Origin: Pseudomonas anguilliseptica
GTDB taxonomy: Bacteria; Pseudomonadota; Gammaproteobacteria; Pseudomonadales; Pseudomonadaceae
DNA: 64,000 nt
Assembly (NCBI RefSeq): GCF_900105355.1
Contig: NZ_FNSC01000002.1
Span: 142,093-206,092, forward strand
Reading direction: 5' to 3'
Positions 1 to 64,000 of this stretch are shown piece after piece. Made by a program: the position numbers and the translations under genes. A model generated the notes under the pieces. The model saw only the letters and a list, made by a program, of their open reading frames with translations. It was not told where the DNA came from and did no database searches. The stretch's first letter is position 1, and each line of letters opens with the position of its first letter.

Positions 1-1112
1 CGAAAGCGCGCCGGTCACCGCTGACAAACCGGCCCAACTGATCGAGAAAAGGCTGGCCAGCCCGAGCGTGCTGGCGATGCTGCTGACCAGCAAATACGCC
101 GACGGCATCCCACTGTATCGCTTCGAAAAGATGCTCAGTCGCCATGGCATCGACATCCCCCGGCAGACCCTGGCGCGCTGGGTGATCCAGTGCGGCGAAC
201 TGCTACAACCGTTGCTCAACCTGATGCGCGACAGGCTGCTGGACAGTCCGGTGATCCACTGCGATGAAACCCGCGTGCAGGTGCTCAAGGAGCCTGGGCG
301 CGATCCGAGCAGCCACTCCTGGATGTGGGTGCAGACCGGTGGCCCGCCTGGCAAACCGGTGATCCTCTTCGACTACACAACCAGCCGCGCGCAGGAGGTG
401 CCGCTGCGCCTGCTCGACGGTTATCGCGGCTACCTGATGACCGACGATTACGCCGGCTACAACGCCGTGGCCGCACAACAAGGTGTTGAGCGCCTGGCCT
501 GCTGGGCGCATGCGCGGCGCAAGTTCGTCGAAGCGCAAAAGGTGCAACCGAAGGGCAAAACCGGGCGTGCCGACATCGCGTTGGGGATGATCAACAAGCT
601 CTACGGCATCGAGCGCGAACTTAAGGATGCCAGCGATGAACAGCGCTACCGGGGCCGCCAGCAGCACAGCCTACCGCTTCTCGATCAGCTCAAGACCTGG
701 CTGGAGAAACCCCAGCCGCAGGTCACGGCGCAGAATGCCCTGGGCAAAGCAGTGAACTACCTGGCGAGCAACTGGAGCCGACTCGAACGCTACATCGAGG
801 CTGGCCACCTGCAGATCGATAACAACGCTGCCGAGCGCGCGATCCGGCCCTTCGTCATAGGTCGCAAGAACTGGCTGTTCAGCGACACGCCGAAAGGCGC
901 GACCGCCAGCGCCCAACTCTACAGCCTGGTGGAAACCGCCAAGACCAATGGCCAGGAGCCCTACGCCTGGCTGCGCCATGTCCTCGAACGCCTGCCGCTG
1001 GCCAACAGCGTTGAAGCCTACGAAGCGCTGCTGCCTTGGAACTGCCAACCAACGACGCCACTGTAAAACGCAAAACCTCTCCAGAGGGAGGTGGGGTCTA
1101 TGGAGCGCTTAC
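1..1112 (+). mobile_element. IS66-family element, copy A (right part; continues left of window)
   Basis: This is the right-hand part of an IS66 element that is almost identical to two other copies in the window (2377-4440 and 54467-56530). Its right end at 1112 is the inverted repeat that reads GTAAGCGCTCCATA on the opposite strand. The next 8 bases, acttcatc (1113-1120), are the reverse complement of the 8 bases following the IS66 left end at 4643. They are therefore the two halves of one target duplication, now separated by inversion. The left half of this copy lies outside the window. Confidence 0.9.
2..1066 (+). CDS. tnpC: IS66 transposase TnpC, 5' end outside window
   Basis: C-terminal ~354 residues of the large IS66 transposase; the complete copies here are 518 aa. 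The reading frame enters at base 2, equivalent to residue 165 of the full protein. Visible IS66 signatures include [24 protein letters not shown] and the C-terminal [18 protein letters not shown] block that carries the catalytic Glu. It differs from the other two copies at a few residues (for example LEKPQPQ instead of LEKTQPQ, HLQIDNN instead of HLPIDNN), so it is a distinct copy and not an assembly duplicate. It catalyses movement of the element together with TnpB. Confidence 0.9.
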
Positions 1113-1752
1113 ACTTCATCGAGTTTGCGCACCACTTCATCGTCGGCGTGCCAGCGTTTGAGTTGCTGCTCACACTCGGCCACGCACTGTTCGTGCAGGT
1201 TGATTTCCGCCAGGACGATATGCAGTTGATGGCTCAAGGGGGGGCGACTTCTGGGCGCTCAACCAACTCGTGGGCCGCACGGATAAACGCGGCGGTGGCG
1301 ACCGGGGCTTCGATACCCGCTTCGCGCAGGATGCCGCGCAGCAGGTTGATCCGCTGGGTACGGCTTTTCTTCCTGGTTTCGCGCAGCCCGTGCAGTTGCT
1401 GCACCTGTTGTTGCTCATGGGTTTTCACCGGCACCGGATAGATATCCTTGCAGCGCGCGGCCTCCAGCATCGCATCACAGTTATTACGGTCGGTTTTGTT
1501 GCGGCGTCGATACGGGCGTACATAGCGCGGGGGGATCAGCTTTATCGAATGGCCCAGTGCCTGTGCCACGCGCCCCCAGTAATGGGCCGTGCCGCAAGCC
1601 TCCATCACCCACTCGACCGGCTCAGTTTGCTCCTGTATATATCGCCTGAACGCCTCTCGGTTCAGCCGCTTGCGCTGCACCACCTGGCCGGAACGGACAC
1701 TCTCGGCAACTTGGTAAACGGACTTGGCCAGATCAACCGCAATTCGTTTCAT
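1113..1752 (-). pseudogene. IS110/IS1111 transposase, N-terminal part, frameshifted and interrupted
   Basis: Begins MKRIAVDLAKSVYQV, with the DEDD-type N-terminal domain of IS110-family transposases. The frame stops at 1234 after PEVAPP. A run of seven C on the minus strand (near 1239-1245) should be eight; adding one C restores the frame into SHQLHIVLAEINLHEQ and onward to KLDEV at the IS66 junction. The sequence then continues exactly in the 4644-5057 fragment (DEVSGIGLLTASALKN). The transposase is therefore broken twice, by an IS66 insertion and by a one-base deletion, and cannot be active as written. Confidence 0.85.
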
Positions 1753-1818
1753 CGCGCCTCTCCCTTTGTTCAGTCACCGCGGTTCTGGGTATAGAAGTGT
1801 GGCGCGGGGAGAGTCCAT
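1113..1818 (-). mobile_element. IS1111-type (IS110 family) element, 5' portion
   Basis: Left portion of an IS1111-group element. Its outer end at 1806-1818 (ggggagagtccat on the plus strand) matches the other end of the same element at 5305-5317 and forms its terminal inverted repeat ATGGACTCTCCCC. The inner end at 1113 is the IS66 target duplication. The 3' portion is at 4644-5317 in the opposite orientation. The outer end abuts a half attC site, in keeping with the IS1111-attC group, which is known to insert specifically into integron attC sites. Confidence 0.85.
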
Positions 1819-1888
1819 TACAGCATTCAAATCGTTCGCTTCGCTCTCTGGGACGGGCTAAAGCCCGCCCCTTAACCAAACGTTAGCG
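1819..1888 (+). other. Half of an integron attC site, split by the IS1111 element
   Basis: This stretch contains an imperfect hairpin (GGGACGGGC / GCCCGCCCC) followed by CTTAACCAAACGTTAGC, the right core of an attC site (GTTAGC at 1882-1887). The other half, with core GTTAGAC on the plus strand, is at 5318-5341 beyond the other end of the IS1111 element. Joining the two (after undoing the 1113-2376 inversion) gives one attC downstream of the acetyltransferase cassette. The same tail TTAACCAAACGTTAGC recurs, inverted, at 6306-6321. Confidence 0.7.
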
Positions 1889-1966
1889 AGCGTCTGCTCC
1901 GGGTCGATTCTGTTGAAAAAGTAGCGACCTCCCCATGCCGTTGGCAAAATTGCTCTGTCAGCGAGC

Positions 1967-2254
1967 GTGGGGGCGAACAGCATGATGGGACAGTTACCGG
2001 GAGGACAGCAGCGCCTGTTCTACTCGTTCAATCTGGAAGATCACGTCCCGGGCCAACACCTCCTGCGCAGCATCGACCAGTGCCTGGATCTCAGTGATCT
2101 GCGTGCCTACCTGGCGGATTTCTATAGCCCCATCGGGCGTCCCTCGATTGACCCGGAGTTGATGGTGCGCATGCTGGTCGTCGGCTACTGCTATGGCATT
2201 CGTTCCGAGCGGCGATTCAGTTCTTTTCCAACCAGACGAAACAGAACCGGTTGA
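1967..2254 (+). pseudogene. IS1182-like transposase, N-terminal fragment
   Basis: From the internal start at 1982 the product reads MMGQLPGGQQRLFYSFNLED and continues to YCYGIRSERR, typical of the N-terminal ~75 residues of IS1182-type transposases (IS5-like DDE superfamily). Homology stops near 2212 and the frame runs into unrelated sequence (FSSFPTRRNRTG, stop at 2254). Full-length relatives are several hundred residues, so this is a remnant. Upstream, around 1905-1917, lies TTCTGTTGAAAAAG, which may be the element's left terminal repeat. It lies just beyond the half attC, so it probably inserted into, or replaced, the next cassette. Confidence 0.7.
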
Positions 2255-2376
2255 AAGCGGCCACACTAATAATCGGAGCCAATCAGTGGCTATGCCATGT
2301 CGATGGCATTGAGCAAAGCTGCAGGCATATGCATACTTATCGCGAACTTAGATTGAGCCCCTCACCTTGAACCTTC
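2213..2376. other. Unassigned DNA between IS1182 fragment and IS66 copy B
   Basis: No gene or known element is recognisable here. The last 8 bases before the IS66 end are gaaccttc (2369-2376). The partner target duplication is not next to the other end of the same copy (gaacaccg at 4441-4448), so this junction was made by rearrangement and not by simple insertion. Confidence 0.4.
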
Positions 2377-2422
2377 GTAAGCGCTCCATAGACCCCACCT
2401 CCCTCTGGAGAGGTTTTGCGTT

Positions 2423-3979
2423 TTACAGTGGCGTCGTTGGTTGGCAGTTCCAAGGCAGCAGCGCTTCGTAGGCTTCAACGCTGTTGGCCAGCGGCAGGCG
2501 TTCGAGGACATGGCGCAACCAGGCGTAGGGCTCCTGGCCATTGGTCTTGGCGGTTTCCACCAGGCTGTAGAGTTGGGCGCTGGCGGTCGCGCCTTTCGGC
2601 GTGTCGCTGAACAGCCAGTTCTTGCGACCTATGACGAAGGGCCGGATCGCGCGCTCGGCAGCGTTGTTATCGATCGGCAGGTGGCCAGCCTCGATGTAGC
2701 GTTCGAGTCGGCTCCAGTTGCTCGCCAGGTAGTTCACTGCTTTGCCCAGGGCATTCTGCGCCGTGACCTGCGGCTGGGTTTTCTCCAGCCAGGTCTTGAG
2801 CTGATCGAGGAGCGGTAGGCTGTGCTGCTGGCGGCCCCGGTAGCGCTGTTCATCGCTGGCATCCTTAAGTTCGCGCTCGATGCCGTAGAGCTTGTTGATC
2901 ATCCCCAACGCGATGTCGGCACGCCCGGTTTTGCCCTTCGGTTGCACCTTTTGCGCTTCGACGAACTTGCGCCGCGCATGCGCCCAGCAGGCCAGGCGCT
3001 CAACACCTTGTTGTGCGGCCACGGCGTTGTAGCCGGCGTAATCGTCGGTCATCAGGTAGCCGCGATAACCGTCGAGCAGGCGCAGCGGCACCTCCTGCGC
3101 GCGGCTGGTTGTGTAGTCGAAGAGGATCACCGGTTTGCCAGGCGGGCCACCGGTCTGCACCCACATCCAGGAGTGGCTGCTCGGATCGCGCCCAGGCTCC
3201 TTGAGCACCTGCACGCGGGTTTCATCGCAGTGGATCACCGGACTGTCCAGCAGCCTGTCGCGCATCAGGTTGAGCAACGGTTGTAGCAGTTCGCCGCACT
3301 GGATCACCCAGCGCGCCAGGGTCTGCCGGGGGATGTCGATGCCATGGCGACTGAGCATCTTTTCGAAGCGATACAGTGGGATGCCGTCGGCGTATTTGCT
3401 GGTCAGCAGCATCGCCAGCACGCTCGGGCTGGCCAGCCTTTTCTCGATCAGTTGGGCCGGTTTGTCAGCGGTGACCGGCGCGCTTTCGCAGGCCTTGCAG
3501 GCATAGGTCTTGCGAATGTGGCGGATCACCTGAACCTGCATCGGGATGATTTCCAGCTGCTCGCTGGTTTCTTCGCCGATGGCCTGCTTGCGGCAACCGC
3601 ATTCGCAGGTCAGTTCGTGTTCGGGCAGTTCGTGGATGACCTCGACACGCGGTAGTTCGGCCGGTAACGGCTTGCGCTTGCCGCGGCGCTTGGTCGGCGC
3701 AACGACTTCTTCCTCGACCTCAGCGGCCGGAGCTTCAGCCGCCGCTTCGGCCAGGCTTTCCGCTTCGTTGAACATCTCTAGCTGCGGTGAATCCGGGTCG
3801 CTGCTCTGCTCGGATTTACGGCCGAACAGGCGCTGGATCAACAGCGCGTTTTGTTCGCGCAGGCGCTCGATCTGCCCATCCTTGTCCTTGGCCAATTCCT
3901 GCGCCGACGACAACACCTCAGCGAGCAATTGCTTGAGCGCGGCGGGGTCATCAGGAAGGGTTTCGGGCACAGAAATCAT
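2423..3979 (-). CDS. tnpC: IS66 transposase TnpC
   Basis: A 518-aa TnpC. An N-terminal helical/leucine-rich segment is followed by a Cys-rich zinc-binding region ([11 protein letters not shown] and later CKACES) and the IS66 DDE-type core ([39 protein letters not shown]). It starts 18 bp after tnpB on the same strand, the standard IS66 order tnpB-tnpC. The frame is intact, so this copy may be active. It is the main transposase and acts on the element's ends together with TnpB. Confidence 0.93.
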
Positions 3980-3997
3980 GCCGTGGATTATACCGGC

Positions 3998-4393
3998 TCA
4001 GGTGACGAACCTAGGGGTCAAAACCTGGTGCGGCCGGTTGCGCCACAGGTCGATACCGTCCAACAACCAGTTCAACTCCTGGGCCGTCAGCACGATCGCA
4101 TCTTCGCCAGGTTCCGGATGCGACTTGAAGCGTTCAGCCTCCAATCGCTTGAGCCACAGGCAAAAGCCGTTGCGCTCCCAATACAAAATCTTCACCCGGC
4201 TGCGCGCGCGGTTGAGGAAGACGAACAGCACCGGGTCGAACACCGCCACCTTGATATCCAGCTCGACCAGGGCGGCCAGGCCATCGATGGATTTTCGGAA
4301 ATCCACCGGCTTGGGGTATAGATAGACTTTTTCGACTTTGGCGTCGGGGCGCATCATGACGGCTGGCTCCAGAAAGAAATTGGAGCTCAGCAT
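3998..4393 (-). CDS. tnpB: IS66 accessory protein TnpB
   Basis: A 131-aa TnpB (IS66 Orf2 family). Signatures are YLYPKPVDFRKSIDGLAALV and LNRARSRVKILYWERNGFCL. The annotated ATG gives MLSSNFFLEPAV ahead of the conserved MMRPDAKVEKVYLY; the internal Met (about residue 13) is an equally plausible start. TnpB is required with TnpC for transposition in characterised IS66 elements. It is identical in sequence to the copy at 54514-54909. Confidence 0.9.
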   Translation of the reverse strand: MLSSNFFLEPAVMMRPDAKVEKVYLYPKPVDFRKSIDGLAALVELDIKVAVFDPVLFVFLNRARSRVKILYWERNGFCLWLKRLEAERFKSHPEPGEDAIVLTAQELNWLLDGIDLWRNRPHQVLTPRFVT

Positions 4394-4440
4394 TGGCTGG
4401 CCTGCGGATCATTTGTAGATGAGGTTTATGGAGCGCTTAC

Positions 4441-4643
4441 GAACACCGCCACCTTGATATCCAGCTCGACCAGGGCGGCCAGGCCATCGATGGATTTTCG
4501 GAAATCCACCGGCTTGGGGTATAGATAGACTTTTTCGACTTTGGCGTCGGGGCGCATCATGACGGCTGGCTCCAGAAAGAAATTGGAACTCAGCATTGGC
4601 TGGCCTGCGGATCATTTGTAGATGAGGTTTATGGAGCGCTTAC
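4441..4643 (-). mobile_element. IS66 left-end remnant (203 bp) of an older copy
   Basis: Repeats the last 203 bp of copy B: the first part of tnpB and the left inverted repeat, which ends at 4643 (ATGGAGCGCTTAC on the plus strand). It starts inside tnpB at gaacaccgcc. The outer end is followed by gatgaagt (4644-4651), the duplication partner of 1113-1120. This is what remains of the IS66 that originally interrupted the IS1111 transposase; a second IS66 entered its tnpB and recombination collapsed the tandem. Confidence 0.85.
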
Positions 4644-5057
4644 GATGAAGTCAGCGGTATTGGCCTGCTGACCGCCAGCGCCCTGAAAAACGCAGTCGGC
4701 AAGCCCGAGCGCTTTGCCAGTGGTCGTCAACTCAGCGCCTGGCTGGGCCTGACACCACGCGAATTCAGTAGCGGCGACCGGCGCAAGTTGGGTCACATCA
4801 GCCGACAGGGCAACGTCTATGTGCGCACCTTGTTAATCCACGGCTCGCGAGCGGCCTTGCTGGCAGCACAGCGCTGTCAGGCTCGCTCACCGGAAAAACT
4901 GACCCAATTGCAACGCTGGGCCGTCGAGACGGCAGCCCGTATCGGCCACAACAAAGCGGCTGTAGCCCTGGCCAACAAGTTGGTCAGGATTTGCTGGGCC
5001 GTATGGTGCCATGAGCGGCGTTTCAGTGGTAACTGGCAAAGCCTAAAGCCCGCCTGA
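4644..5057 (+). pseudogene. IS110/IS1111 transposase, C-terminal part
   Basis: Reads in frame from the IS66 junction: DEVSGIGLLTASALKNAVGK, then LSAWLGLTPREFSSG, GHISRQGNVYVRTLLIHG and a C-terminus ending SGNWQSLKPA. This is the C-terminal (Tnp_IS116/IS110/IS902) domain that carries the conserved GxxxGxxLTP-type region. It has no start of its own and was disconnected from its N-terminal half (1113-1752) by IS66. Confidence 0.85.
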
Positions 5058-5317
5058 CGGCGGGGTAATCAGAAGGGAGAGATGGTTTTCTTGTGGTTGT
5101 GGTGAGCAGCAGCACTGTCGGAACAGGCGAGTCCTGCAGCGGAATAAGGCCGATAATAATCATGATCCGCGTGATCGATTGAACGCTTGGCCCCCGCTGC
5201 GCGAACTACAGAGTGGCCAGGGCGGTGAGCCCAAAACAGGCCGGATATACGAATGCAACCGCGCTGACGACAGGTGCAAAAGCAAAGCTTTGCTCACTAC
5301 TTGTGGGGAGAGTCCAT
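4644..5317 (+). mobile_element. IS1111-type element, 3' portion
   Basis: Continues the element whose 5' part is at 1113-1818. It contains the C-terminal transposase coding sequence and ~260 bp of non-coding 3' DNA ending in ggggagagtccat (5305-5317), the inverted partner of 1806-1818. Orientation is opposite to the 5' part because of the inversion between IS66 copies. Confidence 0.85.
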
Positions 5318-5341
5318 ATACCACTTGTTAGACGGTGCCAA
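5318..5341 (-). other. Half attC site downstream of the acetyltransferase cassette
   Basis: On the minus strand, just past the acetyltransferase stop codon, the sequence reads GTCTAACAAGTGG (core GTCTAAC, plus-strand 5327-5333), which fits the RYYYAAC simple site of an attC. It is cut off by the IS1111 end. The other half is at 1819-1888. Confidence 0.7.
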
Positions 5342-5809
5342 TTATAACTTCACTTTATTATTAGGAAAGTATTCAAGTATCTCATCGCCCGCATCATCAA
5401 ATAGACCAGTGGAGCGCCAGCCTAGGTGCCTATAAAAACCATATGAACGAGCTTTTGGATCGGATGAGCATCCGAGGAAAAGTCTTTCGAATCCTAAAGG
5501 CTGGAAAGACTCAATCATTTGATTTAGTAGTACTTTGCCAACACCTTTATTTTCATATTCTGGTAATAGTGCCAAAACAACAATTTCTCCAGCGTGGCTA
5601 TCACCGAAGCAATAGCCAATAATCTTCCCTTCACAAACACTAACGTAACCCGGTAAGGAGCCATCGCTAATTCCTGCTTTCCAGCTATCTAAAGTAATAC
5701 CGAGCTCTTCCAATTGTTCGACAGAGAAAGCATTTTCTCTCGTCTTTTCTCTCAAGGCGATGCATTCGGCCGTATCGTCAGGCGTTGCTATCCTGTATGC
5801 AACTTTCAT
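5342..5809 (-). CDS. GNAT-family N-acetyltransferase, integron cassette gene
   Basis: About 155 aa from the ATG at 5809, which has GGAG 8 bases upstream; a GTG at 5821 is the alternative. It has a single GNAT fold: MKVAYRIATPDDTAECIALR at the start, the acetyl-CoA binding motif A region VLALLPEYENKGVGKVLLNQ and a C-terminal GFYRHLGW. Substrate unknown. Base composition is clearly AT-richer than the flanking core, and the gene is bounded by attC sequences on both sides (5842-5892 upstream, 5318-5341 downstream), so it is a mobile gene cassette. GNAT genes are common cassette cargo; some modify antibiotics, but nothing here supports a resistance call. Confidence 0.85.
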   Translation of the reverse strand: MKVAYRIATPDDTAECIALREKTRENAFSVEQLEELGITLDSWKAGISDGSLPGYVSVCEGKIIGYCFGDSHAGEIVVLALLPEYENKGVGKVLLNQMIESFQPLGFERLFLGCSSDPKARSYGFYRHLGWRSTGLFDDAGDEILEYFPNNKVKL

Positions 5810-5841
5810 CAGGGTCTCCACATTTATCTCTTGGTTGGAGA

Positions 5842-5892
5842 TCTAACGTCTGAGCTCAGCCGCACCGGTGTCGGCTGCAGCGATTTGTTAGC
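5842..5892 (-). other. Complete integron attC site
   Basis: On the minus strand it reads GCTAACAAATCGCTGCAGCC at one end and CTCAGACGTTAGA at the other, with GCCGAC / GTGCGGC inner arms. This is a 51-bp imperfect palindrome with outer GCTAAC / GTTAGA cores, the classical short attC (59-base element) layout. It separates the secreted-protein cassette from the acetyltransferase cassette, and both genes run in the same orientation, as in an array. Confidence 0.8.
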
Positions 5893-5897
5893 AATCG

Positions 5898-6188
5898 TTA
5901 TTTGATAAGTGCCTTAGCGCATTCAACAAACGGCTTAACCGCGGCTTGCATTGCGGGGTCTCCTGGCCTCGTACCGCCGACGGTTAAGTCGAAGCCTCCG
6001 TTGAACATCTGATTAGGTTTGGTTGTATCAATTGTGCCGGTGATTTTCAGGTCAAACGTGTGTCCGCTTGGAAGTAATGACGCACATGACTGAATGGTCC
6101 TGCTAGGCTGGTCGGCACTCACCGACAATGCGACAGTTCCAGCGAGTGCGATTATTGCTGTAATAGCGAGGGCAATTCTTGTGATCAT
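5898..6188 (-). CDS. Small secreted protein of unknown function, integron cassette gene
   Basis: A 96-aa protein with a clear N-terminal signal peptide (MITRIALAITAIIALAGTVA, likely cut near SVSA-DQP). The mature part contains two Cys (SCASLLPSG and FVECAKALIK), which may form a disulfide, and a GFDLTVGGTRPGDP segment. I do not recognise the family. The stop codon is 5 bp from the attC at 5842-5892, as is usual for a cassette. The 5' region runs to a broken attC at 6306-6321. It is probably periplasmic or exported, and an orphan cassette product. Confidence 0.75.
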   Translation of the reverse strand: MITRIALAITAIIALAGTVALSVSADQPSRTIQSCASLLPSGHTFDLKITGTIDTTKPNQMFNGGFDLTVGGTRPGDPAMQAAVKPFVECAKALIK

Positions 6189-6305
6189 CGTTTACTCCTT
6201 ATGATTTTTATGGTTTTTGGATCTTCAAAGTGAAGCGCACCGAGAACGGCGGGCGGTTCACGGCTAGGTTCGACAAAATGGTACAGCGTTAGTTCCTCGA
6301 CGATT

Positions 6306-6321
6306 GCTAACGTTTGGTTAA
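6306..6321 (-). other. attC remnant cut by IS5 copy 1
   Basis: GCTAACGTTTGGTTAA on the plus strand (TTAACCAAACGTTAGC on the minus) equals the right end of the attC half at 1873-1888. It marks the upstream boundary of the secreted-protein cassette. The IS5 element starts at the next base (6322), its insertion having used the TTAA of this attC. Confidence 0.7.
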
Positions 6322-7512
6322 GGATGGTCTGAAGTAGCCATGTATTTCTGGCTGACTTCAGCCCCGCCGATTTTGAAAGCGGCAAATCGATCAAAAACGA
6401 TCAGATTACCCATTCATTTCTGTGTTTTTAGCCGCCGCGAGTAGCTCGCGGCAGCCATTTCCCGCATTACAGGCGCACCTCTCCTGCATTGGTCAGTAAA
6501 TGTCGGCGTGCCATCCACAGGTTCGACAGCGCGAACAGCGTCACCAGTTGCGCCGTGTTCTTGGCCAAGCCACGGAAGCGTGTCTTTACATAACTGAACT
6601 GACGCTTGATCACCCGGAACGGGTGCTCAACCTTGGCGCGCACCTGGGCCTTGGCCTTCTCGATCTTGCGTTTGGCTTTGTACAGCGGGCTGCTCTTACC
6701 CAGCTTCTTATAGGTGCTGCGGCGGGCAGCAACCTGCCAGATCACCTCGCGCCCATCATGTTCGGGGCGCTTTTCGACGCCGGTATAACCCGCATCGGCG
6801 CACACCACGTTTTCCTCGCCGTGCAGCAACTTGTCGACCTGAGTGACATCCGCCACGTTGGCCGCCGTGCCTACCACGCTGTGTACCAGCCCCGACTCGT
6901 CATCCACGCCAATGTGCGCCTTCATGCCGAAGTAGTATTGGTTGCCCTTCTTGGCCTGGTGCATCTCTGGGTCGCGTTTGCCGTCCTTGTTCTTGGTCGA
7001 ACTCGGCGCATTGATCAGCGTGGCATCGACGATGGTGCCTTGGCGCAACGACAGGCCACGGTCGCCAAGATAGCCATTGATGACGGCCAGGATGCCGGCA
7101 GCCAACTCATGTTTCTCCAGCAGACGACGGAAGTTGAGGATGGTGGTTTCGTCGGGGATACGTTCCAGACTCAGCCCGGCGAACTGCCGCAGGATAGTGG
7201 TCTCGTACAGCGCTTCTTCCATCGCCGGGTCGCTGTAGCCGAACCAGTTCTGCATCAGGTGCACACGTAGCATCGCCATCAGCGGATAGGCCGGCCGACC
7301 GCCTTCACCCTTGGGGTAATACGGTTCGATCAGTGCGATCAAACCCTTCCACGGCACCACCCGATCCATCTCGATCAGGAACAACTCTTTGCGGGTCTGC
7401 TTGCGTTTGCCGGCGTACTCGGCATCGGCGAAGGTCATTTGCTTCATCGGAAAACTCGGCGGGTGGCGTCCGGGCATTTTGCCAAAATCAGGAAGTCTTA
7501 TTCAGAGTTTCC
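6322..7512 (-). mobile_element. IS5-family element, copy 1 (1191 bp)
   Basis: Identical in length to the copy at 51626-52816. Its ends are GGATGGTCTGAAGTAGCC (6322) and, on the other strand, GGAAACTCTGAATAAGAC (7512), imperfect inverted repeats sharing the TCTGAA core. The flanks are TTAA (6318-6321) and CTAG (7513-7516). Both fit the YTAR target of IS5 elements but are not identical, so this copy lacks a target duplication and probably marks a recombination junction between accessory and core DNA. Confidence 0.9.
6467..7477 (-). CDS. IS5-family transposase
   Basis: An intact 336-aa DDE transposase. Visible features are the N-terminal DUF772-type region (MLRVHLMQNWFGYSDPAMEE), DATLINAPSSTK, the second catalytic Asp in CADAGYTGVEKR, and the C-terminal Y-(2)-R-(3)-E-(6)-K type segment around KVEHPFRVIKRQF. 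The conserved family start is MKQMTFADAEY, at residue 11 (plus-strand 7447), so translation may begin there. The protein differs from the 51661 copy by no obvious residue in the regions compared. Confidence 0.92.
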   Translation of the reverse strand: MPGRHPPSFPMKQMTFADAEYAGKRKQTRKELFLIEMDRVVPWKGLIALIEPYYPKGEGGRPAYPLMAMLRVHLMQNWFGYSDPAMEEALYETTILRQFAGLSLERIPDETTILNFRRLLEKHELAAGILAVINGYLGDRGLSLRQGTIVDATLINAPSSTKNKDGKRDPEMHQAKKGNQYYFGMKAHIGVDDESGLVHSVVGTAANVADVTQVDKLLHGEENVVCADAGYTGVEKRPEHDGREVIWQVAARRSTYKKLGKSSPLYKAKRKIEKAKAQVRAKVEHPFRVIKRQFSYVKTRFRGLAKNTAQLVTLFALSNLWMARRHLLTNAGEVRL

Positions 7513-7538
7513 CTAGGTATCAGCGGCTGAATACAGCG

Positions 7539-7568
7539 TCATCAGCTGGCACGATGGCCAGCTGATGA
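7539..7568. terminator. Hairpin downstream of msrA
   Basis: TCATCAGCTGGC (7539-7550) pairs with GCCAGCTGATGA (7557-7568): a 12-bp perfect stem with a short loop, 7 bp from the msrA stop. There is no strong T run on the msrA strand. It could act as a transcript end or 3' stabiliser for the msrBA transcript. Confidence 0.55.
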
Positions 7569-7575
7569 GCGCGTT

Positions 7576-8238
7576 TTACTGCTTCTTGCCCCAGAGTTTT
7601 TCCAGGCGTTGATCACGACCGCAGCCGTTGCGGTAGTAGTTGTAGCGCAGCGGATTACGTTGGTAGTAGTCCTGGTGATAGTCCTCCGCCGGGTAGAAGG
7701 TGCTGGCGGCGAGGATTTCCGTGACCACCGGGGCCGGTAGGCGCCCGGACTTCTCCAGGGCGGCCTTGGAGGCTTCGGCCAGTTGCTGTTCTTCGGCGCT
7801 GCTGTAGAAGATCGCGCTGCGGTACTGCGGGCCACGGTCGCAGAACTGAGCATTGGCAGTGATTGGGTCAATGGTGGGCCAGAAGGCTTCCAGCAGCTTG
7901 GCGTAGCTGGTCTTGCTCGGGTCGAAGCGCACCTGCACCGCTTCGATATGCCCACTGGTGCCGGCAGAGACTTGCTCGTAGGTGGGGTTGTCGACATGTC
8001 CGCCGATATAGCCGGAGGTGGTTTCAATCACTCCGGGCACTTTGTCGAAATCTGATTCGGTGCACCAGAAGCAGCCACCGGCAAAGATCGCCACGCCAGG
8101 GTTTTCCACCGTTGACGCACCGACTTGTGGCTGCGGCGCCTGTGCCGCGGTGGGTTCACAGGCAGCCAGCAGGCCGCCCAGAGCGAGGATGCTGCTGGCC
8201 AGCAAACGGCTGCGCCAGGTAGAGGGGATGGCAGTCAT
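7576..8238 (-). CDS. msrA: Peptide methionine-S-sulfoxide reductase MsrA, exported
   Basis: 220 aa. Reduces the S-epimer of methionine sulfoxide in proteins. The catalytic motif GCFWC (Cys56) and the conserved YxGG (SGYIGGHVDNPTYEQV) are present, as are C-terminal recycling cysteines (NGCGRDQ). Unlike cytosolic MsrA it starts with a signal sequence and lipobox-like LLAAC (Cys27), so it is probably a lipoprotein or periplasmic. It lies 2 bp after the msrB stop on the same strand and so forms an msrB-msrA operon; both products carry export signals, pointing to repair of envelope proteins after oxidant stress. Confidence 0.92.
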   Translation of the reverse strand: MTAIPSTWRSRLLASSILALGGLLAACEPTAAQAPQPQVGASTVENPGVAIFAGGCFWCTESDFDKVPGVIETTSGYIGGHVDNPTYEQVSAGTSGHIEAVQVRFDPSKTSYAKLLEAFWPTIDPITANAQFCDRGPQYRSAIFYSSAEEQQLAEASKAALEKSGRLPAPVVTEILAASTFYPAEDYHQDYYQRNPLRYNYYRNGCGRDQRLEKLWGKKQ

Positions 8239-8240
8239 GT

Positions 8241-8756
8241 TCAGCTCCGCAGCTCAGGTAAGGCTTCGCCTTCGGGGATAAAACGCAAGGCCACGCCGTT
8301 GTTACACCAGCGTTCGCCGCGTGGTTTCGGGCCGTCGTCGAAGACATGGCCCTGATGACCGCCGCAGCGTGCACAGTGATATTCGGTGCGCGGGAAGAAC
8401 AGCTTGAAGTCGCGCTTGGTGCCCATATGGCCGGCAATCGGCTGGGTAAAGCTGGGCCAGCCAGTGCCGCTTTCATATTTGTCCTGGCTGGCGAACAGCG
8501 GCAGGTAGCAGGCGGCACAAATGTAGGTGCCGTAGCGCTTCTCCTGATTCAGCGGGCTGCTGCCGGGGGCTTCGGTGTCTTCTTCGAAGAGCACGGCATA
8601 GGCTTCGGGCGTCAGCAGATCACGCCAGTCACTGTGGGGTTTATTCAGCGGCGTCACGCTGCTGGCGATGGTTTGCGCCAGGCTGAGCGGAACGTGACCG
8701 AGCAGGGGCAGGGTTGGCAACAGGGCCATTCCCTTGAGCAAGGAGCGTCTTTTCAT
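8241..8756 (-). CDS. msrB: Peptide methionine-R-sulfoxide reductase MsrB, exported
   Basis: 171 aa. Reduces the R-epimer of methionine sulfoxide. SelR-domain features are two zinc CxxC pairs (CAAC and CARC), SGTGWPSF and GERWCNNGVALRF, which contains the catalytic Cys. The N-terminus KRRSLLKGMALLPTLPLLG looks like a twin-arginine or Sec signal, so it is exported. First gene of a two-gene operon with msrA (2 bp apart). An exported MsrA/MsrB pair with no MsrP-type partner is visible here. Confidence 0.92.
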   Translation of the reverse strand: MKRRSLLKGMALLPTLPLLGHVPLSLAQTIASSVTPLNKPHSDWRDLLTPEAYAVLFEEDTEAPGSSPLNQEKRYGTYICAACYLPLFASQDKYESGTGWPSFTQPIAGHMGTKRDFKLFFPRTEYHCARCGGHQGHVFDDGPKPRGERWCNNGVALRFIPEGEALPELRS

Positions 8757-8876
8757 GGCAGTGCTCTGTATGAGGTGTGGCCAATAGACAGAGGCAACGC
8801 CGAGTTGTTACAGGCGTGCCGGCTGCGCGCGCGAATTTCCTCGCGGTAAGTTGTAAGCAAAGATAAACCGCACGGC

Positions 8877-9913
8877 TCAGGCGACAGGTAGGCTGCTGGT
8901 GGTGTCGACACCGTCATCAATGATGATGCAGTTACGCCCGGCATTCTTGGCGCGATACAGGCGTTCGTCGGCACGCTGCAGCATGCTTTCCCAGTGCTCA
9001 TCGCGGCGCAGGATGGCACCGCCGATCGACATGGTTACCACCCCGCCAGGCCCGTGCAGATGCTGCGCCACTTGCTGCTGCAAATGTTGTGCGGCTGCCA
9101 GCAGGCCGGCGCGCTCGGTGTTGGGCAGCAGTAGGAGGAACTCCTCGCCGCCGAAGCGGAACAGCCGGTCTTCCTTGCGCGAGGAGCTTTTGATCAGTTT
9201 CACGAAGTCCACCAGCACCTGGTCGCCGGCCTGATGGCCATGGTTGTCGTTGATCCGTTTGAAATGATCCAGGTCCATCACCAGCACGCCGTAACTGTTG
9301 CCGTGCGGCGGTAGATGGAGGCAGCGATCTTCAGCTCTTCATTCATCGCCCGGCGGTTACGGGCGCCGGTCAGCGGGTCGTGGATGGCCAGTTGTTGCAG
9401 CTGGTCGCGCTGGCTGCTGGTGCGGTAGGCAAAGACGAAGCTGAGGATGCTGGCCATCATGCTGGTGACCAGGAATGAAACCATCTGGTAGTCGCTTTCG
9501 AACACTGCTCCAGGGTTCAGCTGGCCATAACCAACCAGGGTTGTGATCACCAGAATGGTGGCAATCAAGGCCTTGGTGGGCGACACCATAAAAAAGTTGA
9601 AGAGGATCAGCGGGTAGATCCAGAACAGGCCGTTGACGCCCAGATTGATGGCGATCAGGGTCGAGCCGAAAGAGAAGATGCTGGCCAGATAGATGCCGGG
9701 TTTGACGGTGTCACCAGTGCGCCAGGCATAGAGCACCGCGAGCACGGTGGAAACCACAATTACGGTGTCGGCGGAGCCTACCAGGTAGTTACCGGTTGCT
9801 AGCCGGTAAACGGCATAAGGGGTAATACCAATTACGCCAAACAGGCCCATCAAGGTAATGATGGACAGTTGGAAGTCGTTACGCAGGCGCCTGAGCAGCC
9901 GCGATATGCGCAT
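8877..9913 (-). pseudogene. Membrane diguanylate cyclase (GGDEF), broken by a one-base deletion
   Basis: Two frames make one protein. 9278-9913 encodes five or six predicted membrane helices and the GGDEF entry IHDPLTGARNRRAMNEE; 8877-9287 encodes the rest of the GGDEF domain with the active site RFGGEEFLLLL and an I-site RKED five residues before it. The break lies at IYRRTA: the text CGCCGCACGGC lacks one C compared with the frame needed for RRHGNSYGVLVMDLDHF. Restoring it gives ~345 aa. The domain carries every catalytic element, so if the base is an assembly error this is a working c-di-GMP synthase with product inhibition; otherwise it is a recent pseudogene. Confidence 0.85.
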
Positions 9914-10043
9914 AGGTAAAGGCCATTGTTATCATTGTTATGAGCTAAGCATGCAGAGCTTGCCCTGGCGATGGCAATAGTAAAATTCAGCAAAGTGCCA
10001 GCATGGGCCACTATCTGCCGAATGGAACCCTGATTATCTGGTA

Positions 10044-10478
10044 TTAGGGTTTCAGCCCTTGTGCCGCAAGGCTTGGGCAAGGCACGCAGAAGAATGCCTG
10101 CAGGCTTTTGTTGCGCTGATAGCGGGCCAGGCGTTCAGCCAATGGCTGAGGCAGCTCGGGGCAGGGGGCAAAGCCCAGGCGCAGATAGAAGTCGCTGAGC
10201 TGCGGATGGCAGAACAGCCAGACCGGTGTGGTGCAGTCGGCCAGCGCGGTTGCGATCAACTGGCGTGCCACGCCTTGCCTGCGCCAGCGTGTATCGACCA
10301 GCAGGCTGGTTAACCAATGTCCGTGTGCGACCTGCTGTAGGCAGAGCGCGGCGACGATTTCCCGATCTTCTGCCACCCACAGCTGTGCGCCGGTAGTGGC
10401 ACGCATGGCTGAGCGTTGGCTGCGGTAGAACTTGTCGGCAAGTGGTTTGAGCGGGGCGGGGAGTAGGCGGTAGTGCAT
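10044..10478 (-). CDS. GNAT-family N-acetyltransferase
   Basis: 144 aa. A single GNAT domain: LWVAEDREIVAALCLQQV (beta strands), LTSLLVDTRWRRQGVARQL (acetyl-CoA pyrophosphate-binding R/Q-x-x-G-x-A) and LSDFYLRLGFAPCPELP at the end. Substrate unknown. It is a monocistronic gene on the minus strand between the diguanylate cyclase and the divergent phosphatase operon. No regulatory signal is evident in the 216 bp upstream. Confidence 0.8.
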   Translation of the reverse strand: MHYRLLPAPLKPLADKFYRSQRSAMRATTGAQLWVAEDREIVAALCLQQVAHGHWLTSLLVDTRWRRQGVARQLIATALADCTTPVWLFCHPQLSDFYLRLGFAPCPELPQPLAERLARYQRNKSLQAFFCVPCPSLAAQGLKP

Positions 10479-10697
10479 TGCAGATTGTCGTTGCGCGGCT
10501 GATTGAACGCCTGAGCAGGCGCTTGGCGGGTGCGACGAGTCTACGCCCTTGCGGATCTGGGTTCGACTGGTTAACAGTTCACCGGCAAAGTCGCTGGCTG
10601 GCGGTGACAGCCTGAGCGTGCCGCCGCATCATGGGCGCATTACGCCGTGTACAGCCTGCTTGCTGTGCGACTGTTGACCCCCTGAGTCGAGACGTTG

Positions 10698-11471
10698 ATG
10701 GAACAAGCGCTGATTTATGCCGGCCAGAGCGTGCCTGGGCGGGTGCGTGGGCACAATGAAGATGCTCTGTTGTGTTGCTCGCAGCTGAATTTGTGGGCGA
10801 TTGCCGACGGCATGGGCGGCCATCAATGTGGCGAAGTGGCCAGCGCCTTGGCGTTGCAAGCGCTGCAGACTGCCTGCGCCGAAGGCCAGGAACTGCTCGA
10901 CGCGGTGCATGCGGCCAATCGGGCGATTCTCAGCGTGGCGCGCGCCGATGAGCAGCGTGGTATGGGCACGACCCTGGTGGCGGCACGCTTTGCTGGCGCC
11001 GCGTTCAGCATTGCCTGGGTCGGCGACAGCCGCGCCTATCGGGTCAGCGCCGGGCATATCGAGCGCCTGACCCACGACCACAGCTGGGTACAGACAATGA
11101 TCGATGCCGGGCAGATGAGCGTCGAGGTGGCGCGTAGCCATCCGCAGCGTAATGTCATTCTGCAGTGCCTGGGTCGTGATGATCAGCCGTTGCAGGTTGG
11201 CATGTTGCAAGGCTCGCTCAGTGAGCATGAGTTGCTGCTGCTGTGTAGCGACGGACTGACTGGTGAGCTGGAAGATGCGCAAATCCAGCAGCTGTGCAGC
11301 AACGCCCAGACCCTCGATGAGCTGGTGGAGCAGCTGCTGGCGCAGGCCAACGCAATGGGTGGCAAGGACAATATCTCCTGTATCGTGCTCGGCCTTGATG
11401 CAGCTGCGCCCAGTGTTGAGGCCAAACCGCGTGGTTTGCTCAGCCGTCTGTTTACCTCTCGCAAGCCCTAA
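10698..11471 (+). CDS. PP2C-type serine/threonine phosphatase
   Basis: 257 aa from ATG 10698; an in-frame TTG lies just before it. Removes phosphate from Ser/Thr in a metal-dependent way. PP2C motifs are present: GRVRGHNEDALL, ADGMGGHQCGE, VGDSRAYR, LLCSDGLTGE and the final GGKDNISCIV, supplying the metal-binding Asp residues. It is the first gene of a three-gene set: phosphatase, kinase (24 bp downstream) and FHA protein. It resembles the Stp1/PppA partner of Pseudomonas Stk1/PpkA kinases and presumably reverses the neighbour's phosphorylation. Confidence 0.92.
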   Translation: MEQALIYAGQSVPGRVRGHNEDALLCCSQLNLWAIADGMGGHQCGEVASALALQALQTACAEGQELLDAVHAANRAILSVARADEQRGMGTTLVAARFAGAAFSIAWVGDSRAYRVSAGHIERLTHDHSWVQTMIDAGQMSVEVARSHPQRNVILQCLGRDDQPLQVGMLQGSLSEHELLLLCSDGLTGELEDAQIQQLCSNAQTLDELVEQLLAQANAMGGKDNISCIVLGLDAAAPSVEAKPRGLLSRLFTSRKP

Positions 11472-11494
11472 CCTGCCGGTGTGCACTGACTCCC

Positions 11495-12985
11495 ATGACT
11501 GAACAATTGCTCGAGATCCCCGGTTATCAAGTGCATGGCCGCCTGGGTAAAGGCGGCATGGCCGAGGTTTACCTGGCCACCCAGGCGTCGCTGCAGCGCA
11601 AGGTGGCGATCAAGGTATTGCTGAGCGCGGATGATCAGGCGTTCAGTCAGCGCTTTCTCAAGGAAGGCCACATCGTGGCGTCCCTGCATCACCCCTCGAT
11701 CATCACCATCTATGACATCGACCAGCTCGCCGATGGTCGCCACTACCTGACCATGGAATTCATCCCAGGCGGCGATCTGGCGCAGCACAAGGGCGAAGTG
11801 TTCGATCTGCCGCGCGCGCTGCGTATCGTTCAGCAGGTGGCCAGCGGCCTGGCCGTGGTGCATGACAAAGGTCTGGTACACCGCGATATCAAACCGGCCA
11901 ATATCCTCTTTCGCAGCGACGGCACGGCGGTAATCACCGATTTCGGTGTGGCCAAGGAAGTCGAACTGGACCATGACCTGACCCAGTTTGGCATCGCCGT
12001 TGGCAGTCCGTCCTACAGCAGCCCTGAGCAGGCGCAGTGCCAGGCCCTGGATGCGCGCAGTGATATCTACAGCCTGGGGGTGATCCTGCTGGAGATGCTC
12101 ACTGGTAGTAATCCCTATCGCGCCGCCAACTACACCCAGACCGTGATGAACCACCTGCAGATGGACGTGCCGCAACTGCCGGCGCATTTGCAGAACTACC
12201 AGTGGCTGCTCGAGCGCATGCTGGCGAAAGAGCCGGATGAGCGCTTTGCCGACTGCAAGGTGTTGCTGGCCAGCCTCGATGAACTCACCCGCGATGACCC
12301 GGACAGCACGCGCATCGCCCCCGCGCTCAGCATGGGCAAACCGGCCAGAGGTAAAACTGCGCGCAGTACGCTGTGGGTCTCGCTGCTGGCCGGCATCGTA
12401 TTGCTGGCTGGCGCGGCCGGCGGCGGTTATTACCTGTATCAGCAGAAGCAGATCAGCGACTACCTGGCGCGTGCCGAGCTGCGCCTGCAAAACGGTAACC
12501 TGCTGGAGCCGCCGCAGGACAATGCCGATTACCTGTTCCGCCAGGTGCTGGCGTTGGATGCGGATAACCCTGCGGCTCTGGATGGCCTGGCGCGGGTGTT
12601 GCAGGCGCGGATCAATCAGTACCTGCAACTTGCCGAACAACGCCTGGCTGATCAGCAATTGCTGCTGCCGGAAGATGACAGTGCCACTCACTACTTCCGC
12701 CAGGTGCTGGCCTGGGAGCCGGACAACCTGCTGGCTCTGGCCGGGATCAACCGGGTGGCGCAGCGTTATATCGAGCAAAGTGAGGACGCCTACAAGCGCC
12801 GCGAGTTTGCCCAGGCTTTGGCGCTGGTGCAGCAGGGCCTGGAAGTTGAGCCGGCCAACGAGCAGTTGTTGCAGCTGCTGGATGGTCACGAGCAGCGTGT
12901 GCGCTTGACCCAGACGCCCCGGCGGCGGCCTGCGGCGGCACCGGTTAACCCGGTCAAGCGGCTATGGAACAACTTATTTGATTGA
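11495..12985 (+). CDS. Membrane Ser/Thr protein kinase with periplasmic repeat domain
   Basis: 496 aa. Hanks-type kinase domain at about residues 8-265: glycine loop GKGGMAEVYLA, VAIKVL with the ATP-binding Lys, HRDIKPANI, DFGVAKE and SPSYSSPEQ. A single membrane helix follows (about 290-312, SLLAGIVLLAGAAGGGYYLY). The C-terminal region has TPR-like repeats (YLARAELRLQNGNLLEPPQD, then YLQLAEQRLADQQLLLPEDD, where AEL/AEQ units recur), probably outside the membrane. Stk1/StkP-like; pairs with the upstream PP2C and the downstream FHA protein. In other Pseudomonas such trios sit in type VI secretion clusters, but no T6SS genes are here. Substrate unknown. Confidence 0.92.
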   Translation: MTEQLLEIPGYQVHGRLGKGGMAEVYLATQASLQRKVAIKVLLSADDQAFSQRFLKEGHIVASLHHPSIITIYDIDQLADGRHYLTMEFIPGGDLAQHKGEVFDLPRALRIVQQVASGLAVVHDKGLVHRDIKPANILFRSDGTAVITDFGVAKEVELDHDLTQFGIAVGSPSYSSPEQAQCQALDARSDIYSLGVILLEMLTGSNPYRAANYTQTVMNHLQMDVPQLPAHLQNYQWLLERMLAKEPDERFADCKVLLASLDELTRDDPDSTRIAPALSMGKPARGKTARSTLWVSLLAGIVLLAGAAGGGYYLYQQKQISDYLARAELRLQNGNLLEPPQDNADYLFRQVLALDADNPAALDGLARVLQARINQYLQLAEQRLADQQLLLPEDDSATHYFRQVLAWEPDNLLALAGINRVAQRYIEQSEDAYKRREFAQALALVQQGLEVEPANEQLLQLLDGHEQRVRLTQTPRRRPAAAPVNPVKRLWNNLFD

Positions 12986-13100
12986 GTCGTCATGCTGGCG
13001 TATTGCTACCGGGCTAATTGGCAGGCAGCATGCGCGCCTCGCTCGTAGCGTCGGCAGTTGAGGCCGAGCTGTGGCTAACTGATTTTGCCGGAGTACGCAG

Positions 13101-13961
13101 ATGCTCAGAATTCACTTCAGTGATAATCGTCAGGCGCCAATTTGGCTGGTCGACGAGCGTTTCACCATTGGCCAGGACAGCCGCAACAGCCTGGTGTTGG
13201 TGGACCCGAGTATTGCTCCGTTTCATGCGGAAATCCGCCAGGACCATGGCTTCTACTACCTGACCGATGTCGGCAGCCCGAGCGGCTCCTTCGTCAATGA
13301 CGAACGGATCAAAACGCGCTTTCAGCTGCGCGCCGACGACCGCGTGCGTCTGGGTTCTGTAGAGCTGCTGCTGGTCGACCCGGCGCGCAGCAAGACCAAG
13401 GCCGAGCAGGCCGCACGCTGGTATCTGCAGGTGATTCAGGGCGAGCACGAAGGCAAGAAATTCCATATCAACGGCTCCATGACCTTTGGCCGCTCGGTGA
13501 AGTGCGAGCTGTGCTTCAGTGATCAGGAATTGTCGCGTCGGCACTGCGAGTTCTACCTCAAGGATGACGTGCTGGAGGTCAAGGATCTGGCCTCGGCTAA
13601 TGGCCTGCTGGTCAACCAGCAGAAGGTTTCGACGGCGGTATTGCAACCTGGCGACCAGCTGAAGATGGGCTCGGTAAGCCTGCTGGTGATCGGCCCGAAA
13701 AGTACTGTGGCGCCGAGTGAGGATGAAGATGCCACGCTGTTTATGCGTGCGGTGGACCTGCCCAAACCACTCAAGTCGGCAGCCCTGTCCAGCTCGCCGA
13801 GCAGCCAGACCAACCCGCTGCGCACGGCCGCTCAGGCCAACCCCATACGCGCTGCGGCGGCTCCCGTCAGTGCGCCCAGCGGCCTGAACAAACCCCTGCT
13901 GGCTCTGGCGTTGCTGCTGGTGATTGGGCTGTTGGTGGCGGCTGCGGTGTTTGCGCTTTAG
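13101..13961 (+). CDS. Tandem FHA-domain protein with C-terminal membrane anchor
   Basis: 286 aa. Two forkhead-associated domains: the first at about residues 15-90 (FTIGQDSRNSLVL, PFHAEIRQD, GSPSGSFVND), the second at about 105-195 (MTFGRSVKCELCFSD, LSRRHCEFYL, ASANGLLVNQ). FHA domains bind phosphothreonine peptides. A Ser/Pro/Ala linker leads to one C-terminal helix (LLALALLLVIGLLVAAAVF), making a tail-anchored protein facing the cytoplasm. Third gene after the phosphatase and kinase, so it probably reads out the kinase's phosphorylation at the membrane. A clear RBS (GGAG) precedes ATG 13101. Confidence 0.88.
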   Translation: MLRIHFSDNRQAPIWLVDERFTIGQDSRNSLVLVDPSIAPFHAEIRQDHGFYYLTDVGSPSGSFVNDERIKTRFQLRADDRVRLGSVELLLVDPARSKTKAEQAARWYLQVIQGEHEGKKFHINGSMTFGRSVKCELCFSDQELSRRHCEFYLKDDVLEVKDLASANGLLVNQQKVSTAVLQPGDQLKMGSVSLLVIGPKSTVAPSEDEDATLFMRAVDLPKPLKSAALSSSPSSQTNPLRTAAQANPIRAAAAPVSAPSGLNKPLLALALLLVIGLLVAAAVFAL

Positions 13962-14089
13962 CCCGCTCTTGTTGGGCAGGCAACGTGCTGCTCGATTAGT
14001 GAATGGGCTGACTTGATACGACAGTGCTAGATGGCTGCTTTGGCGTTAGGCTACGCCTCTTTGCACTGCCATCTGTTGTCGGAGTCTCC

Positions 14090-15412
14090 GTGAAGCCATT
14101 GCTCCTGTTGCTATCTGCCTGTTGTCTGGTGTGCCAGCCGTTAAGCGCGCTGGCCTGGTCGAATCATTCGCTGGGTAGTCAGTTGGCGTTGCAGGCCGTG
14201 CCGGAGCTGCAGCGCACCTTGAGTTACGAGCCGCTGGAGGCTTTTCTCGACGCACAGGCGCCGGCCATCGAGCAGTTGTTGGATCAGCAGGAAGCCTTTG
14301 CCCGCGCGCATTTTCCGGACTATCCGGCGCGTCCGGATGCCTTGCGTTTTAGCGCTGCGAGCGCAACTGCGGCTGACAGGCGCAGTGCGTTTCTGCAGGC
14401 GCTACGGGTCAATCCGCAGATTCGCCTGGCCGGTTTCGTTCAGCAGTTGCCAGGGCAGGCCGATGACGGTCGGCCGCGTTTGGCTGCCGAGCAAGTGCTG
14501 GTGTTTCGCAAAATCGGCCCCTGGAGCCACTGGCGCTACCTGGCCTTGCAGCCGGGTGATGACGTGAGCGCTGTGCAAGTGCTGAGCAGTGCCGCCGATG
14601 AGCCGGACTATGGCCACGACATCAACCTGTTCAGCGACAACCCGGGCGAAGTCGGCGCGCACTACAACTTCGGCGCGCAGCCCTTTGGCGATGCGCGCTT
14701 CGAGTATTCCTCCCAGGCACCATTCCATATTGGCTATTACCACGAGCCGGAGCTGGTGCTGCAGGCCGCGCCTTATCTGCGCCGTACCCTGCCGCATTGG
14801 CGCATCTACCAGTACACCGGTCTGGCACGGCTGGCCCTGGAAAGCGGGCATGATTACTGGGGGTACCGTTTTCTCGGCTGGGCGCTGCACTACATGCAGG
14901 ATCTGACCCAGCCTTACCACGCCAAGACCGTACCGGGCTTTGCCACGGCAGAGCTGATGCTGATCGCCCTTAAAGGTGCAGCTGGTTATCCCGAAGATCG
15001 TCTGGCGGCGATTGCCCGCGTGGCGGATCGGCATACGGCGATCGAGGAATATCAGCTCGAGCGTATGCAGCAACTGATGGACGAGCAGGCGGCCTCGCCC
15101 CTGTTGCAGGCCTATACGCAGAACCCCCAGGACAGCTATCCAGCCTATTCGGTGGACTACGCACAACAGGTGGTGGCGGCCGAGTCCTATGTCAGTGCCG
15201 ATGCCTTTGACGAGTTGATTGGCCAGTGGATGGCGCGCAAGCCGGCGGCGGCTCCGGGTTTCAGCGGTGGTAATCAGTTGGCTCAGGCGCAAGCAGATCC
15301 GCTGCTGGAGCAGTTGCTGGTGGAGCTGTTCAAGCGCTTCGGTGCGCACACTCGCAATGTGGTGCAAACCACCCTGGCGCAGCCTGCGCCTAGCGTACCG
15401 GTGGCGCCGTGA
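14090..15412 (+). CDS. Exported phospholipase C / P1-nuclease-like protein
   Basis: About 440 aa from GTG 14090, chosen because GGAG precedes it and a signal peptide follows (MKPLLLLLSACCLVCQPLSA, cut near ALA-W). The mature protein starts with Trp (WSNHS), as in zinc-dependent phospholipase C and S1/P1 nucleases, where the N-terminal Trp is a zinc ligand. HYMQDLTQPYHAK fits the family's HxxxDxxxPxH zinc motif. Predicted to be a periplasmic or secreted hydrolase; phosphodiester substrate not deducible. No obvious operon partner. Its last 23 bp overlap the convergent 3' end of the next gene. Confidence 0.65.
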   Translation: MKPLLLLLSACCLVCQPLSALAWSNHSLGSQLALQAVPELQRTLSYEPLEAFLDAQAPAIEQLLDQQEAFARAHFPDYPARPDALRFSAASATAADRRSAFLQALRVNPQIRLAGFVQQLPGQADDGRPRLAAEQVLVFRKIGPWSHWRYLALQPGDDVSAVQVLSSAADEPDYGHDINLFSDNPGEVGAHYNFGAQPFGDARFEYSSQAPFHIGYYHEPELVLQAAPYLRRTLPHWRIYQYTGLARLALESGHDYWGYRFLGWALHYMQDLTQPYHAKTVPGFATAELMLIALKGAAGYPEDRLAAIARVADRHTAIEEYQLERMQQLMDEQAASPLLQAYTQNPQDSYPAYSVDYAQQVVAAESYVSADAFDELIGQWMARKPAAAPGFSGGNQLAQAQADPLLEQLLVELFKRFGAHTRNVVQTTLAQPAPSVPVAP

Positions 15413-16277
15413 ACCACAGCTCGCGCCGTTGCAAGGGCGTGGCGTTGGGTAGCAGTGGATTATGCAGTTCGATCAGCTGACGCTGGTCGAGTCGCGCGCG
15501 TTGCAGGCTGGCGGCAAAGTGCTGCTGGAACAGCCGCTCGAAGGAGCCATCGGCAATCGCTTTCTCCATGCCGATGCGCACGGTTTCCGCCAGTTCCGGA
15601 CGTTTGCGCGAGAAGAAGAAATACATTGCCGTGGGGTAGTGCAGCAGTACATGCGGATCAACGACCAGTTGTTTCGCGCGCGGGTGCTCCAACTCATCCC
15701 AGACCTCGATCACCGAGCGCGGAAAGTAGTCGAAGCGCTGCGCCTGCAGCATGCGAAACAGGCTGCCGTAACTGGACGAAACCCTGAGCGGCAAACCATG
15801 GTTGCGAAGGATTTCACTGTCCGGCCAGTCGTGGCCCTGGCCGGCAGAGAACTCGCGTAGCTGCTCAAGGGTGCGCACGTCTTTCAGCAGCTGCGCACGG
15901 TCTTTGGGCAGCAGGGCGATGCGCCAGCCGAACAGGCCCTTGTCCAGCGGAATGCGCACTGGCAGCAGGCGCTGCTCGCGCTCGACGCTGGTCATGCTCC
16001 AGGCCACGTCGAGGCGGTCGTTGTGCTCCAGGTTAACCAGCGCGCGTTCCTGCTCCATGCTGTAGTGCGAAGGCTCCAGCCGCAGTGAGCTGCCGGCTTT
16101 ATCCAGCGCCAGTTGCAGCTGCGCCAGGGCATAGAGGGAGCGAAACTCATCGCCATCAGCCCTGCGTGGGTAGCGCAGGGTGCCGCTGTCATCGGCCTGC
16201 AGTGGTGGGGTTAGCAGGCTGGCCAGCAGCAGGCCGCAAAGCCAGCGCCAGGCCGCCTGCGAAAGCGTGCGGGGCAT
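15390..16277 (-). CDS. Periplasmic solute-binding (SBP family 3-like) protein
   Basis: 295 aa. Signal peptide MPRTLSQAAWRWLCGLLLAS, cut near LQA-DDS. The mature part has SBP_bac_3-like features (LYALAQLQLALDKAGSSLRL, LDVAWSMTSVEREQRLLPVR, ETVRIGMEKAIADGSFERLF). It is a stand-alone gene without ABC permease neighbours, which is common for members that act as sensors or orphan binding proteins. Ligand unknown. It overlaps the convergent hydrolase gene by 23 bp at the 3' end. Confidence 0.7.
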   Translation of the reverse strand: MPRTLSQAAWRWLCGLLLASLLTPPLQADDSGTLRYPRRADGDEFRSLYALAQLQLALDKAGSSLRLEPSHYSMEQERALVNLEHNDRLDVAWSMTSVEREQRLLPVRIPLDKGLFGWRIALLPKDRAQLLKDVRTLEQLREFSAGQGHDWPDSEILRNHGLPLRVSSSYGSLFRMLQAQRFDYFPRSVIEVWDELEHPRAKQLVVDPHVLLHYPTAMYFFFSRKRPELAETVRIGMEKAIADGSFERLFQQHFAASLQRARLDQRQLIELHNPLLPNATPLQRRELWFTAPPVR

Positions 16278-16393
16278 TTCGGTTAGAGTCCTTTCAATAC
16301 CGGCCCGGGGGTACGTGACCGGGCTGTGCGGCGCGTATTATGCCAGCCTGGCGCGCCGCCGTTATGCCGTAGGTCGCATGCCCTGAAACCAGG

Positions 16394-18136
16394 CTAGGCG
16401 TTGCTGCGCAGAAACTGTCCGTAGCCGCGTGCATGTCCCAGGTCGCTGGCGAATTTGCCCTGTTGAAAGGCAATGCGCCCATTGATCAGCACGGCCTCCA
16501 CCGCAGCGCCGCGGTTGACCATGCGCTGCAGGCCGCCGAAGGCCTCCATCGGTGCTTCCTGGTAGCTGGCCAGGGATTCATCCAGCGCGCTTGGGTCGAT
16601 GATTACCAGATCGGCACGAGCGCCTTCGTAGAGCCTGCCGGTGTCAATGTCGAACCACTCGCCCAGCTCGCCGGTCAGGCGCCAGATCGCGGTTTCAATC
16701 GGCATTACCGGTTGGCCGCGTAACTCGGCGTCACGAACCAGTTTGAGCAGGCGCACTCCGAAGTTGTAGAAAGCCATATTGCGGATATGCGCGCCGGAGT
16801 CGGCAAAGCCGATCAGGGTGCTGGGCTCGCACACCAGTTTTTCCACCACCTCGGGGCGATGGTTGGCGATCAGCGTGCGCCAGCGCAGGCGCGGGCCGTG
16901 GGCCACCAGCAGGTCGAGGAACTGATCGGCAGGGTGTGCGTCGCGGGCTTTGGCCAGTTCGCCGACGCTTTTGCCGACTACGCTGGCGTCCGGGCAATCG
17001 ACAATCCAGGCGTCGTCGAAGTCGCGGTGCCAGACCCGTGGGCCGAATTTTTTCTCCACGTCCTGGCGAAAGCGCAGGCGGTAGGCCGGGTCTTGGAACA
17101 GTTGACTGCGCATGTCGTGGTTGGCCAGGTGCAGGGCGGCTTGGCCGGCGGGAAACTCCTCGAAAACCACAAACTCCATGCCGTCGGCATAGGTTTCGAA
17201 TGGCACCGGCAGGGTTTGCCAACGGAAGTCGGAATGGGTCAGGCGATTGATCCAGCGGGTCAGTGGGCCAAGTACCGGCGCCAGCCACGGGTCGGCTTTG
17301 ACATCCATGAGGGTGATCAGGGTGGTCTTCAGCGGCTTGCGCCACCAGCCGCCGATGCTGTCCCAGAGAAAGGCCAGCACATTGAGCTTGGTCACCTGGT
17401 TCGGCGCGCCCTGATGGATGCGTCCACGCCGGCGCAGGATCTTGTTCAGCCGTGCGTACTCGGCCCAGGGCGCATACACCGAGGGCAGGGATTTCGAGCG
17501 CTGGCGGTCGCCATCGAGTTTGTCCCAGGGGTTGGTCATGCTCGACAGGCCGAGCAGGCCGGCATCCAGCGCCTCTTCCAGTAGGCGTTCCATCTGCTGC
17601 AGTTCGTTTTCGCTGGGGCGCACCTGGGCATCGACCGCGCGCGCAAGGCCGAGTACAGCGACGCGCAGGTCGGAGTGGCCGAGGAAGGAGCAGACATTCG
17701 GCCCCAGCGGATGCTGATCGAGAAAGGCGGCGAACTCGCCGGCGCTGTTCCAGGTCTTGCGCGCCTGCAGCAGCGGCAACACATGCTCGCGCGGCACTGA
17801 TTCGACGCGGGTGAACAGATCCGAGCAGTCTTCCGGGCTGGACAGCACCATGCTGATCGAGCAGCTGCCGATCATCACTGTGGTCACACCATGGCGCACC
17901 GATTCCTTGAGTGCCGGGGCGGCCACCAGTTCGGCGTCGTAATGGGTGTGCATGTCGATAAAGCCGGGCGTTACCCAGCGGTTTTTCGCATCGATAACTT
18001 GGCCACAGCCGCTTTCATCCAGGGCGCTGGTGCTGATGCAGGCCAGCTTGCCATCGGCGATGCCCAGGTGACGCAGCACCCCAGGCGCGCCGCTGCCATC
18101 GAAAAACAGCGCGTTCTTGATCAGCGCATCGAACAT
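16394..18136 (-). CDS. N-acyl-D-amino-acid deacylase-like amidohydrolase
   Basis: 580 aa from ATG 18136, which has a GGAG box on its strand; a longer frame upstream lacks support. Metal-dependent amidohydrolase: the HxH motif is in GFIDMHTHYDAEL, with a later Asp in IGFADSGAHIRNM and the closing ADLVIIDP plus a C-terminal VEAVLINGRIAF strand typical of the fold. Closest by pattern to D-aminoacylase/N-acyl-D-amino acid deacylases and dihydroorotase-like enzymes; many Pseudomonas carry this gene without a known substrate. Cytosolic, monocistronic. Confidence 0.85.
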   Translation of the reverse strand: MFDALIKNALFFDGSGAPGVLRHLGIADGKLACISTSALDESGCGQVIDAKNRWVTPGFIDMHTHYDAELVAAPALKESVRHGVTTVMIGSCSISMVLSSPEDCSDLFTRVESVPREHVLPLLQARKTWNSAGEFAAFLDQHPLGPNVCSFLGHSDLRVAVLGLARAVDAQVRPSENELQQMERLLEEALDAGLLGLSSMTNPWDKLDGDRQRSKSLPSVYAPWAEYARLNKILRRRGRIHQGAPNQVTKLNVLAFLWDSIGGWWRKPLKTTLITLMDVKADPWLAPVLGPLTRWINRLTHSDFRWQTLPVPFETYADGMEFVVFEEFPAGQAALHLANHDMRSQLFQDPAYRLRFRQDVEKKFGPRVWHRDFDDAWIVDCPDASVVGKSVGELAKARDAHPADQFLDLLVAHGPRLRWRTLIANHRPEVVEKLVCEPSTLIGFADSGAHIRNMAFYNFGVRLLKLVRDAELRGQPVMPIETAIWRLTGELGEWFDIDTGRLYEGARADLVIIDPSALDESLASYQEAPMEAFGGLQRMVNRGAAVEAVLINGRIAFQQGKFASDLGHARGYGQFLRSNA

Positions 18137-18260
18137 CGGCAGGCTCCTGAGCGAATGCAATCGGCCAGTCGAGCTTAGTCTGCTGCGCGCGGCGGCTGTG
18201 AAGGCGTAAGTGAACAAGCTGGGGTCTATTCGGCCATGCGCGCGTAAACCCGCTAACCAC

Positions 18261-18623
18261 TCAGGCGTTAAGGCGACGACGCTCGGCGCTGATCTCCGGC
18301 ATATCGGTGCGCCGCACATAGACCCGCAGCGGTTCGCTGATAGCCAGGCGGTCATCGATGTTCTGTGCCAGCAGCAGTTGCAGACGCGTGCGGTCGAGGT
18401 TCATCAGCTCGCCGTCAAAGGCGCGCCAGACGAATTCGCAGGTAGGGGTGATGCTTTGTTCGAGTACGTCGAGGCCGAAGGAGTCTTCGGAAAAACGCAC
18501 GATATAGCGCCCGGTCTTGGCATTGAAACCAACAAAACCCTGCAGTTGGTCGGCAGCCGCGCAAATGCTGGCAGAGGTGATGCTCATGGAAGCCTCGTCG
18601 ATGGCAGTGGAAGTCATCGGCAT
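18261..18623 (-). CDS. Conserved hypothetical protein
   Basis: 120 aa, acidic N-terminus and basic C-terminus (VYVRRTDMPEISAERRRLNA). No signal peptide or membrane segment. A segment CEFVWRAFDGELMNLDRTRL is the most distinctive. Not recognised as a named family. Second Met (MTSTAIDEAS) at residue 3 is an alternative start. Orientation matches its neighbours, but it stands ~120 bp from the amidohydrolase gene, so co-transcription is possible but not shown. Confidence 0.6.
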   Translation of the reverse strand: MPMTSTAIDEASMSITSASICAAADQLQGFVGFNAKTGRYIVRFSEDSFGLDVLEQSITPTCEFVWRAFDGELMNLDRTRLQLLLAQNIDDRLAISEPLRVYVRRTDMPEISAERRRLNA

Positions 18624-18790
18624 AGGCTAAAGCGCTCTGGGCAGAGGATCTTGCGATGGATCAATAAGTGCGCGGGTGGGCTGTTTGGAACCACTAGCAT
18701 TGTGGCCGTGGTTCCGGGTGTTGCACGGCAATAGGTCACCTCAGGCAGCACGCAGGTGCTGTCTGGGGTAACGGGGAGGCGGGTATTGGT

Positions 18791-19405
18791 TTAACGGGTG
18801 CTGGAAAATGCGCTGATCTTGCCGAACGGCGAGCTGTGCATATCAACCTTGACCGCCATCAGCGGCGAGTTGTTGACCCAGACATCGTCGATCACGATGG
18901 TTTCACCGATATCGTCGTTATCGGCGGCCACCAGTAGGTAGTAGGTACCGTCTTCGGCGGCTTCACCATCCCAGCTCAGGCTGATCTGCCCGACCACGGC
19001 TTCGGCGTGCGAGGGCTTGTCGGCAATCACCGCGCCGTAGGCATCCAACAGCATGGCGCGCGGCTTCAGGGCATATTTGCTGACGCCCATGCACGGTTCG
19101 TTGCACAGCGAATGCACATTGAGGGTGTAGCGCTCGCCCTTTTTCAGCTGCAGGGAAAAGATCCGGTAGTTGGAGATCGAGCTGCCGAAGTCCAGCCGCG
19201 GTTCATCGGCGCTGATCGGCCATTGCGGCGCCAGCAGGCCAGGGTTGAGCGGCAGCGGAATGGCCTGGGTGTTGTGGATGGCTTCCAGGGCGCTCTTGGC
19301 CATCGGGCTTTTGCCCGCCATGACCTCTTGCTGGTAGGTCGTCTGCGGGTTGCTGGCGCAGGCGCCAAGCAGCAGGCAGACGGCCAGAATCAGAAACTTG
19401 TGCAC
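18791..19405 (-). CDS. Conserved outer-membrane or periplasmic lipoprotein
   Basis: About 204 aa from GTG 19405 (GGAG ~9 bp upstream). The start gives a lipoprotein signal MHKFLILAVCLLLGACAS with lipobox LGAC at residues 13-16. The rest is a beta-rich domain with a Cys pair (LCNEPCMG). The layout (GKSPMAKSALEAIHNTQAIP followed by a stranded domain) resembles the MalM-type family, but no maltose genes are present and I only suggest this. Function unknown. Confidence 0.65.
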   Translation of the reverse strand: MHKFLILAVCLLLGACASNPQTTYQQEVMAGKSPMAKSALEAIHNTQAIPLPLNPGLLAPQWPISADEPRLDFGSSISNYRIFSLQLKKGERYTLNVHSLCNEPCMGVSKYALKPRAMLLDAYGAVIADKPSHAEAVVGQISLSWDGEAAEDGTYYLLVAADNDDIGETIVIDDVWVNNSPLMAVKVDMHSSPFGKISAFSSTR

Positions 19406-19595
19406 GGTAAAAACTCCTGTGTGACAACGTCCTTGTGTACACGCCGAGCGCTGGTGGCGCGGCGGACGCATATTCTACTCGCTTTGTGCGATGCGCGGAG
19501 TGGCCAATCTGCCAGTACGACGAACTGCGCACACTGAACGGCGCCGTTCGTAGGCCCGCCACGCGTCCTACGCGGCGGACCTGGTCAGCCTCTGT

Positions 19596-20297
19596 TTAAC
19601 CGGAAAGCCCGACGTAGACGTTCTGCACGTCATCGTGTGCGTCGAGCGCTTCGAGGAAGGCTTCGACCTCTTCCAGTTGTTCGGCGCTCAGGCTGCTCAC
19701 CGGGTTTTTCGGGATATAGCCAATCTTCGCCGAGTTGACGCTGAAACCATGTTCCGGCAGCGCGCGGCACACGGCGTCGAGGTCGGTTGGTTCGGTGATA
19801 AACAGGGTGTTGCCTTCATCAGCCGGCTCGAAATCCTGAGCGCCGGCTTCGATGGCGGCCATTTCCGGGTCGGCATCGCTCTCAGTGCTGGCTTCGATCA
19901 TGCCCACATGGTTGAAGTCCCAGGTCACCGAGCCGGAAGCGCCCATCTGGCCCTTGCGGAACAGCACACGGACTTCTGCCACAGTGCGGTTGATGTTGTC
20001 GGTCAGGCACTCGATGATCACGGGCACCTGATGCGGGGCGAAACCCTCATAGGTGGCGGAGTGGAAGGTTACGGTGTCGCCCAACAGGCCTGCGCCTTTC
20101 TTGATTGCCCGCTCGAGGGTTTCCTTGGGCATCGAGGCTTTTTTCGCCTGATGGATGGCCAGGCGCAGTTTGGGGTTCAGGTCCGGATCGGCGCCGTTGC
20201 GGGCGGCGATCATGATTTCCTTGACCAGGCGGCCGAAGATCTTGCCTCTGGCGTTGGCCGCGGCTTCTTTAGGTTTGGCTTTCCACTGAGCGCCCAT
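19596..20297 (-). CDS. YebC/PmpR-family protein
   Basis: 233 aa, standard for the TACO1/YebC family. Signatures include [40 protein letters not shown] and [16 protein letters not shown]. Members are described either as DNA-binding regulators (PmpR of P. aeruginosa) or, more recently, as translation factors that relieve polyproline stalling. This one has the [12 protein letters not shown] start of the YeeN-type subgroup instead of the HSKWANIKHRK start of YebC proper, so it is a paralogue-type member. Monocistronic. Confidence 0.88.
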
Positions 20298-20569
20298 GGG
20301 TTATCTCGTCGTTGCGGGTTGATGGGTGGATCTCGGGTCTGCTACGCGTCGGCGATACGGCGTTTAAAATGGCCTCGCTCGAGCTGCGCAAGATCCGAAA
20401 CGAATTCTAAGGGCTGCGATTCTAGCCCTTCGAGGCGCTGGCGGCACCTGTGGCGCTGCAATCTGCCGATCAGTATTGTGCTGTACGGCTTATTTGCCGG
20501 GTCTCTGTATGGGCACTATGGCGCTGCTGGCCGCTTTAATAAGCGCTGATTGATTAGTCTGGAGCGCCC

Positions 20570-21386
20570 ATGCAACCCAAGGATTTACTGCTGGCCCTGG
20601 TGGTGGTCATCGTCTGGGGCATGAATTTTGTGGTGATCAAGATCGGCCTGCACGAGATGCCGCCGATGCTGCTGGGTGCGTTACGTTTTCTGCTGGCGGC
20701 CTTTCCTGCCGTGCTGTTTATCAAGCGTCCGCAGATTCCGCTGCGCTGGCTGCTGGCCTATGGCGTGACCATCTCGCTGGGGCAGTTCGCCTTTCTCTTC
20801 TCGGCCATGTCCGTTGGCATGCCGGCCGGTCTGGCATCGCTGGTGCTGCAGTCACAGGCGATGTTTACCCTGCTATTTGCCGTGCTGTTGCTGGGGGAGC
20901 GCTTTCGCCTGGCCAACCTGTTTGGGTTGCTGGTGGCGGCCGGCGGTTTGCTGCTGATTGGCTCGCAGGGCAATGGCCTGATGACCTTGGCCGGTTTTCT
21001 GCTGACGCTCTGCGCTGCCGCCGCTGCCGCCGCTGCCGCCGCTGCCGTTTTTGGCGCTGTCCTGGCTGATGGAAGGCCCCGAGGTGATCGAGTCAGCGCT
21101 GCGCGGATTCAGCCTGGATACCTTGCTGGTGCTGATTTACCTGGCGTTCGGCGCGACCATTCTCGGCTATGGCCTGTGGAGCCGCTTGCTGTCGCGTTAT
21201 CCGGCCAGCCAGGTGGCGCCGTTTTCGTTGCTGGTGCCGGTGGTCGGGCTGACGTCTTCGGCATTGCTGCTCGATGAACGCCTGAGCAGCTTGCAGCTAG
21301 TCGGTGCGCTGCTGGTGATGCTTGGCTTGCTGCTGAATTTTTGCGGTGGCTGGTTACAGGAGCGTTTGCGCGCGCGTTGGGCCTAG
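20570..21386 (+). pseudogene. EamA/DMT-family transporter, internally deleted and frameshifted
   Basis: The N-terminal frame (20570-21040) encodes five predicted membrane helices of the first EamA domain (MQPKDLLLALVVVIVWGMNF to TLAGFLLTLCAA). Then comes a GC-rich 9-bp repeat, and the family sequence resumes in another frame at PLPFLALSWLMEGPEV (~21041) to the stop at 21386. About 25-30 residues expected between these points (the first helix of the second EamA domain in relatives) are missing. Members export metabolites such as cysteine pathway intermediates. As written the product is dead; deletion across the repeat, or collapse of it in assembly, are both possible. Confidence 0.8.
21014..21047. 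repeat. 9-bp tandem repeat (GCTGCCGCC x3.8) inside the transporter gene
   Basis: Three full units and a partial unit of GCTGCCGCC. In one frame this encodes poly-Ala, in another Leu-Pro-Pro repeats that run into the genuine PLPFLALSW of the transporter. A 9-bp unit keeps frame when it slips, so the repeat alone does not explain the frameshift. Confidence 0.85.
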
Positions 21387-21393
21387 GCCTTAT

Positions 21394-21560
21394 AAAACCT
21401 GTTTACGAGCTTGCGAGCTAGAGTCCTGCAAGGCGCTACGCCAGTAACAGCCTCCGGCTGGTCAAAACGGCGAGGAAGCGGAGTGTACTGTTGTACATGA
21501 GCATTCTGAGTCTGTTTTTAACGTGGCAGGGCCGACGCGCAGCAGATCGTAATCCGGTTT
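21394..21560 (+). repeat. MITE-like intergenic repeat, copy 1
   Basis: About 167 bp bounded by imperfect inverted ends (AACCTGTTTACGAGCT at the left, AGATCGTAATCCGGTT at the right). It contains an inner palindrome (TGTACTGTTGTACA) and blocks GGTCAAAAC and GCAGGGCCGACGCGCAGCAG that are shared with the inverted copy at 26731-26919. No coding capacity. Its layout fits a non-autonomous miniature element. Confidence 0.7.
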
Positions 21561-21812
21561 TTAGCGTTTGCCCATGGCACGGCGAGTGCCACTTGGCGCT
21601 GGGCCAATCTTCTTTTCGTGGCTCGACTTGTTGCCTTTCTGGTGCCAGGGCTGGTCGTCCTGTTTGCCGGAGGCGGCTTTGGCTGCGCCGAATAGCGAAG
21701 CGAAACCAGCGGCTTTAGGCCGACTGACAGGCGTAGCCTGGTCAGTGAGTGGCGCGGCGCTGTCGGCAGACTGAACGGCGAGGGTGGGTTCAGCTGCTGG
21801 AGTCTGGGTCAT
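21561..21812 (-). CDS. Small conserved hypothetical protein, basic and low-complexity
   Basis: 83 aa. Ala/Ser/Pro-rich N-terminal half, Lys-rich C-terminal half ending APSGTRRAMGKR. No membrane segment. Probably disordered; may bind nucleic acid, but that is only an inference from charge. Its stop codon falls at the end of the MITE-like repeat. I do not recognise a named family. Confidence 0.55.
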   Translation of the reverse strand: MTQTPAAEPTLAVQSADSAAPLTDQATPVSRPKAAGFASLFGAAKAASGKQDDQPWHQKGNKSSHEKKIGPAPSGTRRAMGKR

Positions 21813-21965
21813 GACGAGGTCCGCGGGTGCGAGAAGAAAAGGCCGGCGAGTATACCTGGCTATTGCCCGAGGTTCTGGACTATGGGGCTGTGGCGTGGTG
21901 CCTGATGGACGCTGCGTGAAAAAAACAGGATTCGCCGGGCCGGGCGGCCCAGCGAACAGGCAGGA

Positions 21966-22247
21966 TCAGTCCTGGCGGCTGGTTACTTCCAGCAGGTGGT
22001 AGCCGAACTGGGTCTTCACCGGGCCTTGCACCACGTTGATCGGTGCGCTGAATACCACGGTGTCGAATTCCTTGACCATCTGGCCTGGGCCGAACGAGCC
22101 AAGGTCACCGCCGCTGCGGCTGGATGGGCAACTGGAGTTGTCTTTGGCGACTTGGGCGAAGTCGGCACCGCCTTCGATTGCGGCTTTCAGTTCGTTACAC
22201 TTGTCTTCGCTGGCAACCAGGATGTGACGGGCAGTGGCGCGGGCCAT
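21966..22247 (-). CDS. ppiC: Parvulin-type peptidyl-prolyl cis-trans isomerase
   Basis: 93 aa, the length of stand-alone PpiC. Parvulin landmarks: ARHILVASEDKCNELKAAI, FAQVAKDNSSCPSSRSGGDL, GSFGPGQMVKEFDTVVF and TQFGYHLLEV, with the active-site His residues at both ends. Cytosolic folding helper that turns X-Pro bonds. Monocistronic. RBS AAGGAG lies ahead of ATG 22247. Confidence 0.93.
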   Translation of the reverse strand: MARATARHILVASEDKCNELKAAIEGGADFAQVAKDNSSCPSSRSGGDLGSFGPGQMVKEFDTVVFSAPINVVQGPVKTQFGYHLLEVTSRQD

Positions 22248-22398
22248 GAGAATTACTCCTTATAAAGAAGCGGCAAAGCCTACCGCAATCGTTGGGCTAT
22301 TCAAACGCCGTGCGTGTGACGTTTATCGGTTGAGTCATAAAAATCTGCCTGGAGCGCTGATTCACGCCGCGTTGCGTTGAGACCTGAATGGCATGCAT

Positions 22399-22428
22399 AA
22401 AAAAGGCTTACCCATGGGTAAGCCTTTT
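22399..22428 (-). terminator. Rho-independent terminator of sstT
   Basis: AAAAAGGCTTACCC / GGGTAAGCCTTTT forms a stem with A and T tracts on both sides, 18 bp past the sstT stop. It follows sstT on the minus strand (TTTTTT tail). Confidence 0.85.
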
Positions 22429-22445
22429 GTTGGTTCGGCAAGCGT

Positions 22446-23666
22446 TTAGCTGTGTTTTTGCTCAGCCTGGCAAGCGGCGGCGGTGAACAGCACGTCGGTG
22501 GAGGAATTCAGCGCGGTTTCCGCAGAGTCCTGCACGATGCCGATGATAAAGCCGACGGCGACCACCTGCATGGCCACCTCATTGGGGATGCCGAACAGGC
22601 TGCACGCCAGCGGGATCAGCAGCAGCGAGCCACCGGCCACGCCCGACGCGCCGCAGGCGCTGATCGAGGCAAGCAGGCTGAGCAGCAAGGCGGTTGGCAG
22701 GTCGACGGCGATGCCCAGGGTGTGCACGGCGGCCATGGTCAGTACGGTGATGGTGATCGCCGCGCCGGCCATATTGATGGTCGCGCCCAGTGGGATCGAT
22801 ACCGAGTAGGTTTCCTCGTGCAGGCCCAGACGCTGGCAGAGCTGCAGGTTGACCGGGATATTGGCCGCCGAACTACGGGTAAAGAACGCCGTCAGGCCGC
22901 TTTCGCGCAGGCAAGTCAGCACCAGCGGGTAGGGATTGCGACGGGTCTTGAAATAGACAATCGCCGGGTTGGTCACCAGGGCGACAAACAGCATGCAGCC
23001 CACCAGTACCAGCAGCAGGTGTGAGTAATCGAGCAGGGCCGACATGCCTGACTCGGCCAAGGTGGCGGCAACCAGGCCGAAAACCCCCAGTGGCGCCAGG
23101 CGAATCACCAGCTTGACGATGCTGGTAACTGCGCCGGAAAGGTCTGCGAGCATCTGCTTGCTGCTCGGGCTGGCGTGACGGAAGGCAAAGCCCAGGGCAA
23201 TGGCCCAGGCCAGGATGCCGATAAAGTTGCCTTTGAGCAGGGCGTTGACCGGGTTATCCACCACATTCAGCAGCAGGGTTTTCAGCACTTCGCTGATGCC
23301 GCCGGGTGGCGACAATTCGGCGCTGTTGCTCACCAGAGTCAGGCTGGACGGGAACGCAAAGCTGGCGGCTACTGCAATCAGCGCGGCGCTGAAGGTGCCG
23401 ATCAGGTACAACAGCAGAATCGGTTTGATATGGGTCTGCTGGCCTTGCTGATGGTTGGCAACGGACGCCGCCACCAGTACGAATACCAGCACCGGAGCCA
23501 CGGCCTTCAGCGCCGAGACAAACACCGTACCGAGGAAGCTGACGCTTGCCGCGGCTTCAGGCAGGAACAGCGCCAGGGCGATACCAGCCACTAGGCCGAT
23601 GGCGATTTGCAGCACCAGGCTGGTGCTGTTGAGCAGTTGGACAAGCGGGTGTTGGGCAGTGGTCAT
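22446..23666 (-). CDS. sstT: Serine/threonine:sodium symporter SstT
   Basis: 406 aa from ATG 23666; the longer upstream frame is not conserved in character. Dicarboxylate/amino acid:cation symporter fold with 8-9 membrane helices. Family marks: [40 protein letters not shown] and [20 protein letters not shown]. Takes up L-serine and L-threonine with Na+. Stand-alone gene with its own terminator. Confidence 0.9.
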
Positions 23667-23938
23667 GACATGCATCTCTACTTGGCGGGCAGGCCTGCGA
23701 TCTCTTCCTATTGCCTGTCGGGCTCGAGGCGCCGGGGCTGGATGCATGGCTGCAGTGCGCGTTATGAGGCTTTTCGCGGGGGATGGAACAAGGCCACGCT
23801 GAAAAATAGCGCGCGACTCTATCACAGTGATCCGCTTTTACGCGCCGCCGAAGTGTTAGCCCGCCCAGCGGTGGTTATACCTATCAACCGGTCGTCAGGC
23901 GGGCTAGGCTAGGGCCTTTGCGAGGCCGTGAGGTTGTT

Positions 23939-24598
23939 ATGTCCAACGAAGATGCGAGCGCTATGGCGGTTGAAACCCTGACGATCGTCGAAGCGCGGGT
24001 GCTGGGTTGCCTGATTGAAAAGCAGCTGACCACTCCCGAAGCCTACCCCCTAACGCTGAACGCCCTGGTATTGGCCTGCAATCAGAAAACCAGCCGTGAG
24101 CCGGTGCTCAACCTTACCGCCGGCCAAGTCGGGCAGGCTCTGCGTAGCCTGGAAGGGCGCGAAATGGCGCGTCTGGTGATGGGCAGCCGAGCGGATCGCT
24201 GGGAGCACCGTGCCGACAAAGCGCTGGAGCTGGTCGCGGCGCAAGTGGTGTTGCTCGGTCTATTGCTGCTGCGTGGTCCGCAGACCCTCAACGAACTGCT
24301 GACACGCAGCAGTCGCATGCATGATTTCGATGATGCCGAGCAGGTTCAGCATCACCTTGAGCGCCTGATCAGTCGCGAACTGGCCTGCCTGCTACCTCGT
24401 CAGTCGGGGCAGCGTGAAGACCGTTATATGCACGCTCTGGGTGATCCGGCGGATTTGCAGGCGGCATTGTCGGCCAGGGCCAGTGAGCCGCAGCGCGCTG
24501 CGGCGGGCGGTCAGCAGGATGAGCGCCTGGAAGCTCTGGAGGCGCGTATTGCGGCGCTGGAAGAACGTTTGGCGCAGTTGGAGTCGGCTGCGCAGTAA
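23939..24598 (+). CDS. YceH family protein (DUF480)
   Basis: 219 aa from ATG 23939. Conserved N-terminal block [20 protein letters not shown] and [20 protein letters not shown], containing two winged-helix-like repeats; a coiled-coil tail ([21 protein letters not shown] region) ends the protein. Function unknown in any species I know. Monocistronic, followed by a terminator at 24603-24628. Confidence 0.88.
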
Positions 24599-24602
24599 AC
24601 AA

Positions 24603-24628
24603 AAAAGGTGCTCGATTGAGCACCTTTT
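24603..24628 (+). terminator. Rho-independent terminator, bidirectional
   Basis: AAAAGGTGCTC / GAGCACCTTTT with a 4-base loop, between the YceH gene and the convergent repeat-protein gene. It can serve both. Confidence 0.85.
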
Positions 24629-24649
24629 GGTGTTGCCTATTAACTGTGA

Positions 24650-25042
24650 TCAGCTAAAGCGCAGGCCGGGTGTACGTTCGGCACCACCTTCTGCAACGCG
24701 GTTTGCGCCAGTATGGTCAGCACCGTCTTCGGCAACACGCAGATGCTCTTGCAAGCGGTCGGCGCCACCTTCGGCGACACGGCTAGCGCCAGTACGATCG
24801 GCACCGTCTTCGGCGACACGCAGACGCTCTTGCAGGCGATCAGCGCCACCTTCGGCGACACGGTTTGCACCAGTGCGCTCAGCGCCGCCTTCAGTTTGCA
24901 GGTTGCTGCCAAAACCCATCAGGGTTTTTACGCTGCTGTCCTGCATTTCACCCAGCAGTGGCTGCGGGTTGTTCTGTGGCAGGGCAAAGGCGCTGATGGA
25001 CAGGCTGCTCAGGATTACGGCGGTGAGAATTTGCTTTTTCAT
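24650..25042 (-). CDS. Secreted repeat protein (27-aa repeats)
   Basis: 130 aa from ATG 25042 (RBS GAGG nearby). Signal peptide MKKQILTAVILSSLSISAFA. The C-terminal half consists of alternating ~13-residue units: VAEGGADRLQERLR, VAEDGADRTGASR, VAEGGADRLQEHLR, VAEDGADHTGANR, VAEGGAERTPGLR, which is a 27-residue (81-bp) repeat present twice plus part units. Similar Pseudomonas proteins with VAEDGADRTG repeats are sometimes labelled phage infection protein, but I know of no evidence for that role in this protein. Repeat number may vary by slippage. Confidence 0.75.
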   Translation of the reverse strand: MKKQILTAVILSSLSISAFALPQNNPQPLLGEMQDSSVKTLMGFGSNLQTEGGAERTGANRVAEGGADRLQERLRVAEDGADRTGASRVAEGGADRLQEHLRVAEDGADHTGANRVAEGGAERTPGLRFS

Positions 25043-25386
25043 GTTCAGGCTCCTCGTAAGGGCGGGTGTAAGTGAGTGCGGAGCCAATGATACGGATGAA
25101 AATTTGATGAAGAAGTGCAGGCTGGGTATGGTAATCATCGATGGCGTCGATAGTTGGTTTAATGCCTTATTTATCAATAATTTATGTTCAATTATTGAAG
25201 TCTAAAAGATAATTTATGGAGCGATTGTGCATGATCATTAATATCTAATTAATCGATGTATCGTGTTTTCTAGTCTGCGCTTCAGGTGGCAGGCATGGCT
25301 TTGCTTGAAATATCGAACGGCTGGTGCGTATTTTGTACGCTTCGCCGTTCGACTACGGCCTCTTGCATCAATAAGGACAACAGCAA
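25043..25386. other. AT-rich intergenic region
   Basis: 344 bp between the divergent repeat-protein gene and the glutamine synthetase-like gene. Its central part (about 25140-25265) is clearly AT-richer than the surroundings. No ORF, tRNA or hairpin of note is seen; it presumably holds both promoters. TTTGCTTGAAATATCGAACG near 25300-25320 carries no clear consensus. Confidence 0.4.
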
Positions 25387-26730
25387 ATGAGTACCCTCGA
25401 CCGCACCGCCCTGGCTGAGTTGTTGCGTGGTGTTGATGAAGTTGAATGTGTGACGCCAGACCTCAATGGCGTGCCGCGTGGCAAGGTGATGACGGCTGAG
25501 GGTTTTCTGCAGGGGCGGCGCTTGCAGTTGGCGCGCGGGGTATTGCTGCAATGCATCATGGGGGGCTACCCGGCGCCGTGTTATTACGGCAGTGATGATG
25601 GGGACCTGGCCTTGAATGCCGAGCCGACACAGATTCATCGGCTGCCCTGGAGTGAAACGCCGCGCGCGCTGGCCATCTGTGATGCCGATGAGTTCGATGG
25701 ACGCAGCTCCGGCTTGTCTACCCGTGGTCTGCTCAAGCAGGTGATTGCGCGTTACGCCAGCCATGGTTGGCAGCCGGTGGTGGCGACCGAGCTGGAGTTT
25801 TTCGTGTTTGCCCGCAATGCCGAGCCACTGCAGCCGTTTCAGCCGCCGCTGGGGCTCGATGGTCGGCGTGAAGACGGCGGCTCAGCCTTCAGCGTGAGTT
25901 CTAACAACGGCCTGCGCCCGTTCTTCCAGGAGGTCTACCAGTGCATGGCGGCTCTGGGCCTGCCGCGCGATACCTTTATGCATGAGATGGGCGTCAGCCA
26001 GTTCGAGATCAACCTGCTGCACGGCGATCCGCTGCTGCTTGCCGACCAGACGTTTCTGTTCAAACACCTGCTCAAGGAAGTCGCGCTCAAGCACGGGCTC
26101 ACAGTGGTGTGCATGGCCAAGCCGCTGGCGCACACGCCCGGCAGTTCCATGCATATTCATCAAAGCGTGGTGGAGCAGGGCAGCGGGCAGAATATCTTCA
26201 GTGCGGCCGATGGCCAGGCAACGCCGGCGTTTTACCAATTTATCGCCGGGCAGCAGGCGGCCATGGCCGATTTCACCCTGCTATTTGCCCCGCATGTGAA
26301 CTCCTATCAGCGCCTTTGCCATCCTTATGCTTCGCCGAACAACGCCTGCTGGTCGGAGGATAATCGCGCCGCTGGCCTGCGCATTCCCGCTAGTGCGCCT
26401 GTGGCGCGGCGGGTGGAGAACCGCTTGCCGGGCGCCGATGCCAATCCTTATCTGGCGCTGGCGGCGAGCCTTGCAGCGGGTCTGTATGGGATTGAGCAGC
26501 AGCTGCAGCCCAGTGCGCCGATTCAGGGTGAGTTCGAAGTGCCGGACGAATTGGCGCTACCCTGTACCATGCATGCCGCGATTGAGCGTCTCAAGCGCAG
26601 TCCGTTGGCGCTGGAACTGTTCGGCAAAGAGTTCATCGAAGGCTACATTGCCAGCAAGACATTGGAGCTCACCAGCTTCTTTGACGAAATTACCCCGTGG
26701 GAGCGCCGCGTACTGGCGGCCCACGCCTAA
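25387..26730 (+). CDS. Glutamine synthetase-family enzyme (gamma-glutamylpolyamine synthetase-like)
   Basis: 447 aa, typical of the PuuA/SpuI group of glutamine synthetase III-like enzymes that attach glutamate to amines or putrescine. Landmarks: ATELEFFVFARN (metal-binding Glu), GVSQFEINLLHGDPL, PGSSMHIHQSV (the His-containing ATP/metal site) and SPNNACWSEDNRAAGLRIP (Arg loop for glutamate phosphate), with NRLPGADANPYLALAA near the end. No other polyamine genes adjoin, so the amine substrate is open. ATG 25387 has an AAGGA box 8-9 bases upstream. Confidence 0.88.
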   Translation: MSTLDRTALAELLRGVDEVECVTPDLNGVPRGKVMTAEGFLQGRRLQLARGVLLQCIMGGYPAPCYYGSDDGDLALNAEPTQIHRLPWSETPRALAICDADEFDGRSSGLSTRGLLKQVIARYASHGWQPVVATELEFFVFARNAEPLQPFQPPLGLDGRREDGGSAFSVSSNNGLRPFFQEVYQCMAALGLPRDTFMHEMGVSQFEINLLHGDPLLLADQTFLFKHLLKEVALKHGLTVVCMAKPLAHTPGSSMHIHQSVVEQGSGQNIFSAADGQATPAFYQFIAGQQAAMADFTLLFAPHVNSYQRLCHPYASPNNACWSEDNRAAGLRIPASAPVARRVENRLPGADANPYLALAASLAAGLYGIEQQLQPSAPIQGEFEVPDELALPCTMHAAIERLKRSPLALELFGKEFIEGYIASKTLELTSFFDEITPWERRVLAAHA

Positions 26731-26919
26731 GAACCTGCCTACGATCTGCTGCGCGTCGGCCCTGCTGCGCTAAAAACCGGCTCGGATGCTTATGTACAAC
26801 TCGTACACTTGTGTACGAGCCCAGTCCGTTTCCTCGTCTGTTTTGACCCGCCGCAGGCTGTTCCTAACGTAGCGCCGTAGGGCTCTCGCTTGCGAGATCG
26901 TAGACAGGCTCTAAAAACC
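26731..26919 (-). repeat. MITE-like intergenic repeat, copy 2 (inverted relative to copy 1)
   Basis: About 189 bp beginning right after the glutamine synthetase stop. Its ends (AACCTGCCTACGATCTGC and, inverted, AGCCTGTCTACGATCTCGC) match those of copy 1. It shares the blocks CTGCTGCGCGTCGGCCCTGC and GTTTTGACC (inverted), plus a palindrome CTCGTACACTTGTGTACGAG. Not coding. Confidence 0.7.
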
Positions 26920-26956
26920 TGGCCGCCGAGCATGATTTCGGCTGCCCTTTGGAGCC

Positions 26957-28297
26957 ATGCGCCGCCCCATGTCTGTGATCCTCAAATCATTTAGTTCGCT
27001 GTATTTCGCCACCCTGTTGATGCTACTGGGCTCGGGTTTGTTGAGTACTTACCTGGCGCTGCGATTGGCGGAAACGGCCGATGGTTTGTGGGTTGGTGCG
27101 CTGATGGCGGCCAACTATGTGGGCTTGGTGCTGGGCGGCAAGATTGGTCATCGGCTGATTGCCCGGGTTGGCCATATTCGCGCTTATGTCGCCTGCGCCG
27201 GCGTGGTCACCGCAGCAGTGCTCGGGCATGGGCTTAGCGACTGGCTACCCAGCTGGTTGCTGCTGCGTATGCTGGTCGGTCTGGGCATGATGTGCCAGTA
27301 CATGGTGATCGAGAGCTGGCTCAATGAGCAGGCGGAAACCAGCCAGCGTGGCCAGGTGTTTGCCGGCTATATGGGGGCCTCTTACCTCGGACTGATCCTC
27401 GGTCAGTTGGTGCTGGTGGTGCATCCGACGCTGGGTCTTGAGCTGCTGATGCTGGTGGCGCTGTGTTTTGCCCTGTGCCTAGTGCCGGTGGCATTGACTC
27501 GTAAACTGCACCCGGCGCCCTTGCATCCAGCGCCGCTGGAAATGCGCTTCTTTATTGACCGTGTGCCGTTGTCGCTGACCACCATTGTGGTCTCGGGCCT
27601 GCTGATCGGCTCGTTCTACGGCCTGGCGCCGCTGTACGGCACGCGCATGGGCTTATCTACCGAGCAGATCGGCCTGTTTATGGGCTGCTGCATCATTGCT
27701 GGTCTGGTGGTGCAGTGGCCGTTGGGCTGGCTGTCTGATCGGCATGACCGCGTGCAGCTGATTCGCGGCTGTGCCGCGTTGCTGGCGCTGGCCGCGTTGC
27801 CACTGGCGATTCTGCCGCAGGCCAGCTTGCCGCTGTTGTTTGCCGGCGGCTTTGCGGTGTGCGCCTTGCAATTCAGTCTCTATCCGCTGGCAGTGGCGCT
27901 GGCCAATGACCATGTCGAGGCCGAGCGACGGGTATCGCTGACGGCCATGCTGTTGGTGACCTTCGGTGTTGGCGCGAGTATCGGGCCGTTGCTGGCGGGC
28001 GTGCTGATGCGCTTTCTTGGTGCCAACATGCTGTACGCCTTCGTCTGTGGCTGCGCCTTGATTCTGGTGCTGCGTATTCGGCCGGAGCGCGTCACTCATC
28101 TGCATCAGGTCGACGACGCACCGTTGCACCACATTCCCATGCCGGACAGCACCACCAGCTCGCCGCTGACGGCGGCACTCGACCCGCGTGTCGATGAGCA
28201 GGTGGTGCATGAACAGATGCACGACAACAATGCCGTGCAAGAGCCGGACGCCGAACCAGCAGGGGAGTCGCCCACTCAAACAGAGGCGCGCGGATGA
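26957..28297 (+). CDS. MFS transporter (YcaD-type)
   Basis: 446 aa with about 12 predicted membrane helices. MFS landmarks: GLVLGGKIGHRLIARVGHIR after helix 2, AGYMGASYLGLILGQL, and GWLSDRHDRVQLIRGCAAL in the second half. It has a long charged cytoplasmic tail (HLHQVDDAPLHHIPMPDSTT onward). ATG 26957 sits only a few bases after GGAG; ATG 26969 (MSVILKSF) is equally possible. Substrate unknown. The ORF overlaps the next gene by 4 bp (ATGA-like), so these three genes form one operon. Confidence 0.82.
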   Translation: MRRPMSVILKSFSSLYFATLLMLLGSGLLSTYLALRLAETADGLWVGALMAANYVGLVLGGKIGHRLIARVGHIRAYVACAGVVTAAVLGHGLSDWLPSWLLLRMLVGLGMMCQYMVIESWLNEQAETSQRGQVFAGYMGASYLGLILGQLVLVVHPTLGLELLMLVALCFALCLVPVALTRKLHPAPLHPAPLEMRFFIDRVPLSLTTIVVSGLLIGSFYGLAPLYGTRMGLSTEQIGLFMGCCIIAGLVVQWPLGWLSDRHDRVQLIRGCAALLALAALPLAILPQASLPLLFAGGFAVCALQFSLYPLAVALANDHVEAERRVSLTAMLLVTFGVGASIGPLLAGVLMRFLGANMLYAFVCGCALILVLRIRPERVTHLHQVDDAPLHHIPMPDSTTSSPLTAALDPRVDEQVVHEQMHDNNAVQEPDAEPAGESPTQTEARG

Positions 28298-28986
28298 CAC
28301 CGCTGCTTAGCGTGGTGATCCCGGTGCGCAATGAGGCTCAGACGTTGCCGGCCCTGTTGGATGATCTGGCTGATCTGCGCGCTGGTGGTGTCGAGTTGAT
28401 CCTGGTCGATGGCGGCAGCACTGATGGCACCTGCGAGCTGGCGCTGGGGCGGGTTGATCAGTTGCTCAGAACAGCACCGGGCCGCGCCTTGCAGATGAAT
28501 GCTGGCGCGGCCTTGGCTCGCGGTGAGTACCTGTGGTTCGTGCATGCCGATACGCGGGTCAGTGCTGAATCGCTGGACAGTCTGCAGCGCGCGCTTAGCG
28601 AGCGGCCGTTGTGGGGGCGTTTCGATGTGCGCTTGTCCGGCCCGGGCCTGGCGTTGCAACTGATTGGCGCGATGATCAGCCTGCGTTCGCGCCTTAGCGG
28701 GATTGCCTCGGGTGATCAGGGCATATTCGTTGCCCGGCAGAGATTTGAGGCTTTGGGTGGTTATGCGCAGATTCCGCTGATGGAAGATTTGCAGCTGTGC
28801 CGCCGTTTGAAGGCGCTGGCTCGCCCGCGTTGTCTGCGTCCACCGTTGTCGACCTCCAGTCGGCGCTGGGAGCAGAACGGGATCTGGCGTACCGTGATGC
28901 TAATGTGGTGTCTGCGGTTGGCCTATTACTGTGGCGCCAGCCCGGACAAACTGGCTCGTCAGTACCGTCGAGGGTCGCTGCTATGA
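28294..28986 (+). CDS. Family 2 glycosyltransferase (TIGR04283 type)
   Basis: 230 aa. GT-A fold with LSVVIPVRNEAQTLPALLDD, the DxD-like LVDGGSTDGT and a conserved APGRALQMNAGAALARGEYL that is characteristic of the TIGR04283 group. FVHADTRV supplies a second acidic metal site. The group was named after arsenosugar biosynthesis in some bacteria, but Pseudomonas copies usually have no arsenic genes beside them. The start overlaps the MFS gene and the stop overlaps the next gene (28983-28986). Confidence 0.85.
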   Translation: MTPLLSVVIPVRNEAQTLPALLDDLADLRAGGVELILVDGGSTDGTCELALGRVDQLLRTAPGRALQMNAGAALARGEYLWFVHADTRVSAESLDSLQRALSERPLWGRFDVRLSGPGLALQLIGAMISLRSRLSGIASGDQGIFVARQRFEALGGYAQIPLMEDLQLCRRLKALARPRCLRPPLSTSSRRWEQNGIWRTVMLMWCLRLAYYCGASPDKLARQYRRGSLL

Positions 28987-29594
28987 ACCTGTCGATCTCA
29001 TTGCATATGCTCGCGCGAGCACCTGTTGCCGGGCGGGTAAAAACGCGTCTGATCCCAGCCTTGGGGGCTCAGGGCGCCTGCGATTTGCAGCAGTTGCTGT
29101 TGGAGCGTGCGTTGCAGTTACCGGCCCATGGCTTTAGTGAGCGTTTTCTGTGGTTGGACGATTTGCCGGGCGCGGATTTGCAGGCGTTTGCGCAACGTCT
29201 TGGCTGGACGCTGGTCGAGCAGCCGGCAGGCGACCTGGGTGAACGCATGCGTCGTATCGCCACTCTGGGGCTGGCGGAAAGCGATGCGGTAATCCTGATT
29301 GGCAATGACTGTCCGGCACTTGACGGCGATTATCTGCAGGCGGCTTGCGGCGCGTTGCAGGAGCGGCCCGTAGTTATCGGTCCGGCAGAAGACGGCGGTT
29401 ATGTGCTGCTGGGGCTGCGCCGCATAAACGCTGCCTTGTTCAGTGATATGCCATGGGGAACGGAGCGGATCTTTGACATGACGCTGCAGCGGCTGCAGCA
29501 GCTGGACTGGTGTCCGGCGCTGCTGCCTGCGTTGTGGGATGTGGATCGGCCTGAGGATTTATCGCGCCTGGCTGCACTGAATATCTTGATCTAG
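28983..29594 (+). CDS. Glycosyltransferase-like protein (DUF2064 / TIGR04282)
   Basis: 203 aa from ATG 28983, overlapping the upstream stop by 4 bp. Nucleotidyl/glycosyltransferase fold of the DUF2064 family: [37 protein letters not shown] (DxP acidic site) and [14 protein letters not shown]. It is commonly linked with the TIGR04283 gene, as here. The two may build a sugar-nucleotide-derived small molecule of unknown identity. No arsenic methylase is nearby. The last 4 bp overlap the ycgR-like gene on the other strand. Confidence 0.85.
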
Positions 29595-30340
29595 AACAGC
29601 CCGTCACTCTCGAAGCGCCGCGCTTCACGTTGTATCTGGTAGACAAAACGTTCGACCAGGCGCTGCTCCTGGCCATTGATGCGGTGAAAACGTGCGCCAA
29701 CAAAGGTGGTGTCGACCTTCTCTTCATACTGCACATGACGCATTTCAATGGCAGTGGTCATGGCGCCGAAAGGAAAGCGGGCGGTAAACCGCTCGTATAC
29801 CTGACCAGCTTGCAGGCTGCTGCTGATATTGCCGGGAAAGCGCAATTTGCAGCCGGTAGCAGAGATATCCAGTAAATGTCCGGGTATGGCTGTGCGTAGT
29901 TTATCGCCGGCCAGCTCGATCTTGATCAGTTCGCTTTGCTTGAGCGGTGCACGGAAGGCACTGCGCCGTTGGTGGTAGGTCACCTCAAGCGGCATTGGGC
30001 TGAAATAGCAGCGCGCACCTTCATGCTCGGTGATGCGCACGCTCTGTTCGCATTTCCAGGCTACGCGCACTCCTTCATGGAAGGCTTCGACATTGAACGC
30101 CTCGCCATTGGCCAGGTAGCGCTCGCCGTCGTTTGGAACCAACTCATCGAGAATCAACAGATTCTTGTCGCGATCCACATTGATCACGTAGCTCTGGAAG
30201 CGCTGATTGCGTTCGTGGAAGGTGATGATCAGCGGGTCATGGTTTTGTTGCAGTTGGCGCAGGTTGGCAACTATTTCCACCGGTGCCTTGAGCACCTTGG
30301 GTGGCTGCGGGCCATCTTCCTGGCTAAAAGGACTGGACAC
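29591..30340 (-). CDS. ycgR: Flagellar brake protein YcgR-type (PilZ domain)
   Basis: 249 aa from GTG 30340 (GGAGAG upstream). N-terminal YcgR domain followed by a C-terminal PilZ domain with the c-di-GMP binding signature RRSAFR (RxxxR) at about residue 131 and DISATG (D/N-x-S-x-x-G). Acts on the flagellar motor when c-di-GMP is bound. It follows flgM and flgN on the same strand, the order known from P. aeruginosa, where these genes belong to the flagellar regulon. Confidence 0.9.
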
Positions 30341-30421
30341 GGTCCATAACTCTCCGAGCAAATGCTATGGCACTAGCATACTGGCAATGTGACAGTATGT
30401 CCCCTGTGCCTTTTATAGGTT

Positions 30422-30889
30422 TCAGGCCTGGCTGAGCGGGCGCTGCTGGCCGATTCTAGCGGCACTGCCGCGGCTGTCATAGAGGCTGGGCGTCTCGTTG
30501 CCACGCAGAATGCCGAGCATGCTGTGAGCCGAGGCCTGGCTGGAGCGAATCAGTCGGCCATTGCGCAGGTTGGCCGCTTGGCAGCGCTCGAGCAGGGCGT
30601 TGAGTTGATCGCCACGCTCAAGCAACAGTTCGCCTTGGCTGGACTGTGTGGCAAGCGCTTGCAGGCCCGTGCGGTCGGGGCTGAGGTTGAGGCTGGCGAG
30701 TAGCTGGCTGCGTTCCTTGCCATGCTGGTCAAGCAGGCTCAGCAGCGGCAGCTTGTCAGCCAGAATGCTCTGCAGGCGGGGGAGGTCGCGGTCAGTGAGA
30801 GCTTGAAACTCGGTGTCGATCAATTCAAGCAACTGCTCAGCGGTGCCGATATCGTTGGTGAACAGTTCAAGCAGGCTGGTGTCGTGCAT
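30422..30889 (-). CDS. flgN: FlgN-type hook-filament chaperone
   Basis: 155 aa helical protein (LLELFTNDIGTAEQLLELID, long coiled-coil-like middle, LERCQAANLRNGRLIRSSQ) matching the FlgN/FlgK-L chaperone family. It binds hook-associated proteins FlgK and FlgL before export. Located 84 bp after flgM, as expected for a flgMN operon driven by the FliA promoter at 31358-31384. Confidence 0.87.
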   Translation of the reverse strand: MHDTSLLELFTNDIGTAEQLLELIDTEFQALTDRDLPRLQSILADKLPLLSLLDQHGKERSQLLASLNLSPDRTGLQALATQSSQGELLLERGDQLNALLERCQAANLRNGRLIRSSQASAHSMLGILRGNETPSLYDSRGSAARIGQQRPLSQA

Positions 30890-30973
30890 TGCGGGCTCTT
30901 CGGGGTAACAGACGCTGCAGGAGGTGCGCGCAGTGTCTATTGGGCGGCCAATTACCCCAGCGTAGTCCGGTGA

Positions 30974-31318
30974 CTAGCGCTGGGATTCGAAATTAAGCAG
31001 TTTGCTGGCGACGCGCTGGCTATCGACTTGGTAGCTGCCATCTTCGATCGCCTGCTTGAGCTGAGCGACGCGTTCTTTGTTGACGGTCGGCTGGTCGCGC
31101 AGTTTTTCGCTAACTTTTTGCAACTGTTGGGCCTCGCGGCTCAGCTGTACCGACTCGCCGCTCTTGCCGGCTTGCTGCGCCTGCTCGACGGGGCTGGGTA
31201 CGTTGCCGGGTTGTTTACCGCCGATGGCTTCGTTCTGGCCACCTGCCTGCGCACTGCCGGTCCGCCCCGAGTTGGCTGGCGATGCGGCATTGTTGAGCCG
31301 GTTGATGTCAATGACCAT
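30974..31318 (-). CDS. flgM: Anti-sigma-28 factor FlgM
   Basis: 114 aa. Starts [16 protein letters not shown] and ends with the FlgM sigma-binding region ([26 protein letters not shown]). Holds FliA inactive until the hook is complete and FlgM is exported. It is first in the flgM-flgN-ycgR run and is preceded by a textbook FliA promoter, so it feeds back on its own inhibitor target. Confidence 0.92.
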
Positions 31319-31357
31319 GATGCAAAACCTCGAACAGTGTTTGGACGCTTGCCTAGC

Positions 31358-31384
31358 TTGTCGGCATTGCCCTGAAAAACTTTA
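31358..31384 (-). promoter_or_regulatory. FliA (sigma-28) promoter of flgM
   Basis: On the minus strand: TAAAGTTT, 11 bases, GCCGACAA. This matches the sigma-28 consensus TAAAGTTT-N11-GCCGATAA at 15 of 16 positions. It lies about 40 bp upstream of the flgM start. Confidence 0.9.
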
Positions 31385-31475
31385 GGGCAAAAAAGTGTGC
31401 GTCAGGTAACAGTCTAAACACAGTGTGGATAATCGTCAGCTCACCGAGTGCACAAAGTTAAAACAAGAAGCATGC

Positions 31476-32234
31476 CTACATCGCGACTTCAACCTGTCCA
31501 GGCCCAACTACACGGGCTCTGATCACTCGATTGGAACGTTGATTGCGCACGCTGATCTGTTTGCCTATCGTGCCGTCCGACAAGGCTTCGCCGGGCATGC
31601 GTACGCTGATGCCAGCGCTGCGGGCGCTGATCACGACCTGATCACCTTTGCGTATGGCCTCGGCCGCTTGCACATGAATCGGCGCAAGCACCTGATCGGG
31701 CAACAATGGCCGCGTCAATTTTTTGCCGATTGCTTGCTTGAGAGCGGTCAGATAACCCTGGTTGAGCAGCCCAACATCTCGTTCGGCTAACACCACATCC
31801 ATATCCGTCAGCAGATTGTTGCGTTTCAGCGGGCGACTGGCGATCACCACTTCGCGGTACAGGCGCACTTGCCCAGGTACAAATACTGTCCAGGGGGCCG
31901 CACCGTCACAGCGTACGCGTAAGGTCACGCGGCCAATAGGCTCAGCAGGGCTTTCCAGGGTAGTGGTCAATGGCTGTGGGCACAGCGGCAGGCGCAAGCG
32001 TGGGTCGAGTCGGCTGATTTGAATCTCATGGCGGCCAGCGATTTTGCTACGCTGTAAATAATCACTCACCGCTTGCTCAAGAAAAACTTCGCCAGCGCCG
32101 ATAAGTTGTTCAGGTCGTGTGGCGTTGGCTGTTGCCAAGGCGCTATAGCCGAGTGCCAGCAAAGCGGGTACAACTGCCAGCCAGTAGCGGCATTTTGCCA
32201 GTGAGTGTCGGTTAGTTGTCGTTTCAGTGTTCAT
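31476..32234 (-). CDS. flgA: Flagellar P-ring assembly protein FlgA
   Basis: 252 aa with an N-terminal signal/anchor (WLAVVPALLALGYSALATA). The SAF domain (VTLRVRCDGAAPWTVFVPGQ; LLTDMDVVLAERDVGLL; QLQ...RSAGISVRMPGEALSDGTI) ends in IRARVVGPGQVEVAM. Periplasmic chaperone for FlgI. It is followed after ~157 bp by flgM and preceded divergently by cheV, a gene order typical for Pseudomonas. Confidence 0.92.
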   Translation of the reverse strand: MNTETTTNRHSLAKCRYWLAVVPALLALGYSALATANATRPEQLIGAGEVFLEQAVSDYLQRSKIAGRHEIQISRLDPRLRLPLCPQPLTTTLESPAEPIGRVTLRVRCDGAAPWTVFVPGQVRLYREVVIASRPLKRNNLLTDMDVVLAERDVGLLNQGYLTALKQAIGKKLTRPLLPDQVLAPIHVQAAEAIRKGDQVVISARSAGISVRMPGEALSDGTIGKQISVRNQRSNRVIRARVVGPGQVEVAM

Positions 32235-32307
32235 GTGGGTTGGATAGCAAGGCGCGTGCCGCCTGCTACGCTGACAGCAATCTGTTACTCAAATAAGGAG
32301 TTTGGGT

Positions 32308-33240
32308 ATGGCCGGTGTGATGGATTCGGTTAACCAGCGAACTCAGTTGGTTGGACAGAATCGTTTGGAGTTGTTGCTGTTTCGTCTGAACAGCAACCAA
32401 CTGTATGGGATCAACGTATTCAAGGTGAAAGAGGTGCTGCAATGCCCCAAGCTCACCATCATGCCGAAATCCAGTCCGGTTGTTCGCGGTGTCGCCAGTA
32501 TTCGTGGCGGCACTATTCCGATTCTTGATTTGTCCATGGCCACCGGCAGTGCGCCGCTGGCCAATATCGACAACAGCTTCGTCATCATCACTGAGTACAA
32601 CACCAAGGTTCAGGGCTTTCTGGTGCACTCGGTCGAGCGCATCGTCAACATGAATTGGGAGTCGATTCATCCGCCACCCAAGGGCACCGGGCGTGACCAT
32701 TACCTGACGGCGGTTACTCACTTGGATGACAAGATGGTCGAAATCATCGATGTTGAGAAAATCCTCGCGGAAGTAGCTCCGACCTCTGACGTGATCTCCG
32801 AAGGTGTGCTTGACGCAAAGACCCAGGCGCGCGCAGTGAGCATGCGTGTACTCACGTGCGACGATTCATCTGTGGCGCGCAAGCAGGTGACCCGGTGCCT
32901 GGAGACTGTTGGCGTCGAGGTGGTGGCGCTGAACGACGGACGTGAGGCGCTGGACTATCTGAATGCGATGGTTGAAGAAGGCAAAAATCCTGCAGAGGAG
33001 TTTTTGATGCTGATTTCCGACATCGAAATGCCGGAAATGGATGGCTATACGCTGACCGCACAGATCCGCGCCGATCCGCGCATGCAAAAGCTGCACATCA
33101 TCCTGCATACTTCGTTATCTGGCGTGTTCAACCAGGCCATGGTGAAGAAGGTGGGCGCAGATGATTTTCTCGCCAAGTTTCGCCCGGATGACCTGGCGGC
33201 ACGGGTAGCTGCCCGCATCAATATCGCGGCAGGGGACTGA
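32308..33240 (+). CDS. cheV: Chemotaxis protein CheV
   Basis: 310 aa from ATG 32308 (AAGGAG 8 bp upstream). CheW-like domain at about residues 10-155 (LLLFRLNSNQLYGINVFKVK; RGGTIPILDLSMATG) followed by a receiver domain (about 175-300) with the phosphorylation site LISDIEMPEMDGYTL. Adaptor between receptors and CheA. It precedes cheR with ~45 bp between. Confidence 0.93.
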   Translation: MAGVMDSVNQRTQLVGQNRLELLLFRLNSNQLYGINVFKVKEVLQCPKLTIMPKSSPVVRGVASIRGGTIPILDLSMATGSAPLANIDNSFVIITEYNTKVQGFLVHSVERIVNMNWESIHPPPKGTGRDHYLTAVTHLDDKMVEIIDVEKILAEVAPTSDVISEGVLDAKTQARAVSMRVLTCDDSSVARKQVTRCLETVGVEVVALNDGREALDYLNAMVEEGKNPAEEFLMLISDIEMPEMDGYTLTAQIRADPRMQKLHIILHTSLSGVFNQAMVKKVGADDFLAKFRPDDLAARVAARINIAAGD

Positions 33241-33284
33241 GGGCCTGGCCCTCAGTGAATCATATGTTTGTCGAGGCCTCGCGA

Positions 33285-34112
33285 GTGTCTACAGGTAATT
33301 TGGATTTCGAGCAGTTCCGGACTTTCCTGGAAAAAGCCTGCGGCATCCTGCTTGGCACCAACAAGCAGTATCTGGTTTCCAGTCGGCTCAACAAATTGAT
33401 GGAGCAGAACAGCATCAAGACCCTGGGTGAGCTAGTGCAGCGCATGCAGAGTCAGCCACGCAGCGGTTTGCGCGAACAGGTGGTTGATGCCATGACCACC
33501 AACGAAACCCTGTGGTTTCGCGATACCTATCCGTTCGAGGTGCTGAAAAAACGCGTGCTGCCGGAGATGATCAAGGCAAGCCCCGGTCAGCGCCTGCGCA
33601 TCTGGTCGGCGGCTTGTTCGTCCGGGCAGGAACCTTATTCGCTGTCGATGACTGTCGATGAGTTCGAGAAGACCAATATTGGTCAACTCAAGGGCAGCTT
33701 GCAGATTGTGGCCACCGACCTCTCGCCGACCATGTTGATCAACTGTAAATCCGGTGAGTACGACAGTCTGGCGATGGGGCGTGGGCTTTCTCAGGAACGA
33801 CTGCAGCGCTATTTCGACCCCAAGGGGCCGGGGCGCTGGGTGGTCAAGCCGGCGATTCGTAGCCGTATCGAGTTTCGTCCGCTGAACCTGTTGGACAGTT
33901 ACGCCAGCCTGGGCAAGTTCGATGTGGTGTTCTGCCGTAACGTGCTGATCTATTTTTCGGCCGAGGTGAAGAAGGACATCCTCACGCGCATTCATGCCAT
34001 GTTGAAGCCCGGCGGTTATCTGTTCCTGGGGGCGTCTGAAGCGCTCAATGGCTTGCCTAACCACTACCAGATGGTGCAATGCAGTCCCGGGATTATCTAC
34101 AAAGCGAAGTAG
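33285..34112 (+). CDS. cheR: Chemoreceptor methyltransferase CheR
   Basis: About 275 aa from GTG 33285, chosen because GAGG lies 8 bp upstream and the sequence VSTGNLDFEQFRTFLEK fits the usual CheR start; starts at 33255 or 33264 would add 7-10 residues. SAM-dependent methylation of receptor glutamates. Visible: AMTTNETLWFRDTYPFEVL, RIWSAACSSGQEPYSLSM (SAM loop) and DVVFCRNVLIYFSAEVK. Follows cheV, and a strong bidirectional terminator ends the transcript at 34127-34159. Confidence 0.93.
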   Translation: MSTGNLDFEQFRTFLEKACGILLGTNKQYLVSSRLNKLMEQNSIKTLGELVQRMQSQPRSGLREQVVDAMTTNETLWFRDTYPFEVLKKRVLPEMIKASPGQRLRIWSAACSSGQEPYSLSMTVDEFEKTNIGQLKGSLQIVATDLSPTMLINCKSGEYDSLAMGRGLSQERLQRYFDPKGPGRWVVKPAIRSRIEFRPLNLLDSYASLGKFDVVFCRNVLIYFSAEVKKDILTRIHAMLKPGGYLFLGASEALNGLPNHYQMVQCSPGIIYKAK

Positions 34113-34126
34113 TTATCGCAGGGTTC

Positions 34127-34159
34127 AAAAAACGGGACGCCAGTGGCCTCCCGTTTTTT
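34127..34159. terminator. Bidirectional terminator between cheR and the PBP-like gene
   Basis: AAAAAACGGGA / TCCCGTTTTTT with an 11-base loop. T runs on both strands; the convergent genes end at 34112 and 34169. Confidence 0.9.
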
Positions 34160-34168
34160 ATTCCGACC

Positions 34169-37100
34169 TTACAAGCTGCTGGCCTTAACCGCAGGCGTAA
34201 ATGGCAGGCATTTGCTGTGAGTATCCGGCTCAAGATAAGGCTGCAGAATCGGCGCCATGCCTTTGAGCACCTGTACCGGTAGCGCTGAGGTGAAGCGGAA
34301 GCTTTCTGCCGCGCGGCCAGGGACGAAGGCAGTAAGGGTGCCGAAGTGACGTGGGCCGAGGTAGAAGACAAAGGTTGCTGTGCGGTTCATCGCGCGTGAG
34401 CTGAGTACCCGGCCACCGGCGCCGACGGTTTCGATGCGGTTATCACCGGTGCCGGTTTTGCCGCCGACTTTCAGCGGTTGGCTGTCAGCCTGAGTAAAGC
34501 TGCCCAGCAAGCGTCGCGCAGTGCCTGCCTCAACCACATCGGCGAGGGCGCTGCGCAGCGCGGCCGCGACCTCAGAGGCCATGACTCGCTTGCCTTCGGT
34601 ATGGTCGCGTACCACCAGGGTGTCATAGGGTGTATCAGCGGCGAAGTGCAGGCTGTCGATGCGGGCAGTGGGTTGCCGAATGCCGTCGTTCTGAATAATC
34701 CCGACTAGCTCGGCCAACGCTGCTGGGCGATCACCGGAGCTGCCGATGGCGGTGGCCAGCGATGGCACCAGATGGGCGAAAGGGTAACCGAGGTTTTGCC
34801 AGCGCCGGTGAATATCGAGGAAGGCCTCCACCTCGAGCATGATGCGGATGCGGCTATCGCGGGCGCTCTTGTGTCGGCTGCGGAACAGCCAGCCGTAGAC
34901 CTCCTGGCGTTCGTCCTGGCTGGCGGCCACCGCATTGCTGAAAGTGGCTTGCGGTTGTTCGATCAGGTAGCCCAAGAGCCACAGCTCAAGTGGGTGGACG
35001 CGGGCGATATAGCCCTGATCCGGCAGGCTGTAGGTGCCGGGTCCGTATCTCTTGTAGAGATCTGCGATGCGCTTATCGCTGAGCTTTTCCTGGGGGAGGT
35101 ACTTGCGCAGGAAGGCGGCGAAGCCGGCTTCATCGCTATGTGGAATCAGGTAGCGGTGCACGGCGGCGAGGCGTACCGAGGTGTGGCGCAGGCCGTTGAG
35201 AAAGGTGTCCAGGCGCTGTTGTTCCGGCTGGCCCTGGTATTTGCGCCAGAAACGCAGCAGGAAGGTGGTGCCCTCACGGTCGGCGAAGTCCTCTAGATAG
35301 GCCTGGCGGCGCGGATCCTTGTCGTCCTTGAGCAGCTCGGCGCTGTTGTTCGGGGCCTGATAGGTGCTGTAGCGCACCAGGTCGCGCATCAGGCGGATAA
35401 ATGGCAGGTTGAGCGACTCGCGCAGGGCTTCACGCATGCTGGCGATGCGCTGGTTATCCTCACGGCGGAAGTTGGCGAAGGTGTGAATGCCGCCGCCAGT
35501 AAAGAAACGCTCACCCGGGTTTGCGGAATATTTGCGTTCAAGCGCCGCATCCAGCATGGCTGGCAGGCTGGCATTGGGAGTGCTTTGCAGATAACCGATG
35601 GCCCAGCGGGTAAGGTTGTCCTGGGCGTTGACTGCGCGCAACTCGCTGGCGCTTTGGCCTGCATGGCGCTGGTGCAGCTCGGCGATGATTTCCAGGTAGG
35701 TAGCCAGCACCCGGAGTTTGGCGGTGGAGCCCAGTTCCAGCTTGCTGCCTTCGTTGATATCGAACGGCTGGTCTGTGCTGTCGGTTTGCACCCGCACCAC
35801 GCTGCCGTTACTGGTGCGCTCGAACAAAGTGAAGCTGTAGCGCACATCGGCGGTCTTTTCCGGGGATAGCAGGCGCTCGCCAAACAGACCGATCTGCCCG
35901 GCAAATTCCGGGTCGGCCAATTGCTGCAGGTACTGACTGGCGGCTTGCTGCAGCTCGTTGTTCAGCGTGCTGGTGGCACTCAGGTCGAGGCGATCTAGGT
36001 CATACAGTGGCATGTTGAGCATGGCTGACAGCCGCGCTCGCGAGACGCTGATGCCCTTGTTGCTGTCCACCGGCTGCAGGTTGGGCTCCAGGGCCCAGTC
36101 GCGGTAGGTGAGTGGCTGGTTCAGCGCCGCATCGCGTAGCGCTGCGTCAATCAGGCCGCCGCCGGCCAGCAGGCGGATATGGCTGTCAGTCAGTTCGGCC
36201 AGGTCATTGCGGCCCTGCGCCAGGTAATAGGATGGGCGGCGCTGGGCAATCATCAGGGCCAACACCTGGCGCAGGGCCAGACCGCGCTCAGCCAGGCTCG
36301 CATCTGGCGAGCGTGTGGGGTCGAGCAACCGGTTGACCTGGGCGAAGTCCGCGCCGAACCAGATGCGCAGACCATCAGCCAGGCCATGCACCTCGCCATG
36401 TCCAGGGGCAGCAGACAGCGGCACGCTGTTGAGGTAATCGCGAACGATATTTTCTCGCGCAGCCAGTGTCTGCGGGCCGCTCTGGTAGGCACGCACGCTG
36501 GCGGAAAGCATCTGCCGCAGTTTTTCCGTGGCCGACAAGGTCAGGCCGTCCGGGGAGTGGCGATATTTCTCCAGCTGGGTGGCCAGGGTGCTGCCACCTG
36601 CAGACTGGTCCTGCATATCCAGCAGTTTGCCGACCTGGGAGATGGCCGCCATGACGAAGCGTGGCCAGTCCACTGCCGGGTTGGCCAGCGGCTGCTCGGG
36701 GTCGAGCAGCTTGCGGTTTTCAATAAACAGCAGGCTGCCGGCTACCAGCGGCGGGATGGCGTTGAAGCTTGGGTAGCGTTGTTGCGGGTAGCGGAATTCA
36801 TAGAAGGGCGTACCGCTGCAGTCACTGATGCGCAGGCCGCTCTGGATCTTCTCCGGGTAGGGTACAAACAGGCCGCGCTGGGCATAGTCGAGCAAGGCGG
36901 GGGAGAACTGCGCCTGTTGTTGCACGATAAAACTGCGCTGACCAAGCCGCTCCAGCATCAAGGGCAGGTTGGTGTAGCCCTGGCGCTTATCGAAAGGGCC
37001 TTCCTTGGGGTAGATGATCGATGGGCTGGGCCCCGGTTTGACCCGATAACTGAGGGTTTGCGCATAGCGGCTGATTTCCTGAGCCTGAAAGCGCGAGGTG

Positions 37101-37258
37101 CGGGCTTCCTCGACAAGCAAAAAACCGCTAGCGATGCACAGCAGCAGAACAAGCAGCCAGAAGGTGACTTTCAGCTTGCTGGTGCGCTTGCGCCGGTTGG
37201 GTTGTTCGCTGGCCGGCAGGGTGGTGATGTCGAGTTGCCAAGGTGCGCCCATATTCAT
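34169..37258 (-). CDS. Large bifunctional penicillin-binding-like protein (GT51 + transpeptidase)
   Basis: 1029 aa. Short cytoplasmic N-terminus, one membrane helix (FWLLVLLLCIASGFLLVEEA) and a glycosyltransferase 51 domain. The first GT51 motif reads FIENRKLLDP, departing from the usual EDxxFxxHxG, while GGSTLATQLEKYRHSP matches GGSTITQQL. The transpeptidase part has SxxK in LGSTAKLRV and KTG in VGGKTGTGDNR. It may act on peptidoglycan in a specialised way, or the GT part may be altered; in relatives it is annotated only as a transglycosylase-domain protein. It stands alone. Confidence 0.8.
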   Translation of the reverse strand: MNMGAPWQLDITTLPASEQPNRRKRTSKLKVTFWLLVLLLCIASGFLLVEEARTSRFQAQEISRYAQTLSYRVKPGPSPSIIYPKEGPFDKRQGYTNLPLMLERLGQRSFIVQQQAQFSPALLDYAQRGLFVPYPEKIQSGLRISDCSGTPFYEFRYPQQRYPSFNAIPPLVAGSLLFIENRKLLDPEQPLANPAVDWPRFVMAAISQVGKLLDMQDQSAGGSTLATQLEKYRHSPDGLTLSATEKLRQMLSASVRAYQSGPQTLAARENIVRDYLNSVPLSAAPGHGEVHGLADGLRIWFGADFAQVNRLLDPTRSPDASLAERGLALRQVLALMIAQRRPSYYLAQGRNDLAELTDSHIRLLAGGGLIDAALRDAALNQPLTYRDWALEPNLQPVDSNKGISVSRARLSAMLNMPLYDLDRLDLSATSTLNNELQQAASQYLQQLADPEFAGQIGLFGERLLSPEKTADVRYSFTLFERTSNGSVVRVQTDSTDQPFDINEGSKLELGSTAKLRVLATYLEIIAELHQRHAGQSASELRAVNAQDNLTRWAIGYLQSTPNASLPAMLDAALERKYSANPGERFFTGGGIHTFANFRREDNQRIASMREALRESLNLPFIRLMRDLVRYSTYQAPNNSAELLKDDKDPRRQAYLEDFADREGTTFLLRFWRKYQGQPEQQRLDTFLNGLRHTSVRLAAVHRYLIPHSDEAGFAAFLRKYLPQEKLSDKRIADLYKRYGPGTYSLPDQGYIARVHPLELWLLGYLIEQPQATFSNAVAASQDERQEVYGWLFRSRHKSARDSRIRIMLEVEAFLDIHRRWQNLGYPFAHLVPSLATAIGSSGDRPAALAELVGIIQNDGIRQPTARIDSLHFAADTPYDTLVVRDHTEGKRVMASEVAAALRSALADVVEAGTARRLLGSFTQADSQPLKVGGKTGTGDNRIETVGAGGRVLSSRAMNRTATFVFYLGPRHFGTLTAFVPGRAAESFRFTSALPVQVLKGMAPILQPYLEPDTHSKCLPFTPAVKASSL

Positions 37259-37431
37259 TTAGCCTGATGTACTCATCCATAGGTTTGACAGGTTGCTGAA
37301 TAACATCAGCGGGTTTGAACACTGAGCTCCTCTCAGCTGGCCACTGTTTGCAGTTTAGTCGCTGGTGCAGCGGGCAGGCCGGGATGGGCTTGGCAGGCAG
37401 AGGGTTTTTCACTGTTTTTTATCTGCCGCTA

Positions 37432-38615
37432 GTGGCCTGTCTGGTTAATCCAATAACTCATTCCGAATTACAGCCAGCTTTGCTCGATGCACGGAGCTGA
37501 TAATCGACTCAGCCGTTTTGCTCCAGCGGAACGGCTTAGCCGAATGTTCGTTATGAGCCTCAATGAAGCGACGTATCGCCGCTCTCAGGTCAGCCACGCT
37601 GCTGAAGGCATCACGATAAAGCGCCCGTCTTTCCAGTTGCGCAAACCAGCCCTCCACGGCGTTCAGCCACGAGGCGCTGGTCGGTGTGAAGTGCAGCTTG
37701 AAACGGGGATGCTTCTCCAGCCATTCCCTGACGGCAGCGGTCTTGTGAGTCGAGCTGTTGTCCAGAATTACATGCAGGTCCAGCTCGGCGGGAGTGCTGC
37801 GGTCGATCTGTCGAAGGAACTCCAAAAACTCCTTGGCCCTGTGCCGCTGGGTGATACGGCCGATGACCTTACCCGTCAGGATGTCAAAGTCTGCGTACAG
37901 ACTGGCCGTACCGTGGCGCTTATAGTCATGCGTCCGCCGCTCAATCTGCCCGGGCTTGAGCGGCAGCATGGGCTGTGTGCGGTCCAGCGCCTGGATCTGT
38001 GTTTTTTCGTCAACAGATAGCACCAGGGCGTTGTCGGGCGGATTCAAATAGAGCCCGACGACATCGACCACTTTGTCTGCAAAGTGCGGGTCGTTACTGA
38101 TCTTGAAGGTTTTCAACCGGTGCGGCTTGAGGTCGGCAGCAGCCCACACCTGTGCGACCTGCCAGATGCTGACCCCAGCGTACTTGGCCATCAACCGTAG
38201 GCTCCAGTGGGTAGCTTCGCGCGGGACTCGCTGGGTCGTCAGCGTCAGGATTTCCTTGATCTTCGCTTCGTTGAGCTTGCGAGGCGCTCCACTGCGCCGC
38301 AGGTCACTCAGCCCCTCCAGACCGGTCTCCTGGTAGCGTTTACGCCATTTGAAGACCACTGGCGCAGAGACTTGCAGCTGCTCGCTGATCTCCTTGGGCG
38401 TGAGACCGTTGGCCAGCAGCAACAGAATTCTGGCCCGCTGGCCGATGCTCTGAGGCAGCGATCCCATGCGTAACCAGCCTTGCAGCATGCCGGCATCACT
38501 GGGACTCAAGAAGAATGGGGCTGCTGGCCGGGCCATATGGGAGCTCAATTCATGACGATAGAGCGCGCAGTATACTGGCCCGACATTGGTTTAACGAATT
38601 TTACAGACAGTTCAC
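37432..38615 (-). mobile_element. IS630-family element (1184 bp)
   Basis: Ends GTGGCCTGTCTGG (37432) and, inverted, GTGAACTGTCTGT (38615), flanked on both sides by TA (37430-37431 and 38616-38617), the IS630 target. It has entered the start of a TonB receptor gene. The other side of the element, however, is not receptor sequence, so a deletion also occurred. Confidence 0.8.
37445..38548 (-). CDS. IS630-family transposase
   Basis: 367 aa; the family start may be internal, at MARPAAPFFL. N-terminal helix-turn-helix (GLTPKEISEQLQVSAPVVF) and a DDE catalytic domain: LVLSVDEKTQIQALDRT, HVILDNSSTHKTAAV and SASWLNAVEGWFAQLERRAL. Intact, so possibly active. Cuts and pastes at TA. Confidence 0.92.
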   Translation of the reverse strand: MSSHMARPAAPFFLSPSDAGMLQGWLRMGSLPQSIGQRARILLLLANGLTPKEISEQLQVSAPVVFKWRKRYQETGLEGLSDLRRSGAPRKLNEAKIKEILTLTTQRVPREATHWSLRLMAKYAGVSIWQVAQVWAAADLKPHRLKTFKISNDPHFADKVVDVVGLYLNPPDNALVLSVDEKTQIQALDRTQPMLPLKPGQIERRTHDYKRHGTASLYADFDILTGKVIGRITQRHRAKEFLEFLRQIDRSTPAELDLHVILDNSSTHKTAAVREWLEKHPRFKLHFTPTSASWLNAVEGWFAQLERRALYRDAFSSVADLRAAIRRFIEAHNEHSAKPFRWSKTAESIISSVHRAKLAVIRNELLD

Positions 38616-38750
38616 TAGCGCGTTCAGCGATTGTGCGAGGGGCGCGGCGGGTAGGTCGAAATCGATTTCGCTGGCAGCCTGGGACATCGACGACAGGCCG
38701 AGCAGCAGGCTGCTGGCCAACAGGGTAAGGTGCCGGGTCGGGGTTTTCAC
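38616..38750 (-). pseudogene. TonB-dependent receptor, N-terminal remnant (signal peptide + start of STN)
   Basis: From GTG 38750 the translation begins MKTPTRHLTLLASSLLLGLS and reads SQAASEIDFDLPAAPLAQSL, i.e. a signal peptide and the first strand of the STN domain used by FecA/FpvA-type receptors to signal to FecR. It is cut after SLNAL by the IS630. It sits 82 bp downstream of fecR, the expected receptor position. The remaining ~750 residues are absent from the window. Confidence 0.8.
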
Positions 38751-38831
38751 TGATGGGGCTCCGGGAAAGAAAAAGGGACGTTCCTGGAAATAGCCGCTTC
38801 AGACACGGCAAAACCCTACCTCGTGGTGCAA

Positions 38832-39659
38832 TTATTTTTTCAGGTTGCGCCGGCTCAGGCTCAGCGTGCCGTCGGTTGCCGTGTGCAGTTCCACTGGCAA
38901 TATCTGCGGCAACAGGGTCAGCAGAGTGCCCAGGTTCGCGCGTTCGAAGGTGCCGGACACCGGCAATTGGGCCAGGTCAGGCGTGGCGAGGTGTACGGCG
39001 GTGTTCTGCTGGCGCTCGAGGGTATCCAGCACCTCGATCAACGGGGTGCGCTCGAACACCAGACGGCCTTCGGTCCAGCCGCTCAACGCCTGGGCGTCGA
39101 CCTGAGTCGGCTCGCCCAATTGGCCGCTTCGTGACAGCAGCTGATGGCCAGGGCTGAGCAGTTGTTCAGTCGTCTGACCTCGCACGCCGACTCGGCCTTC
39201 GACGACGGAAATACGCACGCTGTCCGCCAGACGGCTGACGTTGTAGCGCGTGCCGAGCACTGTGATCTCGGTTGAGCCGGCCAGAGTCCTGAACGGGCGG
39301 TAGAGTGCCGGCGCGACATCGAACAATGCCTGGCCAGCCTGCAATGCCACGCGGCGGCTGCGCAGGTGCCAGCTGACCTCGATCTGACTGGCGCCGTCGA
39401 GGGTGACGCGGCTGCCATCGTCCAGTTCGAGGCGCTGAACCTGCCCGGCCGCGCTGATGTAGACGTCGCGGTGATAGGCCGGGTCGAGCCAGAACAGCCC
39501 GCCAGCCAGCACCATCAAAACGGCCAGCACGCCGGATATGCTGTTGTGATGCCTGGTCTTCTGGGGTGGCGAGGGCAGGGGGAAACGTTTCTTAAGTTCG
39601 TCGCGATGGCGCGTTAGTGCGTCGTCCGTGGGGTTGTGTTCGTCAGCTGGGCGGTTCAT
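38832..39659 (-). CDS. FecR-family anti-sigma regulator
   Basis: 275 aa; start at ATG 39659 overlaps the sigma factor stop by 4 bp. Cytoplasmic N-terminal helical segment (TRHRDELKKRFPLPSPP), one membrane helix (ISGVLAVLMVLAGGLFWL), then the periplasmic FecR domain (DDGSRVTLDGASQIEVSW; GQALFDVAPALYRPF; STEITVLGTRYNVSRLAD) and C-terminal receptor-contact region. It normally transmits the ligand signal from the STN domain of the receptor. That partner is destroyed here, so the signal path is probably open-ended. Confidence 0.9.
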   Translation of the reverse strand: MNRPADEHNPTDDALTRHRDELKKRFPLPSPPQKTRHHNSISGVLAVLMVLAGGLFWLDPAYHRDVYISAAGQVQRLELDDGSRVTLDGASQIEVSWHLRSRRVALQAGQALFDVAPALYRPFRTLAGSTEITVLGTRYNVSRLADSVRISVVEGRVGVRGQTTEQLLSPGHQLLSRSGQLGEPTQVDAQALSGWTEGRLVFERTPLIEVLDTLERQQNTAVHLATPDLAQLPVSGTFERANLGTLLTLLPQILPVELHTATDGTLSLSRRNLKK

Positions 39660-40237
39660 ATGCAGGCCTTCGTGTAACCCAGGCGTGCCAGGCACTTGGT
39701 CATACCGAGCTTGAGGTGTTTTTCCACGGCCTTCAGCGAGATGCCCAGTTGTTCGGCGACCTGCTGCTGCGGCAGCTCATGAATCTTGTGCATGACGAAT
39801 ACCTGCTGGCAGCGCGGCGGCAGCTCGGCAATGGCGACGCACAGACGCTCCAGTTCGTCGGCTGCGGCATGCCGGCGCTCCGGGCTTGGCGCGTTGCAGA
39901 GCACCTCGTTCAGTTCCGCCTGCACGTCCACCCAGCTCTGGCGGCGTCGTTCGCTGCGATAGTGGCTGATGGCACGATCATGGGTGATCTTGTGCAGCAG
40001 TGCCAAGGGCACGCGTACGGCCTCCTTCCCGGGTGATTCCAGCAATTGCGCGCAGACGTCATGCACCACTTCGCGTGCCGCCTGACGGTCACCAAAGCGG
40101 CGGCGCACGGAGTCGACCAGCTCGTCATAGTGGCGGGCAAGGGTGGTGATCAGGGAGGGTTTGGCGGATGCGTGAGGCAAGGGGCGAGCTTTGTAGGCAT
40201 GATTATTTGTGCAAATATAAATGAGAATTCTTTGCAT
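39656..40237 (-). CDS. ECF sigma factor, FecI type
   Basis: Up to 193 aa. Region 2 at LARHYDELVDSVRRRFGDRQ to RRRQSWVDV and region 4 at LPPRCQQVFVMHKIHELPQQ to KAVEKHLKLGMTKCLARLGY. The ATG at 40237 lies within a Fur-like box, which makes it doubtful; TTG 40180 (MPHASAKPSLITTLARHYDE) is an alternative. Directs RNA polymerase to iron-uptake receptor promoters. Its cognate receptor downstream has been destroyed by an IS630 (38601-38750). Confidence 0.85.
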   Translation of the reverse strand: MQRILIYICTNNHAYKARPLPHASAKPSLITTLARHYDELVDSVRRRFGDRQAAREVVHDVCAQLLESPGKEAVRVPLALLHKITHDRAISHYRSERRRQSWVDVQAELNEVLCNAPSPERRHAAADELERLCVAIAELPPRCQQVFVMHKIHELPQQQVAEQLGISLKAVEKHLKLGMTKCLARLGYTKACI

Positions 40238-40238
40238 T
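40214..40238 (-). promoter_or_regulatory. Putative Fur box at the fecI start
   Basis: ATAAATGAGAATTCTTTGCA region, AT-rich with the imperfect AATGAGAATT/TTTGCATT symmetry typical of Fur sites. It overlaps the first possible fecI start. Expected to be repressed by iron-loaded Fur. Confidence 0.6.
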
Positions 40239-40318
40239 TAAAGCTGCGCCTGTGCGTGCCTTGTCCCCGACACTTGCTTGGCCGATTCAGGGCAGGCCCA
40301 GGGACTGAAAGGGCGGGA

Positions 40319-40786
40319 TCAGTCCAGCGGCAACTCGGTGGTGCGTTTCACCTCGCTCATGGCGATATGCGAGTGCGCTTCGTGTACGTGCGGGCGTTGC
40401 AGCAGGTGGTCGCGCAGAAAGCGCTCGTAGCTGGCGATGTCCTTGGCCACCACCTTGAGCAGGTAGTCCGAGCCGCCGGCCATGGTGAAACACTCCAACA
40501 CTTCCGGGTAACCGACCACCGCCTGCTCGAATTCTTCCAGGTTGCTGCGCCCGTGCGCCGACAGCTTGATATCGACAAATACGGTGATGCTAAAGCCCAG
40601 TTGCTTGTGGCTGAGCAGGGCAACCTTGCGCTCGATGATGCCTTCTTCCTGCATGCGATGAATCCGCCGCCAGCAAGGCGATTGTGACAACTCCACCTTC
40701 TCGGCGATCTCGGCGGCGGAGAGGTCGGCGTTATGTTGCAGCAGGCGGAGAATCTTGCGGTCGATGGGGCTGGGTTTTTCTTGCAT
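40319..40786 (-). CDS. Lrp/AsnC-family transcription regulator
   Basis: 155 aa. N-terminal helix-turn-helix AAEIAEKVELSQSPCWRRIH and C-terminal RAM domain (VFVDIKLSAHGRSNLEEFEQ; ECFTMAGGSDYLLKVVAKDI). Lies 202 bp from, and divergent to, the indolepyruvate ferredoxin oxidoreductase gene. It probably senses an amino acid and controls that operon, but no operator was identified. Confidence 0.87.
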   Translation of the reverse strand: MQEKPSPIDRKILRLLQHNADLSAAEIAEKVELSQSPCWRRIHRMQEEGIIERKVALLSHKQLGFSITVFVDIKLSAHGRSNLEEFEQAVVGYPEVLECFTMAGGSDYLLKVVAKDIASYERFLRDHLLQRPHVHEAHSHIAMSEVKRTTELPLD

Positions 40787-40987
40787 GACTGTTCCGAATT
40801 TTTTGTTCTTGTTGGATTAATCATGCGCAGTATCTGTAAAACGGCCAGCAAAAAGAAATAAAAAAGCCGTGCGCTCCGTTCATATTCTTGGCTATGCGCC
40901 TTGTGTGGTGATCCCGCACTAGGCTTAACAAGGGTGGCATTAACCGTTGCCAACCCAGCTCTCGATAAAAATAACAGGAGCACCATC

Positions 40988-43900
40988 ATGTCTCTGGCCG
41001 AGATCCGCCTGGATGACAAGTACCGCCTTGCTACCGGTCACCTCTACCTGACCGGCACCCAGGCGCTGACCCGTCTGCCCATGCTGCAGAAGCAACGCGA
41101 CGCAGCTCATGGCCTGAATACCGCGTGCTTTATTTCCGGTTACCGTGGCTCGCCGCTGGGCAACCTCGACAAGAGCCTGTGGGATGCCAAGGAGTACCTC
41201 AAAGACAATCACATCCACTTCCAGTCGGGGGTCAACGAAGAGTTAGCCGCCACCTCGGTGTGGGGCAGCCAGCAGACCAGTCTGTTCCCCGGTGCGCGCT
41301 ACGACGGCGTGTTTGCCATGTGGTACGGCAAGGGTCCGGGTGTGGACCGCTGCGGTGATGTGTTCAAGCACGGCAACTCGGCCGGCGTCTCCGAGCATGG
41401 CGGTGTGCTGCTGCTGGCCGGCGACGACCATGGCTGCAAGTCCTCGAGCATTGCCAACCAGAGCGAGCATGCGTTTATCGCCGCCTCGATACCGGTACTC
41501 AACCCGGCCAACGTTCAGGAGATTCTCGATTACGGGATCATCGGCTGGGAGCTTTCGCGTTACAGCGGTTGCTGGGTGGCGCTGAAAACCATCGCCGAAA
41601 ACGTCGATTCTTCCGCCGTGGTGGATGTCGACCCGCTGCGCATGCAGGTGAAGATTCCCGAGGACTTCCAGCTGCCGGAGGACGGCGTGTATATCCGCTG
41701 GCCTGACCCGCCCCTTGCTCAGGAAGCGCGCCTTAACACCTACAAAATCTACGCCGCCCGTGCCTTTGCGCTGGCCAACAACCTCAACCAGATCAAGCTC
41801 GATTCGCCCAACCCGCGCCTGGGCATTATCACCACCGGTAAGTCCTATCTCGACGTGCGCCAGGCCCTGGACGACCTCGGTCTGGACGAAGCGCTGTGCG
41901 CCCAGGTCGGCCTGCGCGTACTCAAGGTCGGCATGAGCTGGCCGCTGGAGCCTGTTTCGGTGCATGAGTTCGCCGAAGGCCTGGACGAGATTCTGGTGGT
42001 CGAGGAAAAACGCAGCATCATCGAAGACCAGCTCACCGGTCAGCTGTACAACTGGCCCGTGGGCAAGCGCCCGGTGGTGGTGGGCGAGTTCGACGAAGCC
42101 GGGCATTCGCTGCTGCCGAACCTGTCCGAACTGACCCCGGCGATGATCGCCCGCGCCATCGCCAAGCGCCTCGCGCCGATCTACAGCAGCCCGCAAATTG
42201 AAGAGCGCCTGGCCTTCCTCGCCGCCAAGGAAGCCTCGCTGGCCGCGCCTAAGCATCACACCGTGCGCACCCCGCATTTCTGCTCCGGATGCCCGCACAA
42301 CACCTCGACCAAACTGCCGGAAGGCAGCCGTGCCCAAGGCGGTATTGGTTGCCATTACATGACCCAGTGGATGGACCGCAATACCGACACCTTTACCCAG
42401 ATGGGCGGCGAGGGCGCGACCTGGATCGGCCAGGCGCCGTTTACCGACACCCCGCATATCTTCCAGAACCTCGGCGACGGCACCTACTTCCACTCCGGCC
42501 AGCTGGCCCTGCGTGCGGCCGTGGCCGCCGGGGTGAATATCACCTACAAAATTCTCTACAACGACGCCGTGGCCATGACCGGCGGCCAGCCCATCGACGG
42601 CGAACTGCGCGTCGATCAGCTGAGCCAGCAGGTGTACGCCGAAGGGGTGAAACGCATTGCCCTGGTCACCGACGAGCCGGAAAAATACCCGACGCGCAAC
42701 ACCTTCGCGCCTATCGTCACCTTCCACCATCGGCGTGATCTGGATGCTGTGCAGCGTGAGCTGCGCGAGTTCCAGGGTTGCTCGGTGATCATCTACGATC
42801 AGACCTGCGCCACCGAGAAACGTCGTCGGCGCAAGCGCGGCAAGCTGGTCGACCCGCAGAAGCGTGCCTTTATCAACCCGGCGGTGTGCGAGGGTTGCGG
42901 CGATTGCAGCGTCAAGTCCAACTGCCTGTCAGTGCTGCCGCTGGAAACCGAGTTGGGGCGTAAGCGCGAGATCGACCAGAACTCCTGCAACAAGGATTTC
43001 AGCTGCGTGGAGGGCTTCTGTCCGAGTTTTGTCACTGTGCACGGCGGCAGTCTGCGCAAACCCACGGCCGTTGGCCTGGGCGCGCTATTTATCGCCTTAC
43101 CGGAACCGCGCCAACCTGCGCTGGATCGCCCTTGGAATATCCTCTTGCCGGGTGTCGGCGGCAGCGGCGTGACCACTGTCGGCGCGTTGCTCGGCATGGC
43201 TGCGCATATCGAAGGCAAGGGCTGCAGCGTGCTCGATCAGGCTGGCCTGGCGCAGAAATTTGGCCCGGTGATCACCCATATCCGCGTCGCCGCCAAGCAG
43301 AACGATATCTTTGCCGTACGCATCGCAGCCGGGGAAACCGACCTGCTGCTCGGTTGCGATCTGGTGGTGTCGGCCAGTGAAGAGGCCCTGGCCAAGCTGA
43401 ATGACAAGATCGCCCATGCGGTGGTCAACAGTCATGAAGCTGCAACCGCCGAATTCACCCGCAACCCCGATGCCCAGGTGCCTGGCGCGGCCATGCGCGA
43501 GGCGCTGATCGAAGCGGTGGGGGCGAGCAAAACCCACTTTGTCGATGCCAGCCGTCTGGCCACCCGCCTGCTTGGCGACAGCATCGCCACCAACCTGTTT
43601 ATGCTCGGTTTCGCTTACCAGAAAGGCCTGGTGCCGGTTTCCTCTGAAGCCATCAACAAGGCCATCGAGCTTAATGGCGTGGCTGTGCAACTGAATCAGC
43701 AGGCCTTTCTCTGGGGCCGTCGTGCGGCCCATGATGCGGTCGCGGTGGAGCGTCTGGCCAAGCCAGACGTGATCGAAGCGCCGCATTGCCAGACTCTGGA
43801 CGAAATCGTCGCTGATCGCGTGGTGCGCCTGACTGCCTACCAGAACGCCGCCTACGCCGAGCGTTACCGCGAGCAGGTGGCGCGGGTGCAGCAGGTCGAC

Positions 43901-44455
43901 AAGAGCGCTGACCAAGCGTTGAGCAAGGCAGTGGCGCGTTACTACTTCAAACTGCTGGCCTACAAGGACGAGTATGAAGTGGCGCGGCTGTACAGCGATG
44001 GCAGTTTTATCCGTCAGTTGGAGGCGCAGTTCAGTGGCGACTACCGCTTGCAGTTCCACCTGGCACCGTCCTGGCTGAGCAAGCCGGACGCCAGCACCGG
44101 TGAGCCGCGCAAGCGCGCCTTTGGCCCCTGGATGCTCAAAGCGTTTGGCGTATTGGCCAAGTTCAAGTTCCTGCGTGGCACGCCACTGGACCTGTTTGGC
44201 TACAGCGCCGAGCGCCGGCTTGAGCTGCAGCTGATCGACGACTACGAGCAGGATCTGGAGTACCTGCTCAAGGAGCTCAACGCCGACAACTACCGCACGG
44301 CCTTGGCCCTGGCTGAGCTGCCGGAGCAGATCCGCGGCTATGGCCACGTCAAGGAGCGCAGCCTGGCCAAGGTGCGCGAGCAGAGCAGCCAGCTCAAGGC
44401 GCGCATGCTGGTCAGCGAAATTCAGGCCGTGCAGTTGTTCGAGCCGGCCGCATAA
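40988..44455 (+). CDS. Indolepyruvate ferredoxin oxidoreductase family protein (fused)
   Basis: 1155 aa from ATG 40988 (AGGAGCACC upstream). Single-chain fusion of the alpha (TPP and pyrimidine-binding) and beta subunits of the oxidoreductase that turns aryl/branched 2-oxo acids into acyl-CoA, reducing ferredoxin. Marks: HHTVRTPHFCSGCPHNTSTK, GQAPFTDTPHIFQNLGDGTY, a 4Fe-4S-like CEGCGDCSVKSNC and CVEGFCPSF, and the C-terminal LLPGVGGSGVTTVGALLGMA domain. Precedes leucine dehydrogenase, which makes the 2-oxo acid substrates; a shared Lrp regulator supports a branched-chain/aromatic amino-acid catabolic unit. Confidence 0.9.
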   Translation: MSLAEIRLDDKYRLATGHLYLTGTQALTRLPMLQKQRDAAHGLNTACFISGYRGSPLGNLDKSLWDAKEYLKDNHIHFQSGVNEELAATSVWGSQQTSLFPGARYDGVFAMWYGKGPGVDRCGDVFKHGNSAGVSEHGGVLLLAGDDHGCKSSSIANQSEHAFIAASIPVLNPANVQEILDYGIIGWELSRYSGCWVALKTIAENVDSSAVVDVDPLRMQVKIPEDFQLPEDGVYIRWPDPPLAQEARLNTYKIYAARAFALANNLNQIKLDSPNPRLGIITTGKSYLDVRQALDDLGLDEALCAQVGLRVLKVGMSWPLEPVSVHEFAEGLDEILVVEEKRSIIEDQLTGQLYNWPVGKRPVVVGEFDEAGHSLLPNLSELTPAMIARAIAKRLAPIYSSPQIEERLAFLAAKEASLAAPKHHTVRTPHFCSGCPHNTSTKLPEGSRAQGGIGCHYMTQWMDRNTDTFTQMGGEGATWIGQAPFTDTPHIFQNLGDGTYFHSGQLALRAAVAAGVNITYKILYNDAVAMTGGQPIDGELRVDQLSQQVYAEGVKRIALVTDEPEKYPTRNTFAPIVTFHHRRDLDAVQRELREFQGCSVIIYDQTCATEKRRRRKRGKLVDPQKRAFINPAVCEGCGDCSVKSNCLSVLPLETELGRKREIDQNSCNKDFSCVEGFCPSFVTVHGGSLRKPTAVGLGALFIALPEPRQPALDRPWNILLPGVGGSGVTTVGALLGMAAHIEGKGCSVLDQAGLAQKFGPVITHIRVAAKQNDIFAVRIAAGETDLLLGCDLVVSASEEALAKLNDKIAHAVVNSHEAATAEFTRNPDAQVPGAAMREALIEAVGASKTHFVDASRLATRLLGDSIATNLFMLGFAYQKGLVPVSSEAINKAIELNGVAVQLNQQAFLWGRRAAHDAVAVERLAKPDVIEAPHCQTLDEIVADRVVRLTAYQNAAYAERYREQVARVQQVDKSADQALSKAVARYYFKLLAYKDEYEVARLYSDGSFIRQLEAQFSGDYRLQFHLAPSWLSKPDASTGEPRKRAFGPWMLKAFGVLAKFKFLRGTPLDLFGYSAERRLELQLIDDYEQDLEYLLKELNADNYRTALALAELPEQIRGYGHVKERSLAKVREQSSQLKARMLVSEIQAVQLFEPAA

Positions 44456-44480
44456 CAAACCCCTGACGCTTATAACCTTC

Positions 44481-44506
44481 ACCCTCTCCCTTAACCGGGA
44501 GAGGGT
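44481..44506. repeat. Hairpin between oxidoreductase and dehydrogenase genes
   Basis: ACCCTCTCCC / GGGAGAGGGT with a 6-base loop. No T run follows, so it is more likely a REP-like or 3' stabilising structure than a terminator. Confidence 0.6.
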
Positions 44507-44536
44507 GACCTCTTACAACAAAAAAACGAGGCACCT

Positions 44537-45589
44537 ATGTCCGTGTTTTCCCATATCGATTTCGACCACCACGAGCAGGTGGTCTACGGCCACGACAAGG
44601 CCAGCGGCCTGAAGGCGATTATCGCCATTCACAACAGCAACCTCGGCCCGGCTCTTGGCGGTTGCCGCATGTGGCCCTACGCCAATGACGATGAAGCGCT
44701 GCGCGATGTGCTGCGCCTGTCGCGCGGCATGACCTACAAGTCGGCCCTGGCCAACCTGCCGCTGGGTGGCGGCAAGGCGGTAATTATCGGCGATCCGCAT
44801 ACCGGCAAGAGCGCGGCGCTGTTTCAGGCTATGGGCGATTTTGTCGACAGCCTCGGCGGCCGCTATATCACCGCCGCCGACTCCGGCACTGGCGTTGCGG
44901 AAATGCAGATCATGGCCGAGCGCACGCGCCACGTATCCGGCGCCGAGCTGCGCGAAGCCTTCGCTGGCGGCACGCGTAATGGCGACCCGTCACCGTCCAC
45001 TGCTTACGGCGTGTTTATCGGCATCCAGACCGCAGTCAAACACCGCCTGGGCCGTGATGACCTGCACGGTCTGAAAGTCGCGATCCAAGGGGTAGGGCAG
45101 GTTGGCTTCGACCTGGCGCGTCAGCTCAAAGCCGCTGGGGCCGAGCTGTGGGTAAGCGATATTGTCGAGGCCAATGTACGTAGCGCGGTCGAGCAGCTGG
45201 GTGCAACCGCCGTCAGCCAGCAGGCAATTTTCGGCCTGGATGTCGATGTATTCGCGCCGTGCGCCATGGGCGGCATCATCAACCAGCAAACTCTGGAAGC
45301 CCTGCGTGCACCGATTATCGCTGGGGCCGCAAACAACCAACTGGCCGATGCCAGCCTGGCGGAAACCCTGCGCCGCAACGAGTGCCTGTACGCGCCGGAT
45401 TACGCGATCAATGCCGGCGGCATTATCGATGTCTATTACGGTCGCAGTGGCGGAAGTGCTGCGCAGCTGAAAGCGCATATCGAAGGCATCGGCGCGACCC
45501 TGGAACAGATCTTCCAACGCGCCGATGCGGCGAGCAAAACCACGGTGGAGATTGCCGATCAATTGGCCGAAGAGCGGTTCGGCCGATAA
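44537..45589 (+). CDS. Leucine/valine dehydrogenase (Glu/Leu/Phe/Val family)
   Basis: 350 aa. Oxidative deamination of branched-chain amino acids with NAD. Marks: catalytic Lys in [32 protein letters not shown], the Rossmann [20 protein letters not shown] and [14 protein letters not shown]. Length agrees with leucine dehydrogenase. Same strand as the oxidoreductase, 81 bp downstream, so probably one operon. Confidence 0.88.
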
Positions 45590-45633
45590 AAACGGCTAAA
45601 CGTAGCCCCACTACCGACACGTTTTGCATTACT

Positions 45634-45700
45634 TGTAGGAGCGGCCTTGGCCGCGATGCTTTTAGGCCGACGTCGATTCGCGGGCAAGCCCGCTCCTACA
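45634..45700. repeat. REP/REPIN-like palindromic repeat
   Basis: TGTAGGAGCGGCCTTGGCCG and TCGCGGGCAAGCCCGCTCCT, inverted relative to one another, i.e. the standard Pseudomonas REP doublet. Lies downstream of the dehydrogenase gene. Confidence 0.85.
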
Positions 45701-45766
45701 AAAGCGCTCGTCTGTTGAGCGCAGACTGTGCAGACATAGCTTTAGAGATGGTTTCTTAGTCCAACA

Positions 45767-46234
45767 TCAACGCCAAACTAATCCCATGCGGCTTAACCCC
45801 TGACTGGCATAAAACGCATGGGCAGCTTCACGGCTCTGGCTACTGGACAGTGCCACCTTGTAACAACCCCAGGCGCGGGCGCGTTCGATGGCTTTGCCCA
45901 TCAGCGTCTGGCCAATCCCCAGGCCGCGCGCCTCAGTATCCACCACCACATCTTCCAGAATCGCCGAACGGGCAAAATTGTGCGCCAGGTGCTCAATCAG
46001 ATTGACCGTACAGGTGCCGAGTAACTTGCCGTCACGCTCGGCCACCAGCACCACACGGCTCACCGGCAGCTCGCTCAAGCGTAAAGCCAGTAGCTTGGCA
46101 TCGGCACGCGGCTCATCGGGCGCCAGTTGTTGCAGTAAGGTAGCCAGGGCAGCAGCATCATTAATGCTAACCGCACGCAGGTGAAAATCGGCAAAAGGCG
46201 AATCCGGCAGATGATGCGAAGCAGCGGGGCGCAT
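45767..46234 (-). CDS. GNAT-family N-acetyltransferase
   Basis: 155 aa. Single GNAT domain: VVLVAERDGKLLGTCTVNLI, AILEDVVVDTEARGLGIGQTL (acetyl-CoA loop) and CYKVALSSSQSREAAHAFYA. It belongs to the type found next to amino-acid genes in Pseudomonas; substrate unknown. Monocistronic. Confidence 0.82.
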   Translation of the reverse strand: MRPAASHHLPDSPFADFHLRAVSINDAAALATLLQQLAPDEPRADAKLLALRLSELPVSRVVLVAERDGKLLGTCTVNLIEHLAHNFARSAILEDVVVDTEARGLGIGQTLMGKAIERARAWGCYKVALSSSQSREAAHAFYASQGLSRMGLVWR

Positions 46235-46357
46235 GGCGATCTCCTCTCCTTATGACAGCCGGTTGGCAGTATGGCGCAGAGATGATGGCAGCGGCATGAC
46301 AAAACCGCCCAGCCTCGCTAAGATGCCGCCCGCTGGTGGCCCGTCTATCCAGCCTCG

Positions 46358-46432
46358 GTTCCCATAGTTCAATGGATAGAATAAGCCCCTCCTAAGGGCT
46401 AGATACTGGTTCGAATCCAGTTGGGAACGCCA
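46358..46432 (+). tRNA. tRNA-Arg (anticodon CCT)
   Basis: Acceptor stem GTTCCCA / TGGGAAC, anticodon stem-loop AGCCC-CTCCTAA-GGGCT (anticodon CCT), T-arm CTGGTTCGAATCCAG, encoded CCA at the end. Confidence 0.95.
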
Positions 46433-46577
46433 TCTACTGCAGCACGCCAGCGTTGTTAGCAAATGTCTGGTGGTGTGCTTGTGCTATTCAGCGCTTACTT
46501 CGTTTTCAATGGATTATCTCGTTCAGCCAAGTGCTGCTTTTGCTTTGGCCTATGTGCGGCCCTTTAACCCTGAAAGC

Positions 46578-46613
46578 AAAAAGCCCCGAAATCTTGTTAG
46601 AAATCAGGGCTTT
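46578..46613 (-). terminator. Terminator of tRNA-Gly transcript
   Basis: On the minus strand AAGCCCTGATTTCT / AGATTTCGGGGCTT followed by TTTTTGC. It lies 14 bp after the tRNA-Gly 3' end. Confidence 0.8.
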
Positions 46614-46626
46614 GAAAACTGCGATT

Positions 46627-46700
46627 TGGAGCGGGCGATGGGAATCGAACCCACAGCTCTAGCTTGGGAAGCTAGGGTATTACCACTATACGACGCCCGC
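46627..46700 (-). tRNA. tRNA-Gly (anticodon CCC)
   Basis: On the minus strand: acceptor GCGGGCG / CGCCCGC, anticodon loop TTCCCAA between CTAGC and GCTAG stems (anticodon CCC), T-arm GTGGGTTCGATTCCCAT, encoded CCA. Confidence 0.95.
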
Positions 46701-46894
46701 CAAAGTCCCGAAGATTATAGCGGGACCATCACACTGTCCAGATGATCATCGACTGTTGGACGATGACGATTGTGATTGTTGATCCTAAAGCGGCAGAGCC
46801 TCTCCGGCGAGTATGAAACTATCTGCCAGCCACTCTCTGGTGAGTGTCACGCATTGTGCTCAACGTTATTCCTGGCGAGTTTTGTGAGTGCTTA

Positions 46895-46912
46895 TGTAAG
46901 CCATTGCTTACA
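46895..46912 (+). promoter_or_regulatory. GacA upstream activating sequence of rsmZ
   Basis: TGTAAGCCATTGCTTACA, a perfect match to the TGTAAG-N6-CTTACA box, ~180 bp ahead of the predicted RsmZ start, the normal spacing for Pseudomonas rsm genes. Bound by phosphorylated GacA. Confidence 0.93.
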
Positions 46913-47072
46913 GGGGGCGTAAGCCATTAGTGCGCAAGGTGACAGGTTAAGTGCTCTAAATTTTATTAAGTTGCTGTTTTTAAACAGTATTTATTTTTAT
47001 TGAAAAGGGTTGGATGCCATCCGTGTGGAGTTTTCAGCGCTTGTTCAGAGGGCGGAAATCGCTAGTATTACA

Positions 47073-47207
47073 CCTGTGCTCAGGGACAAGCACAGGTTGT
47101 CAGGATGACAATCAGGACATCGTAGGACGCGATTCATCAGGATAATGAGCTGGGAAATACAGGGACTAGGGACAAAAGAGTGGGCGACGCGAGTCGCCCC
47201 TTTTTTT
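47073..47207 (+). ncRNA. rsmZ: RsmZ small regulatory RNA
   Basis: Predicted ~135-nt RNA that titrates RsmA/CsrA. It has about eight GGA motifs (near 47083, 47103, 47114, 47124, 47140, 47152, 47162, 47169), the first in the loop of a CCTGTGCT / AGCACAGG hairpin. It ends in a Rho-independent terminator (GGGCGAC-GCGA-GTCGCCC plus seven T, 47182-47207). The -10 TAGTAT (47063-47068) sits upstream and the GacA box further up. It is next to fdxA, as in other Pseudomonas. The exact start is inferred. Confidence 0.85.
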
Positions 47208-47286
47208 GCCCGCATTTTATGTGCTTGGTATTTTTCGGTGGTTCTGCCGGCCTCTTGCTCCAGAGAGTTATGGCCCCGCAGAAAGT

Positions 47287-47311
47287 AAAAACCCGCGCGA
47301 GGCGGGTTTTT
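47287..47311 (-). terminator. Terminator of fdxA
   Basis: AAAAACCCGC / GCGGGTTTTT, 23 bp after the fdxA stop on the minus strand. Confidence 0.85.
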
Positions 47312-47333
47312 GTGCAGCCAGCGCAGCTACGTA

Positions 47334-47657
47334 CTAGCGCTCCAGATACTGCAGCTTGTCCTTCACGCCATCCCACTCTTCAGCGTCCGGCAGGGACTCT
47401 TTCTTCTCGGTGATATTTGGCCAGACTTCGGCCAAGTCAGCGTTCAGTTCGATGTATTCCTGCTGATCTTCCGGCACCTCATCTTCGGAGAAGATGGCTT
47501 GTGCAGGGCACTCAGGCTCGCAGAGTGCGCAATCGATGCACTCGTCCGGGTGGATCACCAGGAAGTTCGGGCCTTCGTAGAAGCAGTCCACCGGGCAGAC
47601 TTCTACGCAGTCGGTGTATTTGCATTTGACGCAGTTGTCGGTAACGACGAAGGTCAT
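47334..47657 (-). CDS. fdxA: Ferredoxin FdxA (7Fe type)
   Basis: 107 aa, standard length. First cluster [16 protein letters not shown] (3Fe/4Fe type) and second [16 protein letters not shown] (4Fe). Long acidic C-terminal tail. Cytosolic electron carrier. Between rsmZ and mutS, as in P. aeruginosa. Confidence 0.95.
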
Positions 47658-47795
47658 TTCTGATTCTCTCCTCGGGCGCCAGCCTGCCCCGTTCTATGCG
47701 GGTTTCAGCAGGCTAGGGGTAATGGCCACGGCTCAGGCTTTAAGTCGGGCAGTCATAAAAATGCGCGCGATTCTAACAGTTCGCGCGCAATAGCG

Positions 47796-50369
<2,574 letters not shown>

Positions 50370-50447
50370 CGTTTTAACTGTCCGGCTGAATCGCAAAAGC
50401 GCCTAGTGTACGGTATCGGCCTGGCTGGCTTTAACCCCGGAGTGCAG

Positions 50448-50960
50448 ATGACTGCTAATGAATATGCCCTGACCCAATTGGCTGCCGAGCTGGGCAGGCA
50501 ACTGATTGCCGCCAAGGCCCAGGTGACCACCGCAGAATCCTGTACTGGCGGCGGCATTGCCGAGGCGATTACCCGGATTCCCGGCAGCTCGGCCTGGTTT
50601 GAAGCGGGTTATGTCACTTACTCCAACGCGCAAAAGACTAAACAGTTGAATGTTCCCGAGGCGCTGTTTGCCACGGTTGGCGCAGTGAGTCAGGAGGTGG
50701 TCGAGGCCATGGTGCACGGGGCGCAGGCCCATAGTGGCGCGCGTTATGCCGTGGCAGTCAGCGGTGTCGCGGGGCCGGATGGCGGCTCGGCGGAGAAACC
50801 GGTGGGCACCGTCTGGCTGGCCTGGGGTGATGGTGAGCGGCTATTTAGCGTGCACCGGCAGTTTGCCGGGGATCGCAGCGAAGTTCGCCGACAAACGGTT
50901 GAGGCCGCGCTGGCTGGGCTGTTGCGCCTGCTGGCGCAAGAAAATCCAAACGCGGGGTAG
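50448..50960 (+). CDS. cinA: CinA C-terminal family protein (nicotinamide mononucleotide deamidase PncC)
   Basis: 170 aa from ATG 50448. Only the CinA C-terminal domain: TTAESCTGGGIAEAITRIPG and AVAVSGVAGPDGGSAEKPVG. Such short forms deamidate NMN in pyridine nucleotide recycling. It is immediately upstream of recA in many gammaproteobacteria, as here. Confidence 0.92.
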   Translation: MTANEYALTQLAAELGRQLIAAKAQVTTAESCTGGGIAEAITRIPGSSAWFEAGYVTYSNAQKTKQLNVPEALFATVGAVSQEVVEAMVHGAQAHSGARYAVAVSGVAGPDGGSAEKPVGTVWLAWGDGERLFSVHRQFAGDRSEVRRQTVEAALAGLLRLLAQENPNAG

Positions 50961-50987
50961 GCGGGCGACTTGCCCTGTGGAATAATA

Positions 50988-51003
50988 CTGTCTACTTATA
51001 CAG
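50988..51003 (+). promoter_or_regulatory. LexA (SOS) box of the native recA
   Basis: CTGTCTACTTATACAG: CTG-N10-CAG with the A/T-rich centre expected of a gammaproteobacterial SOS box. It is 48 bp upstream of the native recA ATG and controls the truncated gene. A transcript continuing into the divergent recA would also be under LexA, but an IS5 now intervenes. Confidence 0.88.
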
Positions 51004-51050
51004 TTGTTGGTGGCCGCTAGCTGGCCCTTCTTGATTACGTGAGGACTTAA

Positions 51051-51575
51051 ATGGACGAGAATAAGAAGCGCGCCTTGGCGGCAGCTCTGGGCCAGATTGA
51101 AAAGCAATTCGGCAAGGGCGCGGTGATGCGTATGGGCGATCATGATCGCCAGGCGATCCCGGCCATCTCCACCGGCTCGCTGGGGCTGGACATCGCCCTG
51201 GGCATTGGCGGTCTGCCGAAAGGCCGTATCGTTGAAATCTACGGCCCTGAGTCCTCCGGTAAAACCACCCTGACCCTGTCGGTAATTGCCGAAGCGCAGA
51301 AGCTGGGCGCCACCTGCGCCTTCGTCGATGCCGAACACGCCCTCGACCCTGATTACGCTGGCAAGCTCGGCGTCAACGTCGATGACCTGCTGGTGTCGCA
51401 GCCGGATACCGGCGAGCAGGCCCTGGAAATTACCGACATGCTGGTGCGCTCCAATGCCATCGACGTGATCATTGTCGACTCGGTTGCTGCCCTGGTGCCG
51501 AAAGCAGAGATTGAAGGCGAGATGGGCGACATGCACGTCGGCCTGCAGGATGCAGTATTCGGTGTTGCAGCATAG
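51051..51575 (+). pseudogene. recA: Native recA, truncated after ~165 codons
   Basis: Starts [20 protein letters not shown], the Pseudomonas type. Walker [11 protein letters not shown] and Walker [11 protein letters not shown] are present, and the protein is Pseudomonas-like to [12 protein letters not shown]. Then it changes to DAVFGVAA and a stop (174 aa in all). The break lies just behind DNA-binding loop L1 and removes loop L2, the subunit interface region and the C-terminus, so it cannot be an active recombinase. The missing 3' half and recX are not found in the window. The change at 51550 comes 76 bp before the IS5, so the IS5 did not cause it. Confidence 0.92.
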
Positions 51576-51625
51576 ATTTGGTTCACTTAGGAGGTATCCT
51601 TTCCTCTCGTAGGGGCACGCTCTAA
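51550..51625. other. Left terminus of the DNA inserted in recA
   Basis: From about 51550 the sequence (gatgcagtattcggtgttgc...) no longer matches recA. It supplies the last eight codons and the stop of the fused frame. Without the IS5 it would run straight into the 48-bp leader and start of the divergent recA. I read it as the end of an integrated island; no terminal repeat can be tested without the right end. Confidence 0.6.
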
Positions 51626-52816
51626 GGAAACTCTGAATAAGACTTCCTGATTTTGGCAAAATGCCCGGACGCCACCCGCCGAGTTTTCCGATGAAGCAAA
51701 TGACCTTCGCCGATGCCGAGTACGCCGGCAAACGCAAGCAGACCCGCAAAGAGTTGTTCCTGATCGAGATGGATCGGGTGGTGCCGTGGAAGGGTTTGAT
51801 CGCACTGATCGAACCGTATTACCCCAAGGGTGAAGGCGGTCGGCCGGCCTATCCGCTGATGGCGATGCTACGTGTGCACCTGATGCAGAACTGGTTCGGC
51901 TACAGCGACCCGGCGATGGAAGAAGCGCTGTACGAGACCACTATCCTGCGGCAGTTCGCCGGGCTGAGTCTGGAACGTATCCCCGACGAAACCACCATCC
52001 TCAACTTCCGTCGTCTGCTGGAGAAACATGAGTTGGCTGCCGGCATCCTGGCCGTCATCAATGGCTATCTTGGCGACCGTGGCCTGTCGTTGCGCCAAGG
52101 CACCATCGTCGATGCCACGCTGATCAATGCGCCGAGTTCGACCAAGAACAAGGACGGCAAACGGGACCCAGAGATGCACCAGGCCAAGAAGGGCAACCAA
52201 TACTACTTCGGCATGAAGGCGCACATTGGCGTGGATGACGAGTCGGGGCTGGTACACAGCGTGGTAGGCACGGCGGCCAACGTGGCGGATGTCACTCAGG
52301 TCGACAAGTTGCTGCACGGCGAGGAAAACGTGGTGTGCGCCGATGCGGGTTATACCGGCGTCGAAAAGCGCCCCGAACATGATGGGCGCGAGGTGATCTG
52401 GCAGGTTGCTGCCCGCCGCAGCACCTATAAGAAGCTGGGTAAGAGCAGCCCGCTGTACAAAGCCAAACGCAAGATCGAGAAGGCCAAGGCCCAGGTGCGC
52501 GCCAAGGTTGAGCACCCGTTCCGGGTGATCAAGCGTCAGTTCAGTTATGTAAAGACACGCTTCCGTGGCTTGGCCAAGAACACGGCGCAACTGGTGACGC
52601 TGTTCGCGCTGTCGAACCTGTGGATGGCACGCCGACATTTACTGACCAATGCAGGAGAGGTGCGCCTGTAATGCGGGAAATGGCTGCCGCGAGCTACTCG
52701 CGGCGGCTAAAAACACAGAAATGAATGGGTAATCTGATCGTTTTTGATCGATTTGCCGCTTTCAAAATCGGCGGGGCTGAAGTCAGCCAGAAATACATGG
52801 CTACTTCAGACCATCC
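51626..52816 (+). mobile_element. IS5-family element, copy 2 (1191 bp) with CTAA duplication
   Basis: Same element as 6322-7512, opposite orientation. Ends GGAAACTCTGAATAAGAC (51626) and, inverted, GGATGGTCTGAAGTAGCC (52816). Flanked by a perfect 4-bp duplication CTAA (51622-51625 and 52817-52820), so it is a clean recent insertion between the truncated recA and the divergent recA. Confidence 0.95.
51661..52671 (+). CDS. IS5-family transposase
   Basis: 336 aa, the same protein as at 6467-7477; the family start may be the internal MKQMTFADAEY (51691). Intact DDE domain (DATLINAPSSTK; CADAGYTGVEKR; KVEHPFRVIKRQF). With a perfect target duplication it is likely active or recently so. Confidence 0.93.
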   Translation: MPGRHPPSFPMKQMTFADAEYAGKRKQTRKELFLIEMDRVVPWKGLIALIEPYYPKGEGGRPAYPLMAMLRVHLMQNWFGYSDPAMEEALYETTILRQFAGLSLERIPDETTILNFRRLLEKHELAAGILAVINGYLGDRGLSLRQGTIVDATLINAPSSTKNKDGKRDPEMHQAKKGNQYYFGMKAHIGVDDESGLVHSVVGTAANVADVTQVDKLLHGEENVVCADAGYTGVEKRPEHDGREVIWQVAARRSTYKKLGKSSPLYKAKRKIEKAKAQVRAKVEHPFRVIKRQFSYVKTRFRGLAKNTAQLVTLFALSNLWMARRHLLTNAGEVRL

Positions 52817-52868
52817 CTAAGCAAATCAGTAAGATTCGATTAATTACTAATTCGAGTGGTCGATAAGA

Positions 52869-53912
52869 ATGGATCAGGCAAAAAGCAAAGCGTTAGAAGC
52901 GGCTCTCTCACAGATTGAGAAGCAGTTTGGTAAGGGTTCCATTATGCGACTGGGTTCAGATCGCACTATGGATATCGATGTCATATCGACCGGCTCGCTT
53001 GGTCTGGACATCGCTCTAGGCGTAGGCGGTTTGCCGCGCGGTCGTATTGTAGAGATATACGGGCCTGAGTCTTCGGGTAAGACGACTCTAACACTCTCAG
53101 TTATTGCTGAAGCGCAACGTCAAGGGCTGACATGTGCATTTATCGATGCCGAGCATGCACTTGACCCAATCTACGCAGCAAAGCTTGGCGTTAATATTGA
53201 TGATCTCCTGTGCTCGCAGCCAGATACCGGAGAGCAGGCGCTCGAGATCGTGGATATCCTTACTAGATCTGGTGCTATTAATCTTATTGTTGTCGACTCA
53301 GTGGCAGCTCTTACACCCAAAGCTGAAATCGAAGGTGAAATTGGGGATATGCACGTTGGGTTGGCCGCGCGCATGATGAGTCAGGCAATGCGTAAGATTA
53401 CGGGTAACCTTAAAAACTCGAACACTATGTGTATCTTCATTAACCAAATTCGTATGAAGATAGGTGTTATGTTTGGGAGCCCTGAAACTACAACTGGCGG
53501 TAACGCCCTGAAATTCTATGCCTCGGTACGTCTGGATATCCGTCGCACCGGTGCAGTGAAGGAAGGTGACGAAGTTGCCGGCAGTGAAACCCGTGTAAAA
53601 GTTGTAAAGAATAAAGTTGCAGCACCTTTTAAACAAGCAGAGTTCCAAATTATTTACGGCCAAGGTATTAGTAAGGTAGGTGAAATTGTAGACTTGGCGG
53701 TCGCAAATGATTTTATCGATAAATCAGGTGCTTGGTATGCCTTTGAAGGCAATAAGATCGGCCAAGGCAAGGCCAATACCATGAAGTGGCTGTTGGAAAA
53801 CAAAGCCACCATGGACAAGATTGAAGGTATGATCCGCGAGAAAATGATGCCTAAGAAACAAGCTGAATCCGGTGCCCCGGCGCCTGAAAAACAGCCTGAA
53901 GTCGAAGTTTGA
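52869..53912 (+). CDS. recA: Divergent complete recA carried by inserted DNA
   Basis: 347 aa, full-length RecA with all functional parts: Walker [11 protein letters not shown], Walker [21 protein letters not shown], loop L1 region, loop L2 [20 protein letters not shown], and an acidic tail EKQPEVEV. It differs strongly from the native N-terminus ([60 protein letters not shown]), nearer to the Vibrio/alteromonad/enterobacterial pattern. Codons are AT-richer than in the flanking core. A LexA box is not seen in the 52 bp between IS5 and ATG. It should supply RecA function in place of the broken gene. Confidence 0.95.
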
Positions 53913-53981
53913 TAGTTTGCAGTCCAGCGAAACTTGGCCGAAATTATTACAGCTTCCGGTAGTGTCAGTCAGTCTTGGAAG

Positions 53982-54002
53982 ACCTGGCTGCTAAAGCCAG
54001 GT
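53982..54002 (+). terminator. Terminator-like hairpin after the divergent recA
   Basis: ACCTGGCT / AGCCAGGT with a 5-base loop, then TTTCCCTTT. About 70 bp after the stop codon. Confidence 0.6.
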
Positions 54003-54039
54003 TTCCCTTTAGGCTCTGTAAAGGTTAAATATCTAATAC

Positions 54040-54070
54040 GGCCTGGCTTTCAAAGCTGGGCCTTTTATTT
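54040..54070 (+). terminator. Second terminator-like hairpin
   Basis: GGCCTGGCT / AGCTGGGCC with a short loop, then TTTTATTTTG. The two hairpins share CTGGCT but the gap between them (54003-54039) shows nothing else. The ~150 bp that follow, to the IS30 fragment, contain no gene I can support. Confidence 0.6.
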
Positions 54071-54223
54071 TGTGTTGAGGCGGATTTTAGATCGTGTCGC
54101 TAATTTGCACTATCCGCAGATTATAAGTCTAGTAGAGATGGTGGGTGCTCCCCAATCTGCTAAGCAACGGCGGCGGCAAAAACTGAGTGCAACACCTGAT
54201 CTTTCCGATACGGTGCTGCCCCT

Positions 54224-54466
54224 ATGTCTTATTCCGAACTCAGCGTTGAAGAGCGCGCCACTATTCAAATCGGTCATGCCCAAGGCTTTAGCCTGCGCAA
54301 GATTGCCCACCTGATCAACCGATCCCCCTCGACTATCAGTCGCGAGTTGCGCCGTAATCGAGAGGTCTGCGGTCGTTACTCGGCCCGTGCGGCGCAGCAG
54401 CAGATGAGAGCCCGGCGCCAAGTCTGCCGGCCCAAGCGAAAGCTGCTGCCCGGTAGTGAACGCTTC
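54224..54466 (+). pseudogene. IS30-family transposase, N-terminal fragment (left)
   Basis: MSYSELSVEERATIQIGHAQ onward to KLLPGSERF, the N-terminal helix-turn-helix of IS30 transposases (RKIAHLINRSPSTISRELRR). It is cut by IS66 copy C at 54467. The DDE domain is missing. A different IS30 type flanks the other end of that IS66. Confidence 0.85.
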
Positions 54467-54513
54467 GTAAGCGCTCCATAAACCTCATCTACAAATGATC
54501 CGCAGGCCAGCCA

Positions 54514-54909
54514 ATGCTGAGCTCCAATTTCTTTCTGGAGCCAGCCGTCATGATGCGCCCCGACGCCAAAGTCGAAAAAGTCTATCTATACCCCAAGCCG
54601 GTGGATTTCCGAAAATCCATCGATGGCCTGGCCGCCCTGGTCGAGCTGGATATCAAGGTGGCGGTGTTCGACCCGGTGCTGTTCGTCTTCCTCAACCGCG
54701 CGCGCAGCCGGGTGAAGATTTTGTATTGGGAGCGCAACGGCTTTTGCCTGTGGCTCAAGCGATTGGAGGCTGAACGCTTCAAGTCGCATCCGGAACCTGG
54801 CGAAGATGCGATCGTGCTGACGGCCCAGGAGTTGAACTGGTTGTTGGACGGTATCGACCTGTGGCGCAACCGGCCGCACCAGGTTTTGACCCCTAGGTTC
54901 GTCACCTGA
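54514..54909 (+). CDS. tnpB: IS66 accessory protein TnpB
   Basis: 131 aa, identical to the TnpB at 3998-4393 in the regions compared. Conserved YLYPKPVDFRKSIDGLAALV and RARSRVKILYWERNGFCL. The probable core start is the internal MMRPDAK. Works with TnpC of the same element. Confidence 0.9.
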   Translation: MLSSNFFLEPAVMMRPDAKVEKVYLYPKPVDFRKSIDGLAALVELDIKVAVFDPVLFVFLNRARSRVKILYWERNGFCLWLKRLEAERFKSHPEPGEDAIVLTAQELNWLLDGIDLWRNRPHQVLTPRFVT

Positions 54910-54927
54910 GCCGGTATAATCCACGGC

Positions 54928-56484
54928 ATGATTTCTGTGCCCGAAACCCTTCCTGATGACCCCGCCGCGCTCAAGCAATTGCTCGCTGAGGTGTTGTCGT
55001 CGGCGCAGGAATTGGCCAAGGACAAGGATGGGCAGATCGAGCGCCTGCGCGAACAAAACGCGCTGTTGATCCAGCGCCTGTTCGGCCGTAAATCCGAGCA
55101 GAGCAGCGACCCGGATTCACCGCAGCTAGAGATGTTCAACGAAGCGGAAAGCCTGGCCGAAGCGGCGGCTGAAGCTCCGGCCGCTGAGGTCGAGGAAGAA
55201 GTCGTTGCGCCGACCAAGCGCCGCGGCAAGCGCAAGCCGTTACCGGCCGAACTACCGCGTGTCGAGGTCATCCACGAACTGCCCGAACACGAACTGACCT
55301 GCGAATGCGGTTGCCGCAAGCAGGCCATCGGCGAAGAAACCAGCGAGCAGCTGGAAATCATCCCGATGCAGGTTCAGGTGATCCGCCACATTCGCAAGAC
55401 CTATGCCTGCAAGGCCTGCGAAAGCGCGCCGGTCACCGCTGACAAACCGGCCCAACTGATCGAGAAAAGCCTGGCCAGCCCGAGCGTGCTGGCGATGCTG
55501 CTGACCAGCAAATACGCCGACGGCATCCCACTGTATCGCTTCGAAAAGATGCTCAGTCGCCATGGCATCGACATCCCCCGGCAGACCCTGGCGCGCTGGG
55601 TGATCCAGTGCGGCGAACTGCTACAACCGTTGCTCAACCTGATGCGCGACAGGCTGCTGGACAGTCCGGTGATCCACTGCGATGAAACCCGCGTGCAGGT
55701 GCTCAAGGAGCCTGGGCGCGATCCGAGCAGCCACTCCTGGATGTGGGTGCAGACCGGTGGCCCGCCTGGCAAGCCGGTGATCCTCTTCGACTACACAACC
55801 AGCCGCGCGCAGGAGGTGCCGCTGCGCCTGCTCGACGGTTATCGCGGCTACCTGATGACCGACGATTACGCCGGCTACAACGCCGTGGCCGCACAACAAG
55901 GTGTTGAGCGCCTGGCCTGCTGGGCGCATGCGCGGCGCAAGTTCGTCGAAGCGCAAAAGGTGCAACCGAAGGGCAAAACCGGGCGTGCCGACATCGCGTT
56001 GGGGATGATCAACAAGCTCTACGGCATCGAGCGCGAACTTAAGGATGCCAGCGATGAACAGCGCTACCGGGGCCGCCAGCAGCACAGCCTACCGCTCCTC
56101 GATCAGCTCAAGACCTGGCTGGAGAAAACCCAGCCGCAGGTCACGGCGCAGAATGCCCTGGGCAAAGCAGTGAACTACCTGGCGAGCAACTGGAGCCGAC
56201 TCGAACGCTACATCGAGGCTGGCCACCTGCCGATCGATAACAACGCTGCCGAGCGCGCGATCCGGCCCTTCGTCATAGGTCGCAAGAACTGGCTGTTCAG
56301 CGACACGCCGAAAGGCGCGACCGCCAGCGCCCAACTCTACAGCCTGGTGGAAACCGCCAAGACCAATGGCCAGGAGCCCTACGCCTGGTTGCGCCATGTC
56401 CTCGAACGCCTGCCGCTGGCCAACAGCGTTGAAGCCTACGAAGCGCTGCTGCCTTGGAACTGCCAACCAACGACGCCACTGTAA
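54928..56484 (+). CDS. tnpC: IS66 transposase TnpC
   Basis: 518 aa, intact. Zinc region [14 protein letters not shown] core [39 protein letters not shown]. It has EKSLASPS where copies A and B have EKRLASPS. May be active. Confidence 0.93.
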
Positions 56485-56530
56485 AACGCAAAACCTCTCC
56501 AGAGGGAGGTGGGGTCTATGGAGCGCTTAC

Positions 56531-56910
56531 GCATGAGTCAAGTGCGCATCGCCAAACAGCTGGGCGTCCATTCCGCGACAGTCAGTCGGGAAGTTCGCCG
56601 CAATGGGACTCAAAAGGCCTACAAAGCGGTCCTGGCAGACCAGCAAAGCGGCGTTCGCCAGCGCAGTGCACACAAATTCTGCAAGCCGAAAGTGTGGCTG
56701 CATGCGCATATTCCGCTCTGGCTGGAGCAGGGTTTTAGTCCCGAGCAGATCGCACAGCGCTTGAAGCTGGAATAGCCTGATCAAGCTGTCAGTCATGAGT
56801 GGATTTACCGCTTTGTCGATGTGGATAAAGGGGCGGCGGGTTGCTTTACCTACACCTTCGGCATCGTCGAAAGCGGTACCGCAAACGCTACGTGTCGTGG
56901 TCAAGTTTTA
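56531..56910 (+). pseudogene. IS30-family transposase fragment (right), degenerate
   Basis: Begins in frame at MSQVRIAKQLGVHSATVSRE and continues to LEQGFSPEQIAQRLKLE, where a TAG replaces the expected Tyr codon. The frame after the stop reads PDQAVSHEWIYRFVDVDKG, and a frameshift further on leads to RHRRKRYRKRY. It is IS30-like but unlike the IS30 fragment at 54224. It was joined to IS66 without its own start region. Confidence 0.8.
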
Positions 56911-56970
56911 GTGGACACCTGAATAGGGGAATTTCAGGCGGTTGCTTTTTCGTACTCGGCCGGTGACTAG
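56903..56970. mobile_element. Possible IS3-family end remnant
   Basis: Contains GTCAAGTTTTAGTGGACACC and then GGGGAATTTCAGGCGGTTGC, which resemble the terminal region of IS3-type elements (TGGTCAAG...TGTCCAC on the other strand). Short, and with no transposase frame. Low certainty. Confidence 0.4.
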
Positions 56971-56989
56971 TTACCGAGCTTGGAACAGC

Positions 56990-57238
56990 CTGCTGCGAAT
57001 GAAGATACTGCTCGCTCTTCAAGGTGATCACGACGAAGGGCTAACCACTTGGCAACTCCATAAACACCTTGCCAACTCGGGTGAGCCGATCTCCCTGGTT
57101 AGCGTCCGCCAAGGGGGGCACGTCTGTATAGGCGAGATATTCTCGTGCGCGTCGGGCGGGGCCAGTATCGCCTCAAACAGAACCGTTTACCCGAGCTTGG
57201 GCAAGGCCTAGCTCGGGCCGAGGTTTGCTTAGCCGATG
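56990..57238 (+). pseudogene. Frameshifted winged-helix-like fragment
   Basis: In one frame: MKILLALQGDHDEGLTTWQL then LHKHLANSGEPISLVSVRQ. The frame then fails at a G run (CAAGGGGGGCACG); with one G added it continues ARLYRRDILVRVGRGQYRLK and LPELGQGLARAEVCLAD. This has the layout of a winged-helix domain (helix, HTH, wing). I cannot name it. It is followed by the Fur-like box, so it could once have been a regulator of the siderophore cluster, or unrelated debris. Confidence 0.5.
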
Positions 57239-57277
57239 GGGGCGGCAGTGGTCGGTGCGTGCTGCGCTATATCATTT

Positions 57278-57296
57278 TGACAATAATTATCATTTG
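57278..57296 (+). promoter_or_regulatory. Putative Fur box ahead of the NRPS gene
   Basis: TGACAATAATTATCATTTG, a near-palindromic site resembling GATAATGATAATCATTATC. It is 64 bp upstream of the NRPS ATG. Suggests repression by iron. Confidence 0.7.
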
Positions 57297-57359
57297 TATT
57301 TAATATTCGCACGCATTTGACGCCCTGCCTGCGGCGTCTAGTCTCGGATATTACTCTGC

Positions 57360-60300
57360 ATGAATGAGCTCGATAGCGCCTTGCTGGCGCTGCTGCTTGA
57401 GGATGAAGCGTCTCAGGTAGACCGCATATCCTTACTGCTATCCGCCGGTCCGTCCCCCCTGTCCTTTGCCCAACAGCGTTTGTGGTTTCTGCAGCGGCTG
57501 GCCCCAGAATCGACAGCCTACAATCTTACTCGGGCTTTTCACCTGAGCGGCAGGCTCGATGTGTTGGCGTTGGAGAAAGCCTTCCAAGCCTTGATCGCTC
57601 GGCACGCGGTATTGCGCACTCGCTTCGAAGACATTCAGGGCGAACCGCAACAGATTGCCCTTGCTGAGGTGTCGTTCAGCCTGGCCTGCGAGCAACACAC
57701 CGGCATGTCTGATGAGGCACAGTTGGCCGTCCTCAGTCGCCGTCTGCAGGATGAGGCCGCACAGACCTTCGACTTGAATCTGGCTCCACTGCTGCGGGTA
57801 ACCCTGCTGCACTTCGACGAGCAGAACCACGGCCTGCTGCTGGCCATGCACCACATAGTCTCGGATGCCTGGTCCAATCCCATTCTGGTACGGGACTTGG
57901 CCGCCGCCTACGCACAGGCCCTGGCGGGACAAACGCCTGAGCTGCCGGTGCTACCCGTGCAATACCCCGACTATGCGGTGTGGCAGCGCCAGCAGTTGCA
58001 AGGCGAGGCTTTGGCGACTGAGCTGCGTCACTGGCGCCAGTATCTGGGCGAGCGCGTGCCGGTACTGGAATTGCCCACCGACCTGCCGCGCCCGGCACAG
58101 CCGAGCCAGCGCGGGCAGCGGCTGCGGTTCGCCCTGCCGAGCGAGCTCAGCGAGCGTGCCCAGCGGTTCTGCCGAGCCGAGAGCTGCACGCCCTTCGTGT
58201 TGCTGCTGGCTACCTGGCAAGTACTGCTGGCGCGCTACAGCGGCCAGCAGGCCTTCGCCATCGGCGTGCCCCATGCGGCCCGCAGCCGGTGCGAACTGGA
58301 GGAGCTGATAGGTTTCTTCGTCAATACCCTGGTCTACCGGGTTGATCTGGGCACCCAGCTGAGCGGCCGCGAGCTATGCCGGCGGTTACGCCAAGAGTCC
58401 TTGGCGGCACTGGATCACGCCGAGCTGCCGTTCGAACTGTTGCTGGAGCAATTGCAAATTGAGCGCGATCCGAGCCGCACTCCGTTGTTTCAGGCGATGT
58501 TTAACCTGAGTAGCGGTGCAGCGGTGTGCCTGAGTCTGGCGGATATCCAGATCGAGCAGCTGCGGATCGATGCCGACAGTGCCAAGTTCGATCTGAGTCT
58601 GGATGTCGCAGTGCGGCCGGATGGCGTGCACTGCGAACTGGAGTACAACCTGGATCTGTTCCTGCCGGCCACCGCCGAGCGCATAGCGGCGCATTACCAG
58701 CAATTGCTGAACGCTTTACTGGACAGCCCTGACTCAAGTGTTTGGCAGCTGCCCCTGTTGGCGAGCGGTGAACGCGAGCTGGTGTTGCGTCAGTGGAACC
58801 GCAGCGAGCGGTTGTTGAACCCGGGTGAGGACATGCTGGCCCTCTTCGAGCGCCGTGTCCTTGTCGCTCCAGGGCGCTGCGCGCTGGTCTGCGGTACAGA
58901 GCAGTTGAGCTACGCCGAGCTGAATGCCAGAGCTAATCGCCTGGCGCACTGGTTGCGTGAGAAAGGTGTGGGCGGCGAGCAGTTGATCGGTGTCTGCCTG
59001 GAGCGCGAGGCCGCATTGCTGGTGGCATTACTGGCGATCCACAAGGCCGGTGCCGCCTACCTGCCGATCGACCCGGCGCAGCCGCCCGCGCGTAACGTCG
59101 ATATACTCGCCCAGGCTGCACCGCGCCTGCTACTGACCCGTGAAGCCTTGGCTGGCCTGTTCGATAACGGCTCGCCGGTGGTCACCTTGGAGTCGCTGGA
59201 ACCGACCCTAGCGACACGCAGCGAAGCGAATCCCGGGTTGCTCGCGCAGCCACGGCAGCTGGCTTACAGCCTCTATACGTCCGGCTCTACCGGCCGACCC
59301 AAGGGCGTGCAGATCGAACGCGAAGCATTGGCCAATTTTCTCCAGGGTATCCAAGCGCATGCGCGTCTGACGGCTAATGACCGGTTGCTGGCGGTGACCA
59401 CTCTGGGCTTCGATATCGCAGCACTGGAGCTGTTCCTGCCATTGCTGCATGGCGCCTGTGTGGTGCTCGCCCAGCGTGAGCATACGCTGCAGCCAGCCGC
59501 CTTGATCGAACTGCTGGAGACCCAGGCGATCAGCGTGATGCAGGCGACGCCGGCCACCTGGCAGATGCTCCTGGATCACGACAGCCCAGCTTGGCAAGGA
59601 CTGCGGGTGCTCTGTGGCGGCGAAGCACTGGCCGGCGAGTTGGCCGAACGCCTGCTGGCGCGCGGTGTGCGCCTGAGCAATGTCTACGGGCCGACCGAAA
59701 CTACCGTATGGTCGGCGGCGCAGAAGGTCGAGCGAGTGGATGCAGCAGTCGTCCCTATAGGTCGGCCGCTGGCCAATAACCGTCTGTACATCCTCGATGA
59801 ATACTTACAACCGCAGCCACCCGGCGTAGTGGGGGAGCTGTATATCGGTGGTGCCGGCCTGGCTCGTGGCTATGCCGGACGTGCTGATTTGACCGCCGCG
59901 GCCTTTGTGCCCAATCCCTTCGCCGTGACCGGCGCGCCGGGGGCAGGCCCAGGCAGCCGGCTCTACCGTACTGGCGATCTGGCCCGCTACCGCGCCGACG
60001 GCAGTGTCGAGTTTCTCGGCCGGCGGGATTTTCAGGTGAAATTGCGCGGCTTTCGCATCGAGTTGGGCGAAATCGAAGCGGCGTTGAACGCCCATGGCGA
60101 GGTACAACAGGCTGTGGTGGCGGTACGCAAAGCACCTGGCGGGCAGGATGCATTGGTCGCCTACCTGCGCGCCGCTCCTGAGTTGCTCAGCGAAAGTCTC
60201 GGCCCCTATCTGCGCGAGCGGCTGCCGGCCTACATGCTGCCGGCGGCCTTCGTCAGGCTGGAGAGTCTTCCTCTGAATGCAAACGGCAAGGTCGACCGCC

Positions 60301-60632
60301 AGGCATTGCCTGCTCCTGTCTGGGGCGCGGCCGAAGCGACGATGCCGCCGGCCAGCGATAGCGAAAAACGCCTGGCCGCGATCTGGACTGAAGTGCTGGG
60401 AGTAAGCGCCATCTCGCGCCAGGACGAGCTCTTCGCCCTAGGCGCGCAGTCCCTGCAACTGGTGCGTATCCAAGCGCGGATCGCCCGCGAGTTCGCCTGC
60501 GAGGTGGCCTTGGCCGAGCTGTTCGCCCATCCGCGTCTAAGCGACATGGCCCTGTTGATCGAACAAGCCTGCCTGACACCTGAAGAGGATCAATGGGCGC
60601 AGATCGACAGCCTGTTGCAAGCCTATGAATAA
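57360..60632 (+). CDS. Non-ribosomal peptide synthetase, one module (C-A-PCP)
   Basis: 1090 aa. Condensation domain at about residues 30-460 with HHIVSDAW (His165/Asp169 catalytic; Ala replaces the usual Gly). Adenylation domain at about 490-1000: YTSGSTGRPKGV, NVYGPTETTVW, LYRTGDLARY and NGKVDR. PCP at about 1010-1075 with LGAQSLQLVRI (Ser for phosphopantetheine). Reading the specificity pocket by hand gives D-I-L-Q-L-G-V-V-W-K, close to glycine-type codes as I recall them; treat as provisional. There is no thioesterase or starter domain, so partners must lie outside the window. Stands before an ABC exporter and a TonB receptor, so probably siderophore assembly. Confidence 0.9.
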   Translation: MNELDSALLALLLEDEASQVDRISLLLSAGPSPLSFAQQRLWFLQRLAPESTAYNLTRAFHLSGRLDVLALEKAFQALIARHAVLRTRFEDIQGEPQQIALAEVSFSLACEQHTGMSDEAQLAVLSRRLQDEAAQTFDLNLAPLLRVTLLHFDEQNHGLLLAMHHIVSDAWSNPILVRDLAAAYAQALAGQTPELPVLPVQYPDYAVWQRQQLQGEALATELRHWRQYLGERVPVLELPTDLPRPAQPSQRGQRLRFALPSELSERAQRFCRAESCTPFVLLLATWQVLLARYSGQQAFAIGVPHAARSRCELEELIGFFVNTLVYRVDLGTQLSGRELCRRLRQESLAALDHAELPFELLLEQLQIERDPSRTPLFQAMFNLSSGAAVCLSLADIQIEQLRIDADSAKFDLSLDVAVRPDGVHCELEYNLDLFLPATAERIAAHYQQLLNALLDSPDSSVWQLPLLASGERELVLRQWNRSERLLNPGEDMLALFERRVLVAPGRCALVCGTEQLSYAELNARANRLAHWLREKGVGGEQLIGVCLEREAALLVALLAIHKAGAAYLPIDPAQPPARNVDILAQAAPRLLLTREALAGLFDNGSPVVTLESLEPTLATRSEANPGLLAQPRQLAYSLYTSGSTGRPKGVQIEREALANFLQGIQAHARLTANDRLLAVTTLGFDIAALELFLPLLHGACVVLAQREHTLQPAALIELLETQAISVMQATPATWQMLLDHDSPAWQGLRVLCGGEALAGELAERLLARGVRLSNVYGPTETTVWSAAQKVERVDAAVVPIGRPLANNRLYILDEYLQPQPPGVVGELYIGGAGLARGYAGRADLTAAAFVPNPFAVTGAPGAGPGSRLYRTGDLARYRADGSVEFLGRRDFQVKLRGFRIELGEIEAALNAHGEVQQAVVAVRKAPGGQDALVAYLRAAPELLSESLGPYLRERLPAYMLPAAFVRLESLPLNANGKVDRQALPAPVWGAAEATMPPASDSEKRLAAIWTEVLGVSAISRQDELFALGAQSLQLVRIQARIAREFACEVALAELFAHPRLSDMALLIEQACLTPEEDQWAQIDSLLQAYE

Positions 60633-60650
60633 GCGTATCGAGGGATATCC

Positions 60651-62311
60651 ATGATGGTCTTTATGTCTTTGCTGCAACGCCACCGTGGTCTGCTCACGCT
60701 GGCTCTGCTGGGCAGCCTGGCGAGCGCGGCGGCTGGCATCGCGCTGCTCAACGAAATCAATCAGCTGATCGCCGGTGCGCAGACCCTGAGCATTGCTCGA
60801 GGGAGCTATTACCTCGGCCTGCTGCTGGTGCTATTTGCCTGTGGTTTCGCCTCCCAAGCCTTGCTGACCGCCCTGGGCCACCGGGTGGTCTATGAGCTGC
60901 GCCTGCAACTGGTCAAGCGCTTGCTGGATACGTCTATCGAGCAATTGGAGAAGATCGGCGCTGCGGGCCTGTATGCCACCCTGAGCAAGGACGTCGAGTC
61001 CATAGGCCAGGCCTTCAACCGGCTGCCCTTCGTGCTCTACAACGGCATCTTGATGTTGGGCGGCTTTGCCTATCTGGCCTGGCTTTCCTGGCAACTGCTG
61101 CTGCTTTGTGGGTTGTTGTTGGGGCTGGGGGTCTGGTTGGCCCATGGCTGGTTCGCGCGGATGCGCGAGTTGATGAAAGTGGTGCGCGACACAGATGATC
61201 AGCTTTACGCCGCCTATACCGCGGCCATCGAGGGGCGCTACGAACTGGCGTTGAACACCCAGCGCAAGCAGCGTTTCTACGCGCTTGATCTGCTTCCAGC
61301 GGCCGACCGTGCACGGGCTAACGAGGTACTTGCCGACCGCTACTGGACGCTCAGCCTGAACTGGACGGTGACGCTGATCCTTGGCTTGGCCGGTGGGTTA
61401 TTCGCCGCTGGAGCGTGGCTGGGCATAGGCGCAGCCACTGTGGCGGCTTTCGTCCTAGTGCTGATGTTCCTGCGCATGCCGCTCAACGATATGATCGGCA
61501 GCCTGCCCACCTTGGTTTCCGGGAATGTGGCCCTGGCCAAGATCGAGTCGCTGACCCTGGCACCTTGTCGTCCCGAGTTCGCTGTCCAACAGCCCAGGGT
61601 TCCCAATAGCGGTGAGCTGCTGCTAGAACTCGAAGGGCTGACTTACGCCTATCCGTCAGTCAGCGATGATTATGGCTTTCACTTGGGACCCATCGACCTG
61701 CATGTCTATGCCGGCGAGACGCTGTTTATCGTCGGCGGCAACGGCAGCGGCAAGTCGACCCTGGCCAAGTTGCTGACCGGGCTTTATCGCCCAAGCGGCG
61801 GGCTATTGAGCTTGCACGGCGAAGAGATCACCGATGAGCGGCGGATTGGTATCGCAGCCATTTTTCCACAGTGTTTTCCAGCTTCCATCTGTTCGAGCGA
61901 CTGGTCGGCCCGACAGGCAATTTCGATCTGTCTCTGGCCCAGGCCTGGCTGGCTCGCCTGCGCATGGAGCGCAAAGTGTCCATCGATCCGGCCGGTCTGC
62001 TTTCCACCACCCAGTTGTCCCAGGGGCAGCGCAAGCGCCTGGCCCTGCTGGTGGCGCTGGTGGAGGAGCGGCCTATTTTGCTGCTAGACGAATGGGCGGC
62101 GGATCAGGACCCGCTGTTCCGTGCCTTCTTCTATCTGGAACTGCTGCCCGAGCTGAAAGCGCGGGGCAAGACGGTAATCGCTATCAGCCACGACGACCGC
62201 TACTTCGCTGTGGCTGATCGGGTGCTCAAGTGTGACGGCGGTCAGTTAAGCGTGCTGGATAAAAGCGGCTTCAGGCCGGTGCAAGAGCAGTTGGCGGTTG
62301 CCGTTAGTTGA
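60651..62311 (+). pseudogene. ABC exporter (permease + ATPase), frameshifted
   Basis: Frame 1 (60651-~61870) holds 5-6 membrane helices and the ATPase start with Walker A VGGNGSGKSTLAKLLTG. Frame 2 (~61871-62311) continues with VFSSFHLFERL, signature QLSQGQRKRLALLVALVEER, Walker B ILLLDEWAADQDP and the H-loop ISHDDRYF. The break is at ATTTTTCCACAG, one T short of the frame giving IFSTVFSSFHL. Restored length is ~553 aa, the PvdE/SyrD cyclic-peptide exporter type. It follows the NRPS after 18 bp and would move the product across the inner membrane. Confidence 0.85.
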
Positions 62312-62497
62312 ATTTTGGCTGCTGGTGTTCGGGCATCCGGTACAGCTAACAAGCGGTTATCGATCTGAGCCTTATACGGCTTTACCAGGTAAACGTCTGG
62401 CAAAGGCTTGTGAGATGGCACTTTGCATAGTTGCAATTGCAATTGCAATTGCAAATCGTTATCGTTATCGACTCTATTTGATAAGTTGGGGGGATAT
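62312..62497 (+). promoter_or_regulatory. Intergenic region with hexamer repeat and Fur-like box
   Basis: Four tandem TTGCAA units at 62431-62454, followed by ATCGTTATCGTTATCG (62455-62471), which on the other strand reads GATAACGATAACGAT and is Fur-box like. Then comes the receptor start. No hairpin terminator is obvious after the ABC exporter. A promoter for the receptor gene may lie here. Confidence 0.55.
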
Positions 62498-64000
62498 ATG
62501 CAGCATCGAGGAAAGCGGTCAAAGCAGGGCGCGCGGGTTTCCAAGCGTCTATTGATGCCATTTATGCTGAGCGGCATCGCCTTCTCAGGTGCGTCATGGG
62601 CTGAGGAGCAAGCCGCGCCAGCGGATGCTCTGGATCTGCCTGCGCAGACAATCACCGGCAAGCAAAACGACGAAACGGTGGTGACCGCAGGCTCGAAAGT
62701 CCCAGTTAAGCTGCGCGAAGTACCACAAACGGTCAATGTGGTCGGTCAGCAGCGTATCGAGGAACAGAACCTCTACACCCTGGAACAGGCCATGAAGCAG
62801 GTCGGCGGGGTGACGGTGCAGCGCATCGATGCCAACCGCACGACCTATCTCTCTCGCGGCTTCGAGATGACCTCGCTGTCATTGGATGGCACGCCTACCA
62901 CTATGGATGGCCGCATCTTCCTCTCGCCGGACATGGCGATGTACGAACGGGTTGAAGTACTTAAAGGCCCGGCCGGTATCCTCAATGGCACCGGCGGCAC
63001 TGGCGGTACCATCAATCTGGTGCGCAAGCGCCCGCAGGCCGAAGCGGCGGTTGACGGTGAACTGAGCGCCGGGTCCTGGGATGACTATCGCAGCATGATC
63101 GATGTCACCGGCCCGTTGACCGAGAGCGGCAATATCCGCGGCCGTGCGGTAGCCAGCAAGCGTGACCGGCATTTCTATTACGACGGCGGCGATGAAAAGA
63201 GCAATCTGTTCTATGGCGTGCTGGAAGCCGACCTGACCCCGGATACTCTTTTGACCTTGGGCGTTAGCCATCAGGAAGTGGATGCGCGCGGTGCCCAGCG
63301 TTCGCTGCCGTCCTATCTGTCGGTGACCCCGGGTGGTGATTTCAAGCTGTCACTGGTCGATGTCTCGCGCTCGAATTTCTATGGCGCCGACTGGAATCGT
63401 GACTATTTCTGGAGCGACAGCGCTTTCGCCGAGTTGGAGCAACAACTGGCTGGTGGCTGGAAGGCCAAGCTGTCCCTGCGCCATGCGCAGAATAACTTCG
63501 ACCTGACCCAGGCATACGCACGCAACGGTTTCGGCATAGACCCAGAGCTCAATGTGGTGGACATCAACGCCATCCGCTTCGACTACCGCGAAGAGCAGAA
63601 CGAGGTGGATGCCTATGTTGATGGGCCGTTTAGCCTGTTCGGTCGCGAGCATAAGCTGCTGCTCGGGGCCAACTACAGCCGTTCCGAATTCCACAACAAA
63701 GGGGATTTCGACTCCGAGTTTCTCGAAGAGGTGGATCTGTTCGATCCGCAGGTCAGCGCAGCGCAAATTGACTTGGTTCCTCAGCAAGACGTTTTCGCCG
63801 ATACACGTCAGCGTGGGATCTACAGCAATCTGCGCCTGAGCCTGGCCGACCGTTGACCCTGGTACTGGGCGGGCGTCTCTCCTGGTGGGACTTCGACAAC
63901 ACCACCTACACTCCGAGCGTTGCCCGCACCGGCAATAGCAACGACAATATAGACGGCGAGTTCACCCCTTTCGTCGGCCTGGTTTACGACATCAACCAAA
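62498..64000 (+). pseudogene. TonB-dependent siderophore receptor, frameshifted; runs off window
   Basis: From ATG 62498: signal peptide (RLLMPFMLSGIAFSGASWAEE), plug domain without an STN extension (ITGKQNDETVVTAGSKVPVK; EVPQTVNVVGQQRIEEQNLY; YLSRGFEMTSLSLDGTPTTM; VEVLKGPAGILNGTGGTGGT) and the first part of the barrel. The frame stops at 63856 after LSLADR. One missing C (GACCGTTG for GACCCGTTG) explains it, since the next frame continues LTLVLGGRLSWWDFDNTTYT to the window end. Looks like an FpvA/FoxA-type ferrisiderophore receptor lacking the signalling domain. Probably imports the product of the adjacent NRPS. Confidence 0.88.

Follow-up and report, generated by a model that had tools for sequence, protein, structure and literature searches.

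A probable decayed recA mobile element of a Pseudomonadaceae branch in the recA gene of Pseudomonas anguilliseptica

The split recA gene and its surroundings

The window, by which we mean the whole stretch of 64,000 nucleotides that was analysed, forms the right end of contig C2 (206,092 bp) in a genome of 5.23 Mb assembled into three contigs. The genes mutS and cinA precede the native recA, which starts at position 51051, reads as RecA up to codon 166 (CAG, 51546-51548) and then continues with eight foreign codons to a TAG stop at 51573-51575. A complete and divergent recA lies further downstream in the same direction. The features are as follows:

50988-51003, + strand: SOS (LexA-type) box CTGTCTACTTATACAG of the native recA
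51051-51548, + strand: 5' part of the native recA (recA'), codons 1-166, with a Pseudomonas-type RecA reading
51543-51548, + strand: 6-bp core CTGCAG, common to the host site and the element end; the empty site is seen in p60503-DIM
51549-51575, + strand: left tip of the element, with the in-frame tail DAVFGVAA and then the TAG stop
51576-51625, + strand: beginning of the element leader, which measures 124-126 nt where uninterrupted
51626-52816, + strand: later IS5-type insertion, flanked by CTAA at 51622-51625 and 52817-52820; the copy on contig C1 is without it
52821-52868, + strand: remainder of the element leader, ahead of the element recA
52869-53912, + strand: the element's complete divergent recA
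53913-54168, + strand: DNA 3' of the element recA, common to the C1 copy
54467-56531, + strand: IS66-type element interrupting the region

It had been claimed in an earlier note on this DNA that the native recA, complete with its SOS box, ceases to be recA after codon ~165 and is followed by a complete, divergent and AT-richer recA. Both claims are borne out by the cut after codon 166 and by the gene at 52869-53912, which has a third-position GC content of 45% versus 76% in the native half; the junction, placed at 51550 in that note, was found to lie at 51548/51549. The transposase gene between the two recAs belongs to the later IS5-type insertion that is missing from the C1 copy. We rejected the segment from 54.5 to 64 kb (the IS66-type element and genes for an NRPS, an ABC transporter and a TonB receptor) as island cargo, for which no support was found. 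The NRPS, ABC transporter and TonB-receptor-like open reading frames extend from 57360 to 63856, up to the contig end, and the ABC reading frame at 60651-62087 continues in another frame at 61871-62311.

A genome-wide search returned five RecA matches, corresponding to two complete copies of the foreign type and, for the native gene, two 5' halves and a single 3' half, and no intact native recA, which would have spoken against the earlier note, was found in the three contigs. The missing codons and recX, for which a search had been suggested, were both located on another contig than recA', the 3' half at C1:41423-41734 on the minus strand with recX adjoining. A second block of recA' and element recA, at about C1:3222385-3224051, is without the IS5-type insertion and is 99.7-99.8% identical to the block in the window. 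At the left junction, ...CACGTCGGC-CTGCAG runs into GATGCAGTATTCGG, and at the right junction, near C1:41,726 beside the recA 3' half, CGTACTGCTTCCG runs into CTCCAG-GCCCGCC. When aligned to the uninterrupted recA of a non-carrier (G063), the 5' half from the window and the 3' half from C1 are adjacent with a 4-base overlap. The ends of C1 overlap by 10.5 kb at 99.96% identity, and this contig is probably the circular chromosome with untrimmed ends; C2 carries mutS, tRNAs and siderophore-like genes and is not self-closing.

The untrimmed ends of C1, the failure of C2 to close and the location of the element ends on different contigs are features that would also be expected if the split recA were a misjoin in a repeat-rich genome. 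However, two slightly differing copies carry the junction in this assembly, and the same junction is repeated in independent genomes and in complete plasmid records, which makes an assembly artefact hardly credible.

Carriers and the recombination module

The comparison of the junction with relatives, as proposed in the earlier note, gave the same codon and the same tip in independent sequences: five Pseudomonadaceae genomes besides ours, four plasmid records and two viral-filed contigs. In a RecA family search of 119 genomes of the genus, two separate recA halves were found in the genome studied here (G000) and in the draft genome of another species (G075), the backbone of which is ~88% identical to the window and the element recA block ~96%, and which carries both junctions as in our genome. 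The element RecA as query matched 2 of 398 genus genomes at an E-value of 1e-180 or better and the RecA of a relative matched 5 of 398 family genomes, our genome included, the two draws of genomes overlapping. In four further carriers (G670, G416, G597 and G611), the divergent recA comes immediately after recA', and the 3' half is found on a separate contig. Six loci were obtained in a scan for gene A of the recombination module described below, in P. frederiksbergensis SI8, P. indica NBRC 103045, S. kunmingensis 28M-8, S. chloritidismutans AW-1, P. chengduensis 402 and P. mendocina EF27, the first four of which we took to be the four carriers just listed. Matches were obtained in 2 of 56 genomes of Stutzerimonas and in one of the two genomes of the genus of P. 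indica.

The two viral-filed contigs (L047 and L048) show the same split and are the sole two with a second, partial RecA match among 80 RecA loci on viral contigs. Scanning the viral contigs with the leader pattern gave nine stretches, only these two known ones being within recA, and gene B had one remote match (21%) among these contigs. On both contigs, phage-tail-like genes are followed by cinA and then by the split recA of the host, that is, they contain host DNA beside a prophage. As a separate observation, second full-length RecA genes of another type are present at G063:C86:5444-6229 (L030), with a protein ~64% identical to the element RecA, and at G038:C11:69113-69895 (L032). A RecA match in two pieces with an internal TGA at G076:C357:17440-18221, in a genome of ~650 contigs, is perhaps a sequence error.

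A RecA at least 90% identical to that of the element is encoded in 3 of 72,556 plasmid records, from P. putida YC-AE1 (504 kb), P. aeruginosa (pNY11173-DIM) and P. putida (pKF715A). On each of these plasmids, the element recA comes after a cut plasmid recA and the left tip is of the same kind, and in pKF715A the element sits in a different plasmid recA. The element on the YC-AE1 megaplasmid is the only one seen whole, the far end of the chromosomal relatives not being in one piece with the left end. It comprises 19,824 bp with the core CTGCAG at each end and has a GC content of 52.3% versus 54.7 and 55.9% in the flanks; its gene D aligns as overlapping pieces and may be broken. The related plasmid p60503-DIM has the same recA uncut, with the core present once, and pTTS12 has kept both ends but carries an IS and a shortened gene B, and the 31.7 kb read from it include no complete recA of the element. 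Among the 72,556 plasmid records, matches to gene A were limited to two, as were those to gene D. Furthermore, two of five additional records, of the P. aeruginosa plasmids pBT2436 (L188) and pNY8709-IMP (L190), have a frameshift in the plasmid-borne recA exactly at the target site, near 4490, and such frameshifts may have been left behind when an element departed or failed to insert. The plasmids designated as IncP-2-type below are given as rep_cluster_1115 in the records.

The far (right) end of the element in the relatives holds a module of four genes, A (582 aa), B (about 620 aa), C (186 aa, the small protein of the module) and D (428 aa), which read away from the recA 3' half. In the proteins B and D, the residues that a tyrosine recombinase should have are conserved, and the product of gene A is predicted to have a tyrosine-recombinase fold, according to a re-examination of Foldseek's own matches with a model that is weak past residue 405. 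A profile comparison of A with B gave no match. In our genome, a frameshift and an IS have disrupted gene A, which persists in pieces (residues 1-33, 34-122 and 117-201), and gene B had no match with the same approach by which the pieces of gene A turned up. Gene B was also without a match in 369 genomes of the class, a result that is uninformative because the sample held no known carrier, and the missing match in our genome calls for similar reserve. With its module broken, the element can scarcely excise unaided.

The 6-bp core at codons 165-166 (nt 493-498) reads CTGCAG or CTCCAG, and a one-base difference between the two ends is possible, as expected for a tyrosine-recombinase exchange. 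In the YC-AE1 element, GCAGTA occurs near both ends in inverted sense, and the end-to-end alignment was equalled by 194 of 2000 shuffles.

Could the foreign recA simply have arrived by ordinary transfer on a block bounded by insertion sequences, with IS recombination breaking the native recA later and no site-specific element involved? The region is rich in insertion sequences, C2 having 11 hits of the IS5 type and 9 of the IS66 type that exceed 500 bp, and the block of recA' and element recA is duplicated on C1, as might be expected from such a history. Yet 13 left ends, drawn from various species and plasmids, have the identical cut and tip, and the relatives carry the recombination module at the other end, which makes such a chance origin very improbable.

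We therefore favor the hypothesis, at a probability of about 0.9 and on the basis of sequence comparisons, that a recA mobile element (RME), belonging to a Pseudomonadaceae branch and now decayed, occupies the locus. The insertion lies near nt 491-494 of recA (core at nt 493-498, element from 51549), a complete divergent recA is located at one end, and site-specific recombinase genes are located at the other end in the relatives, gene A being broken and gene B not found in our genome. The earlier note was right in suggesting that a site-specific element had entered recA and supplied a divergent copy, a strategy of the Vibrio type. Its inserted island stands as an element in recA, but what we see here is a broken remnant with its ends on different contigs, a pseudogene for gene A and no gene B found; the tyrosine recombinase that it proposed to look for near the ends is a feature of the module in the relatives.

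According to this hypothesis, the module A-D would recombine a circular form of the element into recA at one site, and the left end would stop the cut gene eight codons on. The element recA would be driven by the host SOS promoter, so that the cell keeps an inducible RecA, and would escape cutting because it is without the core. Megaplasmids with the element in their recA would carry it between species. In our genome, insertion sequences would have broken the module and parted the ends, with the foreign type remaining as the sole complete recA.

Leader, tail and origin of the element RecA

In a screen solely for the CTG-N10-CAG box, this motif was absent from all 11 element leaders (124-126 nt). 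It was present before recA' in 9/9 chromosomal-type left ends, in which our genome is counted twice, and in 0/4 plasmid ones, within the 220 nt searched. From this arrangement of the sequences, we infer that the element recA is transcribed from the SOS-regulated recA promoter of the host. Capture of the promoter of a plasmid recA need not give SOS control, no box having been found in the 220 nt searched before the four plasmid recAs. In the window, the IS5-type insertion may impede transcription that starts at the host promoter; no such interruption exists in the C1 copy. The alternative, an SOS-independent expression of the element recA from a promoter of its own within the leader, would be in line with the conservation of the leader (124-126 nt), with its AT-richness near the start codon and with a possible hairpin in some relatives. 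We consider it doubtful, in view of the host SOS promoter upstream and in the same direction in all nine chromosomal-type left ends. The possible hairpin (for example at L127 6790-6832) is not uniform among the carriers, with energy z-scores of -3.9, -3.0, -1.3, -0.9 and -0.3 in five of them, and is weakest in the window's own genome.

The cut reading frame ends eight codons on in 13/13 left ends (nine chromosomal-type, our genome again counted twice, and four plasmid), with six different tails that all end in Ala-Ala; the pattern used to collect the left ends fixed the first bases of the tip but left the tail end free. Amino-acid changes occur at tail codons 4-6, while the only variation in the two Ala codons is between GCA and GCG. 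The tail looks like either a proteolysis tag or a second recombinase motif that is read by chance, and we hold the second to be more likely. It is rather probable that the Ala-Ala tail is a by-product of a second recombinase-binding motif (TGCAGCAT after TGCAGTAT) with no role in protein breakdown. The two 8-mers differ by one base in the window type, and strand-biased circularizing integrative elements (SE) are reported to carry a motif C1 next to their motif C in the available part of the account (PMC5991714). On the other hand, the varying bases are the third positions of the Ala codons (GCA/GCG), and codons 4-6 vary in the encoded residue. A more elaborate scenario is that of a complete gene-replacement kit, combining the single-site cut, an ssrA-like Ala-Ala tail for ClpXP, SOS-promoter capture, a core-less recA and docking in megaplasmids, in which ClpXP would remove an N-terminal fragment able to poison RecA filaments. 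We regard the kit as a whole as unlikely.

The element recA reads HVGLAAR, without the core, at 12/12 loci and in 15/15 proteins, and HVGLQAR stands at this place in the RecA rows of native Pseudomonas genes and of the IncP-2-type plasmids. The LAAR form also occurs in the RecA of Alteromonas, Shewanella and E. coli, and hence need not have evolved for immunity; it was probably inherited from the donor lineage. Without the core, the element recA would not itself be a target, a potential case of cargo immunity. In a tree of 34 RecA proteins, which has several long branches and is unsure in its details, the element RecAs are placed on one supported branch (100/99) with 21 rows, consisting of 15 element RecAs, 5 mosaics and one remote row. 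This branch is separated from the native Pseudomonas RecA and is nearer to Alteromonas, Shewanella and E. coli, in agreement with the other gammaproteobacterial lineage envisaged in the earlier note.

Among the mosaics, P0045 (named from Pseudomonas sp. 905_Psudmo1), P0046 and P0050 are of the element type to about residue 200 and of the native type beyond, P0048 continues as a plasmid RecA and P0052 has the reverse order, with the switches near residue 200-240. These patterns suggest recombination of the element recA with a native half. Searching for the hybrid recA with P0045 in 249 genomes of the genus gave six matches (85-87%), one of which is the native recA of G063, and all six are presumed to be native recA. 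Another protein, P0044, was considered as a link to V. cholerae S24 and dropped, its sequence being close to the Pseudomonas-type P0043.

Significance and relation to known systems

We consider the Pseudomonadaceae branch of RMEs, the plasmid recA genes as docking sites and the mosaic recAs to be new, as well as the leader without an SOS box behind a host SOS promoter, the element recA without the target core and the left end that gives the truncated RecA a tail ending in Ala-Ala. No recognisable description of an RME in Pseudomonas was found in the open-licence full-text literature, as judged from listings. The recA gene is central to repair and widely used as a typing marker. Its replacement by an element misleads recA-based typing, and an element in recA shows mobile DNA living in a gene that the cell can hardly do without. 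The Pseudomonadaceae branch offers a testable account of how regulation may be maintained (the host SOS promoter) and how the cargo gene could evade its own element (the missing core). The recA genes of megaplasmids are a likely route between species, and the mosaic RecA proteins suggest that visits by the element leave lasting hybrids.

The closest parallels are found in Vibrio. The available parts of the report on V. cholerae S24 (the strain given as S12 in the earlier note) describe an RME that cuts recA at nt 494, with a divergent recA at one end and an integrase at the other, its own LexA box at recA, umuDC and 9-bp inverted repeats (PMC4405046). Our element resembles it in the cut near the same nucleotide and in the divergent recA and integrase at opposite ends, according to this partial description. 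Excision of the S24 element was shown to restore recA (PMC4405046), which weakens the earlier proposal that loss of the element is costly; here, the module is broken and the element recA is the only complete one found, so that the proposal may hold for this genome. Unlike S24 with its own LexA box and umuDC, as far as described in these parts, the Pseudomonadaceae leaders are without a box (0/11), and we treat the LexA box before the element recA as a trait of S24 rather than of RMEs generally, as it is described for S24 only.

For VpRME of V. parahaemolyticus 090-96, the parts of the report available give a cut at nt 491 of recA, the 6-bp core TCTCCA, a truncated recA of 525 nt with the complete divergent recA adjoining and 6-bp terminal inverted repeats (PMC4334540). 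Its far-end genes, of about 650, 674, 243 and 435 aa as computed from table 3, read away from the recA 3' half, and the last is a site-specific recombinase (PMC4334540). The truncated recA of exactly 525 nt, the 6-bp core, the four far-end genes and their reading direction are the same here, whereas the host, the cargo and the donor lineage of recA differ from what is given there. The gene sizes and order of the two modules agree in this account, a likeness by size and order alone.

Two other families share the four-gene plan, as judged from partial accounts and likened here by description only. The SE have four core genes (intA, tfp, intB and srap; published order intA, second gene, intB, fourth gene), two tyrosine recombinases and a 6-bp spacer, and some of them replace the function of the cut gene, as SE-6283 does for bcp (PMC5991714, PMC9345347, PMC10214605). 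Three of our four genes have a tyrosine-recombinase motif or predicted fold, and the 6-bp core, which may correspond to the spacer, occurs once in the empty site and at both YC-AE1 ends; unlike the order given for the SE, the clear recombinase D is the innermost gene. The GInt elements, islands of Pseudomonas, have a module of four genes (ginA-ginD), three of which encode tyrosine recombinases or related proteins (PMC5385486, PMC10214605), and their targets include the end of ssb (PMC5385486). They resemble our element in having a four-gene plan in Pseudomonas and differ in the replacement recA, none being mentioned for GInt in the available parts of these reports (PMC5385486, PMC10214605). 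The element is thus filed as an RME of a new branch, its architecture agreeing with that of the Vibrio RMEs.
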